Shown: positions 1 to 64,000, counted from the stretch's first letter. The stretch: 64,000 bases of DNA from Planctomycetota bacterium (GCA_020425605.1 JAGQRH010000020.1:1-64000), one strand, 5' to 3'. Made by a program: numbers and translations. Notes: a model not told the origin generated them from the letters alone.

Positions 1-754
1 GCTTGCGGCCGTAGGTCAGCTCGCGCGTCGGAATGAGCCCGTCGATGCCGCCGAGGTCGACGAACGCGCCGAAGTCGGCGATGTTCTTGACCACGCCTTC
101 GCGCAGCTGGCCTTCTTCGATTTCTGAAAGCAGCGCGTCCTTGAGGCGTTCGCGGTTGCGCTCCTGCAGCTTGCGCGCACTGACCACGATGTTCTCGCGG
201 GCCTGGTCGATCTTGATGATCTCGCACTCGAGCTCATCGCCGATGAACTCGTTGATGTCGCGGGTACGGCGGATGCTGACCTGTGACGCGGGCAGGAAGG
301 CCGGCACGCCGATGTCGATCAGCAGCCCGCCCTTGATCTTCTTGGTGACCTTGCCGCGAACCGTGTCGCCTTCCTTGTGCTTGGCGACGACCGTTTCCCA
401 GTTGATCTTGCGGTCGGCCTTGCGCTTGCTTAGTCCGATCAGGCCGTCATCGTTCTCAAGCTCTTCGATCAGGACAGTGATTTCGTCGCCGACCTTGGGC
501 TTTTCTTCGTCGTTGGCGAACTCGCGGGCGTCGATGATGCCGACGGTCTTGGCGCCGATATCGACGATCACGCGGTCCTTTTCGGCCGTGATGACGCGGC
601 CCTTTACCAGCGAGTCTTCGCTGAAGTGGCGGGCGCTGACGACCATCTGCTCAAGCGATGGTTCTTTCCAGATTGAGTCGAGTTCCGCTTCGACAACTTC
701 TGACTTGGGTCCGTAGCGACGGATGAGCGGATTAATGGCACGCAATGATGACAT
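1..754 (-). CDS. rpsA: 30S ribosomal protein S1, 3'-truncated by window edge
   Basis: Reading the minus strand from ATG at 754 gives an open frame to position 2 (about 251 codons) with no stop, so only the N-terminal part lies in the window. Three S1 RNA-binding (OB-fold) domains follow one another: the first includes VKGRVI and VDIGAKTVGIID, the second GDTVRGKVTKKIKGG and LPASQV, the third LREGVVKNIADFGAFVDLGG. The product binds mRNA on the small ribosomal subunit during initiation. An SD-like AGGAT lies upstream of the ATG. Full-length S1 normally has four to six repeats, so at least one more is expected beyond the edge. Confidence 0.93.
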   Translation of the reverse strand, partial: MSSLRAINPLIRRYGPKSEVVEAELDSIWKEPSLEQMVVSARHFSEDSLVKGRVITAEKDRVIVDIGAKTVGIIDAREFANDEEKPKVGDEITVLIEELENDDGLIGLSKRKADRKINWETVVAKHKEGDTVRGKVTKKIKGGLLIDIGVPAFLPASQVSIRRTRDINEFIGDELECEIIKIDQARENIVVSARKLQERNRERLKDALLSEIEEGQLREGVVKNIADFGAFVDLGGIDGLIPTRELTYGRK

Positions 755-865
755 GTAAGGGATCCTGACCCCGACTTCGGACGGCTATTTGGCAGCCGCA
801 CGGCCGGGCTCTATTGTTTCCCCAGCAACGCCCAGGCACACGCCCGGAAACACGTCACCGAAGGG

Positions 866-895
866 GCGGGAAGTATATGGGCGCCAGACTCGCCC
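866..895 (-). promoter_or_regulatory. candidate sigma70-type promoter of rpsA
   Basis: On the minus strand a TATACT -10 hexamer (877 to 872) lies 16 nt downstream of a weak -35, TTGCGG. It would start transcription near 865, giving a leader of about 110 nt before rpsA. The -10 is good and the -35 poor. A GCCCGC/GCGGGC hairpin (892-909) overlaps the -35 and the stop codon of the gene ending at 909. Confidence 0.35.
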
Positions 896-908
896 GCAAT
901 GGGGCGGG

Positions 909-1157
909 CTACTTTTCCGGCGTGCCTTCCGGCTTTGCTGGCAAGAGGAACTCTCGGACGAAAAAACCGATGGTGAACGCCAGGAAGCCAGCCGTGATCA
1001 CGATCGCGACCATGACGAAGCCGAGCACCGAGTACTTGTGGACGCCGTGCATTAGCTGGAAGTCGGACGCGACGTCCCAACCGAGGCTCGGGAACACAAA
1101 GAACCCGATGAGCCCAAGCCCGAAGAGGACAACCTCAAACAGCACATGGGTTTTCAT
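909..1157 (-). CDS. small two-TM membrane protein, unknown
   Basis: An 82-residue protein with two hydrophobic helices, about residues 5-25 and 42-67, separated by a polar loop (GWDVASDFQLMHGVHKYS), and ending in a charged tail. I recognise no family motif. It has its own candidate promoter upstream, and a GC hairpin at its stop codon could end the transcript before rpsA. It is probably an inner-membrane protein with no assignable role. The coding call rests on clean reading frame, typical two-TM shape and the flanking signals. Confidence 0.6.
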   Translation of the reverse strand: MKTHVLFEVVLFGLGLIGFFVFPSLGWDVASDFQLMHGVHKYSVLGFVMVAIVITAGFLAFTIGFFVREFLLPAKPEGTPEK

Positions 1158-1210
1158 TGGATCGCTCCAGAGGACTCGTCGTTACCCCACGTTAGTCCGC
1201 CCTTCCGACA

Positions 1211-1240
1211 ATAGTGTCACACCTACACTAAGCATGTCAA
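1211..1240 (-). promoter_or_regulatory. candidate promoter of the 82-aa membrane protein
   Basis: A perfect TTGACA -35 on the minus strand (1240-1235) is followed after 18 nt by CACTAT (1216-1211). It points at the gene starting at 1157. TCACACC (1217-1223) and GGTGTGA (1245-1251) flank the -35 as inverted 7-mers, so a repressor or activator site is possible. Confidence 0.45.
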
Positions 1241-1391
1241 GTCCGGTGTGAGTCGTGGAAGAGGCTCCTATCCGCACACCTGCGCGACGACACAAGAAAA
1301 AGTTTGTCGCCGCCCTCTACGCCCTAAACGCGTGGGATTCCAGGCATCTGCTGACACCCGTTCCGGCCTCTATTCGGCCTCAAATGTCGCA

Positions 1392-1424
1392 CGTGTGTGG
1401 ATACTCGGGGAAACCGAACACACG
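1392..1424 (+). promoter_or_regulatory. hairpin abutting the Shine-Dalgarno of the 159-aa gene
   Basis: CGTGTGT (1392-1398) and ACACACG (418-424 of the same kilobase, i.e. 1418-1424) can pair in the leader. The 3' arm touches the GGAGG ribosome-binding site at 1424-1428. A translation-control role is inference only. Confidence 0.3.
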
Positions 1425-1434
1425 GAGGCTAGTC

Positions 1435-1914
1435 ATGTGTGTTATCTCGAAACTCTCGGCCGATGAGCAGGACGCGATCCGCCGGGAACTTACTCAGCTT
1501 TACTTGAAACTGGGCGGCGAGGACATTGATCGTGCCATCACCCGCGACCGCAAGGTGCTGGCCGAGCATGAGCGCGAGCTGGACCATGTCGCGACACTGC
1601 CGTTCGACAAGCCCTACCGCTGGCGGATTGCGCCCAGTGTCGGGCTGCGCGTGCAGAAAGATCTTGAGCGCCAGCAGAAACGCAAGGCCGAGCTGCGGGC
1701 CGAATGCTTGCAACATGTCCTGCTTGAGCGCGGGCATGTGGCTGAGGCCGCGCCACGCAGCGTGAGCCACGGCCAACCCGCGGCGCGCGATGTCGGGCTG
1801 ATGAAACAGGCCGATCAGCTTGATGCATTTCTTGGCGAAGCGATGGAAGCGCTCAAGGACTGGAAGCAGGAGAGGGCGGAGGCCTCTCCGCCGGTCGAGA
1901 CGGCCGTGGCGTAG
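1435..1914 (+). CDS. hypothetical 159-aa charged helical protein
   Basis: The start at ATG 1435 is chosen because GGAGG lies 6 nt upstream; the open frame extends further back to 1255 but without a ribosome-binding site and with unlikely composition. The protein begins MCVISKLSADEQDAIRREL and is rich in Glu, Arg, Lys and Leu. Two helical stretches are apparent (about residues 8-45 and 70-95), with a C-terminal segment ending in Pro/Val. No TM segment and no known motif. It stands alone between the minus-strand small membrane gene and a repeat element. Confidence 0.6.
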   Translation: MCVISKLSADEQDAIRRELTQLYLKLGGEDIDRAITRDRKVLAEHERELDHVATLPFDKPYRWRIAPSVGLRVQKDLERQQKRKAELRAECLQHVLLERGHVAEAAPRSVSHGQPAARDVGLMKQADQLDAFLGEAMEALKDWKQERAEASPPVETAVA

Positions 1915-1947
1915 GCTGCACGGTCGTTGGCGATTGCTGGCACTGAT

Positions 1948-2081
1948 TTGCGCGAAGACGCGAAGTTCACGCGATGACGCGAAGAACTGCGACTGCGAAA
2001 AATTCTCCGGTGAACATGGGTCCACATGTTCATCGATGTTCACCTATGGTTGCTTTGACAGCTCTTCGCGTCTTCGCGCAA
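1948..2081. repeat. 134-bp element bounded by 18-bp perfect inverted repeats
   Basis: TTGCGCGAAGACGCGAAG (1948-1965) is repeated exactly in inverse orientation at 2064-2081. The interior carries further CGCGAAG copies (about 1976-1982) and the GTGAACATG motif described separately. The element fills most of the 299-bp gap between the genes ending at 1914 and 2214 and encodes no convincing protein. It resembles dispersed intergenic hairpin repeats. Confidence 0.7.
2010..2053. repeat. GTGAACATG...GGTTGC repeat, copy A
   Basis: A 44-bp segment starting GTGAACATG and ending ATGGTTGC. Its last 29 bases (2025-2053) match 57246-57274 at 24 positions by hand alignment, and the first nine bases also match exactly there. 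GAACATG and CATGTTC inside it form a short dyad. This is a shared non-coding repeat or a protein-binding site. Confidence 0.6.
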
Positions 2082-2182
2082 GGCAGTTCACGCCCAATCA
2101 GCACTGTGCGAGGCAAGACCCAGGGCGATGACGCTTGCGCTACACCGGCACGTTTGTCACCCCCGCTTAACGGGATTTCGCG

Positions 2183-2194
2183 ACGTCCGGACGT
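2183..2194. promoter_or_regulatory. 12-bp perfect palindrome ACGTCCGGACGT
   Basis: A self-complementary 12-mer 19 bp past the end of the MOSC gene. It could be an operator or chance; nothing else supports a role. Confidence 0.2.
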
Positions 2195-2213
2195 TGCAGT
2201 CGGAGTGCGGGTT

Positions 2214-2756
2214 TCAGACCCTTTCGAGCGGGCGGTGGACACCAGCGGGGAGTTCCACCTGGATGGTGTCGCCGGGACTGACTTTGCCGCCTTCAAGCAC
2301 GATGCCCATTATGCCGGCCTTGCGGATGAGGTTGCCATCGACATCCCGCCCCAAACAGCCTGCCATCAGGCCTTTGTGAATGGTCTCAAGCTGGCTGCAT
2401 GGGTTGCGGAGGCCCGTGATTTCGACCACGGTGTCGGGCCCAAGGCGAAGCCGGGCCCCGGTTGGCAAACCCAGCAGGTCGATGCCGGAAGTCGTGACGT
2501 TTTCCCCGATACGGCCGGGACCAACTTCGAAACCGGACTGCTGCAGCTCATCGAACAACTCGGAGTGAATGAGGTGCACCTGGCGGAGGTTGGGCTGATT
2601 GGGGTCTTGGAGCACGCGCGAGCGGTGCTTCACCTTTTCACCGGAATGCGCATCCCCCTCTACGCCGAGGCCGGCAACCAACGTGATGCTTGGCTGACTC
2701 AGCTTTGCCAGCGTATGTCCGGCGCTGCAGTGGACGGCCTTCACGATGCCCGACAT
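2214..2756 (-). CDS. MOSC domain protein
   Basis: A 180-aa protein starting MSGIVKAVH at ATG 2756, which overlaps the crcB stop in TGATG. It shows the MOSC fold pattern: VEGDAHSG near residue 35, QVHLIHSELFDEL, GRIGENVTTSGIDL near residue 90, LGPDTVVEITGLRNPC with the conserved Cys near residue 123, and LEGGKVSPGD. MOSC proteins carry or sulfurate molybdenum cofactor, or act as stand-alone sulfur carriers such as YiiM. There is no fused MoaB/MogA domain. It is co-transcribed with crcB; the functional link is not obvious. Confidence 0.85.
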   Translation of the reverse strand: MSGIVKAVHCSAGHTLAKLSQPSITLVAGLGVEGDAHSGEKVKHRSRVLQDPNQPNLRQVHLIHSELFDELQQSGFEVGPGRIGENVTTSGIDLLGLPTGARLRLGPDTVVEITGLRNPCSQLETIHKGLMAGCLGRDVDGNLIRKAGIMGIVLEGGKVSPGDTIQVELPAGVHRPLERV

Positions 2757-3136
2757 CAGGCCACCTTTCCGCCGGTGAGTTGCATCCCGGCCCAGGCCAG
2801 AAACAGACCGCCGGCCACGCTGGCGATGATATTCAAGATCGCCTTGCCGCTGGCAAGATCGAGCGTCTGGTTCGCAAAGGTGCTGAAAGTGGTCAGGCTG
2901 CCGCAGACGCCGACGATCAGAAGCAACTGCAGCTCGGGTCCCCATTTTACACCATCTCGGCCGAGCAGCCCGACGCCGATGCCAATGGCAAAGCAGCCAG
3001 TTAAGTTTACGAGAAGAGTGGCGTACGGAAATGACTCGGCCAGCTTGGGCCACTTCCACTGCAGGCCCATTGCGATGCCCCAGCGCATTGACGCCCCGAT
3101 CGCGCCGCCGAGGCATACCAGTGCAAGTTGTTTCAC
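2756..3136 (-). CDS. crcB: CrcB/Fluc fluoride ion channel
   Basis: A 126-aa, four-TM protein of normal family length. Family motifs are present: GGAIGASMRW at the N-terminus, NLTGCFAIG in TM2 and GVCGSLTTFSTF in TM3, the segment that lines the fluoride pore. Fluc proteins form antiparallel dimers in the inner membrane and export fluoride. The start is GTG at 3136, supported by AAAGGGGG just upstream. One gene copy is seen, so a homodimer is expected. I do not see a crcB (fluoride) riboswitch in the short leader between here and 3185. Confidence 0.93.
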   Translation of the reverse strand: MKQLALVCLGGAIGASMRWGIAMGLQWKWPKLAESFPYATLLVNLTGCFAIGIGVGLLGRDGVKWGPELQLLLIVGVCGSLTTFSTFANQTLDLASGKAILNIIASVAGGLFLAWAGMQLTGGKVA

Positions 3137-3184
3137 CTTGCCCCCTTTCAGGAATTCCGTGAGGACTCTACCTTCTAGTCAACG

Positions 3185-4024
3185 ATGAACGACAGCCCGC
3201 ATTCACCCCTGATTGACCTTCACAGCCACTCCACTCGCTCGGACGGCGCTTTTGCGCCCGCGCGCCTGTTTGAAGAGGCCGCAGCGCGTGGCGTCCACAC
3301 GCTGGCGTTAACCGACCACGACACCACGGCCGGACTGGATGAAGCCGAGGCGGCCGCGGCCGAGCACGGCGTCGATTTCGTGCCGGGCGTGGAGATCACC
3401 TGCGAGTGCGCGGGTACGGAAGTGCATCTGCTGGGTCTTGGCATCGACCGCTTGAACTCTGTTCTCAAGCGCCTGTGCAACGATGTGCAGCAGCGGCGGC
3501 AAAAGCGCTTCTTTGAGATGGTCGAGAAGCTGCGCGCCCACGGCGTTCCACTTAGCACCGAGGGCGTTGAGGACGGCGTGTCGCTGGCTCGCCCTTACCT
3601 CGCGCGCATGCTGATCCAGCAGGGCAAGGTGGCGAGCTATCAGGAGGCGTTTGCGCGCTACCTGCGCAAGGGTTGCCCCGGGTTCGTGGAGCACTCCACC
3701 ATCAAGATCAAGACGGCGATTGAAGCAATCCAGGCGGCCGGCGGCGTGGCGGTGATCGCCCACCCCGGGCTGTATCGCAACGGCGACGAGGTTGTGTTTG
3801 AGGCGCGCAAGGAAGGCCTGGACGGCATCGAGTGCCATCACAGCGACCACAACCACGACGTCTCGCAGCACTACGTGTCGATTGCCCGTAAGCTGGAGAT
3901 GCTCGTCAGCGGCGGCGCGGATTTCCATGGGCCGGAGCACGCCCGCAGCAAGTTCTTTGGCAAGCGCGGCTGCCCGCCCGCCGACTTCGAGCGCATGAAA
4001 GAGGCCATCGCGGCAAGGGCCTAG
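3185..4024 (+). CDS. PHP-domain phosphoesterase (TrpH/RNase AM-like)
   Basis: A 279-aa protein with the PHP metal motifs in order: DLHSHSTRSDG (residues 11-21), LTDHDTT (near 41), PGVEITCE (near 64), IAHPG (near 193), GADFHGPEH (near 240). These bind the trinuclear metal centre. Homologues hydrolyse 3',5'-bisnucleotides or trim 5' ends of RNA. It is the first plus-strand gene after the divergent crcB pair. No strong Shine-Dalgarno is visible, but ATG 3185 gives the family N-terminus directly. Confidence 0.88.
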   Translation: MNDSPHSPLIDLHSHSTRSDGAFAPARLFEEAAARGVHTLALTDHDTTAGLDEAEAAAAEHGVDFVPGVEITCECAGTEVHLLGLGIDRLNSVLKRLCNDVQQRRQKRFFEMVEKLRAHGVPLSTEGVEDGVSLARPYLARMLIQQGKVASYQEAFARYLRKGCPGFVEHSTIKIKTAIEAIQAAGGVAVIAHPGLYRNGDEVVFEARKEGLDGIECHHSDHNHDVSQHYVSIARKLEMLVSGGADFHGPEHARSKFFGKRGCPPADFERMKEAIAARA

Positions 4025-4035
4025 AGCCCCGGCTA

Positions 4036-4106
4036 ATTGCCGCAGGCAATGTTCCTGAAGCGAAGCACCGCTTCGCGAGGGGCGCCGGGGACGACGCGAA
4101 GCGTCG
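4036..4106 (+). repeat. three successive short hairpins
   Basis: ATTGCC-GCA-GGCAAT (4036-4050), GCGAAGC-ACC-GCTTCGC (4060-4076) and CGACGC-GAA-GCGTCG (4092-4106) all have perfect stems with 3-nt loops. They follow the PHP gene and lack a T-tract, so they may stabilise the 3' end of the mRNA or be remnants of intergenic repeats. Confidence 0.5.
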
Positions 4107-4172
4107 AACTTGCACGCCGTTGAGTTTGCATCACCCCACCGCTAACGTCGCGCGAAACAGGCAGGAGTGATC

Positions 4173-5333
4173 GTGCAGGACAGTGCAGACATCGTGGTGA
4201 TCGGCGGCGGGTGTATCGGTGTGTCGGTCGCGTACCAGCTTGCGAAGCGCGGGGCGGGAAAAGTCCAGCTGCTTGAACGTGATGAGTTCCTTGGCCAGGA
4301 AAGCACCGGCAAGTGCGCGGGCGGTATCCGCGCCCAGTTCAGCACTGAGGTCAACACACGGCTCAGCCTGCTCTCGATCAATGCCTTTGAGAACTGGCAG
4401 ACCGAGATCGGCGAGCCGCTTCAGTATTGGCAGTGGGGCTACTGCTTCTTGCTGACCAGCGACGAATTGGTTGCCAGCTTCACGAAGTCCTACGAGATGT
4501 GGAAGCGCCTCGGCATGAACGTCGAGTGGTGGTCGCCCGAGGAAGTCGCGAAGCGCCTGCCGTACTTGAACACCGACGGCGTGCAGGGCGCGACGTTCCA
4601 CCAGCGCGACGGCTTCGGTGACCCGAGCGACATCACCCAGGGCTTTGCCAAGGCCGCCCGCAAGGCCGGCGCGGTGATCGAGAACAACGTCGAGGTCACC
4701 GGCATCAAGCTGGATGACAACAACCGGCGCGTGGTCGCCGTCGAGACCAACCAGGGTGAGGTGAAGTGCGACAAGGTCGTGCTGTGCACCGGTGCCTGGA
4801 CGCGCAAGGTTGCGGCGCTGGCGGGCATTGACGTCCCGATCGAGCCGATCCGGCGGCAGATCATCGTGACGGACAAGTTTGACGACATCAAAGACCCGTT
4901 CCCGATGACTGTTGACCTGTCAACAACGCTCTACTTCCATCGCGAGTCCGGCGGCGTCCTGATCGGCATGAGCGACCACGGCGAATCGGCCGGCTTCGAC
5001 GACAGCTTCAACGAGGACTTCGGCGAGCAGATGCTGGTGACGGCCATGGAGCGCGCGCCGGTGCTCGAGAACGCCGTGCCGAAGCACAAGTGGGCCGGCC
5101 TGTATGAAGTTACGCCGGACCACCACCCGGTGATCGACAAGCTCGGCCACTTGCAGGGTGCATACGTCTGCGCCGGCTTCAGCGGCCACGGCCTGATGCA
5201 CGCGCCGGCCGCCGGCATCGTCACGGCCGAGCTGGTGCTGGACGGCAAGGCCAGCAGCGCGGACATCACGGCGCTGGAGTTGAGCCGCTTCAGCGATCCC
5301 AGCCGCCAGCACGAAGAAGCGAACGTGATCTGA
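4173..5333 (+). CDS. FAD-dependent oxidoreductase, DAO / sarcosine oxidase beta-like
   Basis: A 386-aa flavoprotein. The N-terminus has the dinucleotide fold VVIGGGCIGVSVAYQLAKRG followed by LLERDEFLGQESTGKCAGGIR, the family's FAD-binding region. The C-terminal part has VDLSTTLYFHRESGGVLIGM, GLYEVTPDHHPVIDK and CAGFSGHGLMHAPAAG, typical of sarcosine/dimethylglycine oxidase beta-like enzymes. It probably oxidises a secondary or tertiary amine; the substrate cannot be told. GTG 4173 is preferred over in-frame GTG 4167 because AGGAG at 4163-4167 is then correctly spaced. No partner subunits (alpha, gamma, delta) lie nearby. Confidence 0.85.
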   Translation: MQDSADIVVIGGGCIGVSVAYQLAKRGAGKVQLLERDEFLGQESTGKCAGGIRAQFSTEVNTRLSLLSINAFENWQTEIGEPLQYWQWGYCFLLTSDELVASFTKSYEMWKRLGMNVEWWSPEEVAKRLPYLNTDGVQGATFHQRDGFGDPSDITQGFAKAARKAGAVIENNVEVTGIKLDDNNRRVVAVETNQGEVKCDKVVLCTGAWTRKVAALAGIDVPIEPIRRQIIVTDKFDDIKDPFPMTVDLSTTLYFHRESGGVLIGMSDHGESAGFDDSFNEDFGEQMLVTAMERAPVLENAVPKHKWAGLYEVTPDHHPVIDKLGHLQGAYVCAGFSGHGLMHAPAAGIVTAELVLDGKASSADITALELSRFSDPSRQHEEANVI

Positions 5334-5340
5334 TCGGCCG

Positions 5341-5814
5341 ATGGTACCCCGCAGCAAAAGACTTCGCGTGAAGACAAAGATTGTTACCGGCGTTGCAGCG
5401 AGACGATGGCGGTCCCTTTGTGGACTCGTTCTTGTGACGGGGGCCGTGCCTACCGGGATTGTTCTGACCCGGATGCACGCGACACTACAGTTTCAGTTGG
5501 CGTTGCCGTGCGCGCTCGTACTTTTCGGCGCAGGCATGCTGGTTGCATGGGCTAAGGGGCATCCTTCCATCGTCGAGATTGACCGGGCAACGATTTACGC
5601 CCGACATTCCAAGCGCTTGGACTGGAAAGAGGTTTGGGCCGTACACTTCGTCCACGGCCCGAGTCAGGTTGGATTTCATCTGCGCCACGATACCCGGCCC
5701 GCAATTGTGGCCGAGATGCCGTTCTTCAGCTGGACTAGGCGACAACGGGTCCACCGTCTGCTTGAGCGAATGCTTCGTCGTGCGAATCCCCTGGCTGATC
5801 GATCCCAAAGCTGA
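5341..5814 (+). CDS. hypothetical two-TM protein with PH-like tail
   Basis: A 157-aa protein. A basic N-terminus is followed by two hydrophobic helices (about residues 24-42 and 50-70), then a soluble region with the pattern IVEIDRATIYARHSKRLDWKEV that resembles bacterial PH domains sitting behind two TM helices. The C-terminus is Arg-rich. It begins 7 bp after the oxidoreductase, so it may be in the same transcript. No catalytic motif seen. Confidence 0.65.
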   Translation: MVPRSKRLRVKTKIVTGVAARRWRSLCGLVLVTGAVPTGIVLTRMHATLQFQLALPCALVLFGAGMLVAWAKGHPSIVEIDRATIYARHSKRLDWKEVWAVHFVHGPSQVGFHLRHDTRPAIVAEMPFFSWTRRQRVHRLLERMLRRANPLADRSQS

Positions 5815-5832
5815 CCCTTCTGGAGCACCCGC

Positions 5833-6192
5833 TTGGAAAAGCTCTATACGCCGTTGCTGCTGATCGGCAGTAACCTGTTCATGACGTATGCCTGGTATGG
5901 CCACCTCAAGGACCAGAAGAACTCGGCGCTCTGGATCGTGATCCTCACGAGTTGGGGCGTCGCGTTCCTCGAGTACTGCCTGCAGGTGCCGGGCAACCGG
6001 CTGGGCGCGAAGGTCTATTCGCTCGGCCAGCTCAAGGTGATGCAGGAGGTGATCACAATGACCGTCTTTGCCGCCTTCGCCGTGATGTACCTGAAAGTGC
6101 CGCTGAAGATGGACTACTTCTGGGCGGCGCTGTGCCTGGTGGCGGCCGCGTTCTTTGTGTTTCGGGGCGCCGCAAATCCGGTAATTCCGTGA
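5833..6192 (+). CDS. DUF486/DMT-type small membrane protein
   Basis: A 119-aa protein with four TM helices (about residues 6-22, 33-50, 70-88, 94-112). The text LIGSNLFMTYAWYGHLK and VAFLEYCLQVPGNRLG match the DUF486 family, small relatives of drug/metabolite transporters. The start codon is TTG at 5833, chosen because TCTGGAG (5820-5826) lies 6 nt upstream. Substrate unknown. Confidence 0.85.
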   Translation: MEKLYTPLLLIGSNLFMTYAWYGHLKDQKNSALWIVILTSWGVAFLEYCLQVPGNRLGAKVYSLGQLKVMQEVITMTVFAAFAVMYLKVPLKMDYFWAALCLVAAAFFVFRGAANPVIP

Positions 6193-6257
6193 AAGCGGCG
6201 ACAGGCTAGTCATAATAACCGGGCGTCGCTCACATCCTCGATTTCCGGGGGCATCCC

Positions 6258-7217
6258 ATGAAGACGGTCTACGCCGCGCTGGCGCTGCTGGTGTTGTTCG
6301 TTGCTGGTTGTGACAAGGAGAAGCCGGCCAACGGTCCGGGCTCAGAGGGCGGGCACGAGATCAAGTCGGTCAAGTTCGACGATCTCGAAGATTCAGCCCG
6401 CGGTCGTGAAGTTCCGACAACGGTCTACTACCCGAGCGACGAGCCCGGCCCGTTCCCGGTTGTGGTGCTGTCGCACGGGCTGGGCGGCGATCGCTCACAC
6501 TACACGTACCTTGACAAGCACCTTGCCCGCCACGGCTACGTGGTGGTTGTGCCTGAACATGTCGGCAGCAGCTCACGCCTGAATGTGCTGGAGTTGGCCG
6601 AGGCGCTCTACAACGAGAATGAGGCCCGTGACCGAGCGGCCGACATCAGCTTTGTCCTGGACATGTCCGAGCAGTGGAACCTGACCGACGCAAGGCTGGC
6701 CGGTAAGTTCGACATGGAAAAGATCGGCGTCACGGGCCACTCCTTTGGCGGCGCGACCGCGCATTTCATGGGCGGCACGGACGTCAACTTCGACGACCAC
6801 TATGAGAACCTGCGCGATGACCGCGTGAAGGCTGTCGTGCCCATGGCGGCCGGCGACATCGGCGGCAGCAGCCCGTGGTTCGACGACAAGAGCTTTGATC
6901 ACTACGAAGTGCCGTGCATGCAGATCACCGGCACGGACGACGGCTGGCTCGGCAAGAAGGCCAGCTACGACGACATGCCCGGCGGCGACAAGTACTTCAT
7001 CGCGCTGCGCAACGTCGGCCACCTGGACTTCACGAACGCCCCCAACGACTGGGGCAAGAAAGCGCGTGCCAACATCATCATCGCGGCATTGACCACGGCC
7101 TTCTTCGACAAATACCTGAAAGGCGACCAGCACGCGGCCGACAAGTACCTGAACGAGAAATACATGGACAAGCAGTGCGACTGGCAGGTCCCGGACGTGA
7201 TCTGGTATGACAAGTAG
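6258..7217 (+). CDS. lipoprotein alpha/beta hydrolase
   Basis: A 319-aa protein. The signal peptide ends in the lipobox LFVAGC (Cys18), so it should be a lipid-anchored envelope enzyme. The hydrolase core has VVVLSHGLGGDRSHYTYL (oxyanion region), the nucleophile elbow GHSFGG near residue 161, an Asp candidate in ITGTDDGWLG and a His in LRNVGHLDF. This arrangement resembles chlorophyllase, PAF-acetylhydrolase and dienelactone-hydrolase-like esterases. The substrate is unknown. GGGGG precedes the ATG. Confidence 0.82.
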   Translation: MKTVYAALALLVLFVAGCDKEKPANGPGSEGGHEIKSVKFDDLEDSARGREVPTTVYYPSDEPGPFPVVVLSHGLGGDRSHYTYLDKHLARHGYVVVVPEHVGSSSRLNVLELAEALYNENEARDRAADISFVLDMSEQWNLTDARLAGKFDMEKIGVTGHSFGGATAHFMGGTDVNFDDHYENLRDDRVKAVVPMAAGDIGGSSPWFDDKSFDHYEVPCMQITGTDDGWLGKKASYDDMPGGDKYFIALRNVGHLDFTNAPNDWGKKARANIIIAALTTAFFDKYLKGDQHAADKYLNEKYMDKQCDWQVPDVIWYDK

Positions 7218-7230
7218 CAGCCCAAACGAA

Positions 7231-7256
7231 CGGGGCCGGCAGCATTGCCGGCCCCG
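7231..7256. terminator. GC-rich bidirectional hairpin between convergent genes
   Basis: An 11-bp perfect stem CGGGGCCGGCA / TGCCGGCCCCG with loop GCAT. It separates the lipoprotein hydrolase (plus) from the oxoamine synthase (minus). T-tracts are weak on both sides. Confidence 0.65.
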
Positions 7257-7274
7257 GATTGCATCTGTGGGTTA

Positions 7275-8459
7275 CTACTTCAGCAGGCCGTACTTCTTGC
7301 CCAGCTTCTCGAACGCTTCCACGATTCGCGAGATGTCGCTCTCAGTGTGAATAGCCATGAAACTGGCACGAACGCCACTTTGGCCCTGCGGCACGCCCGG
7401 TGTGATTACCGGGTTTGTGTACACGCCAAGCTCAAGCAGTTCCTTCCAGAACTGGAACGCTTCAATGTCTTCGCCGACCTTGATGTAGACGATCGGAGTG
7501 GGCTGGTCGTCAACCGGATAGCCAATGCGGCGCAGCTCAGAGCGGACGTTGGAAATCACCTTGCGCAGGTTTTGCAGGTGCTCCGGCTCGCTGCGAATCA
7601 AGTCCAGTGCCGTACTGACGGCGGCGACACTGGCCGGCGTCATGCTCGCCGCGAAGATCAGCTGGCGTGCGTGGTGCTTCACGTAGTTGATCACCCGTTC
7701 CTCGCCGGCGATGAAGCCGCCGAGGCCCGCGAATGACTTGCTGAACGTGCCCATCACAACGTCGACGTCCTTGTCCAGCCCGTAGTGCTCGGCTGTTCCG
7801 CGACCGGTGGGCCCGACAACGCCAACGCCGTGCGCATCGTCAACGAAGATGCGGGCGCCGTACTTCTTCTTGAGCTCGACCATCTCCGGCAGGCGGCAGA
7901 TGGTGCCCTTCATGCTGAACACACCATCGGACACAATCAACTTGCCGGCGTCCGCGGGCGAGTTCTCGAGAATCCTGGCGAGGTCATCAATGTCGTCGTG
8001 TTTGAACTTCTTGGTTTCCGCGAACGTGAGCTGCGTGGCATCCATGATGCAGCTGTGGTTCTCACGGTCGCTGTAAATGATGTCGCGGCGACCTGCCAGG
8101 ACGCTGATCGCGCCCATGTTGGTCGTGTAGCCGGTGGTGAAGCAGAGCGCCTTGGGCTTGTCCATGTAATCCGCGAGCTTCTCTTCGAGCTCGACGTGGA
8201 TCACATAAGTGCCGTTGGCGTAGCGCGATCCGCTGCAGGATGTACCAAACTCGTTGGTAGCCTTGATCGCGGCTTCCACGACGCGGGGATGCCGCGTCAG
8301 GCCCAGGTAGTTGTTCGACCCGGCCATGACCACTTCGCGGCCGTCAATGATGACACGCGAGCCGTGGTTACCCTCAATTGTCTTGAAAAAGGGGTAAAGC
8401 CCCGCCGCCTGAACTTCAAGGTCGCGCGTGAATTCGAAGCACTTGGCGAAGACGTCCAC
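7275..8459 (-). CDS. alpha-oxoamine synthase, serine palmitoyltransferase-like
   Basis: A 394-aa PLP enzyme. Motifs: GSNNYLGLTRHP, FGTSCSGSRYANGT, FTTGYTTNMG, SDRENHSCIMD, VDDAHGVGVVGPTGRGT and GTFSKSFAGLGGF with the PLP-binding lysine near residue 240. These fit the family of 8-amino-7-oxononanoate synthase, glycine C-acetyltransferase and serine palmitoyltransferase. The segments AAGLYPFF, YVIHVELEEKLA and VKHHARQLIFAASMTPAS most resemble bacterial serine palmitoyltransferases, the first step of sphingoid base synthesis. No biotin genes lie nearby. The start is GTG 8459 with GGAAG upstream. The exact acyl-CoA and amino acid substrates are unproven. Confidence 0.8.
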   Translation of the reverse strand: MDVFAKCFEFTRDLEVQAAGLYPFFKTIEGNHGSRVIIDGREVVMAGSNNYLGLTRHPRVVEAAIKATNEFGTSCSGSRYANGTYVIHVELEEKLADYMDKPKALCFTTGYTTNMGAISVLAGRRDIIYSDRENHSCIMDATQLTFAETKKFKHDDIDDLARILENSPADAGKLIVSDGVFSMKGTICRLPEMVELKKKYGARIFVDDAHGVGVVGPTGRGTAEHYGLDKDVDVVMGTFSKSFAGLGGFIAGEERVINYVKHHARQLIFAASMTPASVAAVSTALDLIRSEPEHLQNLRKVISNVRSELRRIGYPVDDQPTPIVYIKVGEDIEAFQFWKELLELGVYTNPVITPGVPQGQSGVRASFMAIHTESDISRIVEAFEKLGKKYGLLK

Positions 8460-8522
8460 TTAGTTCTTCCGACCTGTCCCGAGTTAAATGCCCAAATGAC
8501 ACGGCTACCACGCCCGCGGAAG

Positions 8523-8543
8523 GCCGGACCAGACTAGTCCGGC
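8523..8543. other. small hairpin in the sucC/oxoamine synthase gap
   Basis: GCCGGAC and GTCCGGC pair around a 7-nt loop in the 123-bp gap. It could slow or end sucC transcripts, but there is no T-tract. Confidence 0.3.
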
Positions 8544-8582
8544 ACCCCCGATAGTCAAGGTAAGCGCCCGGCGCTCACGCGC

Positions 8583-9746
8583 CTATCCCTTGGCCGCAGC
8601 GACTACCTTCTTGGCCGCATCGGTCAAGTCAGTTGCGGACTGAATCTTCAGTCCGCTCTCATCAAGCAGCTTGCGGCCCTTTTCAACATTCGTGCCTTCA
8701 AGCCGCACGACAACCGGCACTTGCAGCTTGGTTTCTTTCGCCGCAGCGATCACGCCGGCTGCAATTATGTCACACTTCATGATGCCGCCGAAGATGTTGA
8801 CCAGGACTGCCTTCACGGCCTTGTCGCTCAGGATCAGCTTGAATGCCGCCGTTACGCGCTCTGTGCTGGCACCTCCGCCTACATCGAGGAAATTGGCCGG
8901 CGCACCACCATGCAGCTTGATGATGTCCATCGTTGACATCGCCAGGCCCGCACCGTTCACCATGCAGCCGATGTTGCCTTCAAGCTTGATGTAGCTCAGG
9001 TCGTATTTCTTGGCTTCCGTTTCCTCGGGCACTTCTTCGCTGACGTCGCGGTAGGCCTCGATGTCCGTGTGGCGGAACAGGGCGTTGTCGTCGAAGCTCA
9101 TCTTGGCGTCGAGTGCCAGCACGCCGCCATCTTTCGTGGTTACCAGCGGGTTGATTTCAACCAGCGCCGCGTCTTCCTCTACAAAGCATTTCGCCACGCC
9201 AAGGATCAGCCCGGCGGCCTTGTTTACAAGCGCCTGCGGAATTCCGATCGCCAGCGCAAGGCGGCGGGCCTGGAAGCCGTGCATGCCTTCGCTGGGATCA
9301 AAGAACTCTCTCTTGATCTTGCCGGGCGTCTTGGCAGCCACTTCTTCAATGTCCATTCCGCCTTCATAGCTGCCCATGACCGCGACGCGCGCGGTTTCAC
9401 GATCCAGCACCGCTGCCAGGTAGTATTCGTGGTCGATGTTGCAGCCGGCTTCGATCAGCAGCTGATTCACCTTCTTGCCCTCGGGACCGGTCTGGTGAGT
9501 GACGAGCTGCATTCCGAGGATGGCTTCGGCATGTTTGCGGACTTCGTCGATACTCTTGGCCAACTTGACGCCGCCGCCCTTGCCTCGCCCACCGGCATGG
9601 ATCTGGGCCTTGACGACCCAGACTTCGCCGCCGATTTCACGGGCAACGTTTACGGCTTCCTCGACGCTGTAGGCTACGCGTCCCTGCAACAGAGGAGTGC
9701 GATAGCGGCGCAGGACTTCCTTGGCCTGATACTCATGGATCTTCAT
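8583..9746 (-). CDS. sucC: succinyl-CoA ligase (ADP/GDP-forming) beta subunit
   Basis: A 387-aa protein with the ATP-grasp start [20 protein letters not shown], the nucleotide loop [34 protein letters not shown] and the C-terminal CoA-ligase region [32 protein letters not shown]. It performs substrate-level phosphorylation in the TCA cycle as an alpha-beta complex. The ATG at 9746 is chosen because the family always starts MKIHEYQ and GGAGAGGGAAG lies just upstream. The alpha subunit gene sucD, normally next door, is absent: an oxoamine synthase follows and coaD precedes. Confidence 0.95.
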
Positions 9747-9812
9747 TGCTTCCCTCTCCGGTAAGGCGGCGGCATTGTGCGGATGAGGGTGCGGAGGCGC
9801 AAGGCGCAAAAA

Positions 9813-10334
9813 TCAGCGGCCCTCACTGTGTTTCTTGACGTCGCCCTTCAGCGCTGTGGCCTTGCTGCGCAGGCGTTTGGCGACGTTGTCCGGCACGAAG
9901 CGCGAGATGTCGCCATCCAGCGCCGCGGCCTCCCGAATGAGCCGGGACGAGATAAAGCTCTCTTCAAGGCTGGCGCACACGAACACGGTCTCGATGTCCG
10001 GCGCGAACGTGCGGTTGGCGTACGCCATCTGGACTTCGTTCTCGTAGTCGCTGAACGTGCGAAGCCCGCGCAGAATGACCTTTCCGCTGAGGCTGCGAAC
10101 GTAGTCCACGACCATGCCGGTGAAACTCTCTATGCGGACATTGGTCAGGTCGCTCGTGCATTCGCGGAGCATCTCCATGCGCTCCTCGAGCGAGAACAAT
10201 GGCTGTTTGGAGATGTTCACGGCACAGGCGACCACCAGCTGCTCGAACAGCTGCGAGCCACGCTCGATCACGTCGAGGTGCCCGTTGCTGACGGGGTCGA
10301 AAGTGCCGGGATAGACTGCGAGTCGGTGCGGCAT
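9813..10334 (-). CDS. coaD: phosphopantetheine adenylyltransferase
   Basis: A 173-aa nucleotidyltransferase. AVYPGTFDPVSNGHLDVI carries the phosphate-binding T/HxGH-type motif, VILRGLRTFSDYENEVQMAYANR is the family core, and ISSRLIREAA is the second nucleotide motif, where most relatives have SSTLVKE. It makes dephospho-CoA, the fourth step in CoA synthesis, in the cytoplasm. It lies 66 bp upstream of sucC in the same direction, so the two may share a transcript. Confidence 0.95.
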   Translation of the reverse strand: MPHRLAVYPGTFDPVSNGHLDVIERGSQLFEQLVVACAVNISKQPLFSLEERMEMLRECTSDLTNVRIESFTGMVVDYVRSLSGKVILRGLRTFSDYENEVQMAYANRTFAPDIETVFVCASLEESFISSRLIREAAALDGDISRFVPDNVAKRLRSKATALKGDVKKHSEGR

Positions 10335-10456
10335 GTGGGCCTTCCGTGCCGGTGCTGCGAGCTACGTTAGCAATCCACTTTCAATGGAACAGCCCCGCCC
10401 GTTGCCGTGTTAGCTCGCTATGCTGCTGCGGGCGAACCAGGGCAAGGGGAGCAATC

Positions 10457-10927
10457 ATGGCATCACTGTATGACCTGAAGACCAACACACTCGATGGCAA
10501 TCCCGCAGACCTTTCGGAGTACAAGGGCAAAGTCAGCCTGGTGGTCAATGTCGCCAGTGCGTGCGGCCTTACCCCTCACTACGAAGGGCTCCAGAAGCTG
10601 CAGACACAACTGGCGGCCAAGGGCTTCAACGTGCTGGGGTTTCCCTGCAACCAGTTTGGCGCGCAGGAGCCCGGAACGCCCGAGCAGATCCGAGAGTTCT
10701 GCACGACGAAGTTCAGCGTCGACTTTCCAATGTTCGAGAAGGTGGAGGTCAAGGGTGCCGGAAAACACCCGGTCTACCAGTTCCTGACTTCCTCCCATGA
10801 CGAGCCGGACTGGAACTTCGCCAAATTCCTGGTCGGCAAGGACGGTCAGGTGATCAAGCGCTACGCGCCCCCCACCAAGCCGGATGACCCGGAGCTGTTG
10901 CGAGACATAGAAGCCGCACTGAAATAG
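10457..10927 (+). CDS. glutathione peroxidase, Cys type
   Basis: A 156-aa peroxidase. The catalytic Cys36 is in NVASACGLT, the Gln66 in GFPCNQFGAQEPG and the Trp119 in DWNFAKFLV, completing the usual tetrad. The Cys form generally uses thioredoxin rather than glutathione and reduces peroxides in the cytoplasm; no signal peptide is seen. ATG 10457 follows AAGGGGAG. It is the intact member of a tandem pair. Confidence 0.93.
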   Translation: MASLYDLKTNTLDGNPADLSEYKGKVSLVVNVASACGLTPHYEGLQKLQTQLAAKGFNVLGFPCNQFGAQEPGTPEQIREFCTTKFSVDFPMFEKVEVKGAGKHPVYQFLTSSHDEPDWNFAKFLVGKDGQVIKRYAPPTKPDDPELLRDIEAALK

Positions 10928-10964
10928 GCCGCACTGAATCGCCGAGACCCGGCAAGGAGCCATC

Positions 10965-11708
10965 ATGAGCCGAATACTGAAGTTCACAGCACTGTTGGCG
11001 TTGATTGCCATGCCTGCGTTCACGCTGGTTGCGCAGGACGACACAACCAAAGGCGAACCCGCGAAGGAAGACGCCAAGAGAGCAGACAAGGACGGCAAAG
11101 AAACGCCCGACAAGGCGGACGCCGACAAGCCGGAACTGCCGGAAGACTCTCTGTACCGCCTGAAGACCAAGACACTCGAGGGCGAAGACGCGGACCTGAA
11201 GGACTACTAGGGAAAGGTAACGCTGGTCGTCAATGTCGCGAGCAAGTGTGGCTTCACGCTCCAATACACCGGGCTGCAGAAGCTGTATGAAGACCTGAAG
11301 GACAAGGACTTCGTGATTCTGGGGTTCCCGAGCAACGACTTCCGCGGGCAGGAACCGGGCACGCCCGAAGAGATCCGCAAGTTCTGCACCGACAAGTACG
11401 ACGTGACGTTTCCGCTGTTCGAGAAGGTCCAGACCAAGGAAGGCGACGGCCAGTCGCCGATCTATGCCAACCTCAAGAAACAGAGTGACGAGCTGCCGAG
11501 CTGGAATTTCTGTAAGTACCTTGTCGGCAAGGACGGCAAAGTGATCAAGTTCTATGCCAGCAAGGTGACGCCGGACGACGAAGACCTGCGCCAGGACATC
11601 GACGCGGCGCTGAAGACCACAGACGAAGGCGCTGAAGAACCCGAAAAGGCAGCGGACAAGCCCGACGGCGACAATCCCAACCCGCCCGAAAAGGACGGCA
11701 AGAAGTAG
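10965..11708 (+). pseudogene. secreted glutathione peroxidase paralogue with in-frame TAG
   Basis: A signal peptide (residues 1-23, ending LVAQ) and a Lys/Asp/Glu-rich linker lead into a peroxidase domain. The frame is broken by TAG at 11208-11210 (codon 82), then continues open to 11708. Compared with its neighbour, SEYKGKV in one equals KDY-stop-GKV in the other, so AAG to TAG is the simplest change. Cys95 (SKCGFT) and Trp (SWNFCKYL) remain, but the tetrad Gln is Asp (FPSNDF). A C-terminal acidic, Pro-rich tail follows. It could be a pseudogene, a sequencing error, or suppressed amber; other genes here use TAG as a normal stop. Confidence 0.8.
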
Positions 11709-11709
11709 C

Positions 11710-12294
11710 TCAGCGCAGCTTTGACCTGTGCGTCACCCAGTCACTGTCCGCGTCCGCGAATCTCAGGCGGGCGCGGATGTCTTTTGGGCGGGCATAGTCG
11801 ATGCCGATGCGCGGCCCGATGATCAGTCTTCGCGCGGGCGTGCCCTCAAGCAGCTCCAGCCCGCCGGGCGTGAACAGCGGGTGCCCGGACCATTTGGTTG
11901 ACAGGTCAAGTGCCTGGCCGAGCTTGCCTGGCCCGGTCAGCAACACGGTTCCCGACTTGCCACCACGGCGCGCGCGGACCAGCGCCTCCCCCACCACCGG
12001 CTCGGCGCTGCGGATCAGCACGGCTGCGCCTTCGCCTCGGCCGGTGACGATGTTCAGCATGTTGTGCAGTCCGTAACACAGGTAGACGTAGCTGTGGCCG
12101 CCGTCGCCCCACATGGGCTCGTTGCGCGGGGTGCGCCCCATGCTTGTGTGCGCTGCGCTGTCCGTCGGTCCACGGTACGCCTCGACTTCTGTGATTCGCA
12201 GCGTGACCCGGCCGCGACGGACATGACGCCCAATCAGGTCACGCGCGACTTCAACCACGTCGCGGAAGTACCAGTCCTGCGGCAGCAGCGTCAA
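11710..12294 (-). CDS. 3-methyladenine DNA glycosylase, AAG/MPG family
   Basis: A 194-aa base-excision repair enzyme. RITEVEAYRGPTDSAAHTSMG carries the catalytic Glu and the conserved family core, followed by MWGDGGHSYVYLCYGLHNMLNIV and AVLIRSAEP. GPGKLGQALDL is the C-terminal family signature. It removes alkylated purines from DNA. It overlaps the O-methyltransferase gene by 4 bases (ATGA), so they are co-translated. Length is normal for bacterial members. Confidence 0.93.
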   Translation of the reverse strand: MTLLPQDWYFRDVVEVARDLIGRHVRRGRVTLRITEVEAYRGPTDSAAHTSMGRTPRNEPMWGDGGHSYVYLCYGLHNMLNIVTGRGEGAAVLIRSAEPVVGEALVRARRGGKSGTVLLTGPGKLGQALDLSTKWSGHPLFTPGGLELLEGTPARRLIIGPRIGIDYARPKDIRARLRFADADSDWVTHRSKLR

Positions 12295-12944
12295 GCTTCC
12301 TTGACCCCCACCCAGCAGCCGTCGCCGATGCCGACCATCACGGCGTGTACGCGCTTCTCCGCGGCCATGTAGTCGTTAAAGCGCCGGACGGCGGCGACGC
12401 CCGAATCATCCTCAACCTGGTCAAACAGCCTGCCAAAGGCAAACGCGTTGTCGGCCATGATCAGGCCCCCCACCGGCAGAATCCGCAGGCACTCGTCGAG
12501 ATACCGGGGGTAGTTGGCTTTGTCTGCATCAAGGAAACAGGCGTCTGCGCTGCCGCTATCGATGGTTTTCAGAACGTCCACGCCGGCGCCGCGCAGAACC
12601 TTCACCTTGTTCGCGACGTTTGACTTGGCGATCCACTGCTCGGCAAAGTCGGCGTGCCTGGACTCAAGCTCGATCGTGCGCACCCTCCCGTCATCCGGCA
12701 GCGCGCGGGCCATACTGATCGCGCTGTAGCCCGCCAGCGTGCCTACTTCGATTACCTGCTTCGCACCGTGCAATTTCAGGATCACCTGCATCAGGCTGGC
12801 CTGCGCGGGCGATATCCAGATCTTTGGTATTTCCGCCGCCTCGGCCGCCTGCTTCAGCTCGATCAAGAATTCGTCGTCCCCGCGTGTGTGCTCGGCGATG
12901 TAGTTGTAGTGGCGTCGGGTGATGATGGCGTCGTCATCGGGCAT
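12291..12944 (-). CDS. class I SAM-dependent O-methyltransferase
   Basis: A 217-aa protein of the catechol/caffeoyl-CoA O-methyltransferase type. The SAM loop is VIEVGTLAGYSAISMARAL (near residue 63), with TIELESRHADFAEQ, the metal-binding ACFLDADKANYPRYL and GGLIMADNAFAFG. ATG 12944 is preferred to the longer 12971 start because GAGGAAA sits just upstream. The substrate is unknown. It lies 9 bp after the LRR gene and overlaps the glycosylase, so the three form one minus-strand unit. Confidence 0.88.
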   Translation of the reverse strand: MPDDDAIITRRHYNYIAEHTRGDDEFLIELKQAAEAAEIPKIWISPAQASLMQVILKLHGAKQVIEVGTLAGYSAISMARALPDDGRVRTIELESRHADFAEQWIAKSNVANKVKVLRGAGVDVLKTIDSGSADACFLDADKANYPRYLDECLRILPVGGLIMADNAFAFGRLFDQVEDDSGVAAVRRFNDYMAAEKRVHAVMVGIGDGCWVGVKEA

Positions 12945-12952
12945 GGGTTTCC

Positions 12953-13816
12953 TCAGCGATTGATGGCGCATTCAGGCAGCGCGGCCTTCAGCTGTTTGAT
13001 TGCGTCCTTGGACAGCTTTGCCCGCACAGGCAGGTTCAGCGATTTCAGTTTCTTGAGCTTCGCCAGGTCCGGCAATACATCGTCGGTGATGCCGTCCAGG
13101 CCATGCAATGACAGTTGCTCCAGGCCCTCGAGCCCGCACAGCTGGCGGACTCCGTCATTGCCAATGTTGGGACACAGGTCCAGGGTTAGCACAGTCAGCT
13201 GGGACATCCCTGCGAGACTGGCCGCGCCCTCATCATGAATGCCTCGCAGGTTCTCAAGCTCAAGGCGTTTGAGACTGTCGCACTGAGCGAGAATCCTCGC
13301 CAGTTCATCGTCGACGCCGGCCAGCTGGTGCAGGACCAGGTGCTCCAACTTTGTCAGGTGCGACAGGAATTGAAGGCCGCTGGAGGTGACATCCAGGCAA
13401 CCGATGAGCACCAGCTCTTCGAGCTCGCTCAATGCGCTGAGCTTCTCAATCCCGTCGTCAGTCAGCGCGGTGGCGTGCAGGATCAGACGCTTGAGCCCCT
13501 TGTGCTGCACGATGTGCGGCATGCCCCCATCGGTGATGTCGCTATAGTGAAGTTGCAGGTCTTCGATGGCTGTAAAGCGGTCAAGCTCTGGCAGGTCCTC
13601 ATCCTTGAGGGCGCGCGTTACGACAAGCGTCTCGTCGCCGGACATCTTCCTGAGGTCGTCGGCAGACTGGCAGACGTCCGGGGTGTCGCCCTGCATTGCG
13701 AAGAAGACGACAAACGGCGCGACGATCAGCACCGCCAGACCGAGCAGGAGCGCTTTGTCCAGAACTGTGCGGGCGCGAACTTGCTTGTTGGCGGCGTCGG
13801 CCATGGCTGAGACCAT
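12953..13816 (-). CDS. membrane-anchored leucine-rich repeat protein
   Basis: A 287-aa protein. One TM helix lies near residues 20-40 (ALLLGLAVLIVAPFVVFF), followed by about eight LRR units with the pattern L..L.L......D.GL..L, close to the cysteine-containing/RNI-type LRRs. This should place the repeats outside the cytoplasmic membrane for protein binding. Such LRR proteins are frequent in Planctomycetota and relatives. It heads the unit with the methyltransferase and glycosylase, with no clear functional tie. A second ATG at 13804 is possible. Confidence 0.8.
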   Translation of the reverse strand: MVSAMADAANKQVRARTVLDKALLLGLAVLIVAPFVVFFAMQGDTPDVCQSADDLRKMSGDETLVVTRALKDEDLPELDRFTAIEDLQLHYSDITDGGMPHIVQHKGLKRLILHATALTDDGIEKLSALSELEELVLIGCLDVTSSGLQFLSHLTKLEHLVLHQLAGVDDELARILAQCDSLKRLELENLRGIHDEGAASLAGMSQLTVLTLDLCPNIGNDGVRQLCGLEGLEQLSLHGLDGITDDVLPDLAKLKKLKSLNLPVRAKLSKDAIKQLKAALPECAINR

Positions 13817-13858
13817 ATCACCAGTCGGCTTGGTGTATAAGCGATCCGGAGGCGAGCC

Positions 13859-14125
13859 ATGTGCAGAAACATTCGAACGCTGTTCAACTTCGAGCCGCCC
13901 GCGACGGAGGCAGAAATCCAGGCCGCGGCGCTGCAGTTCGTCCGCAAGATCAGCGGATTCACGAAACCCAGCCAGGCCAACGAAGAGGCGTTCGACCGGG
14001 GCGTTCGCGAAGTAGCGGCTGCGGCTCGCAGGCTGATAGAGTCACTTGAGACGAACGCGAATCCAAAGACCCGCGAAGAAGAAGCAGCCAAGGCCAAAGA
14101 GCGCGCGAAGAAGCGCTTTGGATAA
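13859..14125 (+). CDS. DUF2277 family protein
   Basis: An 88-aa protein starting MCRNIRTLFNFEPPATEAEIQAA, the hallmark N-terminus of DUF2277, with ISGFTKPSQANEEAFDRGV in the middle and a charged helical C-terminus. Family function is unknown. GGAGG is well placed before ATG 13859. It is divergent from the LRR gene. Confidence 0.9.
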   Translation: MCRNIRTLFNFEPPATEAEIQAAALQFVRKISGFTKPSQANEEAFDRGVREVAAAARRLIESLETNANPKTREEEAAKAKERAKKRFG

Positions 14126-14156
14126 TTCCCGATAGGCCCGGTTGCAGGCTCGGAAC

Positions 14157-14196
14157 ACCAACAAGTCGGCGGCCGAAAGGCCGCCGACTTGTTGGT
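14157..14196 (-). terminator. 18-bp perfect hairpin overlapping the 3' end of tRNA-Val
   Basis: Arms 14157-14174 and 14179-14196 are perfectly complementary around a 4-nt loop. On the minus strand the 5' arm begins with the tRNA's discriminator base and CCA. No T-tract follows, so it may act as a processing hairpin rather than a classical terminator. Confidence 0.65.
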
Positions 14197-14269
14197 GGAC
14201 GTGGAGGGACTCGAACCCCCGACCCTCTGCGTGTAAAGCAGATGCTCTAACCAATTGAGCTACACGTCC
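14193..14269 (-). tRNA. tRNA-Val (UAC)
   Basis: A complete cloverleaf on the minus strand: acceptor GGACGTG/CACGTCC, D arm with AGCTCAATTGGTTAGAGC, anticodon stem-loop CTGCTTTACACGCAG with anticodon UAC, and T arm GGGGGTTCGAGTCCC. CCA is encoded at 14195-14193. It decodes GUA (and by wobble other GUN) valine codons. Confidence 0.97.
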
Positions 14270-14278
14270 GTCGCCGTA

Positions 14279-14306
14279 AAGATAGCGCAAAGCGGCGGCA
14301 GGACAA
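14279..14306 (-). promoter_or_regulatory. candidate tRNA-Val promoter
   Basis: TTGTCC (14306-14301) and TATCTT (14284-14279) on the minus strand with a 16-nt spacer, ending about 10 nt before the mature tRNA. Both hexamers match sigma70 consensus at four positions. Confidence 0.45.
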
Positions 14307-14386
14307 CGGCTGGAATATCGGCGATATACAGACTGTTGCAAACTCTCGCATCGTATAAGCGAGCTATGCACCTGAGGGGTAGCCCA

Positions 14387-15508
14387 ATGAGGGTAGTGTC
14401 CATTCTGGTCTGTGGCTGCCTGGCAGCGCTGGTGGCCGCATCATGTGGAAGCGGCGACGACGGCGGTTCCGGTGCGCCGAAGGCACGCGCGTTTCCGGTC
14501 GGCGTCGAGACCATTGAGGGGCGTGAAGTCGAGTATGTGGTCAACGCCACCGGCTCGGTCGACGCATTCGAAGAAGTATTGATCACGGCGCAGGTTCAGG
14601 GCGTTGTCGAGAAGATCAACTTCCGCGAAGGCCAGGCCGTCACTCCTGAGACTGTACTCGCTGAAATTGAGCCAAAGCGCTTCCAGTACTCGTACAACGC
14701 CGCGCAGGCGGCACATGACCGGGCAAAGGCCGAGCTGAAGGAAGCCGAGGAAGGCCTGAAACGCCGCGAGGACCCCAAGGGCTCGATCTTCTCAAAAGAA
14801 GAAATCGAGGCCTGGCGCACCAAAGTCGCTGTCGCACAAGCTAATGAGCGCGCGCGCGCGGCCGAGTTCTCGCAGGCCGAGCTTGACCTTCAGCACGCCA
14901 CCCCCACCGCGCCTATGGCGGGCATTATCCAGTCACGCCTCGTTCAGACCGGTCAGTGGGTCCAGCCCGGCACGGTTATCGCCCGACTGCTGCGTCGCGA
15001 GCCATTGCTCCTCAAGTTCACCGTTCCCGAAGACGCCGCAGCTGCAATGACCAAGGGCATGGCGGCGCGCTTCAGCGTTGGCGGCGAGAACGCGGAGTAT
15101 TCCGCGACCGTCATTCACATCGGCGCATCGGCCGACCCGGCCACCCGAATGGTCAACGTCACGGCCGAAGTGACTGCTGAATCCTCAGGCGAATTGACGC
15201 CTGGAAGTTTTGCACTCGTCAAGGTTCCTGTGGGCTCAAGCCCAAACGCCCCGACCGTGCCCGAAACGGCCGTACGCGCTAGTGAAAAGGGCATGCTCGT
15301 CTACGTGGTGAAAGACGGCAAGGCGCACGAGCGCGTGATCGAGATCGGCCTGCGGACCCCGGACGGGCGCATCGAAGTGCGTAGCGGTGTTGAGCCGGGC
15401 GAGGTCGTCGTGATCCGCGGCGCGGACGCGCTTCGGGACGGGGCGGCAGTCAAGATTGCAGGACAGAAAGAACCGGACACGGGGGCTCCGGCCGGAGCCA
15501 AGCCATGA
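14387..15508 (+). CDS. RND efflux periplasmic adaptor (membrane fusion protein) lipoprotein
   Basis: A 373-aa HlyD/AcrA-family protein. The signal peptide ends in the lipobox VAASC, so it is lipid-anchored. It has the lipoyl halves (VLITAQVQGVVEKINFREGQAV and ATPTAPMAGIIQSRLVQTGQWV), a coiled-coil hairpin between them (about residues 95-165), a beta-barrel domain and a membrane-proximal domain with ERVIEIGLRTPDGRIEV. ATG 14387 is chosen over 14366 because GAGGGGT lies 7 nt upstream. It overlaps the pump gene by 4 bases (ATGA). No outer-membrane channel gene is nearby. Confidence 0.92.
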   Translation: MRVVSILVCGCLAALVAASCGSGDDGGSGAPKARAFPVGVETIEGREVEYVVNATGSVDAFEEVLITAQVQGVVEKINFREGQAVTPETVLAEIEPKRFQYSYNAAQAAHDRAKAELKEAEEGLKRREDPKGSIFSKEEIEAWRTKVAVAQANERARAAEFSQAELDLQHATPTAPMAGIIQSRLVQTGQWVQPGTVIARLLRREPLLLKFTVPEDAAAAMTKGMAARFSVGGENAEYSATVIHIGASADPATRMVNVTAEVTAESSGELTPGSFALVKVPVGSSPNAPTVPETAVRASEKGMLVYVVKDGKAHERVIEIGLRTPDGRIEVRSGVEPGEVVVIRGADALRDGAAVKIAGQKEPDTGAPAGAKP

Positions 15509-18500
15509 AACTGACCGAGCTCTGCGTACGCAAACCGGTGCTCGCCTGGATGATCATGGGCGCGACGATCGTGTTTGGCGTCGTCGCGGCGATGCGGATC
15601 GGCATCAGCCAGTTCCCGGACGTCGACTACCCGAACGTCAGCATCAGCGTGGACTGGGAGAACGCGGCCCCGGAAGCGGTTGAGCAGGACGTCGTGGAAA
15701 TCCTCGAAGAAGCGCTCGTTCAGGTTGAGGGCGTCCAGAACATTACCAGCGAATCAGAGCAGGGCCGCGGTCGGGTGACGATCGAGTTCGAGATCGACCG
15801 CGACATCGACCTGGCCGTGCAGGAAGTGCAGGCCGTGATTGCGCAGGCACAGCGGCGACTGCCTGAAGACATCGACCCGCCGGTGGTGCGCAAGACCAAC
15901 CCGGAAGACCGGCCGATCATGTACATCAGCCTGAGCGGGCCGTACTCGCGTCAGAAACTGGCCGACACGGTTCGCTACCGAGTCATGGAACGCCTGCAGA
16001 CAATCGAGGGCGTAGGCGAGGTTACGCTCGGCGGCTACCTGGAGCGAAACGTGCGTATCTGGGTGAACGCCGACAAGCTGGCGGGCAAGGGCCTGACGGT
16101 CGCCGACATCACCAATGCGCTGCGCCGCGAGCACGTGGAGTTGCCGGCCGGACGCATGGAGACAGTTGGTCGCGAGGTCAACGTCCGCGTGATGGGCGAG
16201 GCTCTGAAGCTGGATGAGCTGCGCAATCTAGTGATTCGCGAAGTCGACGGCGTGCCTACATATATGCACGAAGTCGCGCTGGTTGAAGACGGTTTCGAAG
16301 ATGAGCGCCGCATCTCGCGCGTGAACGGCGTTCCTGCGCAGGGCCTGGGTATCCGCAAGCAGCGCGGTGCGAACGCCGTCGCCGTCGCGCAGGCGGTTCG
16401 CGCAGAGCTCGAGGAGATTAAGGCCGGCCTGCCGGAAGACATGGAACTGGGTATCAACTTCGACTCGACGAAGTTCGTCGAGGAGTCGGTTCATGAGATC
16501 GAGTTTGAGCTGATTCTGGCGGTGCTGCTCACGGCGCTGGTTTGCTGGATATTCCTGGGCTCACTGAGCAGCACCCTGAACGTGATTCTCGCGATCCCTA
16601 TGTCGCTGCTCGGCACGATCGCGGTCATCTACTTCCTGGGTTTCACGCTGAATACCTTCACATTGCTCGCGCTTGCGCTGGCGGTCGGCATCGTCGTCGA
16701 CGACGCCATCATGGTGATGGAGAACATATTCCGTCACAGTGAGGAGGGTGCGGACCGACTGACCGCCTCCATTGGCGGGACCACCGAAATCGCATTTGCC
16801 GCACTGGCTGCAACGGTGGCTGTGATCGCCATCTTCGTGCCGGTGATCTTCATGGATGGTGTGATCGGCCGGTTCTTCCTGCAGTTCGGCGTTACCCTCA
16901 GCTTGGCCGTGATGTTCAGCTATGTCGAGGCAGTTACACTGGCCCCGGCAAGATGCGCGCAATTACTGCGGGACACAGGCAAGCTGGAGCGCAGGGGCGT
17001 TGGCAAGCTCGCAGACAAGGCGTTTGAAGGGCTGAAGGGACTTTACGACCGCGCACTGAAGCCGACGGTTCGGTTCCCGTCGTTCGTTTTGCTTGTCGCC
17101 GCGGGTGTATTCGCCGGCGCGATGTGGCTGATGTTCATCATGCCGCAGGAGTTTGTGCCCAGCCAGGACCAGAGCCGCCTGATGGTGTCGCTGAAATCGG
17201 CCGTCGGCAGCAACATGGACGAGAGCGACCAACTGTTCAAGCAAGCCGAAGAGATCGTCAACAACCACAAGTATGTGACGCGCGCGTTCGCGATCGTGGG
17301 CGGCTTCAGCGGCGGCAATGTGAATGAAGGACGCATGTTCGTAACGCTTGTGCCGCCCGAAGAACGCGACATGACCCAGAACGAAATCGGAGCCGAGCTG
17401 GGCAAGAAGATCAATTCCATCCCCGGCGTGAAGGCCCGCGTACAGGACCTGTCCCAGAGCGGGTTTGCAGCGCGTCGCGGCTATCCCATCGAGTTTTCCG
17501 TGCGCGGCTCGGACTTCGAGAAACTGGGCGAGGTCGCCCAACAGCTCGCACAGCAGCTTGAGGACAGCGGCTACGCGACCGACGTGGACACGAACTACCA
17601 GGTCGGTATGCCCGAGTTGCGCATCACGCCGGACCGTGACCGAGCCGCCGACCTGGGCGTGCCGGTGCAGGACGTGGCCGTAACGCTGAACGCGCTGATC
17701 GGCGGTGTTCGGGTCGGCAAGTTCTCCGATTCCGGCCGGCGCCTCGATGTGCGCCTGCGCCTGTTGAAGGACCAGCGCCAGAGCCCTGCAGACATTGAAC
17801 GTCTGCAGGTTCGCAGCAGTAGCGGCCAGCTGGTGCCATTATCTTTGCTGGTGAAGCACGAAGAGCGCCCGGTGCTGCAGAGCATCAACCGTGAAGGCCG
17901 CGAGCGGTCAATCACGATCATGGGCAATCCCGGCGCGGGTCATACGCAGGATGAGGCGTTGCAGAAGGGCAAAGAACTTGGCGCCAAGCTGCCGGAAGGC
18001 TACCGGGTTGTCATGAGTGGCGCGGCTGCGGATTACAACAACGCGATCCAGAGCCTGATCTTTGCGATGCTGATGGGAATCCTGGTCGCCTACATGGTTC
18101 TGGCTGCACAGTTCAACAGTTTCTGGCACCCGGTAACCGTGCTGACGATCGTGCCCATCACGGTTGCGGGCGCGACGCTCGCGTTGATCTCGACCGGCCA
18201 GACGCTCAACATATTCAGCATGATCGGGCTGTTGCTGCTGATCGGCATCGCAAAGAAGAACTCGATCATCCTCGTCGACTATGCCAATCAGCTACGTCTG
18301 AAGGGCCTTTCCGCGCGCGAGGCCATGCAGAAAGCTGGCCCCGTTCGTCTTCGGCCGATCCTGATGACCAGTGTTGCGACCATGATGGCGGCTCTGCCTG
18401 CTGCGCTTGCGCTTGGCCCAGGCGGCGAGATTCGCAGGCCCATGGCGATTGGTGTTCTTGGCGGCATGGGGGTCGCCACAGTGCTGAGCCTGCTCGTGGT

Positions 18501-18624
18501 GCCGGCGTTCTATGTTCTGCTCGATGACGTGCTTGGCTGGTTCAAACGCGGCAAGACCAAGCCGAGCGAGCCCGCCGAGCCACTGCCGGAGTCGGATAGC
18601 GAACTGCAGGATTCTCGGGTCTAG
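15505..18624 (+). CDS. RND multidrug efflux pump, AcrB/MdtB family
   Basis: A 1039-aa inner-membrane transporter of normal family length with 12 TM helices and two large periplasmic loops. Proton-relay residues are visible: the paired Asp in LAVGIVVDDAIMVMEN (TM4) and the Lys in GIAKKNSIILVDYAN (TM10). The N-terminus VRKPVLAWMIMGATIVFG and ISQFPDVDYP are typical. It exports drugs, bile-like compounds or metabolites with the adaptor encoded just upstream, using the proton gradient. Transport substrate unknown. The C-terminus is acidic and Pro-rich. Confidence 0.95.
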   Translation: MKLTELCVRKPVLAWMIMGATIVFGVVAAMRIGISQFPDVDYPNVSISVDWENAAPEAVEQDVVEILEEALVQVEGVQNITSESEQGRGRVTIEFEIDRDIDLAVQEVQAVIAQAQRRLPEDIDPPVVRKTNPEDRPIMYISLSGPYSRQKLADTVRYRVMERLQTIEGVGEVTLGGYLERNVRIWVNADKLAGKGLTVADITNALRREHVELPAGRMETVGREVNVRVMGEALKLDELRNLVIREVDGVPTYMHEVALVEDGFEDERRISRVNGVPAQGLGIRKQRGANAVAVAQAVRAELEEIKAGLPEDMELGINFDSTKFVEESVHEIEFELILAVLLTALVCWIFLGSLSSTLNVILAIPMSLLGTIAVIYFLGFTLNTFTLLALALAVGIVVDDAIMVMENIFRHSEEGADRLTASIGGTTEIAFAALAATVAVIAIFVPVIFMDGVIGRFFLQFGVTLSLAVMFSYVEAVTLAPARCAQLLRDTGKLERRGVGKLADKAFEGLKGLYDRALKPTVRFPSFVLLVAAGVFAGAMWLMFIMPQEFVPSQDQSRLMVSLKSAVGSNMDESDQLFKQAEEIVNNHKYVTRAFAIVGGFSGGNVNEGRMFVTLVPPEERDMTQNEIGAELGKKINSIPGVKARVQDLSQSGFAARRGYPIEFSVRGSDFEKLGEVAQQLAQQLEDSGYATDVDTNYQVGMPELRITPDRDRAADLGVPVQDVAVTLNALIGGVRVGKFSDSGRRLDVRLRLLKDQRQSPADIERLQVRSSSGQLVPLSLLVKHEERPVLQSINREGRERSITIMGNPGAGHTQDEALQKGKELGAKLPEGYRVVMSGAAADYNNAIQSLIFAMLMGILVAYMVLAAQFNSFWHPVTVLTIVPITVAGATLALISTGQTLNIFSMIGLLLLIGIAKKNSIILVDYANQLRLKGLSAREAMQKAGPVRLRPILMTSVATMMAALPAALALGPGGEIRRPMAIGVLGGMGVATVLSLLVVPAFYVLLDDVLGWFKRGKTKPSEPAEPLPESDSELQDSRV

Positions 18625-18642
18625 GGCCCGACGGCATAGCGC

Positions 18643-19953
18643 CTACTTGTAGAGCTCTTTCAGCAGCAGATCACCGGCACGCAGCAGGCGCTGGTCGGTC
18701 GTGCTGGCTGCCAGCGGCAGCAGGTGCGCGCGCGACTCTTTCACGTAGTGCGCGACCTCTTCGGCACTTCGGCCGGAATCCGGCAGGCTGCGCAGGTTGT
18801 GCACGCGGTCGCACATCTTGATTGCGCGCACCCATCCCGGCGCCGTCCGGAGGCCCTGGTAGTAGCGCTGGATGCCAAGCTCCTTCGGTGAACCGTCGCG
18901 CTTGTACATCTTGGTCAGCAGCACAACGCCGGCCGAGACTGCCTCTCCGAACTTCTCTGTCAGCTCGGCGGGCGTGGTTTCCATGTCGTCTTCCAGCACG
19001 TCATGCAGTAGTGCGGTGATGACTTCGTCGCGCTCGCGTAGCTTGACAGTCTCCACAGCGATCAACGCGACCTCCAGCGGATGCGTCGCATAGGGCAGTC
19101 CCCCATCGCGCAATTGCCCCTTGTGGGCGCGATACATGACTTCGAGTGCCCGCGTTACGTCGCGATGAATGCCGGCGTCCAGTTGCTGGAAGAGCCGCTT
19201 CTCGAGAGGTTCACACTCGGCTGGGCGGCTGACTTTCAGTTCAGTGTCAGGCAGGGACTTCACGCTGTCGCCGCGGTGGCGATCTTCCATGACACGTCGA
19301 ATGTCCTCGAAACTGACTTCCTTCTCGACCATCAGTACCATCAGGTGAAACACGAGGTCGCACATCTCGCCGATCAGTTCGTTGCGATCGGTGCCCTTGG
19401 CCGCAACGATCGTCTCTGTGGTTTCTTCGCCGAGCTTCTTGAGGATCTTGTCGAGGCCCTTGGTGAACAGGTAGGTGCTGTAGCTGCCTTCGGGCAGCGT
19501 CGCCTTGCGTTCCTGCAACAGTGAGCGCACGTCATCCATCAGCGTGCCGAGCCTCGCACCCCAGCCGTTAGCTGCCGGTGGCGCCTCTTCAATCTCGCTG
19601 AGAACCGCCTTGTTCTTGAACACAGTCTGAAAGAAGCAGTCGCCTTCTCCGGTGTGGCAGGCGGGCCCCTGAGGCAAGACGCGTGCGATCAGCGCGTCGC
19701 CGTCACAGTCGAGCTTCAGCTCGGCGACGCGCATGATGTTCCCGCTGGTTTCGCCTTTGGTCCAGAGCTGTTTGCGGCTGCGCGAATAGAAAGTCACCAG
19801 CCCGCTGTTGAGCGTGTGCTTGAAGGCTTCCAGGTTCATCCATGCAAGCGTCAGCACTTCGCCGGTGCTAGCGTCCTGCATGATGCAAGGCAGCAGTCCG
19901 TTGCTGTCGAACTTCAGGCCTTCGACCGGTGCTTGTTCGGTGATGTCACTCAT
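18643..19953 (-). CDS. hisIE: HisI-HisE bifunctional enzyme fused to a SpoT/MESH1-like HD domain
   Basis: A 436-aa three-domain protein. Residues 1-125 are phosphoribosyl-AMP cyclohydrolase (HisI): [21 protein letters not shown] and [11 protein letters not shown] with zinc Cys83, Cys99, Cys106. Residues 135-235 are phosphoribosyl-ATP pyrophosphatase (HisE): [13 protein letters not shown] and [17 protein letters not shown]. These two catalyse histidine steps 2 and 3. Residues 255-436 match the (p)ppGpp hydrolase domain: [30 protein letters not shown] and [13 protein letters not shown], so all four metal ligands (His291, His317, Asp318, Asp382) are present. The Lys of the family's RKSGEP is Asp here. 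It is the last gene of the operon, overlapping hisF by 4 bases. A normal HisIE is about 200-ish residues, so the HD part is an addition. Confidence 0.93.
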
Positions 19954-20720
19954 GCGGGCAATGCCTCAGGTGGGCGAACGGCGATTTGGTGGTCGCGAAG
20001 GTACTGTTTGGCCTCAGCGACGCTGTGCTGCCCGAAGTGGAAAATCCCGGCGGCCAGCACTGCGGCCGCGCCGCTTTGAAGGCCTTCAGCCAGATGCTCC
20101 AGTTTACCAACGCCGCCGGATGCAATCACGGGCACGTCAACCGCATTCGCCGCCGCCTTTGTGAGTTCAAGGTCAAATCCCTGGCTCGTGCCGTCGCGGT
20201 CCATGCTGGTCAGCAGGATCTCACCGGCACCGAGTTTCACGCCCTGTTTGATCCACTCAAGCGCGTCTTTGCCGGTATCCTCGCGGCCGCCCTTAACGAA
20301 CACGTTCCAGCCGGCGCCGGTTCGTCGCGCATCTACGGCAAGGACAACCGCCTGTTTGCCAAAGCGCTCGGCGCACTCGTGAATCAGTTCCGGGTTCCTC
20401 ACGGCTGCGCTGTTGATGGCGACCTTGTCAGCGCCGGCCCGCAGCAGCTTCTCGAAGTCTTCCACGGTGCGTACACCGCCGCCGATGGTGAAGGGGATGC
20501 TGAGCTCCAGCGCGCAACGGCGGGCAAGGTCTACCGTCGTGTCGCGTTCGTCGCTGCTGGCGGTGATGTCGAGGAACACAAGCTCGTCGGCTTCTTCGCG
20601 GTCGTAGCGAACGGCGCATTCGACGGGGTCGCCCGCGTCCCGGAGCCCGACGAAATTGACGCCCTTCACGACGCGGCCGTCTTTCACGTCGAGGCAAACG
20701 ATGACTCTCTTTGCCAGCAT
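19950..20720 (-). CDS. hisF: imidazole glycerol phosphate synthase, cyclase subunit
   Basis: A 256-aa (beta-alpha)8 barrel. [18 protein letters not shown] contains the catalytic Asp of strand 1 and VLAVDARRT the catalytic Asp of strand 5. Phosphate-binding loops FTIGGGVRT and [11 protein letters not shown] are intact, and [15 protein letters not shown] is the family signature. With HisH it turns PRFAR and ammonia into imidazole glycerol phosphate and AICAR. It is separated from hisA2 by 2 bp. Confidence 0.96.
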
Positions 20721-20722
20721 AA

Positions 20723-21490
20723 TCAGCTTCGCGCCGCGAGCCCGGCTTTGGCGTACTCTTCCGCCTGCTGCAGGGTGAATTCGCCCTGCATCAACGGCTT
20801 CCCGACAAGTACCCCGCTGACGCCATTCACCGCGGCCGCGGCCTTGATGTGATCGAGAGACTGCACGCCGCCCGTGACAATGACGTCCGCGCCGACCTGT
20901 GCAGCGTCCGCTGCGCGTGGCCCGTTACCGGCGGCGTCGGCAGCGACGTCTTGGTAAATGAAGTGCTTTACACCTGCTTCGCGGACCTTGGCCGCGACGT
21001 CGGCAACGCCGGCCTTCGGATCCTTGATCCACTCCTGGGAAACCAGTCGGCCGTCCTTGGCATCAATGTAGACGACCACTGCGTCGGCATTCTCGGCGAC
21101 GCAAGCGGCTACAAGAGAAGGGTCCTGCATGGCTGAGCTGCCGATCGCCGCGCGGTGAATGCCGAGGCGAGTGACCATCTTGAAGCTCTCGAGGTCGCGT
21201 ATGCCGCCGCTCACCTGGATGGGGACGTTCAGCGTTTTGGCCATCTCGCCCATCACGGTGAGGTTGCGTTCCGCGCCCGCAAGCACGCTGCCGGAATGCT
21301 CGGCCTGGCTGACGATGAAGGGACCGTCAAGGTTGTAGACGTGGAGCATCTTTGCGCCGGCCTCGACAAACTGGCGGGCGAAACCGACAGGCTCAACGCG
21401 GTTGGCGCGAGTCCCCATGCCTACCGACTCATAGCGCAGTGCCATGCCGCCGCGCAGCTCGATTGCAGGGATTACAAGGAAGTCGCTCAT
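20723..21490 (-). CDS. divergent HisA paralogue (hisA2)
   Basis: A 255-aa HisA/HisF-type barrel, beginning [15 protein letters not shown] in close parallel with its neighbour's MSDFTLYPAIDLRRG. The first catalytic Asp is Glu11. The strand-5 Asp is kept (VVYIDAKDG), but the TDIARDG loop is replaced by [13 protein letters not shown]. Phosphate loops are still recognisable ([20 protein letters not shown]). It most likely arose by tandem duplication and now has another activity or a structural role; a ProFAR-isomerase backup is less likely. It overlaps hisA by 4 bases, so it is translated with the pathway. Confidence 0.85.
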
Positions 21491-22221
21491 GTCCGTGTTC
21501 CTTTCACCGCTTCAAGCGCCTCTCTTACCGTAAATCGCCCTTCATACAACGCCTTGCCGATGATCAATCCTTCGACGGCCGGCTGTGCGGCGGCTGCATT
21601 CACGTGTTCCAGAGTACCGACGCCGCCTGAGGCAATCACGCCTGCCCCCGTTTCGGCCAGTTTCGCCGCGCCTTCCAGGTCGGGCCCAACCAGCATGCCG
21701 TCACGGGCTATGTCAGTGTAAACGAAGCGGCTGACTCCGGCATCCACCATGCGCCTGGCCAACTCCATGGCCGGAGTCTCGCTGGTTTCAACCCAGCCCT
21801 CGACGGCGACCATGCCGTCTCGCGCGTCAATTCCGACGGCAACGGCCGCACCATGCTCAGCGGCAAGGGATCGCACGAGTTCCGGGTCGCGCAACGCGGC
21901 AGTACCAATGATCACTCGCGATACGCCGCGGCCGAAGGCCTGTTGAACGTCTTCCCTGCTGCGCAGACCACCGCCGAACTCGACCGGGATGTCGACGCTG
22001 CTGCACACCGCCCGCAGAACGGCCAGGTTCTCTCCCGCTTCGCCAAATGCGCCATCCAGGTTGACGACATGCAGCCACTTCGCCCCCTGGGCTGCGAAGT
22101 CACGCGCAATCTCGACGGGATCTTCGCCATAGGTCGTTTCCGCATCTGCGCGGCCTTGCTGCAGGCGCACAACGCGTCCCCGGCGAAGGTCGATGGCTGG
22201 GTAGAGTGTGAAGTCGCTCAT
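21487..22221 (-). CDS. hisA: ProFAR isomerase
   Basis: A 244-aa barrel enzyme with the full HisA motif set: PAIDLRRGRVVRLQQG (catalytic Asp11), NLDGAFGE, VEFGGGLRS, GIDARDGMVAVEGW (second catalytic Asp), YTDIARDGMLVGPD and [12 protein letters not shown]. It opens the ribose ring of ProFAR by Amadori rearrangement. It is the canonical member of the tandem hisA pair and overlaps hisH by 4 bases. Confidence 0.96.
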   Translation of the reverse strand: MSDFTLYPAIDLRRGRVVRLQQGRADAETTYGEDPVEIARDFAAQGAKWLHVVNLDGAFGEAGENLAVLRAVCSSVDIPVEFGGGLRSREDVQQAFGRGVSRVIIGTAALRDPELVRSLAAEHGAAVAVGIDARDGMVAVEGWVETSETPAMELARRMVDAGVSRFVYTDIARDGMLVGPDLEGAAKLAETGAGVIASGGVGTLEHVNAAAAQPAVEGLIIGKALYEGRFTVREALEAVKGTRT

Positions 22222-22826
22222 AGCTTCAGAAAGTTCTCCAGCACGCGCGCACCACAGCGCTGGCTCTTTTCCGGATGCGCCTGGATGCCGCGGACATTTC
22301 CGCGCCCGACCGCACTGCAGAAGACTTCACCGTACTCGGTTTGGCCGATGCTGTCGCCCGCGTCGCGCGGCTCACAGATGAAGCTGTGAACGAAATAGAA
22401 AAACGCCTCATCCGGCAGGCCGGCAAGCAGTGCGTCTTCCGCCCGCGGTTCAATCCGGTTCCAGCCCATGTGTGGCACCGGGTTTGCGCCTGCGTGAATG
22501 TCGCGTACGCGGCCCGGGATCAAACCTAGGCCGGGCGTCGATTCAAATTCCTCACCGGTCTCAAACAGCAGCTGCATGCCCAGGCAGATTCCCAGGACAG
22601 GCTTGCCGATGGCGGCAAAGTCGCGAATCGCGTCACTGAGCCCGAGCGAATTCAAGGCTTTCATTCCGGCCGGAAAGCTCCCGACACCAGGCAGTATCAA
22701 GCGCTCAGAGTCGCCGAGCCTGTCCGGCCCGGAAGCAACATGAACGCTCGCCCCCGCGCGCTCCAGTGCACGGGCGATGCTGGCGAGATTGCAGATGCCG
22801 GAATCAACGATCGTAACCGCGGCCAT
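22218..22826 (-). CDS. hisH: imidazole glycerol phosphate synthase, glutaminase subunit
   Basis: A 202-aa class I glutamine amidotransferase. The nucleophile lies in GICLGMQLLFE and the His/Glu of the triad in IQAHPEKSQ, where most relatives have FHPE. ILPGVGSFPAGM is the oxyanion-side motif. It supplies ammonia to HisF. hisH and hisF are usually adjacent; here the two hisA genes lie between them. Confidence 0.95.
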   Translation of the reverse strand: MAAVTIVDSGICNLASIARALERAGASVHVASGPDRLGDSERLILPGVGSFPAGMKALNSLGLSDAIRDFAAIGKPVLGICLGMQLLFETGEEFESTPGLGLIPGRVRDIHAGANPVPHMGWNRIEPRAEDALLAGLPDEAFFYFVHSFICEPRDAGDSIGQTEYGEVFCSAVGRGNVRGIQAHPEKSQRCGARVLENFLKL

Positions 22827-22828
22827 GG

Positions 22829-23422
22829 CTAGAGCACGCCTTTGGTGCTGGGTACGCCCTTGCGCCTGGGGTCAAAGTCCAGCGCGATACGCAACGCCTT
22901 CGTGACGGCCTTGAAGATGCCTTCAATGATGTGGTGCGTGTCGTCGCCCCGAATGACGTCGATGTGCAGGTTCATCGGGAAGTGCGTGCTGAAGCTGCGC
23001 CAGAAGTGCTCAACCATTTCTGTCGGCAGGCCCCCCACTTCCTCGCGGCGCATGTCTCCAAGCTCGCACTTGATGTATGGCCGGCCGCTCAGGTCCAGTG
23101 CGCAGCGGATCAGGGCTTCGTCCATGGGGATGTAGGCGTGGCCATAGCGGTTTACGCCGGCCTTGTCCCCGGCGGCCTGCTTGAACGCCTCGCCGATGGC
23201 GATCGCGATGTCTTCCACGCTGTGGTGTGCATCGACTTCCAGGTCTCCCTTGCACGTGACCTTCAGGTCAAACAGCCCGTGTTTGCTGAACAACTCGAGC
23301 ATGTGGTTCAGGAAGCCGATCCCCGTGTCGATCGCGTAGGCGCCTTCGCCGTCGATGTTTATTTCGACGTCTATAGCCGTCTCGGCGGTCTTGCGCGTGA
23401 AGTTTCCCTTGCGCTGCGTCAT
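22829..23422 (-). CDS. hisB: imidazoleglycerol-phosphate dehydratase
   Basis: A 197-aa monofunctional IGPD. Metal-binding motifs are DTGIGFLNHMLELFSKHGLFD, DAHHSVEDIAIAIGEA and GDDTHHIIEGIFKA. No histidinol-phosphatase domain is fused, so another phosphatase (for example a PHP protein) must do that step. It overlaps hisC by 4 bases and is 2 bp from hisH. Confidence 0.97.
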   Translation of the reverse strand: MTQRKGNFTRKTAETAIDVEINIDGEGAYAIDTGIGFLNHMLELFSKHGLFDLKVTCKGDLEVDAHHSVEDIAIAIGEAFKQAAGDKAGVNRYGHAYIPMDEALIRCALDLSGRPYIKCELGDMRREEVGGLPTEMVEHFWRSFSTHFPMNLHIDVIRGDDTHHIIEGIFKAVTKALRIALDFDPRRKGVPSTKGVL

Positions 23423-24495
23423 GCCACCACCGTCATCGCGTATTCAAGCGCCTTGATGAATGCGTCGTTTTCTTCCGGTCGGCCGATGCTTACCCGCAAG
23501 GCCTTGCTCAACCGAGGGTAGCCCGAGACATCGCGGATCAACACCCCGCGCTCGACCATTGCCTTCCAGATGTCTCGCGGGTTGCGCTCGGTTTCGAACA
23601 GAATGAAGTTCGCGCGACTGGGGAACACGTTGACGCCGGAATACTCGCGGAGTTTCCGGGCAACGCGGTCGCGCTCGCGTTTCAATTCCTCGACGCGGCC
23701 TTTCATGGTCACGGCATTTTCGATCGCCGTTTCCACCGCCGCCATGGTGAAGATGTTCAGGTTGTAGGGCAGCTTGGCCGCGCCGAAAATCGGGCGCGCC
23801 TCCGGGTGGCAGACCATGCAGCCGAAACGCAGCCCGGCCGTCGCAAGCGCCTTGCTGAACGTGCGCAAGACCACGAGGTTGCGGCAGCTGCGTGTCAATT
23901 CGATGGCCGTCTCGCCGTGGAATTCGAAGTAGGCCTCGTCCACCACCCAGAGCGCCCCGCTGGTGTTTACCAGGTGCTCCAGGTCAGTCGGGTCGATCAC
24001 GCTGCCAGTCGGATTGTTCGGCGTCGCCAACACCACGACGGATGCATCCTCGGCCGCCCTTTCCAGCGCGGCTGCATCGTACTGGAGCTCTGCGTTCAGC
24101 CCGGCGGTTTCAACTTCGGCGCCCAGCAGGTCGGCAAGGAGCTTGTATACGGTGAATGTCGGCTGCGGGATGACCACTTTTCGCCCGCGCTCTAGGGTGC
24201 TGACGAACACGGAATACAGCAGCTCGTTGCTGCCGTTGCCGACCAGGACCTGTCCCGGCTCAGCCCCGATGTGCGCGGCCACCTTCCCGACGAAAGCGTC
24301 CGGCGTGAACGGCGGGTAGCGGTTCCATGGCAGGTCCCGAACGCGCTCAAACACTTCTTGCTTGAGGTGTGCCGGCCAGTCCCACGCGTTTTCGTTCTGG
24401 TTCAGCTTGATGGCGCAGTCGGGTACGTCGAGTGTATACCCGCCGGCCAGGCCCGGGAGCTGTTGCTTGAAGTACTTGAGCGTCGTGTTGTCCAT
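23419..24495 (-). CDS. hisC: histidinol-phosphate aminotransferase
   Basis: A 358-aa class II PLP aminotransferase. IKLNQNENAWDWP at the N-terminus, PNNPTGSVIDP, VDEAYFEFHGE and the PLP lysine in RTFSKALATAGLRFG fit HisC. It converts imidazole acetol phosphate to histidinol phosphate. It overlaps hisD by a single base (TGATG). Confidence 0.95.
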   Translation of the reverse strand: MDNTTLKYFKQQLPGLAGGYTLDVPDCAIKLNQNENAWDWPAHLKQEVFERVRDLPWNRYPPFTPDAFVGKVAAHIGAEPGQVLVGNGSNELLYSVFVSTLERGRKVVIPQPTFTVYKLLADLLGAEVETAGLNAELQYDAAALERAAEDASVVVLATPNNPTGSVIDPTDLEHLVNTSGALWVVDEAYFEFHGETAIELTRSCRNLVVLRTFSKALATAGLRFGCMVCHPEARPIFGAAKLPYNLNIFTMAAVETAIENAVTMKGRVEELKRERDRVARKLREYSGVNVFPSRANFILFETERNPRDIWKAMVERGVLIRDVSGYPRLSKALRVSIGRPEENDAFIKALEYAMTVVA

Positions 24496-25895
24496 CAGGA
24501 GAAACGCTTCTCAATGCTGCGGGCATGGGCCTCCAGCGCCTCTGCCCGGGCCAGCCCGATTGCCGCATCCTTGTTGGCCGTGAGCAACTCTTTGCTGCCG
24601 CGGATGATGCTGACGTGCCGCACGAAGTCACGAACACTGAGCGCACTCGCCCAGCGCGCACTACCTGCCGTCGGCAGAGTGTGATTGGGCCCGGCGTTGT
24701 AATCACCAAACGCCTCAGGTGCGAACGGGCCGACAAAGATCGCGCCGGCGTTCTTGATCTGCTTGGCGTCGTTTTCGGCGTCCTCGGTCATCAGCTCAAG
24801 GTGCTCCGGTGCGATCGAATCCGCGAGACGGAAGGCAAAGCCCTTGCTGGGGACGCACAGGATTCCGCCGTACTTGCTCAGCGACGCCTCGATGATGTCC
24901 TTGCGCGGCAGGTCGGCCAGTTGCCTGGCAACTTCCGCTTTCACCTTTTCAGCCTGTTCGGGGCTGTCGGTGATGCCGATCGCGGCTGCGTGAACGTCAT
25001 GCTCCGCCTGTGCGAGCATGTCCGCCGCAACCAGCGCCGGATCAGCAGATGCGTCGAAGACAACAACGATCTCGCTTGGGCCGGCGAAGCTGTCGATTCC
25101 GACGCGACCACTCAGCATCTGCTTGGCAATGGCCACGAAGATGTTGCCCGGGCCGACGATTTTGTCGACGCGTGCGATCTTCTCGGTCCCGATGGCTGCA
25201 GCGGCCACGGCCTGCGCGCCACCGACGCGGAACACTTCATTGATGCCCAGTTCGTTGATCAGGGCGCAGAGCAGCGGCGATTTCTCCAGCGTCTCCGGCG
25301 GCGTGAAGACTGCAATCTCCTGCACGCCGGCGACCTGCGCCGCCACGTAGGTCATCATCAAGGTGCTGGGGTAGCAGGCCGTGCCGCCGGGAATGTAGAG
25401 CCCAACCCGGCGCAATGGCTGCACCCTTACGCCAACCGACCCGCCGTTGTCCTCGATCTGCCAGGACTCCTCTTTCTGCTTCTCATGAAACTTGCGCAGG
25501 CGCGGAATGATTTCTTCGGTGCACTTCTTCAGCAGTGCTTCATCCACGCCGTCTGCACCCTTCATCAGGTCGAGCTTGTTCACCTGGATGCGTGCTGTAG
25601 GAAGTTCCTGGCCGTCGAACAGTCTGGCGCACTGGCGCACGCCCTCATCCCCCATGGCCTCGACGCGTTGAATCACGCGCTCGACTGTCGCGCGAGCAGT
25701 GTGAGGCAGGCCCTCGTAGAACTCCGCGGCAAAGGTGGCGAATTCGGAATCTCCGCTGTCCTTCGCGCGCTGAAGCAATTCGCCGGGCTTGCCGCCGAGG
25801 GACATGTCGTCGGACAGTGCCCGCGCTGCCAGTCGCTTCTGGAAGGCCGTGAATTCATCCGAGCCGATTTCATAGATATTCAGCGAGTCAGTCAT
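24495..25895 (-). CDS. hisD: histidinol dehydrogenase
   Basis: A 466-aa enzyme for the last two pathway steps. GGTACYPSTLMMTYVAAQVAG, VDKIVGPGNIFVAIAKQ, DSFAGPSEIVV, the zinc region LAQAEHDVHAAAI and PEHLELMTED, and GDYNAGPNHTLPTAGSARW are all family motifs. ATG 25895 (MTDSLNIYE) is preferred over 25967 because it overlaps the hisG stop (ATGA) and is preceded by AAGGGGG. The N-terminus is longer by some 30 residues than in the E. coli protein. Confidence 0.95.
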   Translation of the reverse strand: MTDSLNIYEIGSDEFTAFQKRLAARALSDDMSLGGKPGELLQRAKDSGDSEFATFAAEFYEGLPHTARATVERVIQRVEAMGDEGVRQCARLFDGQELPTARIQVNKLDLMKGADGVDEALLKKCTEEIIPRLRKFHEKQKEESWQIEDNGGSVGVRVQPLRRVGLYIPGGTACYPSTLMMTYVAAQVAGVQEIAVFTPPETLEKSPLLCALINELGINEVFRVGGAQAVAAAAIGTEKIARVDKIVGPGNIFVAIAKQMLSGRVGIDSFAGPSEIVVVFDASADPALVAADMLAQAEHDVHAAAIGITDSPEQAEKVKAEVARQLADLPRKDIIEASLSKYGGILCVPSKGFAFRLADSIAPEHLELMTEDAENDAKQIKNAGAIFVGPFAPEAFGDYNAGPNHTLPTAGSARWASALSVRDFVRHVSIIRGSKELLTANKDAAIGLARAEALEAHARSIEKRFS

Positions 25896-26533
25896 GGCTT
25901 GCCCCCTTCCACAGCCTGTTTCAGGTTGTTCAGCAACTCTCGTACTTCCGCCAGCTTCGCGTACCATGCCGCGCGGTTAACGGCCAGCCGTGCACTGCAC
26001 TCTGCGATTTCTTCATGCACCACCAGCCCGTTTTCTCGCAGTGTCGCGCCGGTCTCAACGATGTCCACAATGTAGTGTGAAAGCCCCAGCACCGCACCGA
26101 TTTCTACACTGCCCGACAGCTTGAACACCGTGCACGGAGTGCCCTTCTTGAAGAAGTAATGCTGGGCCACGCGCGGGAATTTGCTTGCGACACGAACCGG
26201 CGACAAAAGGTTGTCCAGCTTGCGCTCAATTTCAGGACGGCCGGCGACAACCATCCGGCAGCGCGCGAAGCCCAGATCGAGCGGCTCAAGCAGGTCCGCG
26301 CCGACTTCCATCAGGACATCCTTGCCACACACGCCGACCTCCGCGACCCCCTGCTCAACATACAAGGGTGCGTCTACGGGCTTCACCAGAAGGTATTCGA
26401 CGCGGCCGCACTTGCTTGGAACAGTCAGCTTGCGGGTGTCACTGAGCGGCTCAGCCGGTGCATAGCCCGCCGCCTCGAGGAACGGCGTGGCCTGCTTCAG
26501 CATGCGACCGGTTGGGAGCGCCATGCGCAGCAT
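25892..26533 (-). CDS. hisG: ATP phosphoribosyltransferase, short form
   Basis: A 213-aa HisG lacking the C-terminal regulatory domain. MLRMALPTGRMLKQATPFLE, VEQGVAEVGVCGKDVLMEVG, RVASKFPRVAQHYFFKKGT and IVDIVETGATLRENGLVV are the catalytic-core motifs. The short form needs HisZ, which is encoded just upstream, for activity and for feedback inhibition by histidine. It overlaps hisZ by 1 base. Confidence 0.95.
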   Translation of the reverse strand: MLRMALPTGRMLKQATPFLEAAGYAPAEPLSDTRKLTVPSKCGRVEYLLVKPVDAPLYVEQGVAEVGVCGKDVLMEVGADLLEPLDLGFARCRMVVAGRPEIERKLDNLLSPVRVASKFPRVAQHYFFKKGTPCTVFKLSGSVEIGAVLGLSHYIVDIVETGATLRENGLVVHEEIAECSARLAVNRAAWYAKLAEVRELLNNLKQAVEGGKP

Positions 26534-27618
26534 CAGGCTTCCCCCTTCAGGTCGACCGGCTTGCCCTGCGCGCGAAGCTCGAGAACTCGCTTCAGGCCCT
26601 TGGCGCCCTCAGATGCCGCGACTGCGGAAGCGGTACCGCCTGCATAACCGTTGCGCGAAGTGGCTTCCGCGAGCCGGGCCAGGTTGAAGCCGAAGCCGAC
26701 GGCGGGCACATCCATCCCGAAACGGTCGAACAGCCTATCGTAGCGGCCACCACCGCCAAGCTCCTCGCCTACCGCCTCGTGATAGACCTTGAACATGAAG
26801 CCGCTGTAGTAGTCGGATCGACGCACTTCGCCCAGGTCAATGAGCACGCGGTCGGCGGCGCCTGCCTCGTCCAGCAGTTGGTAAAGACCCTCAAGCTCGG
26901 CGAGGGCAGCATCCGCCTCGGGTCTCAGCTTGAAGCCACGGGCCGCCTTGAACACTTCGGGGCCGCCGGTCAGCAAAGGCAATGACCCAAGCAGGGCCGC
27001 AGTATCGTCGTCAATGCCGATGCGTTGTGCCAGCTGCGCAATTCGACTGGGGTTCTTGTGGTCCAATGCCTCATGCAGGCGGCGTTCAACACGGCCCTTC
27101 TCCCCGAGCACTGCATGAATGAACCCGCCATGCCCCACCACGATGATCGCGTTTTCCGCGCCAGCGGCGTCGAGGCACTCGCGGGCCATGACCAGTGCGG
27201 CGGCGTCGTATGTGGCCCCTCTGGCGTTGACCCACTCCAGCCCGCGTTGGGTCTGCTCAACCCGATGGCCGTGCCCGCTGGGTGCGAATCGATAGACCCG
27301 ACCCTCATAGCTGGCGCGGATTTGGCGGGCGTCGCGGCGCAGTTCCATGGCCAGCGCCTTGGCCGCAATCAGCGTGAAGTCGGCCCGCAGCGTGAGCCGA
27401 TGGCCTTCACGGTCGACCAGGTTGTACAGCTCTGTCTCGCCGCCAAGGTCCCGGAATGTCTCCGCACTATCGAATGCGGGCAGGATGATTTCGGTGAAGC
27501 CCCAGCCGCGGGAAACCTCGGCAATCCTGTCGCTGATGAACTGGCGACGTGTGGCCTGTGGCCCGAACACCAGCTCGGTCCCCGGAGGGAATGAAAGTTT
27601 GTCGGCCGGGCCGGGCAT
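26533..27618 (-). CDS. hisZ: ATP phosphoribosyltransferase regulatory subunit
   Basis: A 361-aa class II aminoacyl-tRNA-synthetase-like protein without the anticodon domain. FTEIILPAFDSAETFRDLGG, LRADFTLIAAKALA, RFAPSGHGHRVEQTQRGLEW and RSDYYSGFMFKVYHEAVGEELGGGGRYDRL resemble HisRS, but motif positions needed for tRNA charging are altered. It forms a complex with short HisG and senses histidine. It is the first his gene in the unit, 32 bp after the cytochrome c gene. Confidence 0.9.
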   Translation of the reverse strand: MPGPADKLSFPPGTELVFGPQATRRQFISDRIAEVSRGWGFTEIILPAFDSAETFRDLGGETELYNLVDREGHRLTLRADFTLIAAKALAMELRRDARQIRASYEGRVYRFAPSGHGHRVEQTQRGLEWVNARGATYDAAALVMARECLDAAGAENAIIVVGHGGFIHAVLGEKGRVERRLHEALDHKNPSRIAQLAQRIGIDDDTAALLGSLPLLTGGPEVFKAARGFKLRPEADAALAELEGLYQLLDEAGAADRVLIDLGEVRRSDYYSGFMFKVYHEAVGEELGGGGRYDRLFDRFGMDVPAVGFGFNLARLAEATSRNGYAGGTASAVAASEGAKGLKRVLELRAQGKPVDLKGEA

Positions 27619-27650
27619 TGCAGTTTCCGGGAATCGCTAAGGAAGCGGGT

Positions 27651-28109
27651 TTAGCGCAGGGTCCAGAGAAACTCAACCAGCGCACGGAGGTCTTCGTCCG
27701 TGACGCGCGGATTGGGCGGCATATGGGTGCCCCGATACTCTGGCTGATCAGCAAACGGGCTGGGGTACATCAGCGGGTCTTTCACATGCATGACCAGCCA
27801 ACGGCGTCCCTTCAGCGGGTCATGATCGTTGCGTTCGAGCACGCGATCGCTGACGCCACCAAGCGGCGGCCCCATCAGTCCGCTGCGGTCATCCTTCGTT
27901 GAGTGGCAGCTCTGGCAACCCAGGCCCTGGAACAGCTTGCTGCCGCGCTCCTTGAGTTTCATTGCGTCGCCGGCAGCTGGTACTTCAGGGAAGGCAGCTT
28001 TGGCTGAGGCGTCCGGGTCGGCCGTAACGCCGGGGATATTGCCGGAATCGAGGCATGCCGCGGCCAGAAGGCCCATTCCACAGATCAGCAAATATGCTGG
28101 AAGCTTCAC
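27651..28109 (-). CDS. lipoprotein cytochrome c
   Basis: A 152-aa protein. Lipobox LLAAAC (Cys19) anchors it to the membrane surface. One haem site, CQSCH, lies near residue 66, with a distal Met ligand candidate in THMPPNPRVTDEDL, as in small class I cytochromes. It should transfer electrons in the periplasm; its partner is unknown. It overlaps the ABC ATPase gene by 4 bases and precedes hisZ by 32 bp, so it may be on the his transcript. Confidence 0.88.
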   Translation of the reverse strand: MKLPAYLLICGMGLLAAACLDSGNIPGVTADPDASAKAAFPEVPAAGDAMKLKERGSKLFQGLGCQSCHSTKDDRSGLMGPPLGGVSDRVLERNDHDPLKGRRWLVMHVKDPLMYPSPFADQPEYRGTHMPPNPRVTDEDLRALVEFLWTLR

Positions 28110-28795
28110 GCCGGTTCCCTGGTCTCGATGCGATCAATCAGGCCGTCCTTGTAGTGGACGATCCGGTCTGCCCTGTCCGCGACTCCACGTTCGTGAGTGA
28201 CCACAATTAGTGTCATCCCCAGCTCGTTCTGCAGGCTATGAAACAGGTCCAGTAGCGCCGCTTCGCTTTCACTGTCGACGTTGCCAGTGGGCTCGTCTGC
28301 GAGCAGAACGCGCGGACGATTCACGATGGCGCGGGCAATTGCCGCCCGCTGGCGTTCGCCGCCACTGACCTTTGCCGGGACATGGGTCAGGCGGTGTGAC
28401 AGCCCAACTTGCTCAAGCGCTTTGCGGGCCAGCTCTTGCGCGCCTGATTTACCCTGGATCGGCAATGCCACGTTGTCCAGCAGCGTCAGGTGCGGCAAAA
28501 GGTAGTGCAACTGAAAGACAAATCCGATTTCCTCGCGGCGGAACTTTGCGAGGTCCTTGATGTGGGCAATGTCCCGCCCGTGAATCAGCACCCTGCCCTT
28601 GTCCGGTTTGTCCAACGTGCCGATCAGGCTCAATAGCGTCGATTTGCCGCTGCCGGACTTGCCCATGATCGCCAGCATCTCACCAGCCGGCACGGTCAGG
28701 CTTACGCCTTTCACGGCCTCGATCCCGCCGGGGTAGGTTTTAACCAGGTCCTCAATCTGCAGGGCCGGTGGTGCGGATGGGTCGGTGGCTGCCAT
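28106..28795 (-). CDS. ABC transporter ATP-binding protein, LolD/MacB type
   Basis: A 229-aa ATPase. Walker A GKSGSGKST, Q-loop FVFQLHYLLPHLTLLDNVALP, signature VSGGERQRAAIARA, Walker B VLLADEPTGNVDS and the switch His in VVTHERG are all intact. The FVFQ..YLLP and DEPTGN motifs fit the lipoprotein-releasing or MacB-like group. No permease gene is adjacent, so the partner must be elsewhere. ATG 28795 is preferred; TTG 28810 is possible. Neither has a strong Shine-Dalgarno. Confidence 0.88.
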   Translation of the reverse strand: MAATDPSAPPALQIEDLVKTYPGGIEAVKGVSLTVPAGEMLAIMGKSGSGKSTLLSLIGTLDKPDKGRVLIHGRDIAHIKDLAKFRREEIGFVFQLHYLLPHLTLLDNVALPIQGKSGAQELARKALEQVGLSHRLTHVPAKVSGGERQRAAIARAIVNRPRVLLADEPTGNVDSESEAALLDLFHSLQNELGMTLIVVTHERGVADRADRIVHYKDGLIDRIETREPA

Positions 28796-28916
28796 GTCGG
28801 CGGTATGCAACCACTGCTTCGTGGCTTTGGCAACGGGTGTTCAATGAAGCCTTGCCTGTTGCGCGGATTCTCGCAGGATGGGAATCTGACTCTGCTGTGA
28901 TGCTTCGTGAAAGGGC

Positions 28917-28946
28917 TTGACACAAGTTGCCGCCGACCGCGACAAT
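28917..28946 (+). promoter_or_regulatory. candidate promoter of the 29012 gene cluster
   Basis: A perfect TTGACA (28917-28922), an 18-nt spacer and GACAAT (28941-28946). Transcription would start near 28953, about 59 nt before ATG 29012. Confidence 0.45.
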
Positions 28947-29011
28947 TCCTCAACCCCAATGCATTGCAGCCGCATAACACGGGCAACGCCTGAACAGGTG
29001 CAAAACGACCT

Positions 29012-30172
29012 ATGGCCACACAAGAAGTAGTTCTTCGCCCCGGCGATTCAATATCTGTAAGACTCGAGGTGCCCGGTCAGCCCCTGCGCCTTGACATGAG
29101 TCTGACACCAGACGGCGTGTCCGTGTCAGCGCCCGTGCCGATGGGCGCCCCGACCATCTTTGGCGGCGTTCCACCTCTTCACGATGATCCCTCACCGGTT
29201 GATCTGACGGAAGAGTTCGCCCTGGAAGATGAAAGCGCGCATGAGCCCATGCCGGCGCAGAAGGTCGAAAGCCTCGCAGCGGTCGAGCCATTCGGCGGTG
29301 AGCCCATGGCCGTGGATATCCCGTTCGACGACGTTGATGGCGATGATGGCGGTCTCCAGATGGAAGAGACGGTCGGAACGCAGGATGTAACGGAATCAGA
29401 CGACCTGGACCTCGACCTCAGCGATCTCGAGGGCGACCTTGAAGAAGAGTCCGTGTCGGCCGGCGTCGACATTCCCGAAGACGATGCTGGCGGTCTCGGG
29501 CTTGAAGCGGATTCCATCGACATCCCCGCGGACGACGAGCCGGGTTTCAACGCAGACGCCATGACCATGCTGCCGCCGACACGCAAGGCGGCAGAAGAAT
29601 CGCTTTCCATCGAGGATGACGACGCAGGGCTCTCGCTGGACAACCTGTCACTGGATGACGAGGAGGTTGAATTGGACGCAGACGGCAATCCAAAGGCCAA
29701 GTTCAAGCCCGGACCGGAAGATACTCTCCCGGTCTGGACCGGAAAGGCCAGCAGCTACAAGGACCCCAACCTCGAGAAAAAGAAGAAGGAAACGTCGAAG
29801 CTGAACAAGGCGGCCGCGCCCGCTGCAAAGTCGTCCGCAAAGCCGTTAGCCGCTGCGAAGCTGCCCGGGGCTGCGAAGAAGCCGATCACCAAACAGCTCA
29901 AGAAGCCGGTAACCGGCGCCGTCGGACCGTCGTCTAGTGGCTCTGGTCGCAAAGCGGCCGAAGGGGCAGGCAATTTCACAGTATTCCTTTCGCCTCCGAA
30001 GGGGGCCGACAAGAAGCAGGCCGCGGCCGAGATCATCGCGGAGATTCAGGGCATCGACATGAACTCGGCGATTGCATTGGCCGGCAAGATGATCGTGCCT
30101 GTAGTGAAGGGCGTCTCGGAAGACGAGGCACAAGGCGTGCGCGACCGGTTCAAGGACGCAGGCCTTTCTTGA
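29012..30172 (+). CDS. acidic low-complexity protein with L7/L12-like C-terminal domain
   Basis: A 386-aa protein in three parts. Residues 1-50 form a short folded-looking beta segment (VVLRPGDSISVRLEVPGQPLRLDMSL). Residues 55-240 are very rich in Asp and Glu with repeats such as DIPxDD. Residues 250-315 are Lys/Ala/Pro-rich. The last 65 residues (NFTVFLSPPKGADKKQAAAEI ... VVKGVSEDEAQGVRDRFKDAGL) look like the C-terminal domain of ribosomal protein L7/L12. This domain call is by eye. There is no signal peptide or TM. It opens a cluster with an FHA protein. Confidence 0.72.
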   Translation: MATQEVVLRPGDSISVRLEVPGQPLRLDMSLTPDGVSVSAPVPMGAPTIFGGVPPLHDDPSPVDLTEEFALEDESAHEPMPAQKVESLAAVEPFGGEPMAVDIPFDDVDGDDGGLQMEETVGTQDVTESDDLDLDLSDLEGDLEEESVSAGVDIPEDDAGGLGLEADSIDIPADDEPGFNADAMTMLPPTRKAAEESLSIEDDDAGLSLDNLSLDDEEVELDADGNPKAKFKPGPEDTLPVWTGKASSYKDPNLEKKKKETSKLNKAAAPAAKSSAKPLAAAKLPGAAKKPITKQLKKPVTGAVGPSSSGSGRKAAEGAGNFTVFLSPPKGADKKQAAAEIIAEIQGIDMNSAIALAGKMIVPVVKGVSEDEAQGVRDRFKDAGLS

Positions 30173-30217
30173 CGCATCACCCAGAAGCGCTAAACCGTAA
30201 CAGGGAAACACACCTCA

Positions 30218-30487
30218 ATGAAGATCATCAAGAACGACGACGGCTCGGCCACTCTGCAGTCTGACCACGGGAACTTTGAGTTCACCGATGACGAATTCGA
30301 CGACCTTATCCATGCCATCCCCATCAGCACCACACACCTCTACCGCCTGCTGATTGACACATTGATCGAGGGTGACGAGCGCAAGCAACAGATGCGCGGG
30401 CTCATCGAGGCGACCGGCAACTCTGATGCGCAGCTGACGCTGCTGCAGAATGAAGCGCTCCGGTTCGTCGACGGGGAAGACGACTAG
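30218..30487 (+). CDS. hypothetical 89-aa protein
   Basis: A small acidic protein: an N-terminal beta hairpin (MKIIKNDDGSATLQSDHGNFEFT) and a helical remainder. No recognised family. It lies 45 bp after the L7/L12-like gene and 3 bp before the FHA gene, so it is almost surely part of the same operon. CAGGG (30201-30205) lies upstream of the ATG. Confidence 0.72.
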   Translation: MKIIKNDDGSATLQSDHGNFEFTDDEFDDLIHAIPISTTHLYRLLIDTLIEGDERKQQMRGLIEATGNSDAQLTLLQNEALRFVDGEDD

Positions 30488-30490
30488 GCC

Positions 30491-31318
30491 ATGTCCGCAA
30501 CGTTGCGCTGGAATCGACTTGTCATCGCCGCTGAGAGTGAAGAAGAATTCATCTCGGCGGTGTTCGACTATTTCCCGCAACTGCTGCAGCTTCCGTACGA
30601 CCGTGTTGAGATGGACATCACCGGCACGGCGGAGATCTCGGAAGACGCGTTCCGCAGTATCGCCATCAAGCTGATCGGCGGAGAGGCTGCGGAGAAAAAA
30701 GTCCTGATTCGGATTCCTCCATCCGTCGACCGCTATTTCCGGCACGCCAACCTGTACCGCATGGTCGAGGTCGATGTGGTCCAGCCTCTGGCAGGTAACG
30801 GCAAGATGGACGCCGCCAAGGTCAAGGCGAACATCAAGGGCTCAAAGTACGAGGCGGTCAAGGCCGCCAAGCCGATTCAATCGGATATGACCGAGATGGC
30901 GCCACCGGCAGCATTGGCGCCGGAGGCACCCGATCTTGCACCTGAGCCGGCCAAGAAGACCAAGCCCACCCGCGCCTCTCGCCCGGTAGAAAAGGCTTCG
31001 AAGGCTGAAGTCGGCTACATGGTGGATGTCGAGAGCGGTACACGCCATGAGATCCGCAAGACCATGATGATCGGCCGCGAGCCGCCCAGCGACCTCGTGT
31101 TCCAGATCCCGACGATCAGCAAGCGCCACTTCCAGATTCGCAAGGAAGGGGATGCGTTCATGATTGAAGACATGCGCTCTACCAACGGGACCTATCTCAA
31201 TGGGCTGCCGGTCCATGAGCCTGTGCCCCTGCGCGACGGGGACGAGATCGTTGTCGCCATCACGCTGAAGCACCCGAAGGGCGCCAGAATCTTCCAGTTC
31301 ACAACGAAGCCGGAATAG
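30491..31318 (+). CDS. FHA domain protein with possible N-terminal STAS-like domain
   Basis: A 275-aa protein. The C-terminal 95 residues are an FHA phosphothreonine-binding domain: MMIGREPPSDLVF, TISKRHFQIRKEG and IEDMRSTNGTYLNG keep the conserved Gly-Arg, Ser-x-x-His and Asn residues. Residues 1-95 have the beta-alpha order of STAS or STAS-like domains (VEMDITGTAEISEDAF, KVLIRIPPSVDRYFRHANL), tentative. A Pro/Ala/Lys-rich linker joins the two. It implies signalling by a Ser/Thr kinase, but no kinase is encoded in this window. Confidence 0.85.
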   Translation: MSATLRWNRLVIAAESEEEFISAVFDYFPQLLQLPYDRVEMDITGTAEISEDAFRSIAIKLIGGEAAEKKVLIRIPPSVDRYFRHANLYRMVEVDVVQPLAGNGKMDAAKVKANIKGSKYEAVKAAKPIQSDMTEMAPPAALAPEAPDLAPEPAKKTKPTRASRPVEKASKAEVGYMVDVESGTRHEIRKTMMIGREPPSDLVFQIPTISKRHFQIRKEGDAFMIEDMRSTNGTYLNGLPVHEPVPLRDGDEIVVAITLKHPKGARIFQFTTKPE

Positions 31319-31382
31319 GCTCCAATAGCCGCAGCTGAACCGGGAGCGGAATTCCCCGTTCCTATGGTTAAGAGGTGCGCCA

Positions 31383-33266
31383 TTGGCCAAGATTTCGCTC
31401 AAGCCAGTTGACCACGGCCCGGCCCCCGCCGCGTCGGCCATGTTCGTGAAGCTGGCGGGCCTGGTGGTGATGACGACCACGCTGGTCGGCGTCATCTTCA
31501 TGCTGCTGACCTATTCGTGGCAGGATGAGCGCAAGTCCTGGGACTGGGAGCCCGAGAGCATCCGCACCAACTTTGATCCTCTCCTGACGACCGAACAGAT
31601 CCGTAAACGCTTCAAAGAGCTGCGTGACGAGTGGCAGACGAAGAACCCGATCAACCAGCTGCCGGGTAATTTCGAAACGGACCCCGACCCGACCAGCTCC
31701 AACAAGCCAAAATCCAACGACATCGGCCTGCCGTTTGATGGCGGCGAAGAGCTGCCACCACCGGATCCCTTTCCATCGAGCGGCGGCGTAGACCAACGTG
31801 ACCTCGCGCGACAGGATGCCGAGCGCGAGCTTGCGGTGGCCGAGAAGCTGAATCTTCCGCCCGTCTTCAACCTCACGGACGAGACACAGAACCTGCTCGA
31901 CTTCGTCCAGTTCACGGACGCGTCGCGCGAAAAATCAATGAACGAGTTCGATGCCTACCGCGGGCGGCAGGCCCCGACGAATGAAGTTCTGGCATTGCAG
32001 ATATTGCGTAAGCTTCCCGACGCTGGAAGCGCGGACTATGCGGACTACCTGGCCAAAATCGACAAGGACGGCTGGTTCTACGGCAAGTCACAGGATGTCT
32101 GCGAAGTGTATCGAGGCCGCGGGTTCTCGGCCGAGGGCCGACTGTTTGACCTGTACGAGATCAAGCCGGACAAGCCGATCGTGCTGCAGGATGGCACGAA
32201 GGTCGAGAGTTACTTTGAGGGCGTGGTCGCGTTGCTCGGCGCTGGCATGGTACGCAAGGAGCACAAGATTGAGCAGCGCACCGTGCTCTTCCAGTCCTTG
32301 AGCATCCCGGAGGGGCTCAGGGATTACGTGAACGACAAAGGCTCCGTCTCGCACGAAGACAAGCTGGTCACGAACAAGGTCATGGTAAAGATGACCGGGG
32401 CATTCCTGCGCCGCTGGATCTACAGCCGTGAGGTGAAGCCGTACAGCACCGAGGCCAAGAAGGTACTGACGCAGGATCATCTGCCGTTGCTCCTGACTGC
32501 CGACCTGGCCCGGAGTGACAGGACCCCGTACGAGCTGACCGACGAGTTGCTGCAACAGGTTCGCGACGCAATGCGGGAAGATCCGGTGTATCTTGAGTCC
32601 GAGGCGGCCTACTACGCGATGCTTGCCAAGGCCAATGACCCGGACGACGAAGTCGACGTCGTCGACGAGATCGGCTATTTCGACCTCGCCGGCGAGGAAA
32701 CCGGCCCGCGCTATCGCGGCCAGGGCATTCATGTCGTCGGCATGATCGGCGATGACTATGCGCCGGTCATCCTGCCCCCGAACATCAGCGGCCTGCGCCG
32801 CGTGTTCCGCGCGCTTGTGCTGCACGACACCAGCGACCTGGAGTCGCCCAAGCGCTATCTTTGCGACATGATTGAGCCCCCCACCGGGCTTGAGCCCCGG
32901 GCATTGATCGACATCGACGCGCGCTACTATCGAAACGTGTTCGAGAGCAATAGCACCAGCTCAAGTGTTCGGCCGCTGTTGATTGTGCGCAAGATGAAGG
33001 GCATCGCTGAAGACAGCGATGAGGGTGCGTGGCTCTATGCAGTTGGCGGTATAGGCGGCGTCGTATTGCTGCTGGCCGTATTGACGTGGTTTATCGTCAG
33101 CGAGCGCCGGGAACGCGCACGCTTCGAGGCTAGCACGCTTGAGCTGTCGCGTGGCCGAATCAAGAAACAGGGCGGGCTGAAACTCAAGCCGCTGCCGGGC
33201 GGAAAGGGCAGTCCGCCCGAAGGCTCCGAGGCGGCAGCAGATCCTTCAGGCGATGGCAAGGAATAG
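31383..33266 (+). CDS. two-anchor membrane protein of unknown function
   Basis: A 627-aa protein. An N-terminal TM (about residues 20-44, LAGLVVMTTTLVGVIFMLLTYSW) and a C-terminal TM (about 560-580, GGIGGVVLLLAVLTWFIV) flank a large domain of roughly 510 residues expected outside the cytoplasm. A basic, Pro/Gly-rich cytoplasmic tail follows. TTG 31383 is chosen as start, preceded by AAGAGGTG. No known fold is evident by eye. It starts 64 bp after the FHA gene; its short cytoplasmic ends could be where FHA binds, which is inference. Confidence 0.75.
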   Translation: MAKISLKPVDHGPAPAASAMFVKLAGLVVMTTTLVGVIFMLLTYSWQDERKSWDWEPESIRTNFDPLLTTEQIRKRFKELRDEWQTKNPINQLPGNFETDPDPTSSNKPKSNDIGLPFDGGEELPPPDPFPSSGGVDQRDLARQDAERELAVAEKLNLPPVFNLTDETQNLLDFVQFTDASREKSMNEFDAYRGRQAPTNEVLALQILRKLPDAGSADYADYLAKIDKDGWFYGKSQDVCEVYRGRGFSAEGRLFDLYEIKPDKPIVLQDGTKVESYFEGVVALLGAGMVRKEHKIEQRTVLFQSLSIPEGLRDYVNDKGSVSHEDKLVTNKVMVKMTGAFLRRWIYSREVKPYSTEAKKVLTQDHLPLLLTADLARSDRTPYELTDELLQQVRDAMREDPVYLESEAAYYAMLAKANDPDDEVDVVDEIGYFDLAGEETGPRYRGQGIHVVGMIGDDYAPVILPPNISGLRRVFRALVLHDTSDLESPKRYLCDMIEPPTGLEPRALIDIDARYYRNVFESNSTSSSVRPLLIVRKMKGIAEDSDEGAWLYAVGGIGGVVLLLAVLTWFIVSERRERARFEASTLELSRGRIKKQGGLKLKPLPGGKGSPPEGSEAAADPSGDGKE

Positions 33267-33297
33267 TCGTTTGCCGCCTATCTGCTAGTCTCTGGCT

Positions 33298-34383
33298 ATG
33301 GATGTTACCCGCGTGCCGGTGTCTCTTGGAGAGCGCAGCTACGACGTCGTGATCGGCGAGCGTCTGATTGGCGAATTGCGCGAATTCGCCGAATCCGAGA
33401 AGCCGACTTCTTCCTTCATCGTCACTGACAGCAATGTCGGGCCACTTCACGCGGATGCCGTTCAGAACGCAGTCGTCGCCAATCGGGTGCTGACAATCCA
33501 GGCCGGCGAAAACAGCAAAAGCCTCGCCCAGCTTGGCCGTCTCTACGACGAAGCGTTCGCCACCCGCCAACTGGATCGGCACTCGCTGGTGTTTGCGCTC
33601 GGTGGCGGGGTCGTCGGCGATCTTGGCGGCTACCTTGCGGCGACACTCCTGCGCGGAATCCGATACGTGCAGGTGCCGACGAGCCTTCTGGCGATGGTGG
33701 ACTCGAGCGTGGGCGGCAAGACAGCCATCAACCACGCGACAGGCAAGAACCTGATCGGCGTTTTCCACCAGCCGGCCGCCGTATTCTGCGACCTTCACTT
33801 TCTCAAGACTCTGCCGGATCGCGAGTACACCAGCGCACTGGCCGAGATCGTGAAGACCGCGGCACTCAGCGGCGAAGAATTGATGGCCGCGCTGGAGGAA
33901 TCGGCAGGGAAGATCGTGGTGCGCGACCTGCCAACGCTGCACTCCGTGATCGAGGCCTGCGTACGATTCAAAGCCGAAGTAGTCGCCGAGGATGAGGTCG
34001 AAGTTTCCGGCCGTCGGGCGACACTCAATCTCGGGCACTCGCTTGCGCATGTTATTGAGACCGCCTTCCCGGAGAGATTCCTGCACGGCGAAGCTGTATC
34101 GATCGGGACCGCGGCCGCACTGCGACTGTCGGTAGAACGTGCCCAGCTATCCGGCGATGTAGCGTCTCGCGTGACCGCGCTGCTTGAACGCTTTGGCCTG
34201 CCGGTTGAAGCGCCCGCCGAACTTGGCGCCGCACAGGTACTACAACTCATGGAGACTGACAAGAAACGCGCGGGCCACGTCGTGCGGTTTGTCGTGCTGT
34301 CCGAGCTGGGCGAGGCCGGCGCGCTCCCCTGCAAGCTGGATGACGACCTGGCAGCACTACTCCTGGGCCGGGCAAATGCGTGA
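33298..34383 (+). CDS. aroB: 3-dehydroquinate synthase
   Basis: A 361-aa NAD-dependent cyclase, step 2 of the shikimate pathway. FALGGGVVGDLGGYLAATLLRG is the NAD loop, then VPTSLLAMVDSSVGGKTAINHATGKNLIG, LAEIVKTAAL with a metal-site Glu, and NLGHSLAHVIE and LHGEAVSIG with the metal-binding His residues. Normal length. It overlaps dprA by 8 bases. Confidence 0.96.
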   Translation: MDVTRVPVSLGERSYDVVIGERLIGELREFAESEKPTSSFIVTDSNVGPLHADAVQNAVVANRVLTIQAGENSKSLAQLGRLYDEAFATRQLDRHSLVFALGGGVVGDLGGYLAATLLRGIRYVQVPTSLLAMVDSSVGGKTAINHATGKNLIGVFHQPAAVFCDLHFLKTLPDREYTSALAEIVKTAALSGEELMAALEESAGKIVVRDLPTLHSVIEACVRFKAEVVAEDEVEVSGRRATLNLGHSLAHVIETAFPERFLHGEAVSIGTAAALRLSVERAQLSGDVASRVTALLERFGLPVEAPAELGAAQVLQLMETDKKRAGHVVRFVVLSELGEAGALPCKLDDDLAALLLGRANA

Positions 34384-35485
34384 GATTGAAGCAAAGCTTG
34401 CTCTGGCCGTAACTCAGAAGTTTACGCCGCTCGGTATGGCGAACCTGTTGAAGCGCTTCGGCAGCGCCAGCGGAGTTGTGGCCGCGCCAAGGACGGAGAT
34501 CAACAAGGTTCCCAAGGTGAACAAGCAGGGGGCCGAGGCGCTGGCCGAAGTAATCCGGAAGGGCGATCACCTGCGCGAGCTTGAGGAGTGCGAGAAGCAC
34601 GGAATCAGGCTCCTTGAGCTGGAAGACAAGGCCTACCCTCAATTGCTGAAGCGCATCGACGACCCGCCGCCGCTGATGTATGTGCGCGGTGAAATCAATG
34701 AGCTGGATGACCTTGCACTGGCCATCGTCGGTGGACGCAGTGCCAGCTACTACGGCACCGCGCAGGCAGCGCGCTTCGCCCGCGACTTCGCGATCCGCCG
34801 AGTCACGGTGGTCAGCGGGCTCGCACGCGGTATCGACACGGCTTCGCACCGGGCCGCGCTGGATGCCGGCGGGCGAACACTTGCCGTTGTCGGCAGCGGC
34901 CTGCTCGACATCTATCCACCGGAGAACGACCGATTTGCGCTGGAGATCGCCGAAAACGGAGCGGTCATCAGCGAGTTTCCGCTGCACACTCCCGGCCGTG
35001 CGCGAAACTTCCCGCAACGCAACCGGATCATTTCCGGGCTCAGCCTCGGCGTGCTGGTGGTGGAAGCCACGCGCAAATCCGGCTCACTCATCACGGCCCG
35101 ACTCGCGGCGGAGCAAGGCCGCGAAGTCTTCGCCCTGCCTGGCAAGGTGGACAGCGACCTCAGCCAGGGCCCGCACGACCTGATTCGCGAAGGCGCGCAC
35201 CTCGTGGCCGAGCCGGAGCACGTCTACGAAGGCCTCGAGATGCTGAAGCTGCTTCCTGAGGAGAAGGCCCCCGAGAAGCGGGCCACCGCCACGCCACAAG
35301 GCATGTCCCCCACCGAGGCTGCACTCTGGAAAGTGCTGATGCCCAGTGACGGGCTGACGGTAGATGAGCTGATGGGCAAAACCAGCCTGCCCGCGGCGCA
35401 AATCAGCAGTGGCCTGCTGACCCTTGAAATGAAGCGCCTCGCAAAAGCCCTGCCCGGCAAGCGCTACGTGCGCTTGGAAGCCTGA
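34376..35485 (+). CDS. dprA: DNA-processing protein DprA
   Basis: A 369-aa protein. An N-terminal helical (HhH/SAM-like) segment (residues 1-60) precedes the Rossmann-like DprA core with AIVGGRSASYYG, VVSGLARGIDTASHRAALDAGG, FPQRNRIISGLSLG and GSLITARLAAEQGREVFALPG. The C-terminal 65 residues form a winged-helix (DML1) domain. DprA loads RecA on incoming single-stranded DNA in natural transformation. ATG 34376 lies inside the end of aroB, a translational coupling. Confidence 0.94.
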   Translation: MREIEAKLALAVTQKFTPLGMANLLKRFGSASGVVAAPRTEINKVPKVNKQGAEALAEVIRKGDHLRELEECEKHGIRLLELEDKAYPQLLKRIDDPPPLMYVRGEINELDDLALAIVGGRSASYYGTAQAARFARDFAIRRVTVVSGLARGIDTASHRAALDAGGRTLAVVGSGLLDIYPPENDRFALEIAENGAVISEFPLHTPGRARNFPQRNRIISGLSLGVLVVEATRKSGSLITARLAAEQGREVFALPGKVDSDLSQGPHDLIREGAHLVAEPEHVYEGLEMLKLLPEEKAPEKRATATPQGMSPTEAALWKVLMPSDGLTVDELMGKTSLPAAQISSGLLTLEMKRLAKALPGKRYVRLEA

Positions 35486-35525
35486 CGCGCGCTCATATAC
35501 TCGCGCAACGTCTGCCGGAGTTCGC

Positions 35526-37367
35526 ATGGAGCCGTTCCTCGAAGCGCTGAAGCACAAGGTCCTCGTCGGCGACGGCGCCTATGGCACGTTGCTGGCCAGC
35601 CGCGGGCTTGTGGCTGGCGGCGGCATCGGCCCGGTACTCAACCTCGCCAAGCCCAACTTCGTGATCGCCGCGCACCAGGAATACCTCGACGCAGGCTCCG
35701 ACGTGATCGAGACCAACACTTTTGGCGCGGACCGGATGGCACTCGCAGCAGCAGAGGCCAACGTCACCAGTCACGATGTCTGCAAGGCCGGCGCGGAATT
35801 GGCAAGGCACGCGGCGGGTGACCGCGCCTATGTTGTCGGCGCCGTCGGGCCACTGTTTCGATCGAGCAACAAGCTCACCGACGACGAACGCCGCGAGTGT
35901 TTCAAGGAAGAAGTGACCGGCCTCGTGGAAGGCGGCGTGGATGCGCTACTGCTAGAGACCTTTCCTGACCTGGCCGAGCTGCTGTTTGCGATTGAAGCCG
36001 TTCGCGCCGTTGCGCCGAAGACCCCGCTGATCGCGCAGATGGCCTTTACCCTGGCGGGCACGACTACCACGGGCATCTCACCCGAGCGCATGGTGCGTGA
36101 GCTGGACAAGCAACCGGTCGACGTGATTGGCGCAAACTGCGGTGGCGGCGAGTCAGCGGCCATCGAGGTCTGCAAGCGGCTGGTGGAGCTGACCGAAAAG
36201 CCGATCAGCATCTACCCCAACCGCGGTCTGGCGGATTTCGACGATCACGGCCGTCCTATCTACATTGAGAGCAGCGACTATTTCGCCCGCAGCGCCCGAC
36301 GCCTCGCAGACCTTGGCGCGAACCTCATCGGCGGTTGCTGCGGCACGACGCCCGAGGACATCCGCAAGCTCAAAGGGCAGGTCAGTGCGCGAAAGCCCTC
36401 CATGCGCCATTTGCGCGTGGCTGCTGAGCCCGTACAAAAGGCCCAGCCTTCGGAGCCGCTGAAGCTGCAGCCGACGCTGGAAGAAGATCTCAAGACGCGC
36501 CGCATCGTCATCGCCGAGGTTGACCCGCCGCGTGGATTTGATGCGTCGGGAGAGCTGAAAGGCGCGGCCGAAATCGTCAAGGCCGGCGCAGACGCGATCA
36601 CCATCGCGGACAACGCGCTCTCGATCATGCGCATGAGCAACCTGGCGTTCGCCGGGCTTCTGATGCAGCAGGTGGATGCGCGCATTGTGCTCCACATCGC
36701 CTGCCGCGATCGCAGCTTGATCGGTACCCAGTCGCACCTGCTTGGTGCCTACGCGATGGGCATAACCAACATCCTTGCAGTTACCGGCGACCCCGTTGCG
36801 ACGCAGGCCTACAAGGGCAGCAGCGGCGTCTTCGACATGGCCAGTCACAAGCTGATCGAGATGATCTCGCGCTTCAACAAAGGCGAGTTCGCCACCGGCC
36901 GTGACGGCAGCTCCCCCACTAACTTCTTCGTCGGTGGCGCGTTCAACTGTGCGTCATTGCGGCTGGAGAACGAGGTCAAACGCTTTCAGCGGAAGGTGCA
37001 GGCGGGCGCCAGGTTCATCATGACGCAGCCGGTGTTTGATATCGCCACGGCCCGACGCGTGACCGAGTCCGCGAGGCCGCTCGGCGTTCCGTTGATTCTT
37101 GGCATCATGCCACTGGTCAGTGAACGCAACGCCGATTTCCTTCACCACGAGGTTCCCGGCATCGACGTGCCCGAGGACATTCGCGAGCGCATGAAAGGCA
37201 AACGCGGCGAAAGCGGTCGCGCGGAAGGCGTAAAGATCAGCAAAGAGCTGATGCAAGAGATCGCGCCCGACGTGCAGGGTTTCTACATGATCACACCAAT
37301 GAACCGCTACGAGATGATCAGCGAGCTGACCCGCTTCGCGCACACACTCACACCGGCGAAGGCATGA
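35526..37367 (+). CDS. homocysteine S-methyltransferase / methylenetetrahydrofolate reductase fusion
   Basis: A 613-aa protein in two parts. Residues 1-290 are a homocysteine/betaine methyltransferase domain, with VGDGAYGTLL, ETNTFGADRMAL, the zinc Cys in IGANCGGGES and the Cys pair in GGCCGTTPEDI. Residues 320-613 resemble MetF, with VIAEVDPPRGFD, ILAVTGDPV, FFVGGAFNCASL and FIMTQPVFDIATARR. The arrangement is that of YitJ-type enzymes, which could make methyl-folate and pass the methyl to homocysteine. It is 40 bp after dprA and overlaps plsY by 4 bases. Confidence 0.92.
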   Translation: MEPFLEALKHKVLVGDGAYGTLLASRGLVAGGGIGPVLNLAKPNFVIAAHQEYLDAGSDVIETNTFGADRMALAAAEANVTSHDVCKAGAELARHAAGDRAYVVGAVGPLFRSSNKLTDDERRECFKEEVTGLVEGGVDALLLETFPDLAELLFAIEAVRAVAPKTPLIAQMAFTLAGTTTTGISPERMVRELDKQPVDVIGANCGGGESAAIEVCKRLVELTEKPISIYPNRGLADFDDHGRPIYIESSDYFARSARRLADLGANLIGGCCGTTPEDIRKLKGQVSARKPSMRHLRVAAEPVQKAQPSEPLKLQPTLEEDLKTRRIVIAEVDPPRGFDASGELKGAAEIVKAGADAITIADNALSIMRMSNLAFAGLLMQQVDARIVLHIACRDRSLIGTQSHLLGAYAMGITNILAVTGDPVATQAYKGSSGVFDMASHKLIEMISRFNKGEFATGRDGSSPTNFFVGGAFNCASLRLENEVKRFQRKVQAGARFIMTQPVFDIATARRVTESARPLGVPLILGIMPLVSERNADFLHHEVPGIDVPEDIRERMKGKRGESGRAEGVKISKELMQEIAPDVQGFYMITPMNRYEMISELTRFAHTLTPAKA

Positions 37368-38029
37368 CCTGGGCCTGGATTATCGGAACGCTGCTGGCTT
37401 CCTACCTTGTGGGCAGCGTCCCGTTCGGGCTGCTTGCGGGCTACCTGCTGAAGGGCGTCGATATCCGTCAGCACGGAAGCCGCAACATCGGTGCTACCAA
37501 CGCCGCCCGCGTGATTGGCTGGAAGTGGTTCCCGTTCGTGCTGCTGCTCGACGCGCTGAAAGGCGCGGGGCCTTGCCTGCTGGGGCTATGGCTGTCTGCG
37601 CGCGCGGGTGCGGACCTCGTGCTGTTTGCCGCTATCGGCGCGCTGGCCGGGCACCTGTATTCGGTCTACCTGAAATTCAAGGGTGGCAAGGGCGTGGCGA
37701 CGGGCCTCGGCGTGGTACTCGTGCTCACAACTCTTCCTGAGATTCATGCGCCGTTGCCGGCCCTGTGTGCTCTGGGAGTGTTCGGCCTGACGCTGCTGGC
37801 AACACGCATGGTTAGCGTTTCCAGCATCGTGGCGGCGCTCAGCATGCCTGCGTTCTACTATGCCTGGCTGGGAGCCACGACGTTCGATTCCCCTTACGAT
37901 CGCCGTTTCATCCTGATCTGCGCCATGGCACTGGCTGTGCTGGTCAAACATCGTGCGAATATCCGTAGAATCATGAACGGCAGCGAGCCGCGCATCGGCC
38001 GCAAGAAGCCTGAGGCACAGAATGGCTAA
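37364..38029 (+). CDS. plsY: acyl-phosphate:glycerol-3-phosphate acyltransferase
   Basis: A 221-aa inner-membrane protein with five or more TM helices. The three catalytic loops are present: YLVGSVPFGLL, HGSRNIGATNAARV and KFKGGKGVATGLG. It acylates glycerol 3-phosphate to start phospholipid synthesis. It overlaps gpsA, whose product makes its acceptor substrate, by 8 bases; the pair forms a short pathway unit. Confidence 0.95.
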   Translation: MTWAWIIGTLLASYLVGSVPFGLLAGYLLKGVDIRQHGSRNIGATNAARVIGWKWFPFVLLLDALKGAGPCLLGLWLSARAGADLVLFAAIGALAGHLYSVYLKFKGGKGVATGLGVVLVLTTLPEIHAPLPALCALGVFGLTLLATRMVSVSSIVAALSMPAFYYAWLGATTFDSPYDRRFILICAMALAVLVKHRANIRRIMNGSEPRIGRKKPEAQNG

Positions 38030-39005
38030 CGTACTGATCATCGGCGCCGGGAGCTGGGGCACAGCCGTGGGTGTGCTGCTCGCGGGCGCGGGCAACCAGG
38101 TGACGCTGTTTGAGCGACTGCCCGACTACGCGGCCGAGCTGGCGAAAACCCGGGTCAACCGCATCTTCCTGCCCGGCATTTCGTTTCCAGACGGGCTTGA
38201 GGCAACGAACAAGCTGGAAGATCTGAGCCGTTTCGACTGGTGCATCAGCGCGGTGCCTACGCGGTACATTCGCACTGAGTTCTCCCAGCTGTCTGACCGA
38301 CTGCCGCCCGAGCTGCCAATTGTCAGCCTCAGCAAGGGGATCGAGCAGGAGACCGTCCGCTTCCCGACCCAGATTCTGAGCGAAGTCACCAACGCAAAGC
38401 ACCTGTTGTGTCTTTCGGGGCCCAGCCACGCCGAGGAAGTTGCGCGCGGGCTGCCGGCCGTCGTGGTAAGTGCAGGCGACGAGTCACGGGCCCAGGCGCT
38501 GGCGGAACTGGTGAGCACACCCAGCTTTCGCGTCTATTACAGCACCGACCTTGCGGGCGTGGAGCTGTCCGGCGCTGCCAAGAACGTGGTCGCCATCGCG
38601 GCCGGCATCGTGGACGGCCTGAAGCTGGGTGACAACGCCAAGGCCGCGCTGATTGCACGCGGCCTGGCCGAGATCGTGCGGCTCGGAGTTGCGATCGGCG
38701 CCGAGGAGCGCACCTTTAGCGGGCTCAGCGGCATCGGCGACCTGTACACGACCTGCGCGTCCAGTCACGGCCGAAACCTGAACTTCGGCCGGCGCATCGG
38801 TAGCGGAGAAAAGCCCGAGGCAATCATCGCGTCGATGGAAATGGTGGTCGAGGGCTACAACACCGCCAAGGCCCTGCGTGAGCTGTCACGCCAGAAGGGC
38901 GTTGAAATGCCCATCTGTGAAGAAGTCTGCAACGTCATCTACGACAGCGCAAACCCGCTAGAGGCGGTCACTCGCCTGATGACCCGCTCAATCAAGGCTG
39001 AGTAG
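38022..39005 (+). CDS. gpsA: glycerol-3-phosphate dehydrogenase [NAD(P)+]
   Basis: A 327-aa enzyme reducing dihydroxyacetone phosphate to glycerol 3-phosphate. VLIIGAGSWGTAVGVLLAGAG is the nucleotide fold, LCLSGPSHAEEVARGLPA the substrate region, GAAKNVVAIAAGIVDGLKLG holds the catalytic Lys, and TFSGLSGIGDLYTTCASSHGRN is the C-terminal signature. Coupled with plsY. Confidence 0.96.
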   Translation: MANVLIIGAGSWGTAVGVLLAGAGNQVTLFERLPDYAAELAKTRVNRIFLPGISFPDGLEATNKLEDLSRFDWCISAVPTRYIRTEFSQLSDRLPPELPIVSLSKGIEQETVRFPTQILSEVTNAKHLLCLSGPSHAEEVARGLPAVVVSAGDESRAQALAELVSTPSFRVYYSTDLAGVELSGAAKNVVAIAAGIVDGLKLGDNAKAALIARGLAEIVRLGVAIGAEERTFSGLSGIGDLYTTCASSHGRNLNFGRRIGSGEKPEAIIASMEMVVEGYNTAKALRELSRQKGVEMPICEEVCNVIYDSANPLEAVTRLMTRSIKAE

Positions 39006-39011
39006 ACTGCT

Positions 39012-39944
39012 CTACCTCTTGGCCGAGATGGCTTCCTTGGCTGCTTTGACGATGTCGGCGGTGTGCACGCCGTACTTGCGCCAGAGGGCGTCCGGGTCGC
39101 CACTTTCGCCGAACGTGTCCTGGGTGCCGATGTAGCGGATCGGTGTTGGACGCTCTCTACCGAGAACTTCCGCCACTGCACCGCCCAGGCCGCCCAACAC
39201 GTTGTGATCCTCGGCCGTGACAACCGCGCCGCACTTCTCGGCGAGCGAGACCAGGGCGGCCTCATCAAGCGGCTTGACCGTATGGAAATCGGCGACGGTC
39301 GCGTTGATGCCTTCCTTCTTCAGTTCGTCGGCGGCCTCGACCGCGAAGCCGACCTGAGGGCCACAGGCGATGATCGCCACGTCGCCGCCTTCGCGGATGA
39401 TCTTCGCCTTGCCGATCTCGAACTTCTCGCCGTCCTTGTAGACGTCGAGCACCTTCGGGCGGCCGAGGCGCAGGTACACCGGGCCCTTGTGTGCTGCCAC
39501 GGCCTTAGTCAGTCCGTAGGCTGACGCGTAGTCGGCCGCGACGCAGACCGTGACGTTCGGAATCACGCGCATCAACGCGATGTCTTCCAGCGACTGGTGG
39601 CTGGCGCCGTCCTCACCGACGCCGAGCCCGCTGTGCGTGCAGGCGATCTTCACGTTCAGCGCCGGGTAGCCGATGGTGTTGCGCACGCTTTCCCACGCGC
39701 GCCCGGTGCCGAACATGGCGAAGGTTGTGGCGAACGGGATCTTGCCGGCCGTGCTCATGCCCGCGGCGACGTCGACCATGTTGGCCTCGGCCACGCCCAT
39801 CTGGAAGAAACGGTCGGGGAACTCCTTGGCGAACGCGCCGGTCTTCACGCTGCCGCCAAGGTCGGCCGTCAATGCAACGACATTCGGGTTCTCGCGGCCG
39901 AGTTCAAGCAGGGCGACTCCAAAGGCATCACGGGTTGCGCGCAT
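39012..39944 (-). CDS. transketolase, C-terminal subunit
   Basis: A 310-aa protein that contains the pyrimidine-binding and C-terminal domains of a split transketolase. VALTADLGGSVKTGAFAKEFPDRFFQMGVAEANMVDVAAG carries the catalytic Glu, and SGLGVGEDGASHQSLEDIALMRVIPN the His region. AGGAGAG precedes the ATG. Split enzymes normally have the N-half gene immediately upstream, but here that position has an unrelated MFS gene, so the partner is elsewhere. Confidence 0.93.
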   Translation of the reverse strand: MRATRDAFGVALLELGRENPNVVALTADLGGSVKTGAFAKEFPDRFFQMGVAEANMVDVAAGMSTAGKIPFATTFAMFGTGRAWESVRNTIGYPALNVKIACTHSGLGVGEDGASHQSLEDIALMRVIPNVTVCVAADYASAYGLTKAVAAHKGPVYLRLGRPKVLDVYKDGEKFEIGKAKIIREGGDVAIIACGPQVGFAVEAADELKKEGINATVADFHTVKPLDEAALVSLAEKCGAVVTAEDHNVLGGLGGAVAEVLGRERPTPIRYIGTQDTFGESGDPDALWRKYGVHTADIVKAAKEAISAKR

Positions 39945-40010
39945 GGCTCTCTCCTGAGTTGCGGGCAGTGTAGGCGGGTGGCCCTTTGCCGCAACCGTGT
40001 GGGAAAATCG

Positions 40011-41411
40011 TTAAGACGTGGCACTAGCGGTGACGCCAGGCTTCTTGACCAGGGCCAGCAGCAGCAGGCCGAACAACAGTGGCGCCGCCTGCAGGCTTAG
40101 CGCTGCCTTCCAGCCGTAAAGATCGTTGCCCGTTTTGGCGCTGACCGTGTCGAACACGAGGCCAAACACGGCGCTGCCCAGGACCGAGAGCTTGGTCGTG
40201 ATGCCGTACAGGCCAAAGTATTCACCGAGCCTTTCGCGGGGGCTGAGCTCGATCAGCAGCTTCCGGCCGGCGGTCCAGATACCGGCCAGCCCCAGTGCGC
40301 CGAACCCGCAGATGCCGGCCAGGTAGAGCGTGAGGTTGAAGCCCCCGCCGACAGCGGCGCCGATCAAACCCAGCGCCAGAAACGCCGCTGACAGTCGCAG
40401 CACACGAAGGCTGCCCCACCGGTCGGTCATGAATCCGAGCGTGATACCGAACACCAGGGCCAGCACATTCAGGCTCAGGCCAGACCACGTCAGGAGTTGC
40501 GTCGGCGTGTCGATCGCGAGCCCAAACACGGCCAGCGAAGCGCCTTCACGGGCAATCCATACGGGATCGGTGGGAGTGCCGCTGTTCACAAAGAAGGTGC
40601 CGCGAGTGAAGTCGCCGAAGTACAGGATCGCCGTGTTCAGCACATCCACGCAGAAGAAATTGCCGATCAGGAACCACATGACCGGCCGATCTTTGGGTAG
40701 CGACTTGACCGTGGCGAACACCTCGCCGAACTGTCGCTTGACCAGCCCGAGCGAAAACGGCGTGCGCTTTTGCACCCGGCGCTCCCGCACCAGCACGAAG
40801 CACGGCAACGCCAGCGCCAGGAATATCGCTGCCGCGATCCCGAACGTCGCGGGAAACCCGACCGCCTTGGGCAGGCCCAGCAGCACCACAATGATGATCG
40901 TGCCGACGTAGCCACAACCCACCCCCAGCCCGGAGACCAGCCCCTGGTGCTTGTCAGCGGCAACGCTCGGCAGCAGCGAGTTGTAAAACACCAGCGCCGC
41001 GTTGTACCCGAAGTTGGCGACAAAGAACGCGGCCATCACCAGGAACGGCACGCTGGTCAGGCCGAACGTCGCCATGCCGCCGATGCATGCCAACGTAGTA
41101 ATGATCAAGTACAGCCGCGCCCGACCAGTGTGGTCCGCCAGCGAAGCGAACACCGGCACGCACAGCCCGGCCGCGACCATGGACGCACTGTTCGTGATGC
41201 CCTGGATTGAGCGCCCGCCAAATAGGTCTCCGAGATACGGCGCAAAAATGAACGTGAGCACGGCCGCATAGACCGTGTTTGCCGTGTCGTACAGCACCCA
41301 TGCACCGCTGGCCAGGGGCGAGGTCTTGTCCAGATACGCCGGTGGCGGCGGAGGGGCGATGTGCTCGACCGTCTCGAGCGGCGGTGGTGGGATTTCGACC
41401 GAATCGGGCAT
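40011..41411 (-). CDS. MFS transporter, UMF1/Atg22-like family
   Basis: A 466-aa protein with about 12 TM helices. After a Pro-rich cytoplasmic N-terminus it has ASGAWVLYDTANTVYAAVLTFIFAPYL, the start of the UMF1 family, and FASLADHTGRARLYLIITT as the loop-2 motif. LGEYFGLYGITTKLSVLGSAVFG near the C-terminus is also typical. Family members are suspected exporters of amino acids or nutrients. ATG 41411 is taken as start; the longer in-frame TTG 41453 falls in a terminator T-tract. No clear Shine-Dalgarno is seen at either. Confidence 0.85.
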   Translation of the reverse strand: MPDSVEIPPPPLETVEHIAPPPPPAYLDKTSPLASGAWVLYDTANTVYAAVLTFIFAPYLGDLFGGRSIQGITNSASMVAAGLCVPVFASLADHTGRARLYLIITTLACIGGMATFGLTSVPFLVMAAFFVANFGYNAALVFYNSLLPSVAADKHQGLVSGLGVGCGYVGTIIIVVLLGLPKAVGFPATFGIAAAIFLALALPCFVLVRERRVQKRTPFSLGLVKRQFGEVFATVKSLPKDRPVMWFLIGNFFCVDVLNTAILYFGDFTRGTFFVNSGTPTDPVWIAREGASLAVFGLAIDTPTQLLTWSGLSLNVLALVFGITLGFMTDRWGSLRVLRLSAAFLALGLIGAAVGGGFNLTLYLAGICGFGALGLAGIWTAGRKLLIELSPRERLGEYFGLYGITTKLSVLGSAVFGLVFDTVSAKTGNDLYGWKAALSLQAAPLLFGLLLLALVKKPGVTASATS

Positions 41412-41450
41412 GGCCGAGAAGCATAGCGGCGCCATCGGCGCGGTCGAATG

Positions 41451-41474
41451 CAAAAGCCCGCGTTGAGCGCGGGC
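41451..41474 (-). terminator. intrinsic terminator after the 69-aa gene
   Basis: On the minus strand GCCCGCG-CTCAA-CGCGGGC is followed by TTTTG. It ends the transcript of the small gene at 41484 and separates it from the MFS gene. Confidence 0.75.
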
Positions 41475-41483
41475 CTCATTTGT

Positions 41484-41693
41484 CTAGCTGGTGAACGTCG
41501 GGTTTACCTGGGTGTGCCGGTCCGAGCTGCTTTTCACCTTGTCGGTGAAATCGAGCACCTCTTCCTCGGTGAAGAACTTGCGGACGCGCTTGCGGGTTTG
41601 GAACCAGGCGCCCTTGACGCCCTGGCTCATACCCTGCTCGATGTAGTCCAGCTCACGAACGGCGCAAAACATGGCAAGCGTGTGGGCGTTCAT
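41484..41693 (-). CDS. hypothetical 69-aa protein
   Basis: A small charged protein (MNAHTLAMFCAVRELDYIEQ ... RKRVRKFFTEEEVLDF), mostly helical by composition, no TM. GGGGAGAG lies upstream of the ATG, and an intrinsic terminator follows 9 bp after the stop, so it looks like a real monocistronic gene. I do not recognise a family. Confidence 0.65.
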   Translation of the reverse strand: MNAHTLAMFCAVRELDYIEQGMSQGVKGAWFQTRKRVRKFFTEEEVLDFTDKVKSSSDRHTQVNPTFTS

Positions 41694-41843
41694 GATGCTC
41701 TCCCCGGTGAATGCTTAACCACTATCGCTTCTGCTTCACCCAGTCAAAGAAGATTACTGACAGAGTCTTTACAATTCAGCCCTACTGCATACGTGCTTGC
41801 TACTTGGGGAGTTATCAACGCATTCCAATAGTTATCCCCAGCG

Positions 41844-43046
41844 CTACTTCAGCTCCTTGGCGAAGGCCGCAATGCGCTCGACGGCCTTGCGAATCTCGTC
41901 ATCCGAAGCGGCATACGAAAAGCGGACGAAGCCGGGTGCACCGAATTCGCTGCCCGGTACGCCGCCGACATGGGCGCGCGTCAGCAGAGCCTCACAGATC
42001 ACGTGGTCATCCTTCAGCTGCAGCTCGCCGTGCGCCTTGCCCAGCCAGGCCCGGAAGTCAGGGAACACATAAAACGCGCCGCCCGGGCGGGCACAACTCA
42101 CGCCCTCAATGTCATTCAGCCCACCGACGATCATGTCCCGGCGCGCCACGAACTTGCGCTTCCATTCAGGCAGCTCTGCCGGGTCTTCCGCCAGCGCCTT
42201 CAATGTGGCCAGCTGCGAGACGGTGGCGGGGTTGCTGGTGCTGTGGCTCTGCAGGGCCCCCATCGCCGCAATCACGTGCTTGGGGCCACCTGCATAGCCG
42301 ATGCGCCAGCCGGTCATTGCGTAGGCTTTGGCGACGCCGTTAATCGTTACGGTGCGCGAGTAGGCGTCCTCACCAAGCGACGCGAAGCTTACGTGCTCGC
42401 CGTCGTACACCAGCTTCTCATAGATCTCATCCGACAGCACGCCCACATTGGTGCCCTTGAGCACGTCCGCCAGCGCCTGTTGCGCCTCTCGGGACCATAC
42501 CGCGCCGGTCGGGTTGCCCGGCGAGTTCACCATCACCAGCCTGGTCTTCGGCGTCAGCGCTTTCTTGAGCGCGTCGGCCGTCAGCACGAAGCCGGTGCTT
42601 GACGTGTCAACCACGACGGCCTTGCCGCCGAAGAAATTGACCATCTCGGGGTAGCTGACCCAGTACGGTGCCGGAATGATGACCTCATCGCCTTCGTCAA
42701 TCAGCGTTGCGATCAGGTTGAAGCACGAGTGCTTCGCGCCGCAGTTCACCATCACTTGCTCCGGCGTATAGTCGAGCCCGTTGTCGCGCTTGAACTTGTG
42801 CGCGACGGCCTTGCGGATTGCCGGAAGGCCCGAGGCAGGGGTGTAGCGGTCGACGGGACCTTTGGCCTTTAGCGCGTCGATGGCGGCGTCGCGGATATAG
42901 TCGGGCGTCTCGAAGTCAGGCTCGCCGGCCGTCAGCGCGATGACGTCTTTGCCCTCGGCGGCCAGCGCCTTGGCCCGCGCGGTCAATGCCAGGGTGGCGG
43001 AGGGCTGGATACGGCCCATGCGCTGTGCAAGCTTCAGCTCAATCAT
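41844..43046 (-). CDS. class I aminotransferase, aspartate/prephenate type
   Basis: A 400-aa PLP enzyme of the I-beta/gamma subgroup. LTAGEPDFETPDYI, PYWVSYPEMV, VNSPGNPTGAVW, VLSDEIYEKLVYDG and NGVAKAYAMTGWRIGYAGG (PLP lysine) match bacterial AspC-like enzymes, some of which also transaminate prephenate. Its gene lies 8 bp after prephenate dehydratase, so phenylalanine synthesis is a likely role, along with aspartate formation. Confidence 0.9.
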   Translation of the reverse strand: MIELKLAQRMGRIQPSATLALTARAKALAAEGKDVIALTAGEPDFETPDYIRDAAIDALKAKGPVDRYTPASGLPAIRKAVAHKFKRDNGLDYTPEQVMVNCGAKHSCFNLIATLIDEGDEVIIPAPYWVSYPEMVNFFGGKAVVVDTSSTGFVLTADALKKALTPKTRLVMVNSPGNPTGAVWSREAQQALADVLKGTNVGVLSDEIYEKLVYDGEHVSFASLGEDAYSRTVTINGVAKAYAMTGWRIGYAGGPKHVIAAMGALQSHSTSNPATVSQLATLKALAEDPAELPEWKRKFVARRDMIVGGLNDIEGVSCARPGGAFYVFPDFRAWLGKAHGELQLKDDHVICEALLTRAHVGGVPGSEFGAPGFVRFSYAASDDEIRKAVERIAAFAKELK

Positions 43047-43054
43047 GTCTCGTC

Positions 43055-43900
43055 TCAGGTCGTCTTGATTCTGGGCTCAACGCTGTCATGGCTTCCGATC
43101 AACTGCAGGTACGTCGTGTGCTTTCGCAACTCGGCCAACGCCGTTCGGATGTTGTCCTGGTCAAAGCGTCCGGGGAATTCAACGAACACCGTGTAGTCCC
43201 ACTTGTTCGTGCGATTCGGGCGTGCAAACACCTGGGTCAGATTGATCTCATTGATGCGGAACGCGGCCAGCGCCTCCATCAACGCTCCGGGCTGGTGCTT
43301 CAGCTCGAACATCACGGTGGTCTTTACGTCGGCGGAGCCCTCAGCAGGAAGCTGCTTTGCCTTGGTCATGGCCACAAAGCGGGTCACACCGGTCACCGAG
43401 TTCTCGACGCTCGGCTGCAGAACCTGCAGCCCGAAAATACTGGCCGCAAAGTCGCCGCAGACCGTCGCTTCATTCTTGTCGCCGCGCTGGACCATCGCGG
43501 CCAGGTTCTCGGCACTGTCGTAGCGGGCGATCAGCTCAAGCCCGGTCTGCATGGCGAGGTACGTGCTGCTCAGGTTCAGGATCGCCGGGTGGGCGTAGAC
43601 GCGCTTGATGTCCGAATGTTTGGCGCCTTTCTGCCCGGCGAGGTTGTATCGCTCATGAAAGCGGATATCCCGCGCGAAGTGGACGCGTGTGGCACGCAGC
43701 AGATCGAGAATGTCGAAGCTGGTCCCCCACTCCGAGTTCTCGACACGCACGACGCCGACCTGGCAGTGTTCATCCGCCAGCGCATCGAACACGCCTTGTG
43801 CCGTGTTGCATGGCGTGGTCGCGATGTCCTGGTCGGCATACATCCAGGCAGCCGCGGCTTCAGCGTACGAGCCACGCTGCCCGTGGAATGCGATCTTCAC
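43055..43900 (-). CDS. pheA: prephenate dehydratase with ACT domain
   Basis: A 281-aa protein. The catalytic half has IAFHGQRGSYAEAAAAW, VVRVENSEWGTSFDILDLL and VTGVTRFVAMTK with the essential Thr-Arg-Phe. The C-terminal ACT domain (about residues 190-270) includes HQPGALMEALAAFRINEINLTQV and YTVFVEFPG for phenylalanine feedback. No chorismate mutase domain is fused. Start is GTG 43900, preceded by GGAGGATA. It converts prephenate to phenylpyruvate. Confidence 0.94.
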   Translation of the reverse strand: MKIAFHGQRGSYAEAAAAWMYADQDIATTPCNTAQGVFDALADEHCQVGVVRVENSEWGTSFDILDLLRATRVHFARDIRFHERYNLAGQKGAKHSDIKRVYAHPAILNLSSTYLAMQTGLELIARYDSAENLAAMVQRGDKNEATVCGDFAASIFGLQVLQPSVENSVTGVTRFVAMTKAKQLPAEGSADVKTTVMFELKHQPGALMEALAAFRINEINLTQVFARPNRTNKWDYTVFVEFPGRFDQDNIRTALAELRKHTTYLQLIGSHDSVEPRIKTT

Positions 43901-43947
43901 AGCTATCCTCCGCGAGTCTGTGCAATTTAGCAGTCGGCCGGCGGAAG

Positions 43948-45549
43948 TCAGCCCCCGATACGAACGCTGTGCATGCCCAGCAACGCGACTGAATTCAGGA
44001 TTGTGAACAGGGTTTCAAACGGCTCATCCCGCGGCAGCGACAGGGCGAACACTTCGGGGTCGGCTTTTCGTCGCGTGGTCAACGAGGCCAGCGAGGACGA
44101 GTAGCGAGGACCAGTGATCTTGTTCTCTTCGCCGTCCAACAGGAACGTGACGTCGTAGTTGCCCTCGGCAACCGAGCCTTCACGCTTGACCAGGACCGCC
44201 GCAATTGCGACTCCGGCCGGCAGGTCGTCCTTTGGTAGCGTCAGGTCGAGCAGGCGAAGGGTTGGCCCAAGCACGTCGTTGGTGATGACAAACAGCCGAT
44301 GGACACCGACCGATTTCATCATCTCCAGCACGCCCAGGAATGACTCCCAACTGGCGTTGCGATCCATCGCGAGCACTACTTGCAGCTCGCTGAGGCCGCT
44401 GTCGAAGTCGATCTCGCCGGCATTGCGCTGGAAGGCCTGAAGTACGCCGAGGTCGTCGGCGTGCTGGGTCCATTCCGGCTCATCACGCGAACGCGTGGAG
44501 AACGTCCCGTCTGTCATCGCACGAAGGCCAAGCATGGGCTTGTCGGAATCGACGATCGCAGCCGGCGGCAAGCCACGATCCGCGGCTGAGACGCGCCAGA
44601 AGTCGGACAGCGTCGGAACATCGATGTCCTTGGCAACGCCCAGCGTGTCATGGAACGCCGCCAGCTCACGGCGCTTCTCGACGCTGCCTGTCTCTTCGGG
44701 GATGTCGAGGCGAGGCCAGAACGGCTCGATTTCCGGGTATCCCAACGGCGCGCAGAGGTCCGCGAGCGAAGCGAAGTCGCCTACCGTGGCCGTATTGGCC
44801 AGGTCAAATTGCACGCGCTGGGCCCGCTTTGCCAGCTTGGGCAGGCCGCTCTTCAGTTTCGGCTTCCAGTCTGAATCCTGCCGGGCCTCGATCCGGTCGC
44901 CCTTGCCATCGAACCAGCCGAAGCGCACTACTTCACCTCGTTGGCTGAACCGTAACGTCGGCTCAGCTTCAGCCGGCGGCAGGTCGTACCACTCGTTGAA
45001 TACCTGCGCGGTATCAACCTTGAGCGGTAGCAGTCGCAGCGCGTCGTCGCGGGCGTCGAGGCTCACCAGCCAGAGATTGCGCACGCGCAGGTCAACGAGC
45101 TCTTTGCACAACTTGAGTAACTGGACATACGGTGCGCGCTTGTCCGCGAACAGGATCAAGGCGGCGGAGCTGGCCCGCAGGTCGTCGTTCCAGTGGGATG
45201 TCGCGAGGCTCGACATGCTTGAGCTGAGCGAGATGAGTGTTGCGGGCTGGAACTCGCCTCTGGCCAACACGGAGAACGTTCCGTCCGCGTTGAGCCTCGT
45301 TGCAAGAACGCCGTCATCCTCGACGGTTGCCTTTACTGGAAAGACGTTTCCGTTGCGCTGCTCGGCGAGTTTCCAGTACTCGGTGAAGTCAGGATACTCG
45401 ATGCCCTTGCCCAACTCGCCGGGCTCAAACACCACCAGCCGCGACTTCCGCGGCGGCGCAGGTGGCGGCTGTGTGGTGTTTTCGCCGCTGCCGCAGGCAC
45501 CCAACAGCATCGCGAAGGCAGCAGCAAGCAGAATCGATGTGCGGGTCAC
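43948..45549 (-). CDS. large lipoprotein with ExbD/TolR-like repeats
   Basis: A 533-aa lipoprotein (lipobox LLGAC, Cys19). Inside are segments with the pattern of the ExbD/TolR periplasmic domain, a hydrophobic strand, a polar turn, a helix and a second strand: near 130-165 (ALILFADKRAPYVQLLKLCK), near 390-425 (VVLAMDRNASWESFLGVLEM) and at the C-terminus near 500-533 (FETLFTILNSVALLGMHSV). The domain call is by eye. GTG start overlaps the DUF1844 stop (GTGA). Probably faces the periplasm. Confidence 0.7.
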   Translation of the reverse strand: MTRTSILLAAAFAMLLGACGSGENTTQPPPAPPRKSRLVVFEPGELGKGIEYPDFTEYWKLAEQRNGNVFPVKATVEDDGVLATRLNADGTFSVLARGEFQPATLISLSSSMSSLATSHWNDDLRASSAALILFADKRAPYVQLLKLCKELVDLRVRNLWLVSLDARDDALRLLPLKVDTAQVFNEWYDLPPAEAEPTLRFSQRGEVVRFGWFDGKGDRIEARQDSDWKPKLKSGLPKLAKRAQRVQFDLANTATVGDFASLADLCAPLGYPEIEPFWPRLDIPEETGSVEKRRELAAFHDTLGVAKDIDVPTLSDFWRVSAADRGLPPAAIVDSDKPMLGLRAMTDGTFSTRSRDEPEWTQHADDLGVLQAFQRNAGEIDFDSGLSELQVVLAMDRNASWESFLGVLEMMKSVGVHRLFVITNDVLGPTLRLLDLTLPKDDLPAGVAIAAVLVKREGSVAEGNYDVTFLLDGEENKITGPRYSSSLASLTTRRKADPEVFALSLPRDEPFETLFTILNSVALLGMHSVRIGG

Positions 45550-45917
45550 TTGCCCGGGCCTTCTGCCCCGCGCTGCGCCTGCACCCAGATCAGCTTCAAC
45601 TCGCCGATCAGGTTCTCCAACGTTGCTTCTTCGTCGGAGTTCAGGTTGCCCTTGGTCTTTTCCTGCAGCATCGCCAGCGTGTCTACTACATAGCGGGCCT
45701 GTTCGTAGTCGATGTCAGCTTCGCCGGTGAGCGGGTTGGCGATGGCGCCCATGAAAATCATCGCCTGCGTGGCAAGCGACGCGCAGTGGGTGATGAAGTC
45801 AGCCGGCGGCAAACCCCGCTGCTCAGGCTCTGACTCTTTGGCCAGCTTTTCCTTTTCCTGCGCCGCCTGCTCTTTCCAGTCGGAGTCGACGATGATCTTG
45901 GGCTTGTCTTCGCTCAT
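45546..45917 (-). CDS. DUF1844 family protein
   Basis: A 123-aa protein. ITHCASLATQAMIFMGAIANPLTG and ARYVVDTLAMLQEKTKGNLNSDEEATLENLIGELKLIW are the DUF1844 signature. The N-terminus is charged. Function unknown; family members often lie near envelope or translation genes. It is translationally coupled on both sides (ATGA upstream, GTGA downstream). Confidence 0.9.
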   Translation of the reverse strand: MSEDKPKIIVDSDWKEQAAQEKEKLAKESEPEQRGLPPADFITHCASLATQAMIFMGAIANPLTGEADIDYEQARYVVDTLAMLQEKTKGNLNSDEEATLENLIGELKLIWVQAQRGAEGPGK

Positions 45918-46552
45918 TTCTGGCCTTGTCTGCGTTCGAGTTCGTCGCGGTACATCTTCTGGCTCTTGCCTGAAGGGCTAACAGTGCCGCCCGTCTTCGA
46001 AGTGCCGTAGGCAGCCTCGAATCGACCAAGCAGAACTCCGACCTCGTAGTTGTCCGGACCCTCGTAGTACCAATCGGCTTCCAGCGGCCGCTTGATGTCA
46101 CTGCGGCGTTCCAGACGCACTGCCACGCCGATCCGGGTCTGCTCCAGGTCTGCTTTCTTTTCGGCCTCGGTCTTCTTGCCGTCTTTCTCCTGCTGCTCGG
46201 CCCAGCGCTTGGCCTCGGCTTCGGTCAGCGGCTGGTACTCAAACGGTTTGCGCTCGGAGTACACAGTCGTGATCTTGATGTAGGCCCGGCGGCGGAAGTC
46301 ATTGCCCGCGTACGGGCTGCCGGTCTGGGCCATGTTCCATTCCGTGTCGACGTAGATTTCAGGCAGATCGTTTACGTAGTTCTCTTCCTTGTCGCGGATT
46401 TCGTAGCCTTCGTCGGACAGAATGCTCATCATCGCCGTGTAGGCCTGCTCACGGCTGACTGAGAACTCCTTGTACGTGTATTCCTTGTACTCGGCACAAC
46501 CGGCAAGCATCGCCAACAGCAACGCCAGTGCGGGTATACGGAATCGTTTCAC
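45914..46552 (-). CDS. hypothetical lipoprotein
   Basis: A 212-aa protein with lipobox LAGCA (Cys19). The remainder is hydrophilic, with AYTAMMSILSDEGYEIRDKEENY resembling small outer-membrane-associated lipoproteins, and a charged middle rich in Glu, Lys and Ala. It is the first gene of a three-gene unit with DUF1844 and the ExbD-like lipoprotein. No known family recognised. Confidence 0.75.
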   Translation of the reverse strand: MKRFRIPALALLLAMLAGCAEYKEYTYKEFSVSREQAYTAMMSILSDEGYEIRDKEENYVNDLPEIYVDTEWNMAQTGSPYAGNDFRRRAYIKITTVYSERKPFEYQPLTEAEAKRWAEQQEKDGKKTEAEKKADLEQTRIGVAVRLERRSDIKRPLEADWYYEGPDNYEVGVLLGRFEAAYGTSKTGGTVSPSGKSQKMYRDELERRQGQK

Positions 46553-46632
46553 TGCAAGGCCCTCATTCGGGGTGAATCGGGGACTGTAACACTGTATACG
46601 CCCAACAACCCTTCAACAACCGTGCGGGGGCT

Positions 46633-46660
46633 TTGGAACGGGCATTTGGACTGCTACACT
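46633..46660 (+). promoter_or_regulatory. candidate mqnE promoter
   Basis: TTGGAA (46633-46638), a 16-nt spacer and TACACT (46655-46660). Each hexamer matches consensus at four positions. Transcription would start near 46667, just before the AAAGGAG. Confidence 0.35.
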
Positions 46661-46692
46661 TCGGGGACGGGGTAAAGGAGAGTACCTCCAGC

Positions 46693-47793
46693 ATGAACCC
46701 ACTGTTCGCGAACAGTGACATCGCAGACATAGTCGGGAAAGTCGAGGCCGAACAGCGCCTGACGGCCGAAGATGCCCTGCGGCTGTTCCGCACCCCGGAC
46801 ATTGCCGCACTTGGCTATGCGGCAAACCTCGTGCGCGAGCGCCTGCACGGCGACACCACGACTTACATCGTCAATCGCTACCTGCACTACAGCAACGTCT
46901 GTTGGGACACCTGCAAGTTCTGCAGCTTCTACCGCAAGCCCGGTGAGCCCGGCAGCTTCACCAAGCCGGTCGAGCAGATCGTTGATTGGGCAAAGCAGTT
47001 CCAGGGCCAGGGCGTGCAGGAGCTGCACATTGTCGGCGGTCTGCACCCGGCCCTCAAATACGACTACTACCTGCAGATGTTGCGGGGGCTGAAGGAAGTC
47101 CTGCCCGACACTGCGCTCAAGGGTTTCACCAGCGTCGAGATCGACTGGTTCTCAAGAATAAGCCGCAAGGACGCCCGAACCGTGATGCGTGAGATGCACG
47201 AGGCCGGTCTGGATTCACTGACCGGCGGCGGGGCGGAGATTTTCGCTGAGCATGTGCGCAAGCAGATCTGCCCCAACAAGATCGGCGCCGATCGCTACTT
47301 CGAAATCCACGGCATCGCACATGAGATGGGCCTGAAGACCCAGGTCACGATGCTGTACGGCCACGTCGAGTCCATCGAGGACCGCGTCGACCACCTGATG
47401 CGCGTGCGGGATTTCAATGAGCGCACCGGTGGCTTCCAGGTATTCATCCCGCTGGCCTATCACCCGGAAAACAATGCGCTCAGGGCGCGACGTGCCACCG
47501 GTATGGATGACCTGAGGGTCTATGCCATCTCTCGGCTGGTGCTCGACAACGTGCCGCACATCAAGTGCTACTGGATCAGCGCCGGGCTGAAGCTGAGCCA
47601 GGTTTCGCTGGGCTACGGCGTCGATGACCTTGACGGCATCGTCTACGAGCACGAGAGAATCTTCCACGACGCCGGCAGCGGCACCCCGCAGAAACTTGGC
47701 GAAGAAGACGTCCGAAAACTGATCCGAGATGCCGGCCGTGTACCGTGCCGGCGCGATTCGCGCTACCAATTGCTTGAGGAAGTGACGGCCTGA
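46693..47793 (+). CDS. mqnE: aminofutalosine synthase, radical SAM
   Basis: A 366-aa enzyme of futalosine menaquinone synthesis. NVCWDTCKFCSFYRKPG gives the CxxxCxxC iron-sulfur site, followed by ELHIVGGLHPALKYDYYLQMLRGLKE, GFTSVEIDWFSRIS and LDSLTGGGAEIFAEHVR, the MqnE-specific blocks. It joins 3-(1-carboxyvinyloxy)benzoate to SAM. ATG 46693 is chosen; AAAGGAG lies 12 nt upstream. Other mqn genes are not in the window. Confidence 0.94.
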   Translation: MNPLFANSDIADIVGKVEAEQRLTAEDALRLFRTPDIAALGYAANLVRERLHGDTTTYIVNRYLHYSNVCWDTCKFCSFYRKPGEPGSFTKPVEQIVDWAKQFQGQGVQELHIVGGLHPALKYDYYLQMLRGLKEVLPDTALKGFTSVEIDWFSRISRKDARTVMREMHEAGLDSLTGGGAEIFAEHVRKQICPNKIGADRYFEIHGIAHEMGLKTQVTMLYGHVESIEDRVDHLMRVRDFNERTGGFQVFIPLAYHPENNALRARRATGMDDLRVYAISRLVLDNVPHIKCYWISAGLKLSQVSLGYGVDDLDGIVYEHERIFHDAGSGTPQKLGEEDVRKLIRDAGRVPCRRDSRYQLLEEVTA

Positions 47794-47817
47794 ACGTCCG
47801 GGGCCCCGGAGACTTAG

Positions 47818-49872
47818 ATGACACGACTGATCGCGATACTGCTGCTTCTGCTTCTTGCCGTACCTGCATTCGCACAGACGCCTGCGAAGGATGACAAGAA
47901 GGACGAAAAGGCAGAGGCCGTCGACCTCGGCATACCGGCTGACTTTGCTGCGTACCTGAAGAAGCGCTTCCCGCAGCTGGACCCAGGCGGCGAGCACGAC
48001 CTGTTCAATCTTAAGGACTACAAGGACGCTGACAAGCGGCACAACTACACCGTCGCCATGACTCAGCTGCTGATTTCATACATGTCTGAGCTGGGTCTCG
48101 GCTCGACCATCGCCAAGCAGTTCGATCAGTACGCCCGCGGCAAAGAGGGCAACCAGGTTACGTTCAAGGTGCTGTACGCGGTGGTGCTGATGTACTACCC
48201 GCCCGGGCAGCCCAATACCACCGAGGCCGAGAAGCTGCTGCGCGAAGCGACCGAGGCCGCACCCAACTATGCCTACCCGTGGTTCCTGCTGGCGAACTTT
48301 GAGTTCGCACGATTCCAGCAGATCGAGGGGGCAAGCCCGCGCCCGGTGCTGCAGGCACTCGAGAAGGCCCTGACAATCCGCCCGGACTTCCTGCGCGCCG
48401 TGCTGCTGAAGTCCCAGGTCTACCTCGGCGCCAACCCGCCGCGGGCGGCAGACGTGCGCGAGATGGTCGAGCCGTTTGTTTCCACCAAGATTCCCGCCGC
48501 CGGCGACGACTTTGAAGACACGCTGCGCCTCTACGCCGCTTGCCACAAGGTCGACGAGTTGATCGCCTTGGTCAAGAAGCTGGTGGACAGCGGCAAGCTG
48601 AGCAATGAGCAGAAGATCCGCGCCTATCAGGTCCAGACCGGCCTGCGACTGCAGTCAGATGGATTTGACGAGGCAATCGACGACCTGAACAGGATGCTGG
48701 CGTGGATCAAGCCCGAGGACAATCCGGATGCAGCCCTGCTGGCCCACAAGCGCCTCGCGCTCTGCTGGGGGACGAAGGCAATGAATCTTCGCACCCAGGA
48801 CAAGTCACTGGCCGATCCGCAGAACAAGAAAGACTTTGACGCTTATCTGGCCGCGGCCGAAGACGAGCATCAGATTTGTGCGGACATTGAGACCAAGTAT
48901 CTGCCGATGACGCTTCACGGGCTGGAAGCGCGTCAGTACGTAGAGTTCATCTATCGCGCCAAGGGCGACCCGGAGGCGGCGCGCGACTGGCTCAAGAAGT
49001 ATCTCGAGACGACGGACCTGACGGCGTCGCAGCGCAACGTCCTTGAGAATCTGCTGAAGCTGCTCGAGATCGAACTGAACCCGACCGAAGACGGTCTGAT
49101 CGACCTGTATGAGAGCTACGTGTCGCAGGACGACATGGAGAAGCTCGGTGCCTCGCTTGCGATGGCGCAGGAGAACATCAAGCTCAAGGGCCGCCCGCGC
49201 TTCCGCATGGAGCGCTCACTGAATTTCTTCGTCAGCCAGCTGGACAACCGTATTCGACAGATTTCCGGCATTGCGGCCTTCCTGGTTGCCGACACTGCGC
49301 TGAACTATGTGAAGGATAAGGCCATTGCGGCCGACGAAGCTCGCCAAAATGACGAGACAGCGAAGAAGAACGCCGAAGAGGCAGCCAAGGAAGGCGGAGA
49401 CAAGGCCAAGGCCGCGGAGGAGGTTGCCAATAAGACTGCCGAGAAGTTGAAGGCGGCAAATGAGGCGCTGAAGGTCGCGAAACAGGCCCTGAGAGACGCG
49501 GCGGCTGCGCTCGCCACACGACTTGAGAAGGAAACGGAGCTCAAGTCCGACGCGCAGGCAGAGCTGCAGGAGAACCTGAGCAAGGCCATCATCCTGATCG
49601 GCGACCGTGCCGCGCAGGAACGCGCCGCGCGCCACGAGGCCAAGCTGATCCTGGCAGCCAAGTCGGACAACTCGATCCGATCGCTGATGAAGGTGATTGC
49701 AGCGGTCTGGAGCGACAAGGACTTTGTCGATGGCATGAAGAACAAGCCGCCGAAGATCTCCAAGACAGACCTGTTCTCGCCTGACAAGACGGCCGCGTGG
49801 CTTGAGAAGCTGGCTGACGCGCTCAAGCTGGATGTCGCGGACGAAGAAGCAGCAGATGCCAAGCAGGACTAA
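47818..49872 (+). CDS. secreted TPR protein with coiled coil
   Basis: A 684-aa protein. A signal peptide (residues 1-19, LLLLLLAVPAFAQ) is followed by a charged linker and TPR-like helical repeats from about residue 80 to 460 (AEKLLREATEAAPNYAYPWFLLANFEFARF is one example pattern). A Lys/Ala/Glu-rich coiled coil occupies about residues 495-580. It probably works in the periplasm as a scaffold. GGAG precedes ATG 47818, and the gene starts 24 bp after mqnE with a strong terminator behind it. Confidence 0.75.
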   Translation: MTRLIAILLLLLLAVPAFAQTPAKDDKKDEKAEAVDLGIPADFAAYLKKRFPQLDPGGEHDLFNLKDYKDADKRHNYTVAMTQLLISYMSELGLGSTIAKQFDQYARGKEGNQVTFKVLYAVVLMYYPPGQPNTTEAEKLLREATEAAPNYAYPWFLLANFEFARFQQIEGASPRPVLQALEKALTIRPDFLRAVLLKSQVYLGANPPRAADVREMVEPFVSTKIPAAGDDFEDTLRLYAACHKVDELIALVKKLVDSGKLSNEQKIRAYQVQTGLRLQSDGFDEAIDDLNRMLAWIKPEDNPDAALLAHKRLALCWGTKAMNLRTQDKSLADPQNKKDFDAYLAAAEDEHQICADIETKYLPMTLHGLEARQYVEFIYRAKGDPEAARDWLKKYLETTDLTASQRNVLENLLKLLEIELNPTEDGLIDLYESYVSQDDMEKLGASLAMAQENIKLKGRPRFRMERSLNFFVSQLDNRIRQISGIAAFLVADTALNYVKDKAIAADEARQNDETAKKNAEEAAKEGGDKAKAAEEVANKTAEKLKAANEALKVAKQALRDAAAALATRLEKETELKSDAQAELQENLSKAIILIGDRAAQERAARHEAKLILAAKSDNSIRSLMKVIAAVWSDKDFVDGMKNKPPKISKTDLFSPDKTAAWLEKLADALKLDVADEEAADAKQD

Positions 49873-49890
49873 TTGTGGCGGAGTGGACCG

Positions 49891-49918
49891 GGCCCGCTGC
49901 TTCGGCAGCGGGCCTTTT
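49891..49918 (+). terminator. intrinsic terminator after the TPR gene
   Basis: GGCCCGCTGC-TTCG-GCAGCGGGCC followed by TTTT. A 10-bp perfect stem with a UUCG tetraloop. The minus-strand Nudix gene ends at its foot. Confidence 0.9.
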
Positions 49919-50340
49919 CAATGGCTGGTCAGGTATGCATCGGCGGCGCGCAGGACTTCGCGCATCTGGTCAAAGGTGATCGCCTCAAGGGCGTCTTCGA
50001 GTGTGAACCAGTCGGCTTCGCTGTGCTCGCTGCTGCATTCCACATCGGTGGTGGCCGAAGTTCCCAGCAGATACGTGACCTTCTTGTGGTAGGAGCCGCG
50101 CTTTCGACTGTCCACGTCGTATTCGATGACCTGCTCGAAGCCGTCCACCACCTGCACATCGGTGATGCCGGTTTCTTCTGCGGTCTCGCGCAGTGCCGTC
50201 TGAAGAGTGTCTTCGCCCTCGTCCGTATGGCCCTTGGGCGGCAACCAGTCACCAGTTCGTGCGCTTCGCAGCAACAGGTAGCGCGGGCTGCCGGATGACA
50301 AGTTCGCGAGGATGAACCCCGCCGCGGTGCGCTCGTTCAT
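49918..50340 (-). CDS. Nudix hydrolase, Ap4A-hydrolase-like
   Basis: A 140-aa protein. The Nudix box GHTDEGEDTLQTALRETAEETGI fits GX5EX7REUXEEXGU exactly (about residues 37-59). LLLRSARTGDWLPPKGH before it and YHKKVTYLLGT after it suggest the bis(5'-nucleosyl)-tetraphosphatase group. It overlaps the secreted protein gene upstream by 4 bases (ATGA). Confidence 0.9.
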   Translation of the reverse strand: MNERTAAGFILANLSSGSPRYLLLRSARTGDWLPPKGHTDEGEDTLQTALRETAEETGITDVQVVDGFEQVIEYDVDSRKRGSYHKKVTYLLGTSATTDVECSSEHSEADWFTLEDALEAITFDQMREVLRAADAYLTSH

Positions 50341-51287
50341 GGTTCTTCGTCGATCTTCCAGTTGTCGCCCACTTTGACGACCCTGACGCTGATGGTTCGC
50401 TGGTCGGCCTCGCCGGTCTGCTGCAGCTTGAGTTTCACCCGCACAACTGCACGCGCGGCGTCAGATGCGTCGATCGTCGAATCGACGACTTCCCATGCCA
50501 TGAGCCGCTCGCGTGTACCTGCAAGGCTGGCTTTCAGCTCGTCAGTCTTTGCGGCAGCAATGCGGCGCGTCGTATGGCAGTCGAGCAGTGCGGTCGCGTC
50601 GCCCTTCTCGATCGCTCGCCAGGCCGTTTCGACGACGGACTTTGGCGTCGCGTATGGCGAGTCACCGGCGCCCTCCTCAGCCAGCTCCGCGCGCATGCGG
50701 GAGATATCTTCCTGCAGGGCCTGCTCAAAGGCCTCGAGTCGGCGGCGTTGCTTGATGACTTCGTCGAGCTGCTTCTCCGCGTTTTCCAGGCGCTCAGCGA
50801 GGCTCGCTGCAGGAAGCTCGGCCTCGATCTGCGGGATCGAGTACCAGCGCCAGTGGCTGCCGTCTTCGGCAAGCGTCATCAGCACGCGGAACTTCTCTTC
50901 CGTGCCGGCCGACCCGGTCATGCTGATGAGCAGTTCTGCCTTGCCGCTTTCCCGGTCTGCTTTCGGCTCTTCCAGCACGCGGACCTTGCGCTTGCGCCAG
51001 GAGTCGCGGAATTCGGCGCTGCGGAACAGGTCCAGCCAGTCACGCTTCATGTCCGCGCGTTCGCTCTCACCGTACGTCTTGCCGTCTGACTTCTCGCGCT
51101 CGCCCAGCCAAGTCTCGAAGTCGAAATAGCTTTCGAATGCGGCCGCGCGATCGGCCTCGGTCATGTCCTCACGCATGACGACATCGACGAACTTCTCAAA
51201 GGACTCTCGCGGAGTGAGCTGCTTGTCGTCGGCCAGAACGGTACAGACAAGTAGCATCAGGACCGCGGCGATTGAGAGTGTGCGCAT
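50337..51287 (-). CDS. secreted protein with MlaC-like and DUF4440-like features, unknown
   Basis: A 316-aa protein with a signal peptide (residues 1-19, ending LADD or VLA). The N-terminal half (residues 20-140) is helical and charged with a beta segment (ELLISMTGSAGTEEKFRVLM) vaguely like MlaC or a stress protein. A coiled coil covers about 150-200 (EQALQEDISRMRAEL). The last 100 residues (VVETAWRAIEKGDATALLDC ... VVKVGDNWKIDE) have the pattern of an NTF2-like domain. Role unknown; a lipid or ligand carrier is possible but unproven. Confidence 0.7.
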   Translation of the reverse strand: MRTLSIAAVLMLLVCTVLADDKQLTPRESFEKFVDVVMREDMTEADRAAAFESYFDFETWLGEREKSDGKTYGESERADMKRDWLDLFRSAEFRDSWRKRKVRVLEEPKADRESGKAELLISMTGSAGTEEKFRVLMTLAEDGSHWRWYSIPQIEAELPAASLAERLENAEKQLDEVIKQRRRLEAFEQALQEDISRMRAELAEEGAGDSPYATPKSVVETAWRAIEKGDATALLDCHTTRRIAAAKTDELKASLAGTRERLMAWEVVDSTIDASDAARAVVRVKLKLQQTGEADQRTISVRVVKVGDNWKIDEEP

Positions 51288-51351
51288 GACCCGCCTTTGA
51301 CCGGGGTTTCAGGGCGTGATAGCTTGATATCAGGCTTTGACAGGTCAAGCC

Positions 51352-51684
51352 ATGTTGATGACAACAACCGCCAATCTTGAGGGACAGGTCATCCTGAAGT
51401 ACCTCGGGCTGGTCGCCGGGCAAGCTGCAATCGCGCCGATTGAGCTGCGCGACTTCGCCAACTTCATACGGCGCGAAGGCGGCGGGCGTCACCCTGAATT
51501 CGAGCAGCTCGTTCTCGAGACACGCCATGCTGCGCTGATGAGCCTGGAAGGCCAGGCCAAGGAACTCGGCGCCAACGCCATCATCGGCGTAAGCTTCGAC
51601 TTCGCCAGCCTCGCCAGCGACAACCTCGTGCTCATCACCGTAAGCGGCACGGCCGTCCAGGCCGAAGACAAACGCAACTTGTAG
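51352..51684 (+). CDS. YbjQ/UPF0145 family protein
   Basis: A 110-aa protein. MTTTANLEGQVILKYLGLVAG at the N-terminus and LEGQAKELGANAIIGVSFDF in the C-terminal half match the YbjQ (DUF74) fold, and ITVSGTAV is its last strand. Family proteins form pentamers and have been called heavy-metal-binding without proof. ATG 51352 is preferred to upstream TTG 51337 from family alignment. Confidence 0.88.
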   Translation: MLMTTTANLEGQVILKYLGLVAGQAAIAPIELRDFANFIRREGGGRHPEFEQLVLETRHAALMSLEGQAKELGANAIIGVSFDFASLASDNLVLITVSGTAVQAEDKRNL

Positions 51685-51692
51685 AAACGGCA

Positions 51693-51810
51693 ATCTCGCA
51701 CCGAGACCACAGGGGGCACGGAGATCTGCTTTTCTCTAATGCCTTGTGGTCTCTGTGCGGAATGCCGTTGCAGTTCTTTGTGGCTTCGTGCCTTCGTGTG
51801 GGCTAATCCG
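51693..51810. repeat. intergenic repeat with imperfect inverted arms
   Basis: ACCGAGACCACAGGGGGCAC and, about 45 bp later, GCCTTGTGGTCTCTGTGC, form imperfect inverted arms, followed by a TTTGTGGCTTCGTGCCTTCG stretch. The vocabulary (CACAG/CTGTG, CTTCGTGCC) is that of dispersed intergenic repeats in environmental bacteria. No gene is seen in it. Confidence 0.5.
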
Positions 51811-51815
51811 TAGCC

Positions 51816-52796
51816 ATGGAACTCGACCACCTACACGGCTTCAACCCGCATGCGAAGTTTCCGGTGCTGGTTGTGCTTGGCCCCACGGCCAGCGGCAAGT
51901 CGCGGTTGGCCGTGCACGTGGCCGAGCGCGTGGGCGGCGAGATACTGAGCGTTGATGCCCTGAAGGTGTACAAGGGCATGGATGTCGGCACCGCCAAGCC
52001 CACGGCCGATGAGCTCGCCCGCGTCCCCCACCATGGGGTCGACCTTGTGCCGCCGAGCGAGATCTTCAGCGTTTCCGAGTACCTGGACTACGCCGAGGCA
52101 AAGCTGGCCGAAATCGTGAAGCGCAGGCGCGTGCCGGTGCTGGATGCGACGGCCCCCTACTACCTCAAGGCGCTCGTCTACGGCATGGACCGCGGGCCTG
52201 AGCCGCAGCGCGAGTTCCGCGAAAAGATGGAAGCCCGGCCGACGCTGGAGCTGCACGCCGAGCTGATGAGGAAAGACCCGGCCTCGGCCAATCGTATCGG
52301 TCCGACCGACATGAAGCGTCTGGTGCGCGCGCTTGAGATCATCGAGTTCGGCGACAAGCTGCCCAGCGAAGTCGAGCAGTGGGGCGAGCCGCGCGGAAAC
52401 TATCGCTGGATGTTCACCGGCGTCCGCTGGCCGCGCGAGCAACTGTATGCGCGGGTGAAGGCCCGCGCCGAGAAGATGTTCGAGGACGGCTGGCTGGACG
52501 AGGTCAAACGCATACTCGACGAGGGCGGTTTCTCACAGACGGCCGGCAAAGCGCACGGCTACCGGCGTTTGCAGCAGTACATCAGCGGCGAGCTGGACTG
52601 GGACGAGTGCGTGCGGCTGACGATCAAGGACGTGAAAACCTTCGCCCGCAAAAGCATGACATTCTTCAAGACCTTCCCGAAGGTGCAGTGGCTGGACGTC
52701 ACCAGCGAAGAAGAGATCGACCGCGCGGCCGCCTACCTCAGCCACGAAATCAAGGACATGCTCAAGCAGTGCGGCATCGGCGCCGACGAAATCTGA
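51816..52796 (+). CDS. miaA: tRNA dimethylallyltransferase
   Basis: A 326-aa enzyme that adds dimethylallyl to A37 of tRNAs reading UNN codons. VLGPTASGKSRLAVHVA is the P-loop, DALKVYKGMDVGTAKPT the substrate motif (most have DSMQVY), and KAHGYRRLQQYISGELDWDECVRLTIKDVKTFARKSMTFFK the C-terminal block. The usual GGTGLY motif is replaced by DATAPYYLKAL. Length is normal. The changes could be a lineage feature. Confidence 0.9.
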   Translation: MELDHLHGFNPHAKFPVLVVLGPTASGKSRLAVHVAERVGGEILSVDALKVYKGMDVGTAKPTADELARVPHHGVDLVPPSEIFSVSEYLDYAEAKLAEIVKRRRVPVLDATAPYYLKALVYGMDRGPEPQREFREKMEARPTLELHAELMRKDPASANRIGPTDMKRLVRALEIIEFGDKLPSEVEQWGEPRGNYRWMFTGVRWPREQLYARVKARAEKMFEDGWLDEVKRILDEGGFSQTAGKAHGYRRLQQYISGELDWDECVRLTIKDVKTFARKSMTFFKTFPKVQWLDVTSEEEIDRAAAYLSHEIKDMLKQCGIGADEI

Positions 52797-52902
52797 CGAC
52801 CAACGAGTGTGTCATCAATCTTAACCAAAGCTTGGCACCGGCCAGCGCAGCGTCTTAACGCTACCGGGGTACTTGTCTTCTGTGGAGTCACGGAGACAGA
52901 CC

Positions 52903-52977
52903 ATGATCATCGCACGCACAGTCCTGATGGCGGTTGTTTCGGTACTGCTGAAAGCCGCCCGCAACCGGGCCTGGTAG
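52903..52977 (+). CDS. possible 24-aa peptide
   Basis: MIIARTVLMAVVSVLLKAARNRAW from ATG 52903 to TAG, with GGAG 7 nt upstream. The first 17 residues are hydrophobic and the rest basic, as in small membrane peptides. Only the ribosome-binding site and composition support it. It lies in the 281-bp gap between miaA and tRNA-Asp, which holds nothing else but a terminator. Confidence 0.3.
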   Translation: MIIARTVLMAVVSVLLKAARNRAW

Positions 52978-53042
52978 CTCTGCCTGGCCAACCGGGATCG
53001 CGGACATTCAAGTCCGCGGGGGAATTCATCACCCAACAAAGA

Positions 53043-53069
53043 AAGCGGTCGCGCATTGCGCGACCGCTT
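53043..53069 (-). terminator. intrinsic terminator of tRNA-Asp
   Basis: A 12-bp perfect stem AAGCGGTCGCGC / GCGCGACCGCTT with a 3-nt loop. On the minus strand it is followed by TCTTTGTT. It lies 9 bp past the tRNA CCA. Confidence 0.85.
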
Positions 53070-53077
53070 CTAATTGC

Positions 53078-53154
<77 letters not shown>

Positions 53155-53170
53155 TCGCTTGCGGGCGGAA

Positions 53171-53199
53171 TAAATAACCCCTGCCCCTAAACGAGTCAA
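53171..53199 (-). promoter_or_regulatory. tRNA-Asp promoter
   Basis: TTGACT (53199-53194) and TATTTA (53176-53171) on the minus strand with a 17-nt spacer, ending about 17 nt before the mature tRNA. The -35 matches consensus at five positions. Confidence 0.6.
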
Positions 53200-53247
53200 G
53201 TGGCGGACGTGCTTCACTTTCCGGTCGAATTTGCCGATGAAGCGCGA

Positions 53248-54063
53248 ATGGAGATCCTGAAGGCGATCATCCTCGGCGCGGTGCAGGGACTCACGGAGTT
53301 CCTGCCGGTCAGTTCCAGCGGCCATCTGGTCATTCTGGGCGAGATTTTGGGCCGGGAACTGGGCGGCGAAGGCAGCACCGCGCAGTCCGTCCTGCTGCAC
53401 CTGGGTTCGTGGCTGGCCATCCTGATCGTGTTCCGCAACGACATCATCAAGCTGGTCTGGCCGCGATTTGACCTGCGTTCATTCGGGATTCTGTTCATCG
53501 CCAGCCTGCCGGCGGCGATCGTCGGCATCACTATCAAGAAACTGCTGCCGGACGCGCAGGAGGCGTGGATTGAGACCAACCTGCTTCAGTCTCCGTGGGT
53601 CGCGTGCTTCGGGCTGTTGTTCACGGCCGGGCTGCTCTGGTTTGCCGAGCGCAAGCGCGAGCTTGTGACTACGTTCGATAACGCCAAGGGGCCCGCATTC
53701 TGGCTTGTATCGCTGGTGGGCGTGGCGCAGATGATTGCGATCCTGCCCGGCATTTCGCGCTCAGGCTCGACGATCTGCATGGCGCTGATGTTGCGCTGGG
53801 TCAAGAGTGACGCCGTCAAGCTGAGCTTCCTGATGGGTTTGATTGCCATCGGCGGCGCAGGATTGATCGAGGCCAAAGAGATCAGCCACATTGAGATCGG
53901 GCCTGCCGCGGCCGGGTTTCTCACGAGCCTGCTTTTCAGCCTGATCGGGCTGTGGGGAATCAAGCTGGTCGTGGAGAAAGAAAAGCTGCGCTGGTTTGCC
54001 CTCTATTGCGCGGTCGCCGGTAGTGCTGCGCTGGGGTACTTCCTCGCATATCCGCCGTCATAG
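53248..54063 (+). CDS. uppP: undecaprenyl-diphosphatase
   Basis: A 271-aa polytopic membrane enzyme (BacA family) that recycles the lipid carrier for peptidoglycan synthesis. MEILKAIILGAVQGLTEFLPVSSSGHLVILGE carries the first catalytic motif and IAILPGISRSGSTICMAL the second. ATG 53248 fits the family N-terminus; a GTG at 53200 would add 16 residues and has no better ribosome-binding site. Confidence 0.95.
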   Translation: MEILKAIILGAVQGLTEFLPVSSSGHLVILGEILGRELGGEGSTAQSVLLHLGSWLAILIVFRNDIIKLVWPRFDLRSFGILFIASLPAAIVGITIKKLLPDAQEAWIETNLLQSPWVACFGLLFTAGLLWFAERKRELVTTFDNAKGPAFWLVSLVGVAQMIAILPGISRSGSTICMALMLRWVKSDAVKLSFLMGLIAIGGAGLIEAKEISHIEIGPAAAGFLTSLLFSLIGLWGIKLVVEKEKLRWFALYCAVAGSAALGYFLAYPPS

Positions 54064-54067
54064 CCGG

Positions 54068-54325
54068 CTACCTGGCCTTCGCTCGCTTTTCGGCGAGCGC
54101 TTTCTCAGCTGCTTTGGTGTCCTTGTCGGCCTCGTCGACTTCGTGCTGTGCGGCGTCCAGCCTTGCGCGCATGGCCTTGCGCGCGTTCGGGTCCAGCCCG
54201 ATGTTGGGGACGTCTGACACCGCGTGCTCAAGCGAGTTTTCAAAGTCATCCAGCATGGAACCGGAATTGCCGTCCGACGTCGACTTGGAACGAGTTGGCG
54301 CCTTGTCTTTCGGTAGTTTCGACAT
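54068..54325 (-). CDS. hypothetical 85-aa charged helical protein
   Basis: From ATG 54325 (MSKLPKDKAPTRSK), with AAAGGAG 5 nt upstream. A basic N-terminus, then MLDDFENSLEHAVSDVPNIG and a long Ala/Lys/Glu helix predicted to coil. No TM and no known family. It is convergent with uppP and 82 bp upstream... in transcription order it follows the peptidase gene at a distance of 82 bp, so it may share that transcript or have its own. Confidence 0.65.
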   Translation of the reverse strand: MSKLPKDKAPTRSKSTSDGNSGSMLDDFENSLEHAVSDVPNIGLDPNARKAMRARLDAAQHEVDEADKDTKAAEKALAEKRAKAR

Positions 54326-54407
54326 GGTGCTCCTTTGTGAATACACGGGGGCACGCATCAAGCATGCCCCCGTGATCAGAACAACCATTCTGGCCGAAGT
54401 AGTCCGT

Positions 54408-57122
54408 CTATCGCTTGCGGGCCTTCTTCTTCGCGGCCGGTTTGCGTTTGGCGACCTTTTTGGATGAGGCCTTGCCGGTCCTTGCCGAAACCTTCGCGGT
54501 CAGTTTGGCGGTCTTCTTCAGGCTCTCCGTCGGGCGCTTCTTCTTTGATTCCTTGTCGAGGTCTTCGAGCTTATCGAGACGCTCCTTGAGCTTGTCGTGC
54601 TCTTCCTTGAGCTTGTCGTAGTCGTCGCGCAGCTCCTGCACTTCCTTGCGGGTTCCCTGTGATGCGCGGATCGAGTCAATCGCCCCCTGCGCGCGCTTCT
54701 TGATGCGGCTGTCGTGGGTGGTGCCTGCCAGCTTGGCTAGCGCCGCCATGGCCTTCGGCTCTTTCAGCGCTTCCAGCCCGCTGATGGCGGACATGGCCGT
54801 GCGGAAGTCGCCCTCAAGCAGCGGCTCGATCGTTTCACGCGCCTGGGCCTTGTGCGAGTCTTCGGAGCTCTCGTGGGCCAGCCGACCCAGCGCAGAGATC
54901 GCGGAGAGCCGCGCCTGCTGCGAGCGTCCGTAGGCGGTCCACTCGCGCAGGACTTCCAGCGCGCGCATGTCACGCAACTCGCAGAAACCGTTGAAGATGT
55001 AGCTGCGAATCACGTCGTTGTGACTCTCCCGGGACAGGCACTTCACCATGAGGTCGAAGGCCACGCCGCTGCGGGTCTTGCCGAGCGCCAGCGCGGCCTC
55101 GGCTGAGACGTAATAGCTTTCGTCCTTTTCGAGAATCGCGCACAGCTCCGCACCCGCACGGCCGTCGCGGAATTCGCCCAACGCCTTTGCCACTGCGCGC
55201 CGGGCCTTTGGGTGGCCGCCGCTGGTGTTGTCGAGCAATGCCTCAAGCGCCTGCGTGGTGTGCACCTTGCCCAGCGCCGCGGCGCATTCGGCCTGCACGC
55301 CCCAGAACTTGTCTGAGGCCAGCGCCTTGGCCAGTGCTTCCGTTGCCTTCTTGGTGGCCTTGCCGCTGAGTGCGCGGGCGGCGTACACGCGGCCCATCAC
55401 GTCGTTGTCGTGCTCAAGCTGGCTGATGAGCATCTCTTCGGAGTATTCGAGATCGACTGTCTTTGGCACGGAGTTGCCTGGGTCAAAGCTGATCCACTTG
55501 GGCTTGGCGGGCAGCTTGACGTGGTAGCGGTGCGCGGGTTTGTCGATCTGGAACTCGCACGTTTCTTCGCCGCCGGCGTACACAAAGCGCACCTTCACGG
55601 GCAGGCGGAAGATCGCCGTGATGTCATCCGGTTTCTGCTTCTGCAGGATCGAGTAGTCCAGGCTGCCGGTCTTGTCGTCCCACTTGGCCTTGAGCTTGAA
55701 GTCCGGGTGGCCACCGCCGTAGATCCACTGGCTGAAGAACCAGTCGTAGTTCTTGCCGGTGACGTCCTCGATCGCGCTCGCGAAGTCCTGCGTGATCACG
55801 CTGCCTTCGGCGTTCTTGGTCAGGTAGTGGTTGATCACCTTCCACCATAGCCGATCGCCGAGCGTCTTGCGCAAGTGATGCAGGATCACCGCACCCTTCT
55901 GGTAGAGGTGGCGGTCGAACAGGTCCAGCGGCTCGTTGTAGACGTTGGTCTGGATCGGCCTGCGGTAGGCGCCGCGGTCCTCGGCCAGGTAGCTGCGCCA
56001 GTCGGCGTCGAGGTAATACTCGAACTCGTCGTCGCCGTTTGCATGCTCCTGCCACATGGCCTCAAAGTACGTAGCAAAGCTCTCGTTCAGCCAGGCGTGT
56101 GACCAGTCGCGGCAAGTCAAGTAATCGCCGAACCACTGGTGCGCCAGTTCATGGCTGTTCAGCGGGTCGCTGCTGAAATCCAGCGCGGCCGTCGCGTCAT
56201 GCAGGGTAAGCTCGGTCTGCGTGGTCGCCGTGGTGTTTTCCATGCCGCCGAAGATGAAATCCGCGGCCGTGATCTGCGCGTACTTCGTGTATGGATAGCG
56301 CACGCCGGTCTTTTCACTGAAGAACTTCACCATCTCGGGCGTTCGGCCGAAGCTGCGTTCCCCGTCTTCCTCACGCCCGGTCGGCACGTAGTAGTCGACC
56401 GGAATGCCGTCGTAGTCCTTGCTGACCTTCGTGTAGTCGCCGATCACGAGCGTGATCAGGTAGGCCACGTGCGGCACGTCGTGCTTCCAGTGGTGCCATT
56501 CGTGATTGCCATCGTCGCGAGTGTCGATCAGCGCGCCGTTGCTGAGGCTGACCATGCCCTTGGGCACGCGGGCGATGATCTCGCTGGTTGCTTTTTCGTT
56601 CGGGTAGTCAAAGCACGGGAACCAGTAGCGGCTGTCTTCATCCTGGCCCTGCGTCCAGAACTCAAGGTGCTTGTCCGGGTAGCCCTTGTCCGGTCCAACG
56701 AAGTATGCGCCACGGCGGGGCGTCGCGCTGTACTTGATCGCCAGTTCCAGGTTGCGGTCGGCCTCGAGCGTCTGGCCGAAGTAGACGGTGAGGTGCTCGC
56801 CGTCGTGGTCGAAATTCACGGTCTGCCCGTCGGCCTTAACGCTCTCGATCAGCATTTCGCAGGCGTCAAGCGTGAGGAAGTCCGCGTTGTCATTGATTGG
56901 GGCAACCGTCAGGGTCGCTGTTCCGCTGATGGTGCGGGCCTTGAAGTCAGCCGCGATTTCCAGCTTGATGTGGCGCACGTCGACAAAGCGGTCGCGGCAC
57001 CACTTCGGCGTGGTGCCCTTCTTCATGAAGGCCTTGCGCCCGTTGGCGTCTGCCGCCTGCTCAAGCCAACCTGCACCCATGCCCTCAAAAAAGCGGGCTT
57101 CTTCCGTGAGAGAAAAGTTCAT
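54408..57122 (-). CDS. M1 family aminopeptidase with HEAT repeats, coiled coil and histone-H1-like tail
   Basis: A 904-aa cytoplasmic protein. Residues 45-490 are an M1 metallopeptidase: GGMENTT (292-298), zinc motif HELAHQWFGD with His324, Glu325, His328 and Glu347 in LNESFATYFE, and the catalytic Tyr in LYQKGAVILHHL. Residues 490-590 are a beta domain. Residues 590-830 are HEAT-like repeats (ALAKALASDKFWGVQAECAAALG is one). Residues 835-870 form a charged coiled coil, and the last 30 are Lys/Ala/Arg-rich like histone H1. No signal peptide. It is likely a leucotriene-hydrolase-like or ClpS-like peptidase scaffold. Confidence 0.9.
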   Translation of the reverse strand: MNFSLTEEARFFEGMGAGWLEQAADANGRKAFMKKGTTPKWCRDRFVDVRHIKLEIAADFKARTISGTATLTVAPINDNADFLTLDACEMLIESVKADGQTVNFDHDGEHLTVYFGQTLEADRNLELAIKYSATPRRGAYFVGPDKGYPDKHLEFWTQGQDEDSRYWFPCFDYPNEKATSEIIARVPKGMVSLSNGALIDTRDDGNHEWHHWKHDVPHVAYLITLVIGDYTKVSKDYDGIPVDYYVPTGREEDGERSFGRTPEMVKFFSEKTGVRYPYTKYAQITAADFIFGGMENTTATTQTELTLHDATAALDFSSDPLNSHELAHQWFGDYLTCRDWSHAWLNESFATYFEAMWQEHANGDDEFEYYLDADWRSYLAEDRGAYRRPIQTNVYNEPLDLFDRHLYQKGAVILHHLRKTLGDRLWWKVINHYLTKNAEGSVITQDFASAIEDVTGKNYDWFFSQWIYGGGHPDFKLKAKWDDKTGSLDYSILQKQKPDDITAIFRLPVKVRFVYAGGEETCEFQIDKPAHRYHVKLPAKPKWISFDPGNSVPKTVDLEYSEEMLISQLEHDNDVMGRVYAARALSGKATKKATEALAKALASDKFWGVQAECAAALGKVHTTQALEALLDNTSGGHPKARRAVAKALGEFRDGRAGAELCAILEKDESYYVSAEAALALGKTRSGVAFDLMVKCLSRESHNDVIRSYIFNGFCELRDMRALEVLREWTAYGRSQQARLSAISALGRLAHESSEDSHKAQARETIEPLLEGDFRTAMSAISGLEALKEPKAMAALAKLAGTTHDSRIKKRAQGAIDSIRASQGTRKEVQELRDDYDKLKEEHDKLKERLDKLEDLDKESKKKRPTESLKKTAKLTAKVSARTGKASSKKVAKRKPAAKKKARKR

Positions 57123-57206
57123 GTGCGGACTATCCTTTACATTGAGTTCGCGCGTATTTGATAGGCGGATCGTACAGCGTCAACGAGGTGCTGACTTACA
57201 CGCAAA

Positions 57207-57274
57207 GCAACCATACGTACACATGGGTGAACATGCGACTATACGCATGTTTACAGATGCTCACCGATGGTTGC
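57207..57274. repeat. 68-bp imperfect palindrome, copy B of the 2010 repeat
   Basis: Arms of 31 bases (57207-57237 and 57244-57274) match at 23 positions, beginning GCAACCAT and ending AACATGCG, around a 6-base centre. The right arm is a close copy of the segment at 2025-2053. It lies in the 198-bp gap between two divergent genes, a place where an operator would act on both. Confidence 0.65.
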
Positions 57275-57320
57275 AGTTTGATTGAGTAACGGCCATTGGG
57301 CCGATTGACCGGAGCCACTG

Positions 57321-58691
57321 ATGAAGACGAAGGCCTTTCTGATCTGTGCCCTGCTGCTGTTCGGCTGGGCGGTCCAATTCCCTGCGCTGGCGCAGGACAC
57401 TGTCGCCGAAGACCAGGGCGGCTCCGGCTTTGACGAGGCCAAGCTTTCCGATGAACAGAAGGCGAACGTAAAAGTTCTCGACTCGGTCCTCGGCACGATC
57501 CGCACCCAGTTCTACGACAAGAAGTACGGCGGCCACGACCTGAAGGAAATGCGCGCACGCTACCTGGAGCGCGTTGCCAAGGCCGAGGCCGGCGTGCCGC
57601 TGCACAAGGTACTTCGCACCATGCTGGGCGAGTTCAAGGTCAGCCACCTCACGGTCATGGAGGGCGAGGCCTACACCGAGCACTTCGCCCCCGAGATGGA
57701 CAACACCAAGCGCCGCCAGACCGGCTTCGATATCTCTGAGCTTGAGCCAGGCGAGTACTTCGTCAGCGACGTCCTGACGGGTGGCGCGGCTGAAGCGGCC
57801 GGCATAAAGCGCGGCGACCGCGTGATTGAACTGGAAGGCAACCCGATCGAGGGCAATGAGCTGCTGCTCGATGCAGGCGGCGACCCCGGGCTGCCCAACC
57901 AGCACGCCCACTACTTCGTGCGTAATCCGGCCGACGGCGTGCTGAACGTCAAGGTTCGCCGCCACGCCGACGACCGCGAACCGATGAATTTCGAAGTTAC
58001 GCCCACCAACATCAACATGATCCAGGCCACCAAGAACAGCGTGACGATCATTGAGTTTGAAGGCCGCAAGTTTGGCTACATCCGTTTCTGGCACTTCCTG
58101 CACGACGGCATGACCAGCGCCCTCAAGCGCGCCCTGAAGAAGGAATGGGACATGTGCGACGGGCTGATCATCGACCTGCGCGGGCGCGGCGGCAGCCCCA
58201 ACGTGATGAATGCGTGTTTCGCGCCGTTCGGCGACCCACCGCCGATGAGCATGTTCCCCGGCATGCCCGGGCGGAAGATCGACTACAACATGCCCAAGTG
58301 GGACCGCCCGGTGGTTGCGCTGCAGGACAGCGGCTCACGCAGTGCCAAGGAAGTCTACGCGCACAACTGGAAGTACCTCGAGATCGGCCCGCTGGTCGGC
58401 GAAAGCACGCCCGGCGCGGTGCTGGGCAGCACATTTGCGGAGCTGCCGGACGGCAGCTACCTGCTGTACCCGGCCCAGAACGCCCGCGACCTGTCATGGG
58501 GCAAAACCGAGCTCGAGGGCAACCCCGTCGAGCCGACCCACCCGGTGAAGGACCTGCTCGAGTACGCAGCGGGCCAGGACACCATCAAGGAAGCCGGCAT
58601 CAAGGTGCTCTATGAGCTGGTCAAAGACCTGCCCGCCCCCACCAAGGAAGAGCCCAAGGACAACAGCCCCGAGGAAGAAGAGGGCTTCTAG
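57321..58691 (+). CDS. secreted S41-like peptidase with PDZ domain
   Basis: A 456-aa protein. Signal peptide (residues 1-24, ending ALAQ). An N-terminal helical region is followed by a PDZ domain (about 140-220: VSDVLTGGAAEAAGIKRGDRVIELEGNPIEG) and the S41 core with FGYIRFWHFL, DGLIIDLRGRGGSPNVM, VALQDSGSRSAKEVYAHNWK (nucleophile Ser and candidate Lys) and VGESTPGAVLGS. It resembles tail-specific/CtpA proteases of the envelope. The C-terminal tail is acidic. A strong terminator follows. Confidence 0.88.
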   Translation: MKTKAFLICALLLFGWAVQFPALAQDTVAEDQGGSGFDEAKLSDEQKANVKVLDSVLGTIRTQFYDKKYGGHDLKEMRARYLERVAKAEAGVPLHKVLRTMLGEFKVSHLTVMEGEAYTEHFAPEMDNTKRRQTGFDISELEPGEYFVSDVLTGGAAEAAGIKRGDRVIELEGNPIEGNELLLDAGGDPGLPNQHAHYFVRNPADGVLNVKVRRHADDREPMNFEVTPTNINMIQATKNSVTIIEFEGRKFGYIRFWHFLHDGMTSALKRALKKEWDMCDGLIIDLRGRGGSPNVMNACFAPFGDPPPMSMFPGMPGRKIDYNMPKWDRPVVALQDSGSRSAKEVYAHNWKYLEIGPLVGESTPGAVLGSTFAELPDGSYLLYPAQNARDLSWGKTELEGNPVEPTHPVKDLLEYAAGQDTIKEAGIKVLYELVKDLPAPTKEEPKDNSPEEEEGF

Positions 58692-58705
58692 GGCGGATCC
58701 AAATT

Positions 58706-58738
58706 GAAAACGCGCCGGGCGGTGCCCGGCGCGTTTTC
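58706..58738. terminator. bidirectional intrinsic terminator
   Basis: GAAAACGCGCCGGGC-GGT-GCCCGGCGCGTTTTC: a 15-bp perfect stem with A and T tracts on each side, so it should work for the S41 gene (plus) and the membrane gene (minus). Confidence 0.93.
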
Positions 58739-58747
58739 GTTGGATGA

Positions 58748-59155
58748 TTAGCGCGTCAGCAGCAGTACTTCCGCGCGAGTTTCCTCGTCGGTCAACAGCC
58801 CGTCACGAGCCTGAGTCTCGAGCCACTGAAGGCGTTCTAAGCGATTCTCGACGTCGTGCGCTGCCTTCACCAAGCGCAAGTACAACTGGAACAGGCAGAC
58901 TGCGGCAGCCGTAGCGGCGATCCCAGCCACCAGTGCGATTATCGGGCCGGCCCAAGAAACATGGAAAGTGTAGTTGTACACGTGGGCCTGCGACGCTCCC
59001 AGCAGTCCGCTACCTGCAAGCAACCCCGGTGCCCCGAACCAGAATGCCACCGAGGCTCGCTGGGAGTCCGTGCGAGTATCCCGCTTGTGTGCTTCGAGGC
59101 GACTGCGGGTTCGCTCAATGAGCTGGGACGTTGTCTCCTGAATGGCAACCGTCAC
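58748..59155 (-). CDS. hypothetical two-TM protein
   Basis: A 135-aa protein: a charged N-terminal helix (residues 1-35), two TM helices (about 37-55 and 70-93), then a charged helix ending LTDEETRAEVLLLTR. No known family. It follows the next gene by 26 bp in the same direction and has a similar two-TM plus helix layout, so they may be co-transcribed. Confidence 0.7.
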   Translation of the reverse strand: MTVAIQETTSQLIERTRSRLEAHKRDTRTDSQRASVAFWFGAPGLLAGSGLLGASQAHVYNYTFHVSWAGPIIALVAGIAATAAAVCLFQLYLRLVKAAHDVENRLERLQWLETQARDGLLTDEETRAEVLLLTR

Positions 59156-59181
59156 TGGAACTTCCCTTCACCGGTAGGGCT

Positions 59182-59640
59182 CTAGGCCGAGGCCCGATCT
59201 GACGTCGCTGCAGAGAGTCGGCTTATCAACTTTGCGCGGATGTCGGGCTCGGTGCTTGGGTCCAGCAGAACCAGATCGCGCAGTGCGCTGTAGCCTCGCG
59301 CTTGGTCTCTGAGTCTCAGCGTGTGCTTCCAGTGTTGGCGGCTGAAACTACTGAGTACCACCCCCAAAGTCGTCCCAAACAGGAGGATTGCAGGGCCCAC
59401 AAGCGAAGGCCCGATCGAGAGGCTCGTGTAGCCGCCCTGTTCAACCATTCGGAACTGGCCGAAGTAGTACATCTGCAGAATGCCGATCACGAGTGCCGTC
59501 AGCGCCAGTGTGAGCGCAAGACCCCCAAGAGCCAGTGTCACAGCAAAGGCTTTGTCGGCCAGGCGCTCACACCCAACGGCGATCTCCTTGAGCGTCGTCG
59601 CTACCGGCGGTTCCTTGCTGATTGCGGGCATTGCTTCCAT
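59182..59640 (-). CDS. hypothetical two-TM protein
   Basis: A 152-aa protein from ATG 59640 (MEAMPAIS), chosen because GGAGGT lies 7 nt upstream; a longer frame reaching 59994 crosses the divergent desaturase gene and lacks support. TM helices lie near residues 33-60 and 75-97. The C-terminal helix (RDLVLLDPSTEPDIRAKLISRL) parallels its neighbour's tail. Function unknown. Confidence 0.7.
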   Translation of the reverse strand: MEAMPAISKEPPVATTLKEIAVGCERLADKAFAVTLALGGLALTLALTALVIGILQMYYFGQFRMVEQGGYTSLSIGPSLVGPAILLFGTTLGVVLSSFSRQHWKHTLRLRDQARGYSALRDLVLLDPSTEPDIRAKLISRLSAATSDRASA

Positions 59641-59802
59641 TGCCTGACCTCCAGAAGTGCTGTTCATTATTGTGGCCGAATCCTGATGGCGCAATGTCCT
59701 CCACGCGATTTCAGCCCTGGTGCGTCCCATCTTGGCGCTGGAAACCACATACGCTATCCTGCGGGTGTGCAGGGGTATGCACGACTGCCTTAGGGGAATG
59801 AA

Positions 59803-60810
59803 GTGTCGCCAACCGCGGAAGCCACGGCTGAGACTCCTGTTGAGTCGGCCGAGACTGCGCCTGCCACGCAGGACGCACCCAAGCCTGAAGACCTGACCGT
59901 TCACGCCTCCGGCGAGCTGCCGACGGCCGACGAGGTTTCCGGCATGGAAATCGTCGTCCCGCTCAGCGCGCTGCCGGGCGACGAGGGCTACCACGTCACC
60001 AAGGACCCGCGCGTGAAGTCCGTGCAGTGGCGAGACCTGGTGAAGGTGTCGCGCTTCCAGGCATTCAAGGAAGTCACGCTAAGCCTGCCGTGGATCGCCG
60101 CCAGCCTCGGTTTCTTCTGGCTGATCCAGTACACCGGCTCGTGGTGGTGGATGATCCCGGCGCAGATCAGCGCGTTCTATCTGTTCCTGACCGGGCTGCG
60201 GCAGACCCACAACGCGTATCACTACGCGGTCGGCATTTCGCGCCGCGGCTGCGACCTGCTGATGTTCTTCCTGTCGATCGTGATGACCGGCAGCATGCAC
60301 GCCGTGCAGATCAACCACCTGCATCATCACCGCCATAACCTCGGCGAAGAAGACGTCGAGGGCTTTACGGCGAAGCTGAAATGGTGGCAGGCAATGGCCG
60401 TCGGGCCGTACTTCCCGCTGAAGCTGCACTGGTTTGCATTCAAGATCGGCAAGCCGAACCAGTTGCGCTGGGTCCGTGCGGAACTGATCGGCAACGTGAT
60501 CTGGTACGGCGTGGTCGCTTACCTGACGTTCGCGCTAGGCCAGTGGTGGCTTGGACTGTTCCTGGTAACCATGTGGGCGGGCCAAAGCGGCACTGGTTTC
60601 TTCGCCGTCTGGACCGTGCATCACGGCTGCGATGAGGCGCATCACATCGCGCGCACCCAGCGCGGCTGGCTCAAGAACGCCATCAGCTACCAGATGTTCC
60701 ACCACATCGAGCACCACCTGTTCCCGGCCGTGCCCACCTGTCACTGGGCCAAGCTCGGCAAGCGCCTCGACGAGGCCGCCCCGGAGCTCAAGGACGTAAT
60801 GGTGTACTAG
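59803..60810 (+). CDS. membrane fatty acid desaturase-like di-iron protein
   Basis: A 335-aa protein. After an Ala/Thr/Glu/Pro-rich N-terminal stretch of about 50 residues come several TM helices and the three His boxes, here QTHNAYH, HLHHHRHN and HHIEHHLFP, which bind two irons. This places it among acyl-lipid desaturases and related hydroxylases. Its substrate could be a phospholipid or sphingolipid chain. GTG 59803 is the start, with AGGGGA just upstream. Confidence 0.87.
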   Translation: MSPTAEATAETPVESAETAPATQDAPKPEDLTVHASGELPTADEVSGMEIVVPLSALPGDEGYHVTKDPRVKSVQWRDLVKVSRFQAFKEVTLSLPWIAASLGFFWLIQYTGSWWWMIPAQISAFYLFLTGLRQTHNAYHYAVGISRRGCDLLMFFLSIVMTGSMHAVQINHLHHHRHNLGEEDVEGFTAKLKWWQAMAVGPYFPLKLHWFAFKIGKPNQLRWVRAELIGNVIWYGVVAYLTFALGQWWLGLFLVTMWAGQSGTGFFAVWTVHHGCDEAHHIARTQRGWLKNAISYQMFHHIEHHLFPAVPTCHWAKLGKRLDEAAPELKDVMVY

Positions 60811-60826
60811 CCTGCTCCGCGCACTG

Positions 60827-60884
60827 GGGCTTGGGACACAGGAGTTGGGGATTTGGCCCTAAACCCTATGCCCCAAGCCCTTTT
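60827..60884 (+). terminator. possible long-loop terminator after the desaturase
   Basis: GGGCTTGGG (60827-60835) and CCCAAGCCC (60872-60880) pair over a 36-nt loop and are followed by TTTT. The long loop makes it weak; it could also be a small intergenic repeat. Confidence 0.4.
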
Positions 60885-60952
60885 CGTCTGCTGCGGAAAT
60901 CCATGTCGCAACGGGGTGTATGCTCTATCCGGACAACTGACCGGAGATCGTC

Positions 60953-61462
60953 ATGCATACCGAAACACAGGCAGGACTCGACGCCAGCAAGGGCTTCTTG
61001 CGCGACTGCATTGAAGTCTCGCAGCTGATGCTGCGTCAGAAGCTGGAGGCGCTGCGACGCGGCGAGAGGGTGGACGTCGCCGAAACCCGCGCCGTCATGG
61101 GCGATGGACGCGCGGCCGCGAGGCAGCTTGCGCAGGTCGCATCACTGGAGGTTCGCGACCGGGCGCTTGAGTTGCGCGAGTCAGGCGCCGGGCAGAAGGC
61201 GGGGAAACGGCCGGCGCCGGCAGTGGCCGCCGAGGCGCACCACTCCGACGGCCAGCTAGAGCGTGATCGCACGATGCTGATGGAGCATTCGCTGGAAAGC
61301 TCGCAACAGCTGCTGAAGGCAATCGACAGCGACGAGCCGTGCGATTACAGCCCGCGGCCGGAGATCATTGAGATGGTGCGACGCTACGGCTTCGACCCGG
61401 ACGACGAAGACTCGCTCGCCAAGGTGGCAGACATCCTGTTCCCGGAATCAGTGGAGGCCTAG
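60953..61462 (+). CDS. hypothetical 169-aa protein
   Basis: A soluble, largely helical protein: LRDCIEVSQLMLRQKLEALRR, a Gly/Ala/Lys-rich linker near residue 80-95, and a C-terminal EIIEMVRRYGFDPDDEDSLAKVADILFP. No family recognised. An SD-like GGAG is 8 nt before ATG. It precedes a membrane protein gene by about 110 bp. Confidence 0.7.
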   Translation: MHTETQAGLDASKGFLRDCIEVSQLMLRQKLEALRRGERVDVAETRAVMGDGRAAARQLAQVASLEVRDRALELRESGAGQKAGKRPAPAVAAEAHHSDGQLERDRTMLMEHSLESSQQLLKAIDSDEPCDYSPRPEIIEMVRRYGFDPDDEDSLAKVADILFPESVEA

Positions 61463-61570
61463 TGCCCCACAGCTCAGCAGTGTCCGCGCCCGCTTTCGCG
61501 CCGGGCGGTGCGCGACTATTGTCTGTGCGGGGGCCTGGGAGCCGTCGTGGACGACAAACGTGAAGCAGGC

Positions 61571-62422
61571 ATGAGCCTGCAAACGAAGCTTGTACTAGTT
61601 TTTGCTGCGCTGTTTGCCGTTGCGGCAATCGTGCGGGGGTTCTGGCTGGACGCTCAGCCGGCGATCACGCAGCCGCAGTTGTTCTGGTCGTTCCTGCTGC
61701 TCGGGCTCGGCGGCTCGCTTCTGGGCTGGCGGCTTGGCATGCGCCATGACAGTCACCTTGGTCGCAATGTGCTGGCGCTGTTCGGTGCGTTGCTTTCCTG
61801 GCGGCTGAGCTACTTCCCGCTGATGGTCGTTTCGGGTTGGAAGGCCAGCCTTGGCGAGTTCGCGCTCTACAGCATCGGTGTCACCACGATGGTCTACCCG
61901 ACGTTCCTGCTGGTGATGTTCGCGCAGAACCTGGCGATCGGCGCCGTTGCCGCTGCGGCCGTAGCTGTGCCACAAGGTGAGGCACCGGCGGAAGGCCGGC
62001 TACTGAAGATTCGCAAACTGCTGTTCGCGCCACCGCGCAGGCTGCTGTGGATTGTGGGCTGCCTTGCCTTGCCCGTGGCGTTTCTGACGAGCTTCAGCTG
62101 GTCGTCGGACTATGTCCTGTTCGGCGACGCGCCCTGGAGTGAGCCGCGGGCGCTGCCCGAAGTAGCCGAGCCGAAACACAATCCATACGCCGATGTACTC
62201 GGCACGTACTGGGACCGGCTGAGCCTTGGCTCAAAAGTGCTCGCGCTGAACGCACGCCTTACGTACCCGCTTGTGCCGGAAAGCCCATGGGGCAAAGCGA
62301 TGAAGGGGACACTTGAGGCCGAGACACGCGCGAACCCGCTGGCCAGCAGTCGCGAACGCGTCGACGAGCACTACCTTGCGTATCTCGCCGCGCATTCGGC
62401 CATGCACGGGGACCAGCCGTGA
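61571..62422 (+). CDS. hypothetical polytopic membrane protein
   Basis: A 283-aa protein. About five or six TM helices cluster at residues 5-25, 35-55, 65-85, 95-125 and 155-175, followed by a soluble region of some 100 residues. No transporter motif seen. ATG 61571 is the assumed start; the frame is open further up to 61508 with less convincing sequence. It overlaps the dehydrogenase gene by 4 bases (GTGA). Confidence 0.72.
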   Translation: MSLQTKLVLVFAALFAVAAIVRGFWLDAQPAITQPQLFWSFLLLGLGGSLLGWRLGMRHDSHLGRNVLALFGALLSWRLSYFPLMVVSGWKASLGEFALYSIGVTTMVYPTFLLVMFAQNLAIGAVAAAAVAVPQGEAPAEGRLLKIRKLLFAPPRRLLWIVGCLALPVAFLTSFSWSSDYVLFGDAPWSEPRALPEVAEPKHNPYADVLGTYWDRLSLGSKVLALNARLTYPLVPESPWGKAMKGTLEAETRANPLASSRERVDEHYLAYLAAHSAMHGDQP

Positions 62423-63387
62423 GTCGAGTGCTGGTCGCGGGCGGGCGCGGCTTCATGGGTCGTCGAATCGTGCGGCTGTTGAAGCAGACGCTGCCGGATG
62501 TCGAAGTTCTGACGGCCGGGCGCGGTGCCGCCAACGACAGGCCATTGGACGTGAAGGAACCGGACGCGGCGGCGCTCGAGGGCGTCAACGTGCTGATCAA
62601 CGCGGTCGGTCCGTTTGACTATGACCCCACCCGGTTGGTCAACGCTTCGCACGGTGCCGGGGCGCACTACGTGGACATCGCTGAGACAGAAGATTTCATC
62701 GCGAAGGCGGCCCGTGCCCACGACTCGCTCGCGGCCGTCAGCGGCGCAAGCTCAGTGCCCGGGCTGGTGCAGGTGCTGGCCCAGACGTGGGCGGCCGAGC
62801 CCCCCAAGCGGATCCGTGCCCAGCTGAGCATCGGCACGAAGAACCCTGCGTCCACCACTCTATTGTACAGCATGCTGCAACCGGTTGGTCGCGACGGTTG
62901 CTTTCGGAGCAGCTGGCTTCGGGCGCATGACGGAATCGCTGCACGGCGCTACGGGTCTTACCCGGGGCTGACTGCTAGCCTTCGGGTGGGCGGGCGCGAC
63001 GTCCCGGCCGAGTTCGGCTTTGGGTTCGACCGCCGGTCGTATACGCGACTGTTGTTGATCTTTGCTCCGATGATCGGGTTGCTACCGCGCCCGCTGTTGC
63101 GCTTCGAGGCCTGGTGGGCTGCTCTGGTGTCACCGTTGCTTGGGCCGTTCGGCACAAAGGTCGGCATCCTCTCACTGGACGCGTTGGACGAATCGGGCGC
63201 GGTCACCGGCAGCGTTGAGGTTCGGGCCCGCGAAAACGGACTGGACGTCCCGGCATGGCCGGCAGTCTGGGCAACCGAGGCGCTGCTCAAGAGCACGCAG
63301 CCGGCGCGACGCTTGTCGGACCTGTTGACCCCGAACGCGACGGCAGAAAAGCTGCGTGCGGCCGGGTACGAGGTCAGCGGGACTTAG
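62419..63387 (+). CDS. saccharopine dehydrogenase-like NAD(P)-binding protein
   Basis: A 322-aa protein. MSRVLVAGGRGFMGRRIVRLL is the Rossmann loop, and NVLINAVGPFDYDPTRLVNA with GAHYVDIAETEDFI match the saccharopine dehydrogenase/trans-enoyl reductase group. The C-terminal half has one hydrophobic segment near 210-230. The GTG start overlaps the previous stop. True substrate is unknown; lysine metabolism is not implied. Confidence 0.85.
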   Translation: MSRVLVAGGRGFMGRRIVRLLKQTLPDVEVLTAGRGAANDRPLDVKEPDAAALEGVNVLINAVGPFDYDPTRLVNASHGAGAHYVDIAETEDFIAKAARAHDSLAAVSGASSVPGLVQVLAQTWAAEPPKRIRAQLSIGTKNPASTTLLYSMLQPVGRDGCFRSSWLRAHDGIAARRYGSYPGLTASLRVGGRDVPAEFGFGFDRRSYTRLLLIFAPMIGLLPRPLLRFEAWWAALVSPLLGPFGTKVGILSLDALDESGAVTGSVEVRARENGLDVPAWPAVWATEALLKSTQPARRLSDLLTPNATAEKLRAAGYEVSGT

Positions 63388-63475
63388 TCAATGCAGTTTG
63401 ACTTGCTGTTCAAATAGCTGATTCAGACTACAAAGGCGCACCAAACACCTGAAATCAAAGCATTGGCAGATAAAT

Positions 63476-63504
63476 TTGCCATCTCTCTCACCACGGTGTA
63501 TATT
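63476..63504 (+). promoter_or_regulatory. good sigma70-type promoter
   Basis: TTGCCA (63476-63481), a 17-nt spacer, TATATT (63499-63504): one mismatch in each hexamer. The surrounding 63388-63557 stretch is clearly more AT-rich than the rest of the window. A TATATTGCATATA dyad covers the -10. It serves the gene at 63558. Confidence 0.65.
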
Positions 63505-63557
63505 GCATATATCGCCCAAGTTGCACTTCTGATGGGGCGATCTGAGGGAGGCCGGCC

Positions 63558-64000
63558 ATGTCCAACTCTAACTCAACTTGTCATCGCATTCGCATTGTCC
63601 TCGCAGTGGACGAATCACTTCCCCAAGAGGTCCGGGCAGATGTCGCGGAGTCGTTGGAAGCCGCAGGCTGGGTACCGGCCAGCGACGGCTACGACTGCTG
63701 GATCTGCCGGGCGCGCATCGACGAAGTCGAGAAGATCGAGCGTCGCGTTCGAAAGGTCTTCGAGTTTGCAGCATTCACGGCCGGCTTTGAGGGTCGGGTG
63801 ACGTTTGCCCTGAAGCTGGGCGAGCTGAACCCGCGCACATGCTCCATGCGGATCGGTGACGGCGGAATGAAAACGAAGCCCATCGTTGCCCGCAACAGCG
63901 GTGCGGATTTCGCGACAGAGCGAGTTCCAAACGGAGGCGCCAGCAGGCTGCCGGAATCGGTGAACCTACCGAACCTGACCAGCCTGAAGACCGCGTTCTA
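63558..64000 (+). CDS. hypothetical protein, cut at or near its stop by the window edge
   Basis: Reading from ATG 63558 (MSNSNSTCHRIRIVLAVD), preceded by GAGGGAGG, the frame stays open for 147 codons to 63998; the last two bases TA may begin a stop codon or Tyr. It has ESLPQEVRADVAESLEAAGW, a CxxC-like DCWICRARIDEVEKIERRV and little else to identify. No TM. Its own promoter is upstream. I do not recognise a family. Confidence 0.65.
   Translation, partial: MSNSNSTCHRIRIVLAVDESLPQEVRADVAESLEAAGWVPASDGYDCWICRARIDEVEKIERRVRKVFEFAAFTAGFEGRVTFALKLGELNPRTCSMRIGDGGMKTKPIVARNSGADFATERVPNGGASRLPESVNLPNLTSLKTAF

Follow-up and report, generated by a model that had tools for sequence, protein, structure and literature searches.

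The adjoining genes g1, g2 and g3 were judged, from sequence comparison, to form one unit, and the fourth gene, g4, was judged to be part of a different group with aroB and dprA. With moderate confidence, the products of g1, g2 and g3 may be proposed to form a phosphothreonine-dependent complex, serving as a cytosolic signalling module of Planctomycetota. The window (the whole stretch of DNA analysed, 64,000 nucleotides) corresponds to contig C77 in a draft planctomycete genome of 4.24 Mb. The named relatives are Planctomycetota MAGs; the sampled set comprised 294 planctomycete genomes, 278 of them outside the family of the window's genome. The features of the locus were as follows.

29012-30172, plus strand: g1, open reading frame; acidic, mostly low-complexity putative scaffold protein, 386 aa as annotated
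29555-29581, plus strand: g1 threonine motif DAMTMLPPT (TMxPP), candidate kinase target by inference; pattern TM.P in 15/15 family g1 proteins
29726-29758, plus strand: g1 motif LPVWTGKASSY (LPxWTG(R/K)A(R/S)xY) in the acidic linker; found by regular expression in 14/15 family g1 proteins
29972-30190, plus strand: g1 bL12-type C-terminal domain, from the NCBIfam L12 match and the family profile against PDB; its last strand (RITQKR) lies beyond an in-frame TGA
30170-30172, plus strand: in-frame TGA of g1; g1 proteins of the same family have Cys here, or Ser in two genomes
30218-30487, plus strand: g2, open reading frame; 89-aa acidic protein
30491-31318, plus strand: g3, open reading frame; 275 aa, STAS domain, disordered linker and FHA domain
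30491-30790, plus strand: g3 STAS-type domain, residues 1-100; AF2 order b-b-a-b-a-b-a-b and profile homology
31067-31252, plus strand: g3 FHA domain, residues 193-254; Pfam FHA and Foldseek
31383-33266, plus strand: g4, open reading frame; 627 aa, TTG start, two-anchor membrane protein
31452-31508, plus strand: g4 transmembrane segment 1, residues 24-42; hydrophobicity, AF2 helix 17-46
32121-32498, plus strand: g4 predicted OB-fold region 1, residues 247-372; AF2 pLDDT mostly >90, Foldseek SSB/OB folds
32724-32987, plus strand: g4 predicted OB-fold region 2, residues 448-535; AF2 and Foldseek, the part conserved across the phylum
33042-33098, plus strand: g4 transmembrane segment 2, residues 554-572; hydrophobicity, followed by a basic cytoplasmic tail
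33298-34383, plus strand: aroB (3-dehydroquinate synthase), Pfam E = 3.4e-45; conserved partner 3' of g4, adjoining it in other families

The reading frames of a first-pass annotation were reproduced, as were its intergenic gaps of 45 bp (g1-g2), 3 bp (g2-g3) and 64 bp (g3-g4); the same-strand run continued past g4, with aroB starting 31 bp downstream. Comparison with three sister genomes showed purifying selection on g1 to g4 (dN/dS 0.08–0.22, similar to aroB), and all four frames are therefore real genes. The one candidate promoter was found again as a sigma-70-like site 5' of g1 (28917-28946, 10/12 match), but this is weak evidence and no better than chance allows, because shuffled sequence yielded such sites at 1.2 +/- 1.1 per shuffle. 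When g1 was read past its TGA, in the frame used by all relatives, it continued through RITQKR to a TAA at 30191-30193, giving 393 residues with the TGA position and a g1-g2 gap of 24 bp, as in sister genomes. The TGA is likelier to be a point mutation or assembly error than a selenocysteine codon; the latter was rejected since no stable hairpin followed (z = -0.49) and the Cys was not conserved across the phylum, although the genome has selA.

The FHA domain previously ascribed to g3 was confirmed by Pfam (PF00498, E = 1.5e-19, 70.6 bits against a cut-off of 20.7), and all residues that bind phosphothreonine were present and invariant (R196, S210, H213, N232, G233). AF2 predicted this domain confidently, and its Foldseek matches were the FHA structures of EmbR, GarA and OdhI. 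Scores against NCBIfam equivalogs all fell under their cut-offs (TagH 44/120.25, GltG 19.6/650, FhaB 56/125 and OdhI 44.8/200 bits); the labels TagH, YscD and GltG were rejected, being below cut-off or reflecting the FHA fold alone. The description of the N-terminal part as STAS-like was also borne out, by profile homology and predicted topology. Aligned with STAS-PilZ repeats it gave an hhalign probability of 99 (E = 2.8e-18), and four of six of those relatives matched STAS_2, below the STAS_2 cut-off. There was no direct Pfam match for the g3 domain, its homology to STAS_2 being transitive via these relatives, and its profile found nothing significant among PDB sequences. By profile comparison, then, it is a divergent STAS domain.

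Domains of the g3 STAS type also occurred in other planctomycetes (L208, L209, L210, L211, L074, L073), some proteins having as many as four; in several they were joined to PilZ (L208, L210, L074 and L073 tested), on two occasions close to genes for Ser/Thr kinases. The window's own genome carries a second STAS-FHA gene (G000:C76:70428-71108; L056 9429-10172), about 40% identical to g3 and without g1 or g2, and this solitary paralogue was present in most same-family genomes.

The STAS homology raises the possibility of partner switching, in which g3 would antagonise an anti-sigma factor and its FHA domain would tie it to kinase signals, the output being transcriptional. An ECF sigma gene does lie two genes downstream of g3 in G008, and because in other families this kind of STAS domain is found together with PilZ in one protein it appears to be paired with signal readers. 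Against this, the position of the SpoIIAA-type phosphoserine is Asp in g3 (ISEDAF) and other residues in paralogues, so the Ser is not conserved; the position of SpoIIAA Ser58 was placed on ISEDAF from an alignment made by eye. Neither an anti-sigma kinase of RsbW type nor a PP2C was found among the genes read beside g3, which were part of its neighbours, and the sigma gene of G008 is a single case. Partner switching was consequently considered unlikely, although it was the strongest of the alternatives.

g2 had no Pfam or NCBIfam match, and its profile found nothing significant among PDB sequences. Outside the family, relatives were identified in 15 of the sampled genomes, either alone (85–147 aa) or as 2–3 repeats within larger planctomycete proteins, and g2 is a new small protein family. 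In G104 an FHA gene precedes a g2-like gene on the same strand. The large proteins at L188, L191, L193, L195 and L197 (518–846 aa) each contain the g2 domain two or three times and had no Pfam match.

All four genes were present in 15/15 other same-family genomes, for the most part as an unbroken run in conserved order, which contig ends or frameshifts interrupt in a few. In G002 (L060 8284-12656), apparent frameshifts split g1 and g4 each into pieces, possibly through sequencing errors. However, lolD, the his genes, aroB, dprA and the metF-like, plsY-like and gpsA-like genes were syntenic within the family too, and since the whole region from the his genes to gpsA keeps its order, gene order inside the family is weak functional evidence. 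It might then be supposed that g1, g2 and g3 are three unrelated conserved genes held together by regional synteny alone, the more so as genes of each type were found apart in other families. Three observations make this quite improbable. The first concerned G008, a member of the same family but of another genus, in which g1-g2-g3 occurred as a block on C277, away from lolD and g4 and with other flanking genes. The second was made in G020, of another family, where the g1-like and g2-like genes are divergent neighbours. The third was the co-occurrence of the g1 WTG motif with the other components. Outside the family, LPxWTG(R/K)A(R/S)xY was present in the g1-like proteins of G020, G051, G055, G024 and G017, and that of G018 has a looser form, WTGSARAY; the motif was repeated in the g1-like proteins of G020, G051 and G017, and an FHA protein of G020 carries LPAWTGRARDY. 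Outside the family, g2 or the g3 STAS domain was present in every one of the six genomes with the motif (6/6, against 24/278 overall; Fisher p = 2e-7, with kinship ignored).

The first-pass annotation had placed all four genes in a single module, and this was rejected on the linkage of g4 to aroB and the split in G008. A g4-like gene directly adjoined aroB, often with dprA, and without g1-g3, in eight genomes outside the family (G016, G020, G053, G192, G261, G034, G035, G189). In G008, g4-aroB-dprA-metF were found together on C93, after an Omp85 gene; both blocks are internal to their contigs, and the split rests on this one draft MAG. Gap lengths followed the same division: they were mostly short for g1-g2 (typically 10–51 bp) and g2-g3 (typically -4 to 14 bp), 29–47 bp for g4-aroB, and widest for g3-g4 at 63–157 bp, the values for L067 being distorted by partial alignment. 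The g4-aroB linkage, the G008 split and the gap lengths therefore indicate two groups, g1-g2-g3 and g4-aroB-dprA. The neighbourhood search suggested earlier as a check found the four genes mostly together inside the family, and outside it a g4-like gene without the others. The locus illustrates how regional synteny can make two adjoining gene groups pass for one module.

The two anchors of g4 and the large domain between them were as first described, with 511 residues separating the hydrophobic segments. Structure prediction of the outer domain, which had been recommended, returned the two OB-fold regions (mean pLDDT 81.7 for the whole model); Foldseek matches were generic SSB-type OB folds, a likeness by shape only that implies no function. 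The second region was found in 49/294 sampled planctomycete genomes. A sequence search of PDB with g4 gave nothing convincing, and an IcmF-type secretion protein was rejected, the Pfam IcmF-related score being 14 bits against a cut-off of 27. It was supposed earlier that the four genes make one transmembrane phospho-signalling system, in which g4 would be the sensor on the outside and would contact the FHA protein through its cytoplasmic tails. The conserved order in nearly all same-family genomes and the basic, conserved cytoplasmic tail of this two-anchor protein would suit such an arrangement, but it is hard to reconcile with the eight genomes in which a g4-like gene adjoins aroB without g1-g3, with the separation in G008, with g3-g4 being the widest gap, or with G020, where the g1-like and g2-like genes are not on the contig of the g4-like gene; we regard it as improbable. 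The phospho-dependent part of the proposal survives, through the intact FHA domain and the kinase fusions and neighbours of relatives, whereas the crossing of the membrane via g4 is not supported. In our reading g4 is an envelope protein in its own right, with its two predicted OB folds outside the cytoplasm; that its envelope role is linked to aroB is a guess.

g1 had been called an L7/L12-like acidic protein, and this held. Residues 55-235 contain 57 D/E against 6 K/R, and NCBIfam L12 matched g1 alone over the C-domain only (E = 6.8e-5, 23.3 bits, below the cut-off of 84.4), while the family profile retrieved bL12 from PDB at E = 7e-5. By these profiles the resemblance is real, if weak for the single protein. 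g1 is not itself a bL12, given the score under the equivalog cut-off and the absence of the bL12 N-terminal domain. PPR matches of the profile in PDB were dismissed as scattered fragments of designed repeats. A homologue was present in 15/15 sampled same-family genomes, and relatives in 101/294 planctomycete genomes, the weakest and shortest of these matches probably being ribosomal bL12 itself. The usual parts of relatives are a similar-looking N-terminal domain, a stretch resembling a zinc ribbon (CPxCGExF), a long acidic linker and the C-domain; the window's g1 retains only the last two. In G025 (L255 818-6180) a g1-like gene was observed upstream of pilB/pilT-like ATPase genes. A translation-linked module, in which the L12-type domain would recruit translation GTPases, draws on the bL12 match but is very improbable: K70, R73 and K84 (E. 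coli numbering), which we take to be the basic positions of the bL12 factor-binding helices, correspond to E, A and I in the aligned g1, which also lacks an N-terminal domain for ribosome binding, and relatives carry the L12-type domain fused to kinases.

In the window the locus had no adjoining gene for a kinase, a phosphatase or a sigma/anti-sigma factor, and the earlier remark that no kinase is adjacent holds there. The genome nevertheless gave 33 Pkinase matches (about 30 Ser/Thr kinase loci) and 16 FHA matches, so an adjacent kinase is not required. In relatives, the L12-type domain was fused to a Ser/Thr kinase domain at L250, L251 (G062), L253 (G188) and L260 (G082). In G017 (same class; L081), some 1 kb downstream of a g3 homologue, there is a kinase (E = 7.7e-49) with Ribosomal_L12 at its C-terminus (E = 2.8e-7, above cut-off). 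The g1 of G051 that bears WTGKAREY (L299) has a kinase of 1220 aa (E = 1.2e-55) as its divergent neighbour, and G055 has overlapping genes for a kinase-TPR and a STAS-PilZ protein. These fused and adjoining kinases came mostly from large genomes. After removal of two UbiB/ABC1-like matches, a kinase or FHA gene was nearby at 7/21 g1 loci, compared with 2/20 g4 control loci; this excess is suggestive but not significant alone.

The preferred reading, of g1-g2-g3 as a phosphothreonine-dependent complex, draws directly on observed domain content, the intact FHA site, conservation, the joint relocation of the three genes, and the fusions and neighbours in relatives; from these we infer the phosphorylation, every binding step and the STAS output. 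A Ser/Thr kinase of Hanks type, whose gene lies elsewhere in this genome but is adjoining or fused in relatives, would phosphorylate g1 on a threonine within its acidic, disordered stretch, the candidate sites being the TMxPP and WTG(R/K)A(R/S)xY motifs, although the latter may be a docking site instead of a phosphosite. The phosphothreonine would be bound by the FHA domain of g3, whose STAS domain would pass the complex to an output protein or sequester it; g2 would be a small obligate partner, and the L12-type C-domain of g1 a docking domain common to kinases. More tentatively, the three genes could be one compact node of a planctomycete-specific network around Hanks kinases, comprising L12-derived docking domains, the WTG(R/K)A(R/S)xY motif, the g2 domain and STAS-FHA or STAS-PilZ readers. 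Many planctomycete Ser/Thr kinases have largely uncharacterised substrates and readers, and the locus offers a candidate set of both, with a motif; the L12-type domain has apparently been recruited from the ribosome into signalling.

Most Planctomycetota clades have 20–50 Ser/Thr kinases per proteome (PMC11032199), and the kinases with accessory domains described there belong to a phylum rich in such enzymes, as found here; searching its text for L12, ribosomal domains and STAS gave no match. In a limited literature search, no description was found of an L12-type scaffold, motif, g2 family and STAS-FHA reader as a unit, in agreement with the earlier statement that the combination matches no known system. 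The C-terminal domain of bL12 is homologous to that of g1, but the g1 type forms the C-terminal part of acidic proteins or of kinases. SpoIIAA/RsbV antagonists and Pfam STAS_2 resemble g3 in predicted fold order and, via relatives, in profile homology; unlike SpoIIAA and RsbV, g3 lacks the conserved regulatory Ser and is fused to FHA, and neither an RsbW-type kinase nor a PP2C was found among the neighbours read. The closest parallel is with the actinobacterial STPK-FHA systems (OdhI/GarA, EmbR, FhaA/FhaB), in which, as proposed for g3, an FHA domain reads phosphothreonine from Hanks-type kinases, and which include its nearest structures (EmbR, GarA, OdhI). These systems have no counterpart of g1 and g2, and where GarA and OdhI have an N-terminal phosphopeptide, g3 has a STAS domain. 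On the best reading, the module is an undescribed variant of bacterial kinase-FHA signalling, which is itself known.
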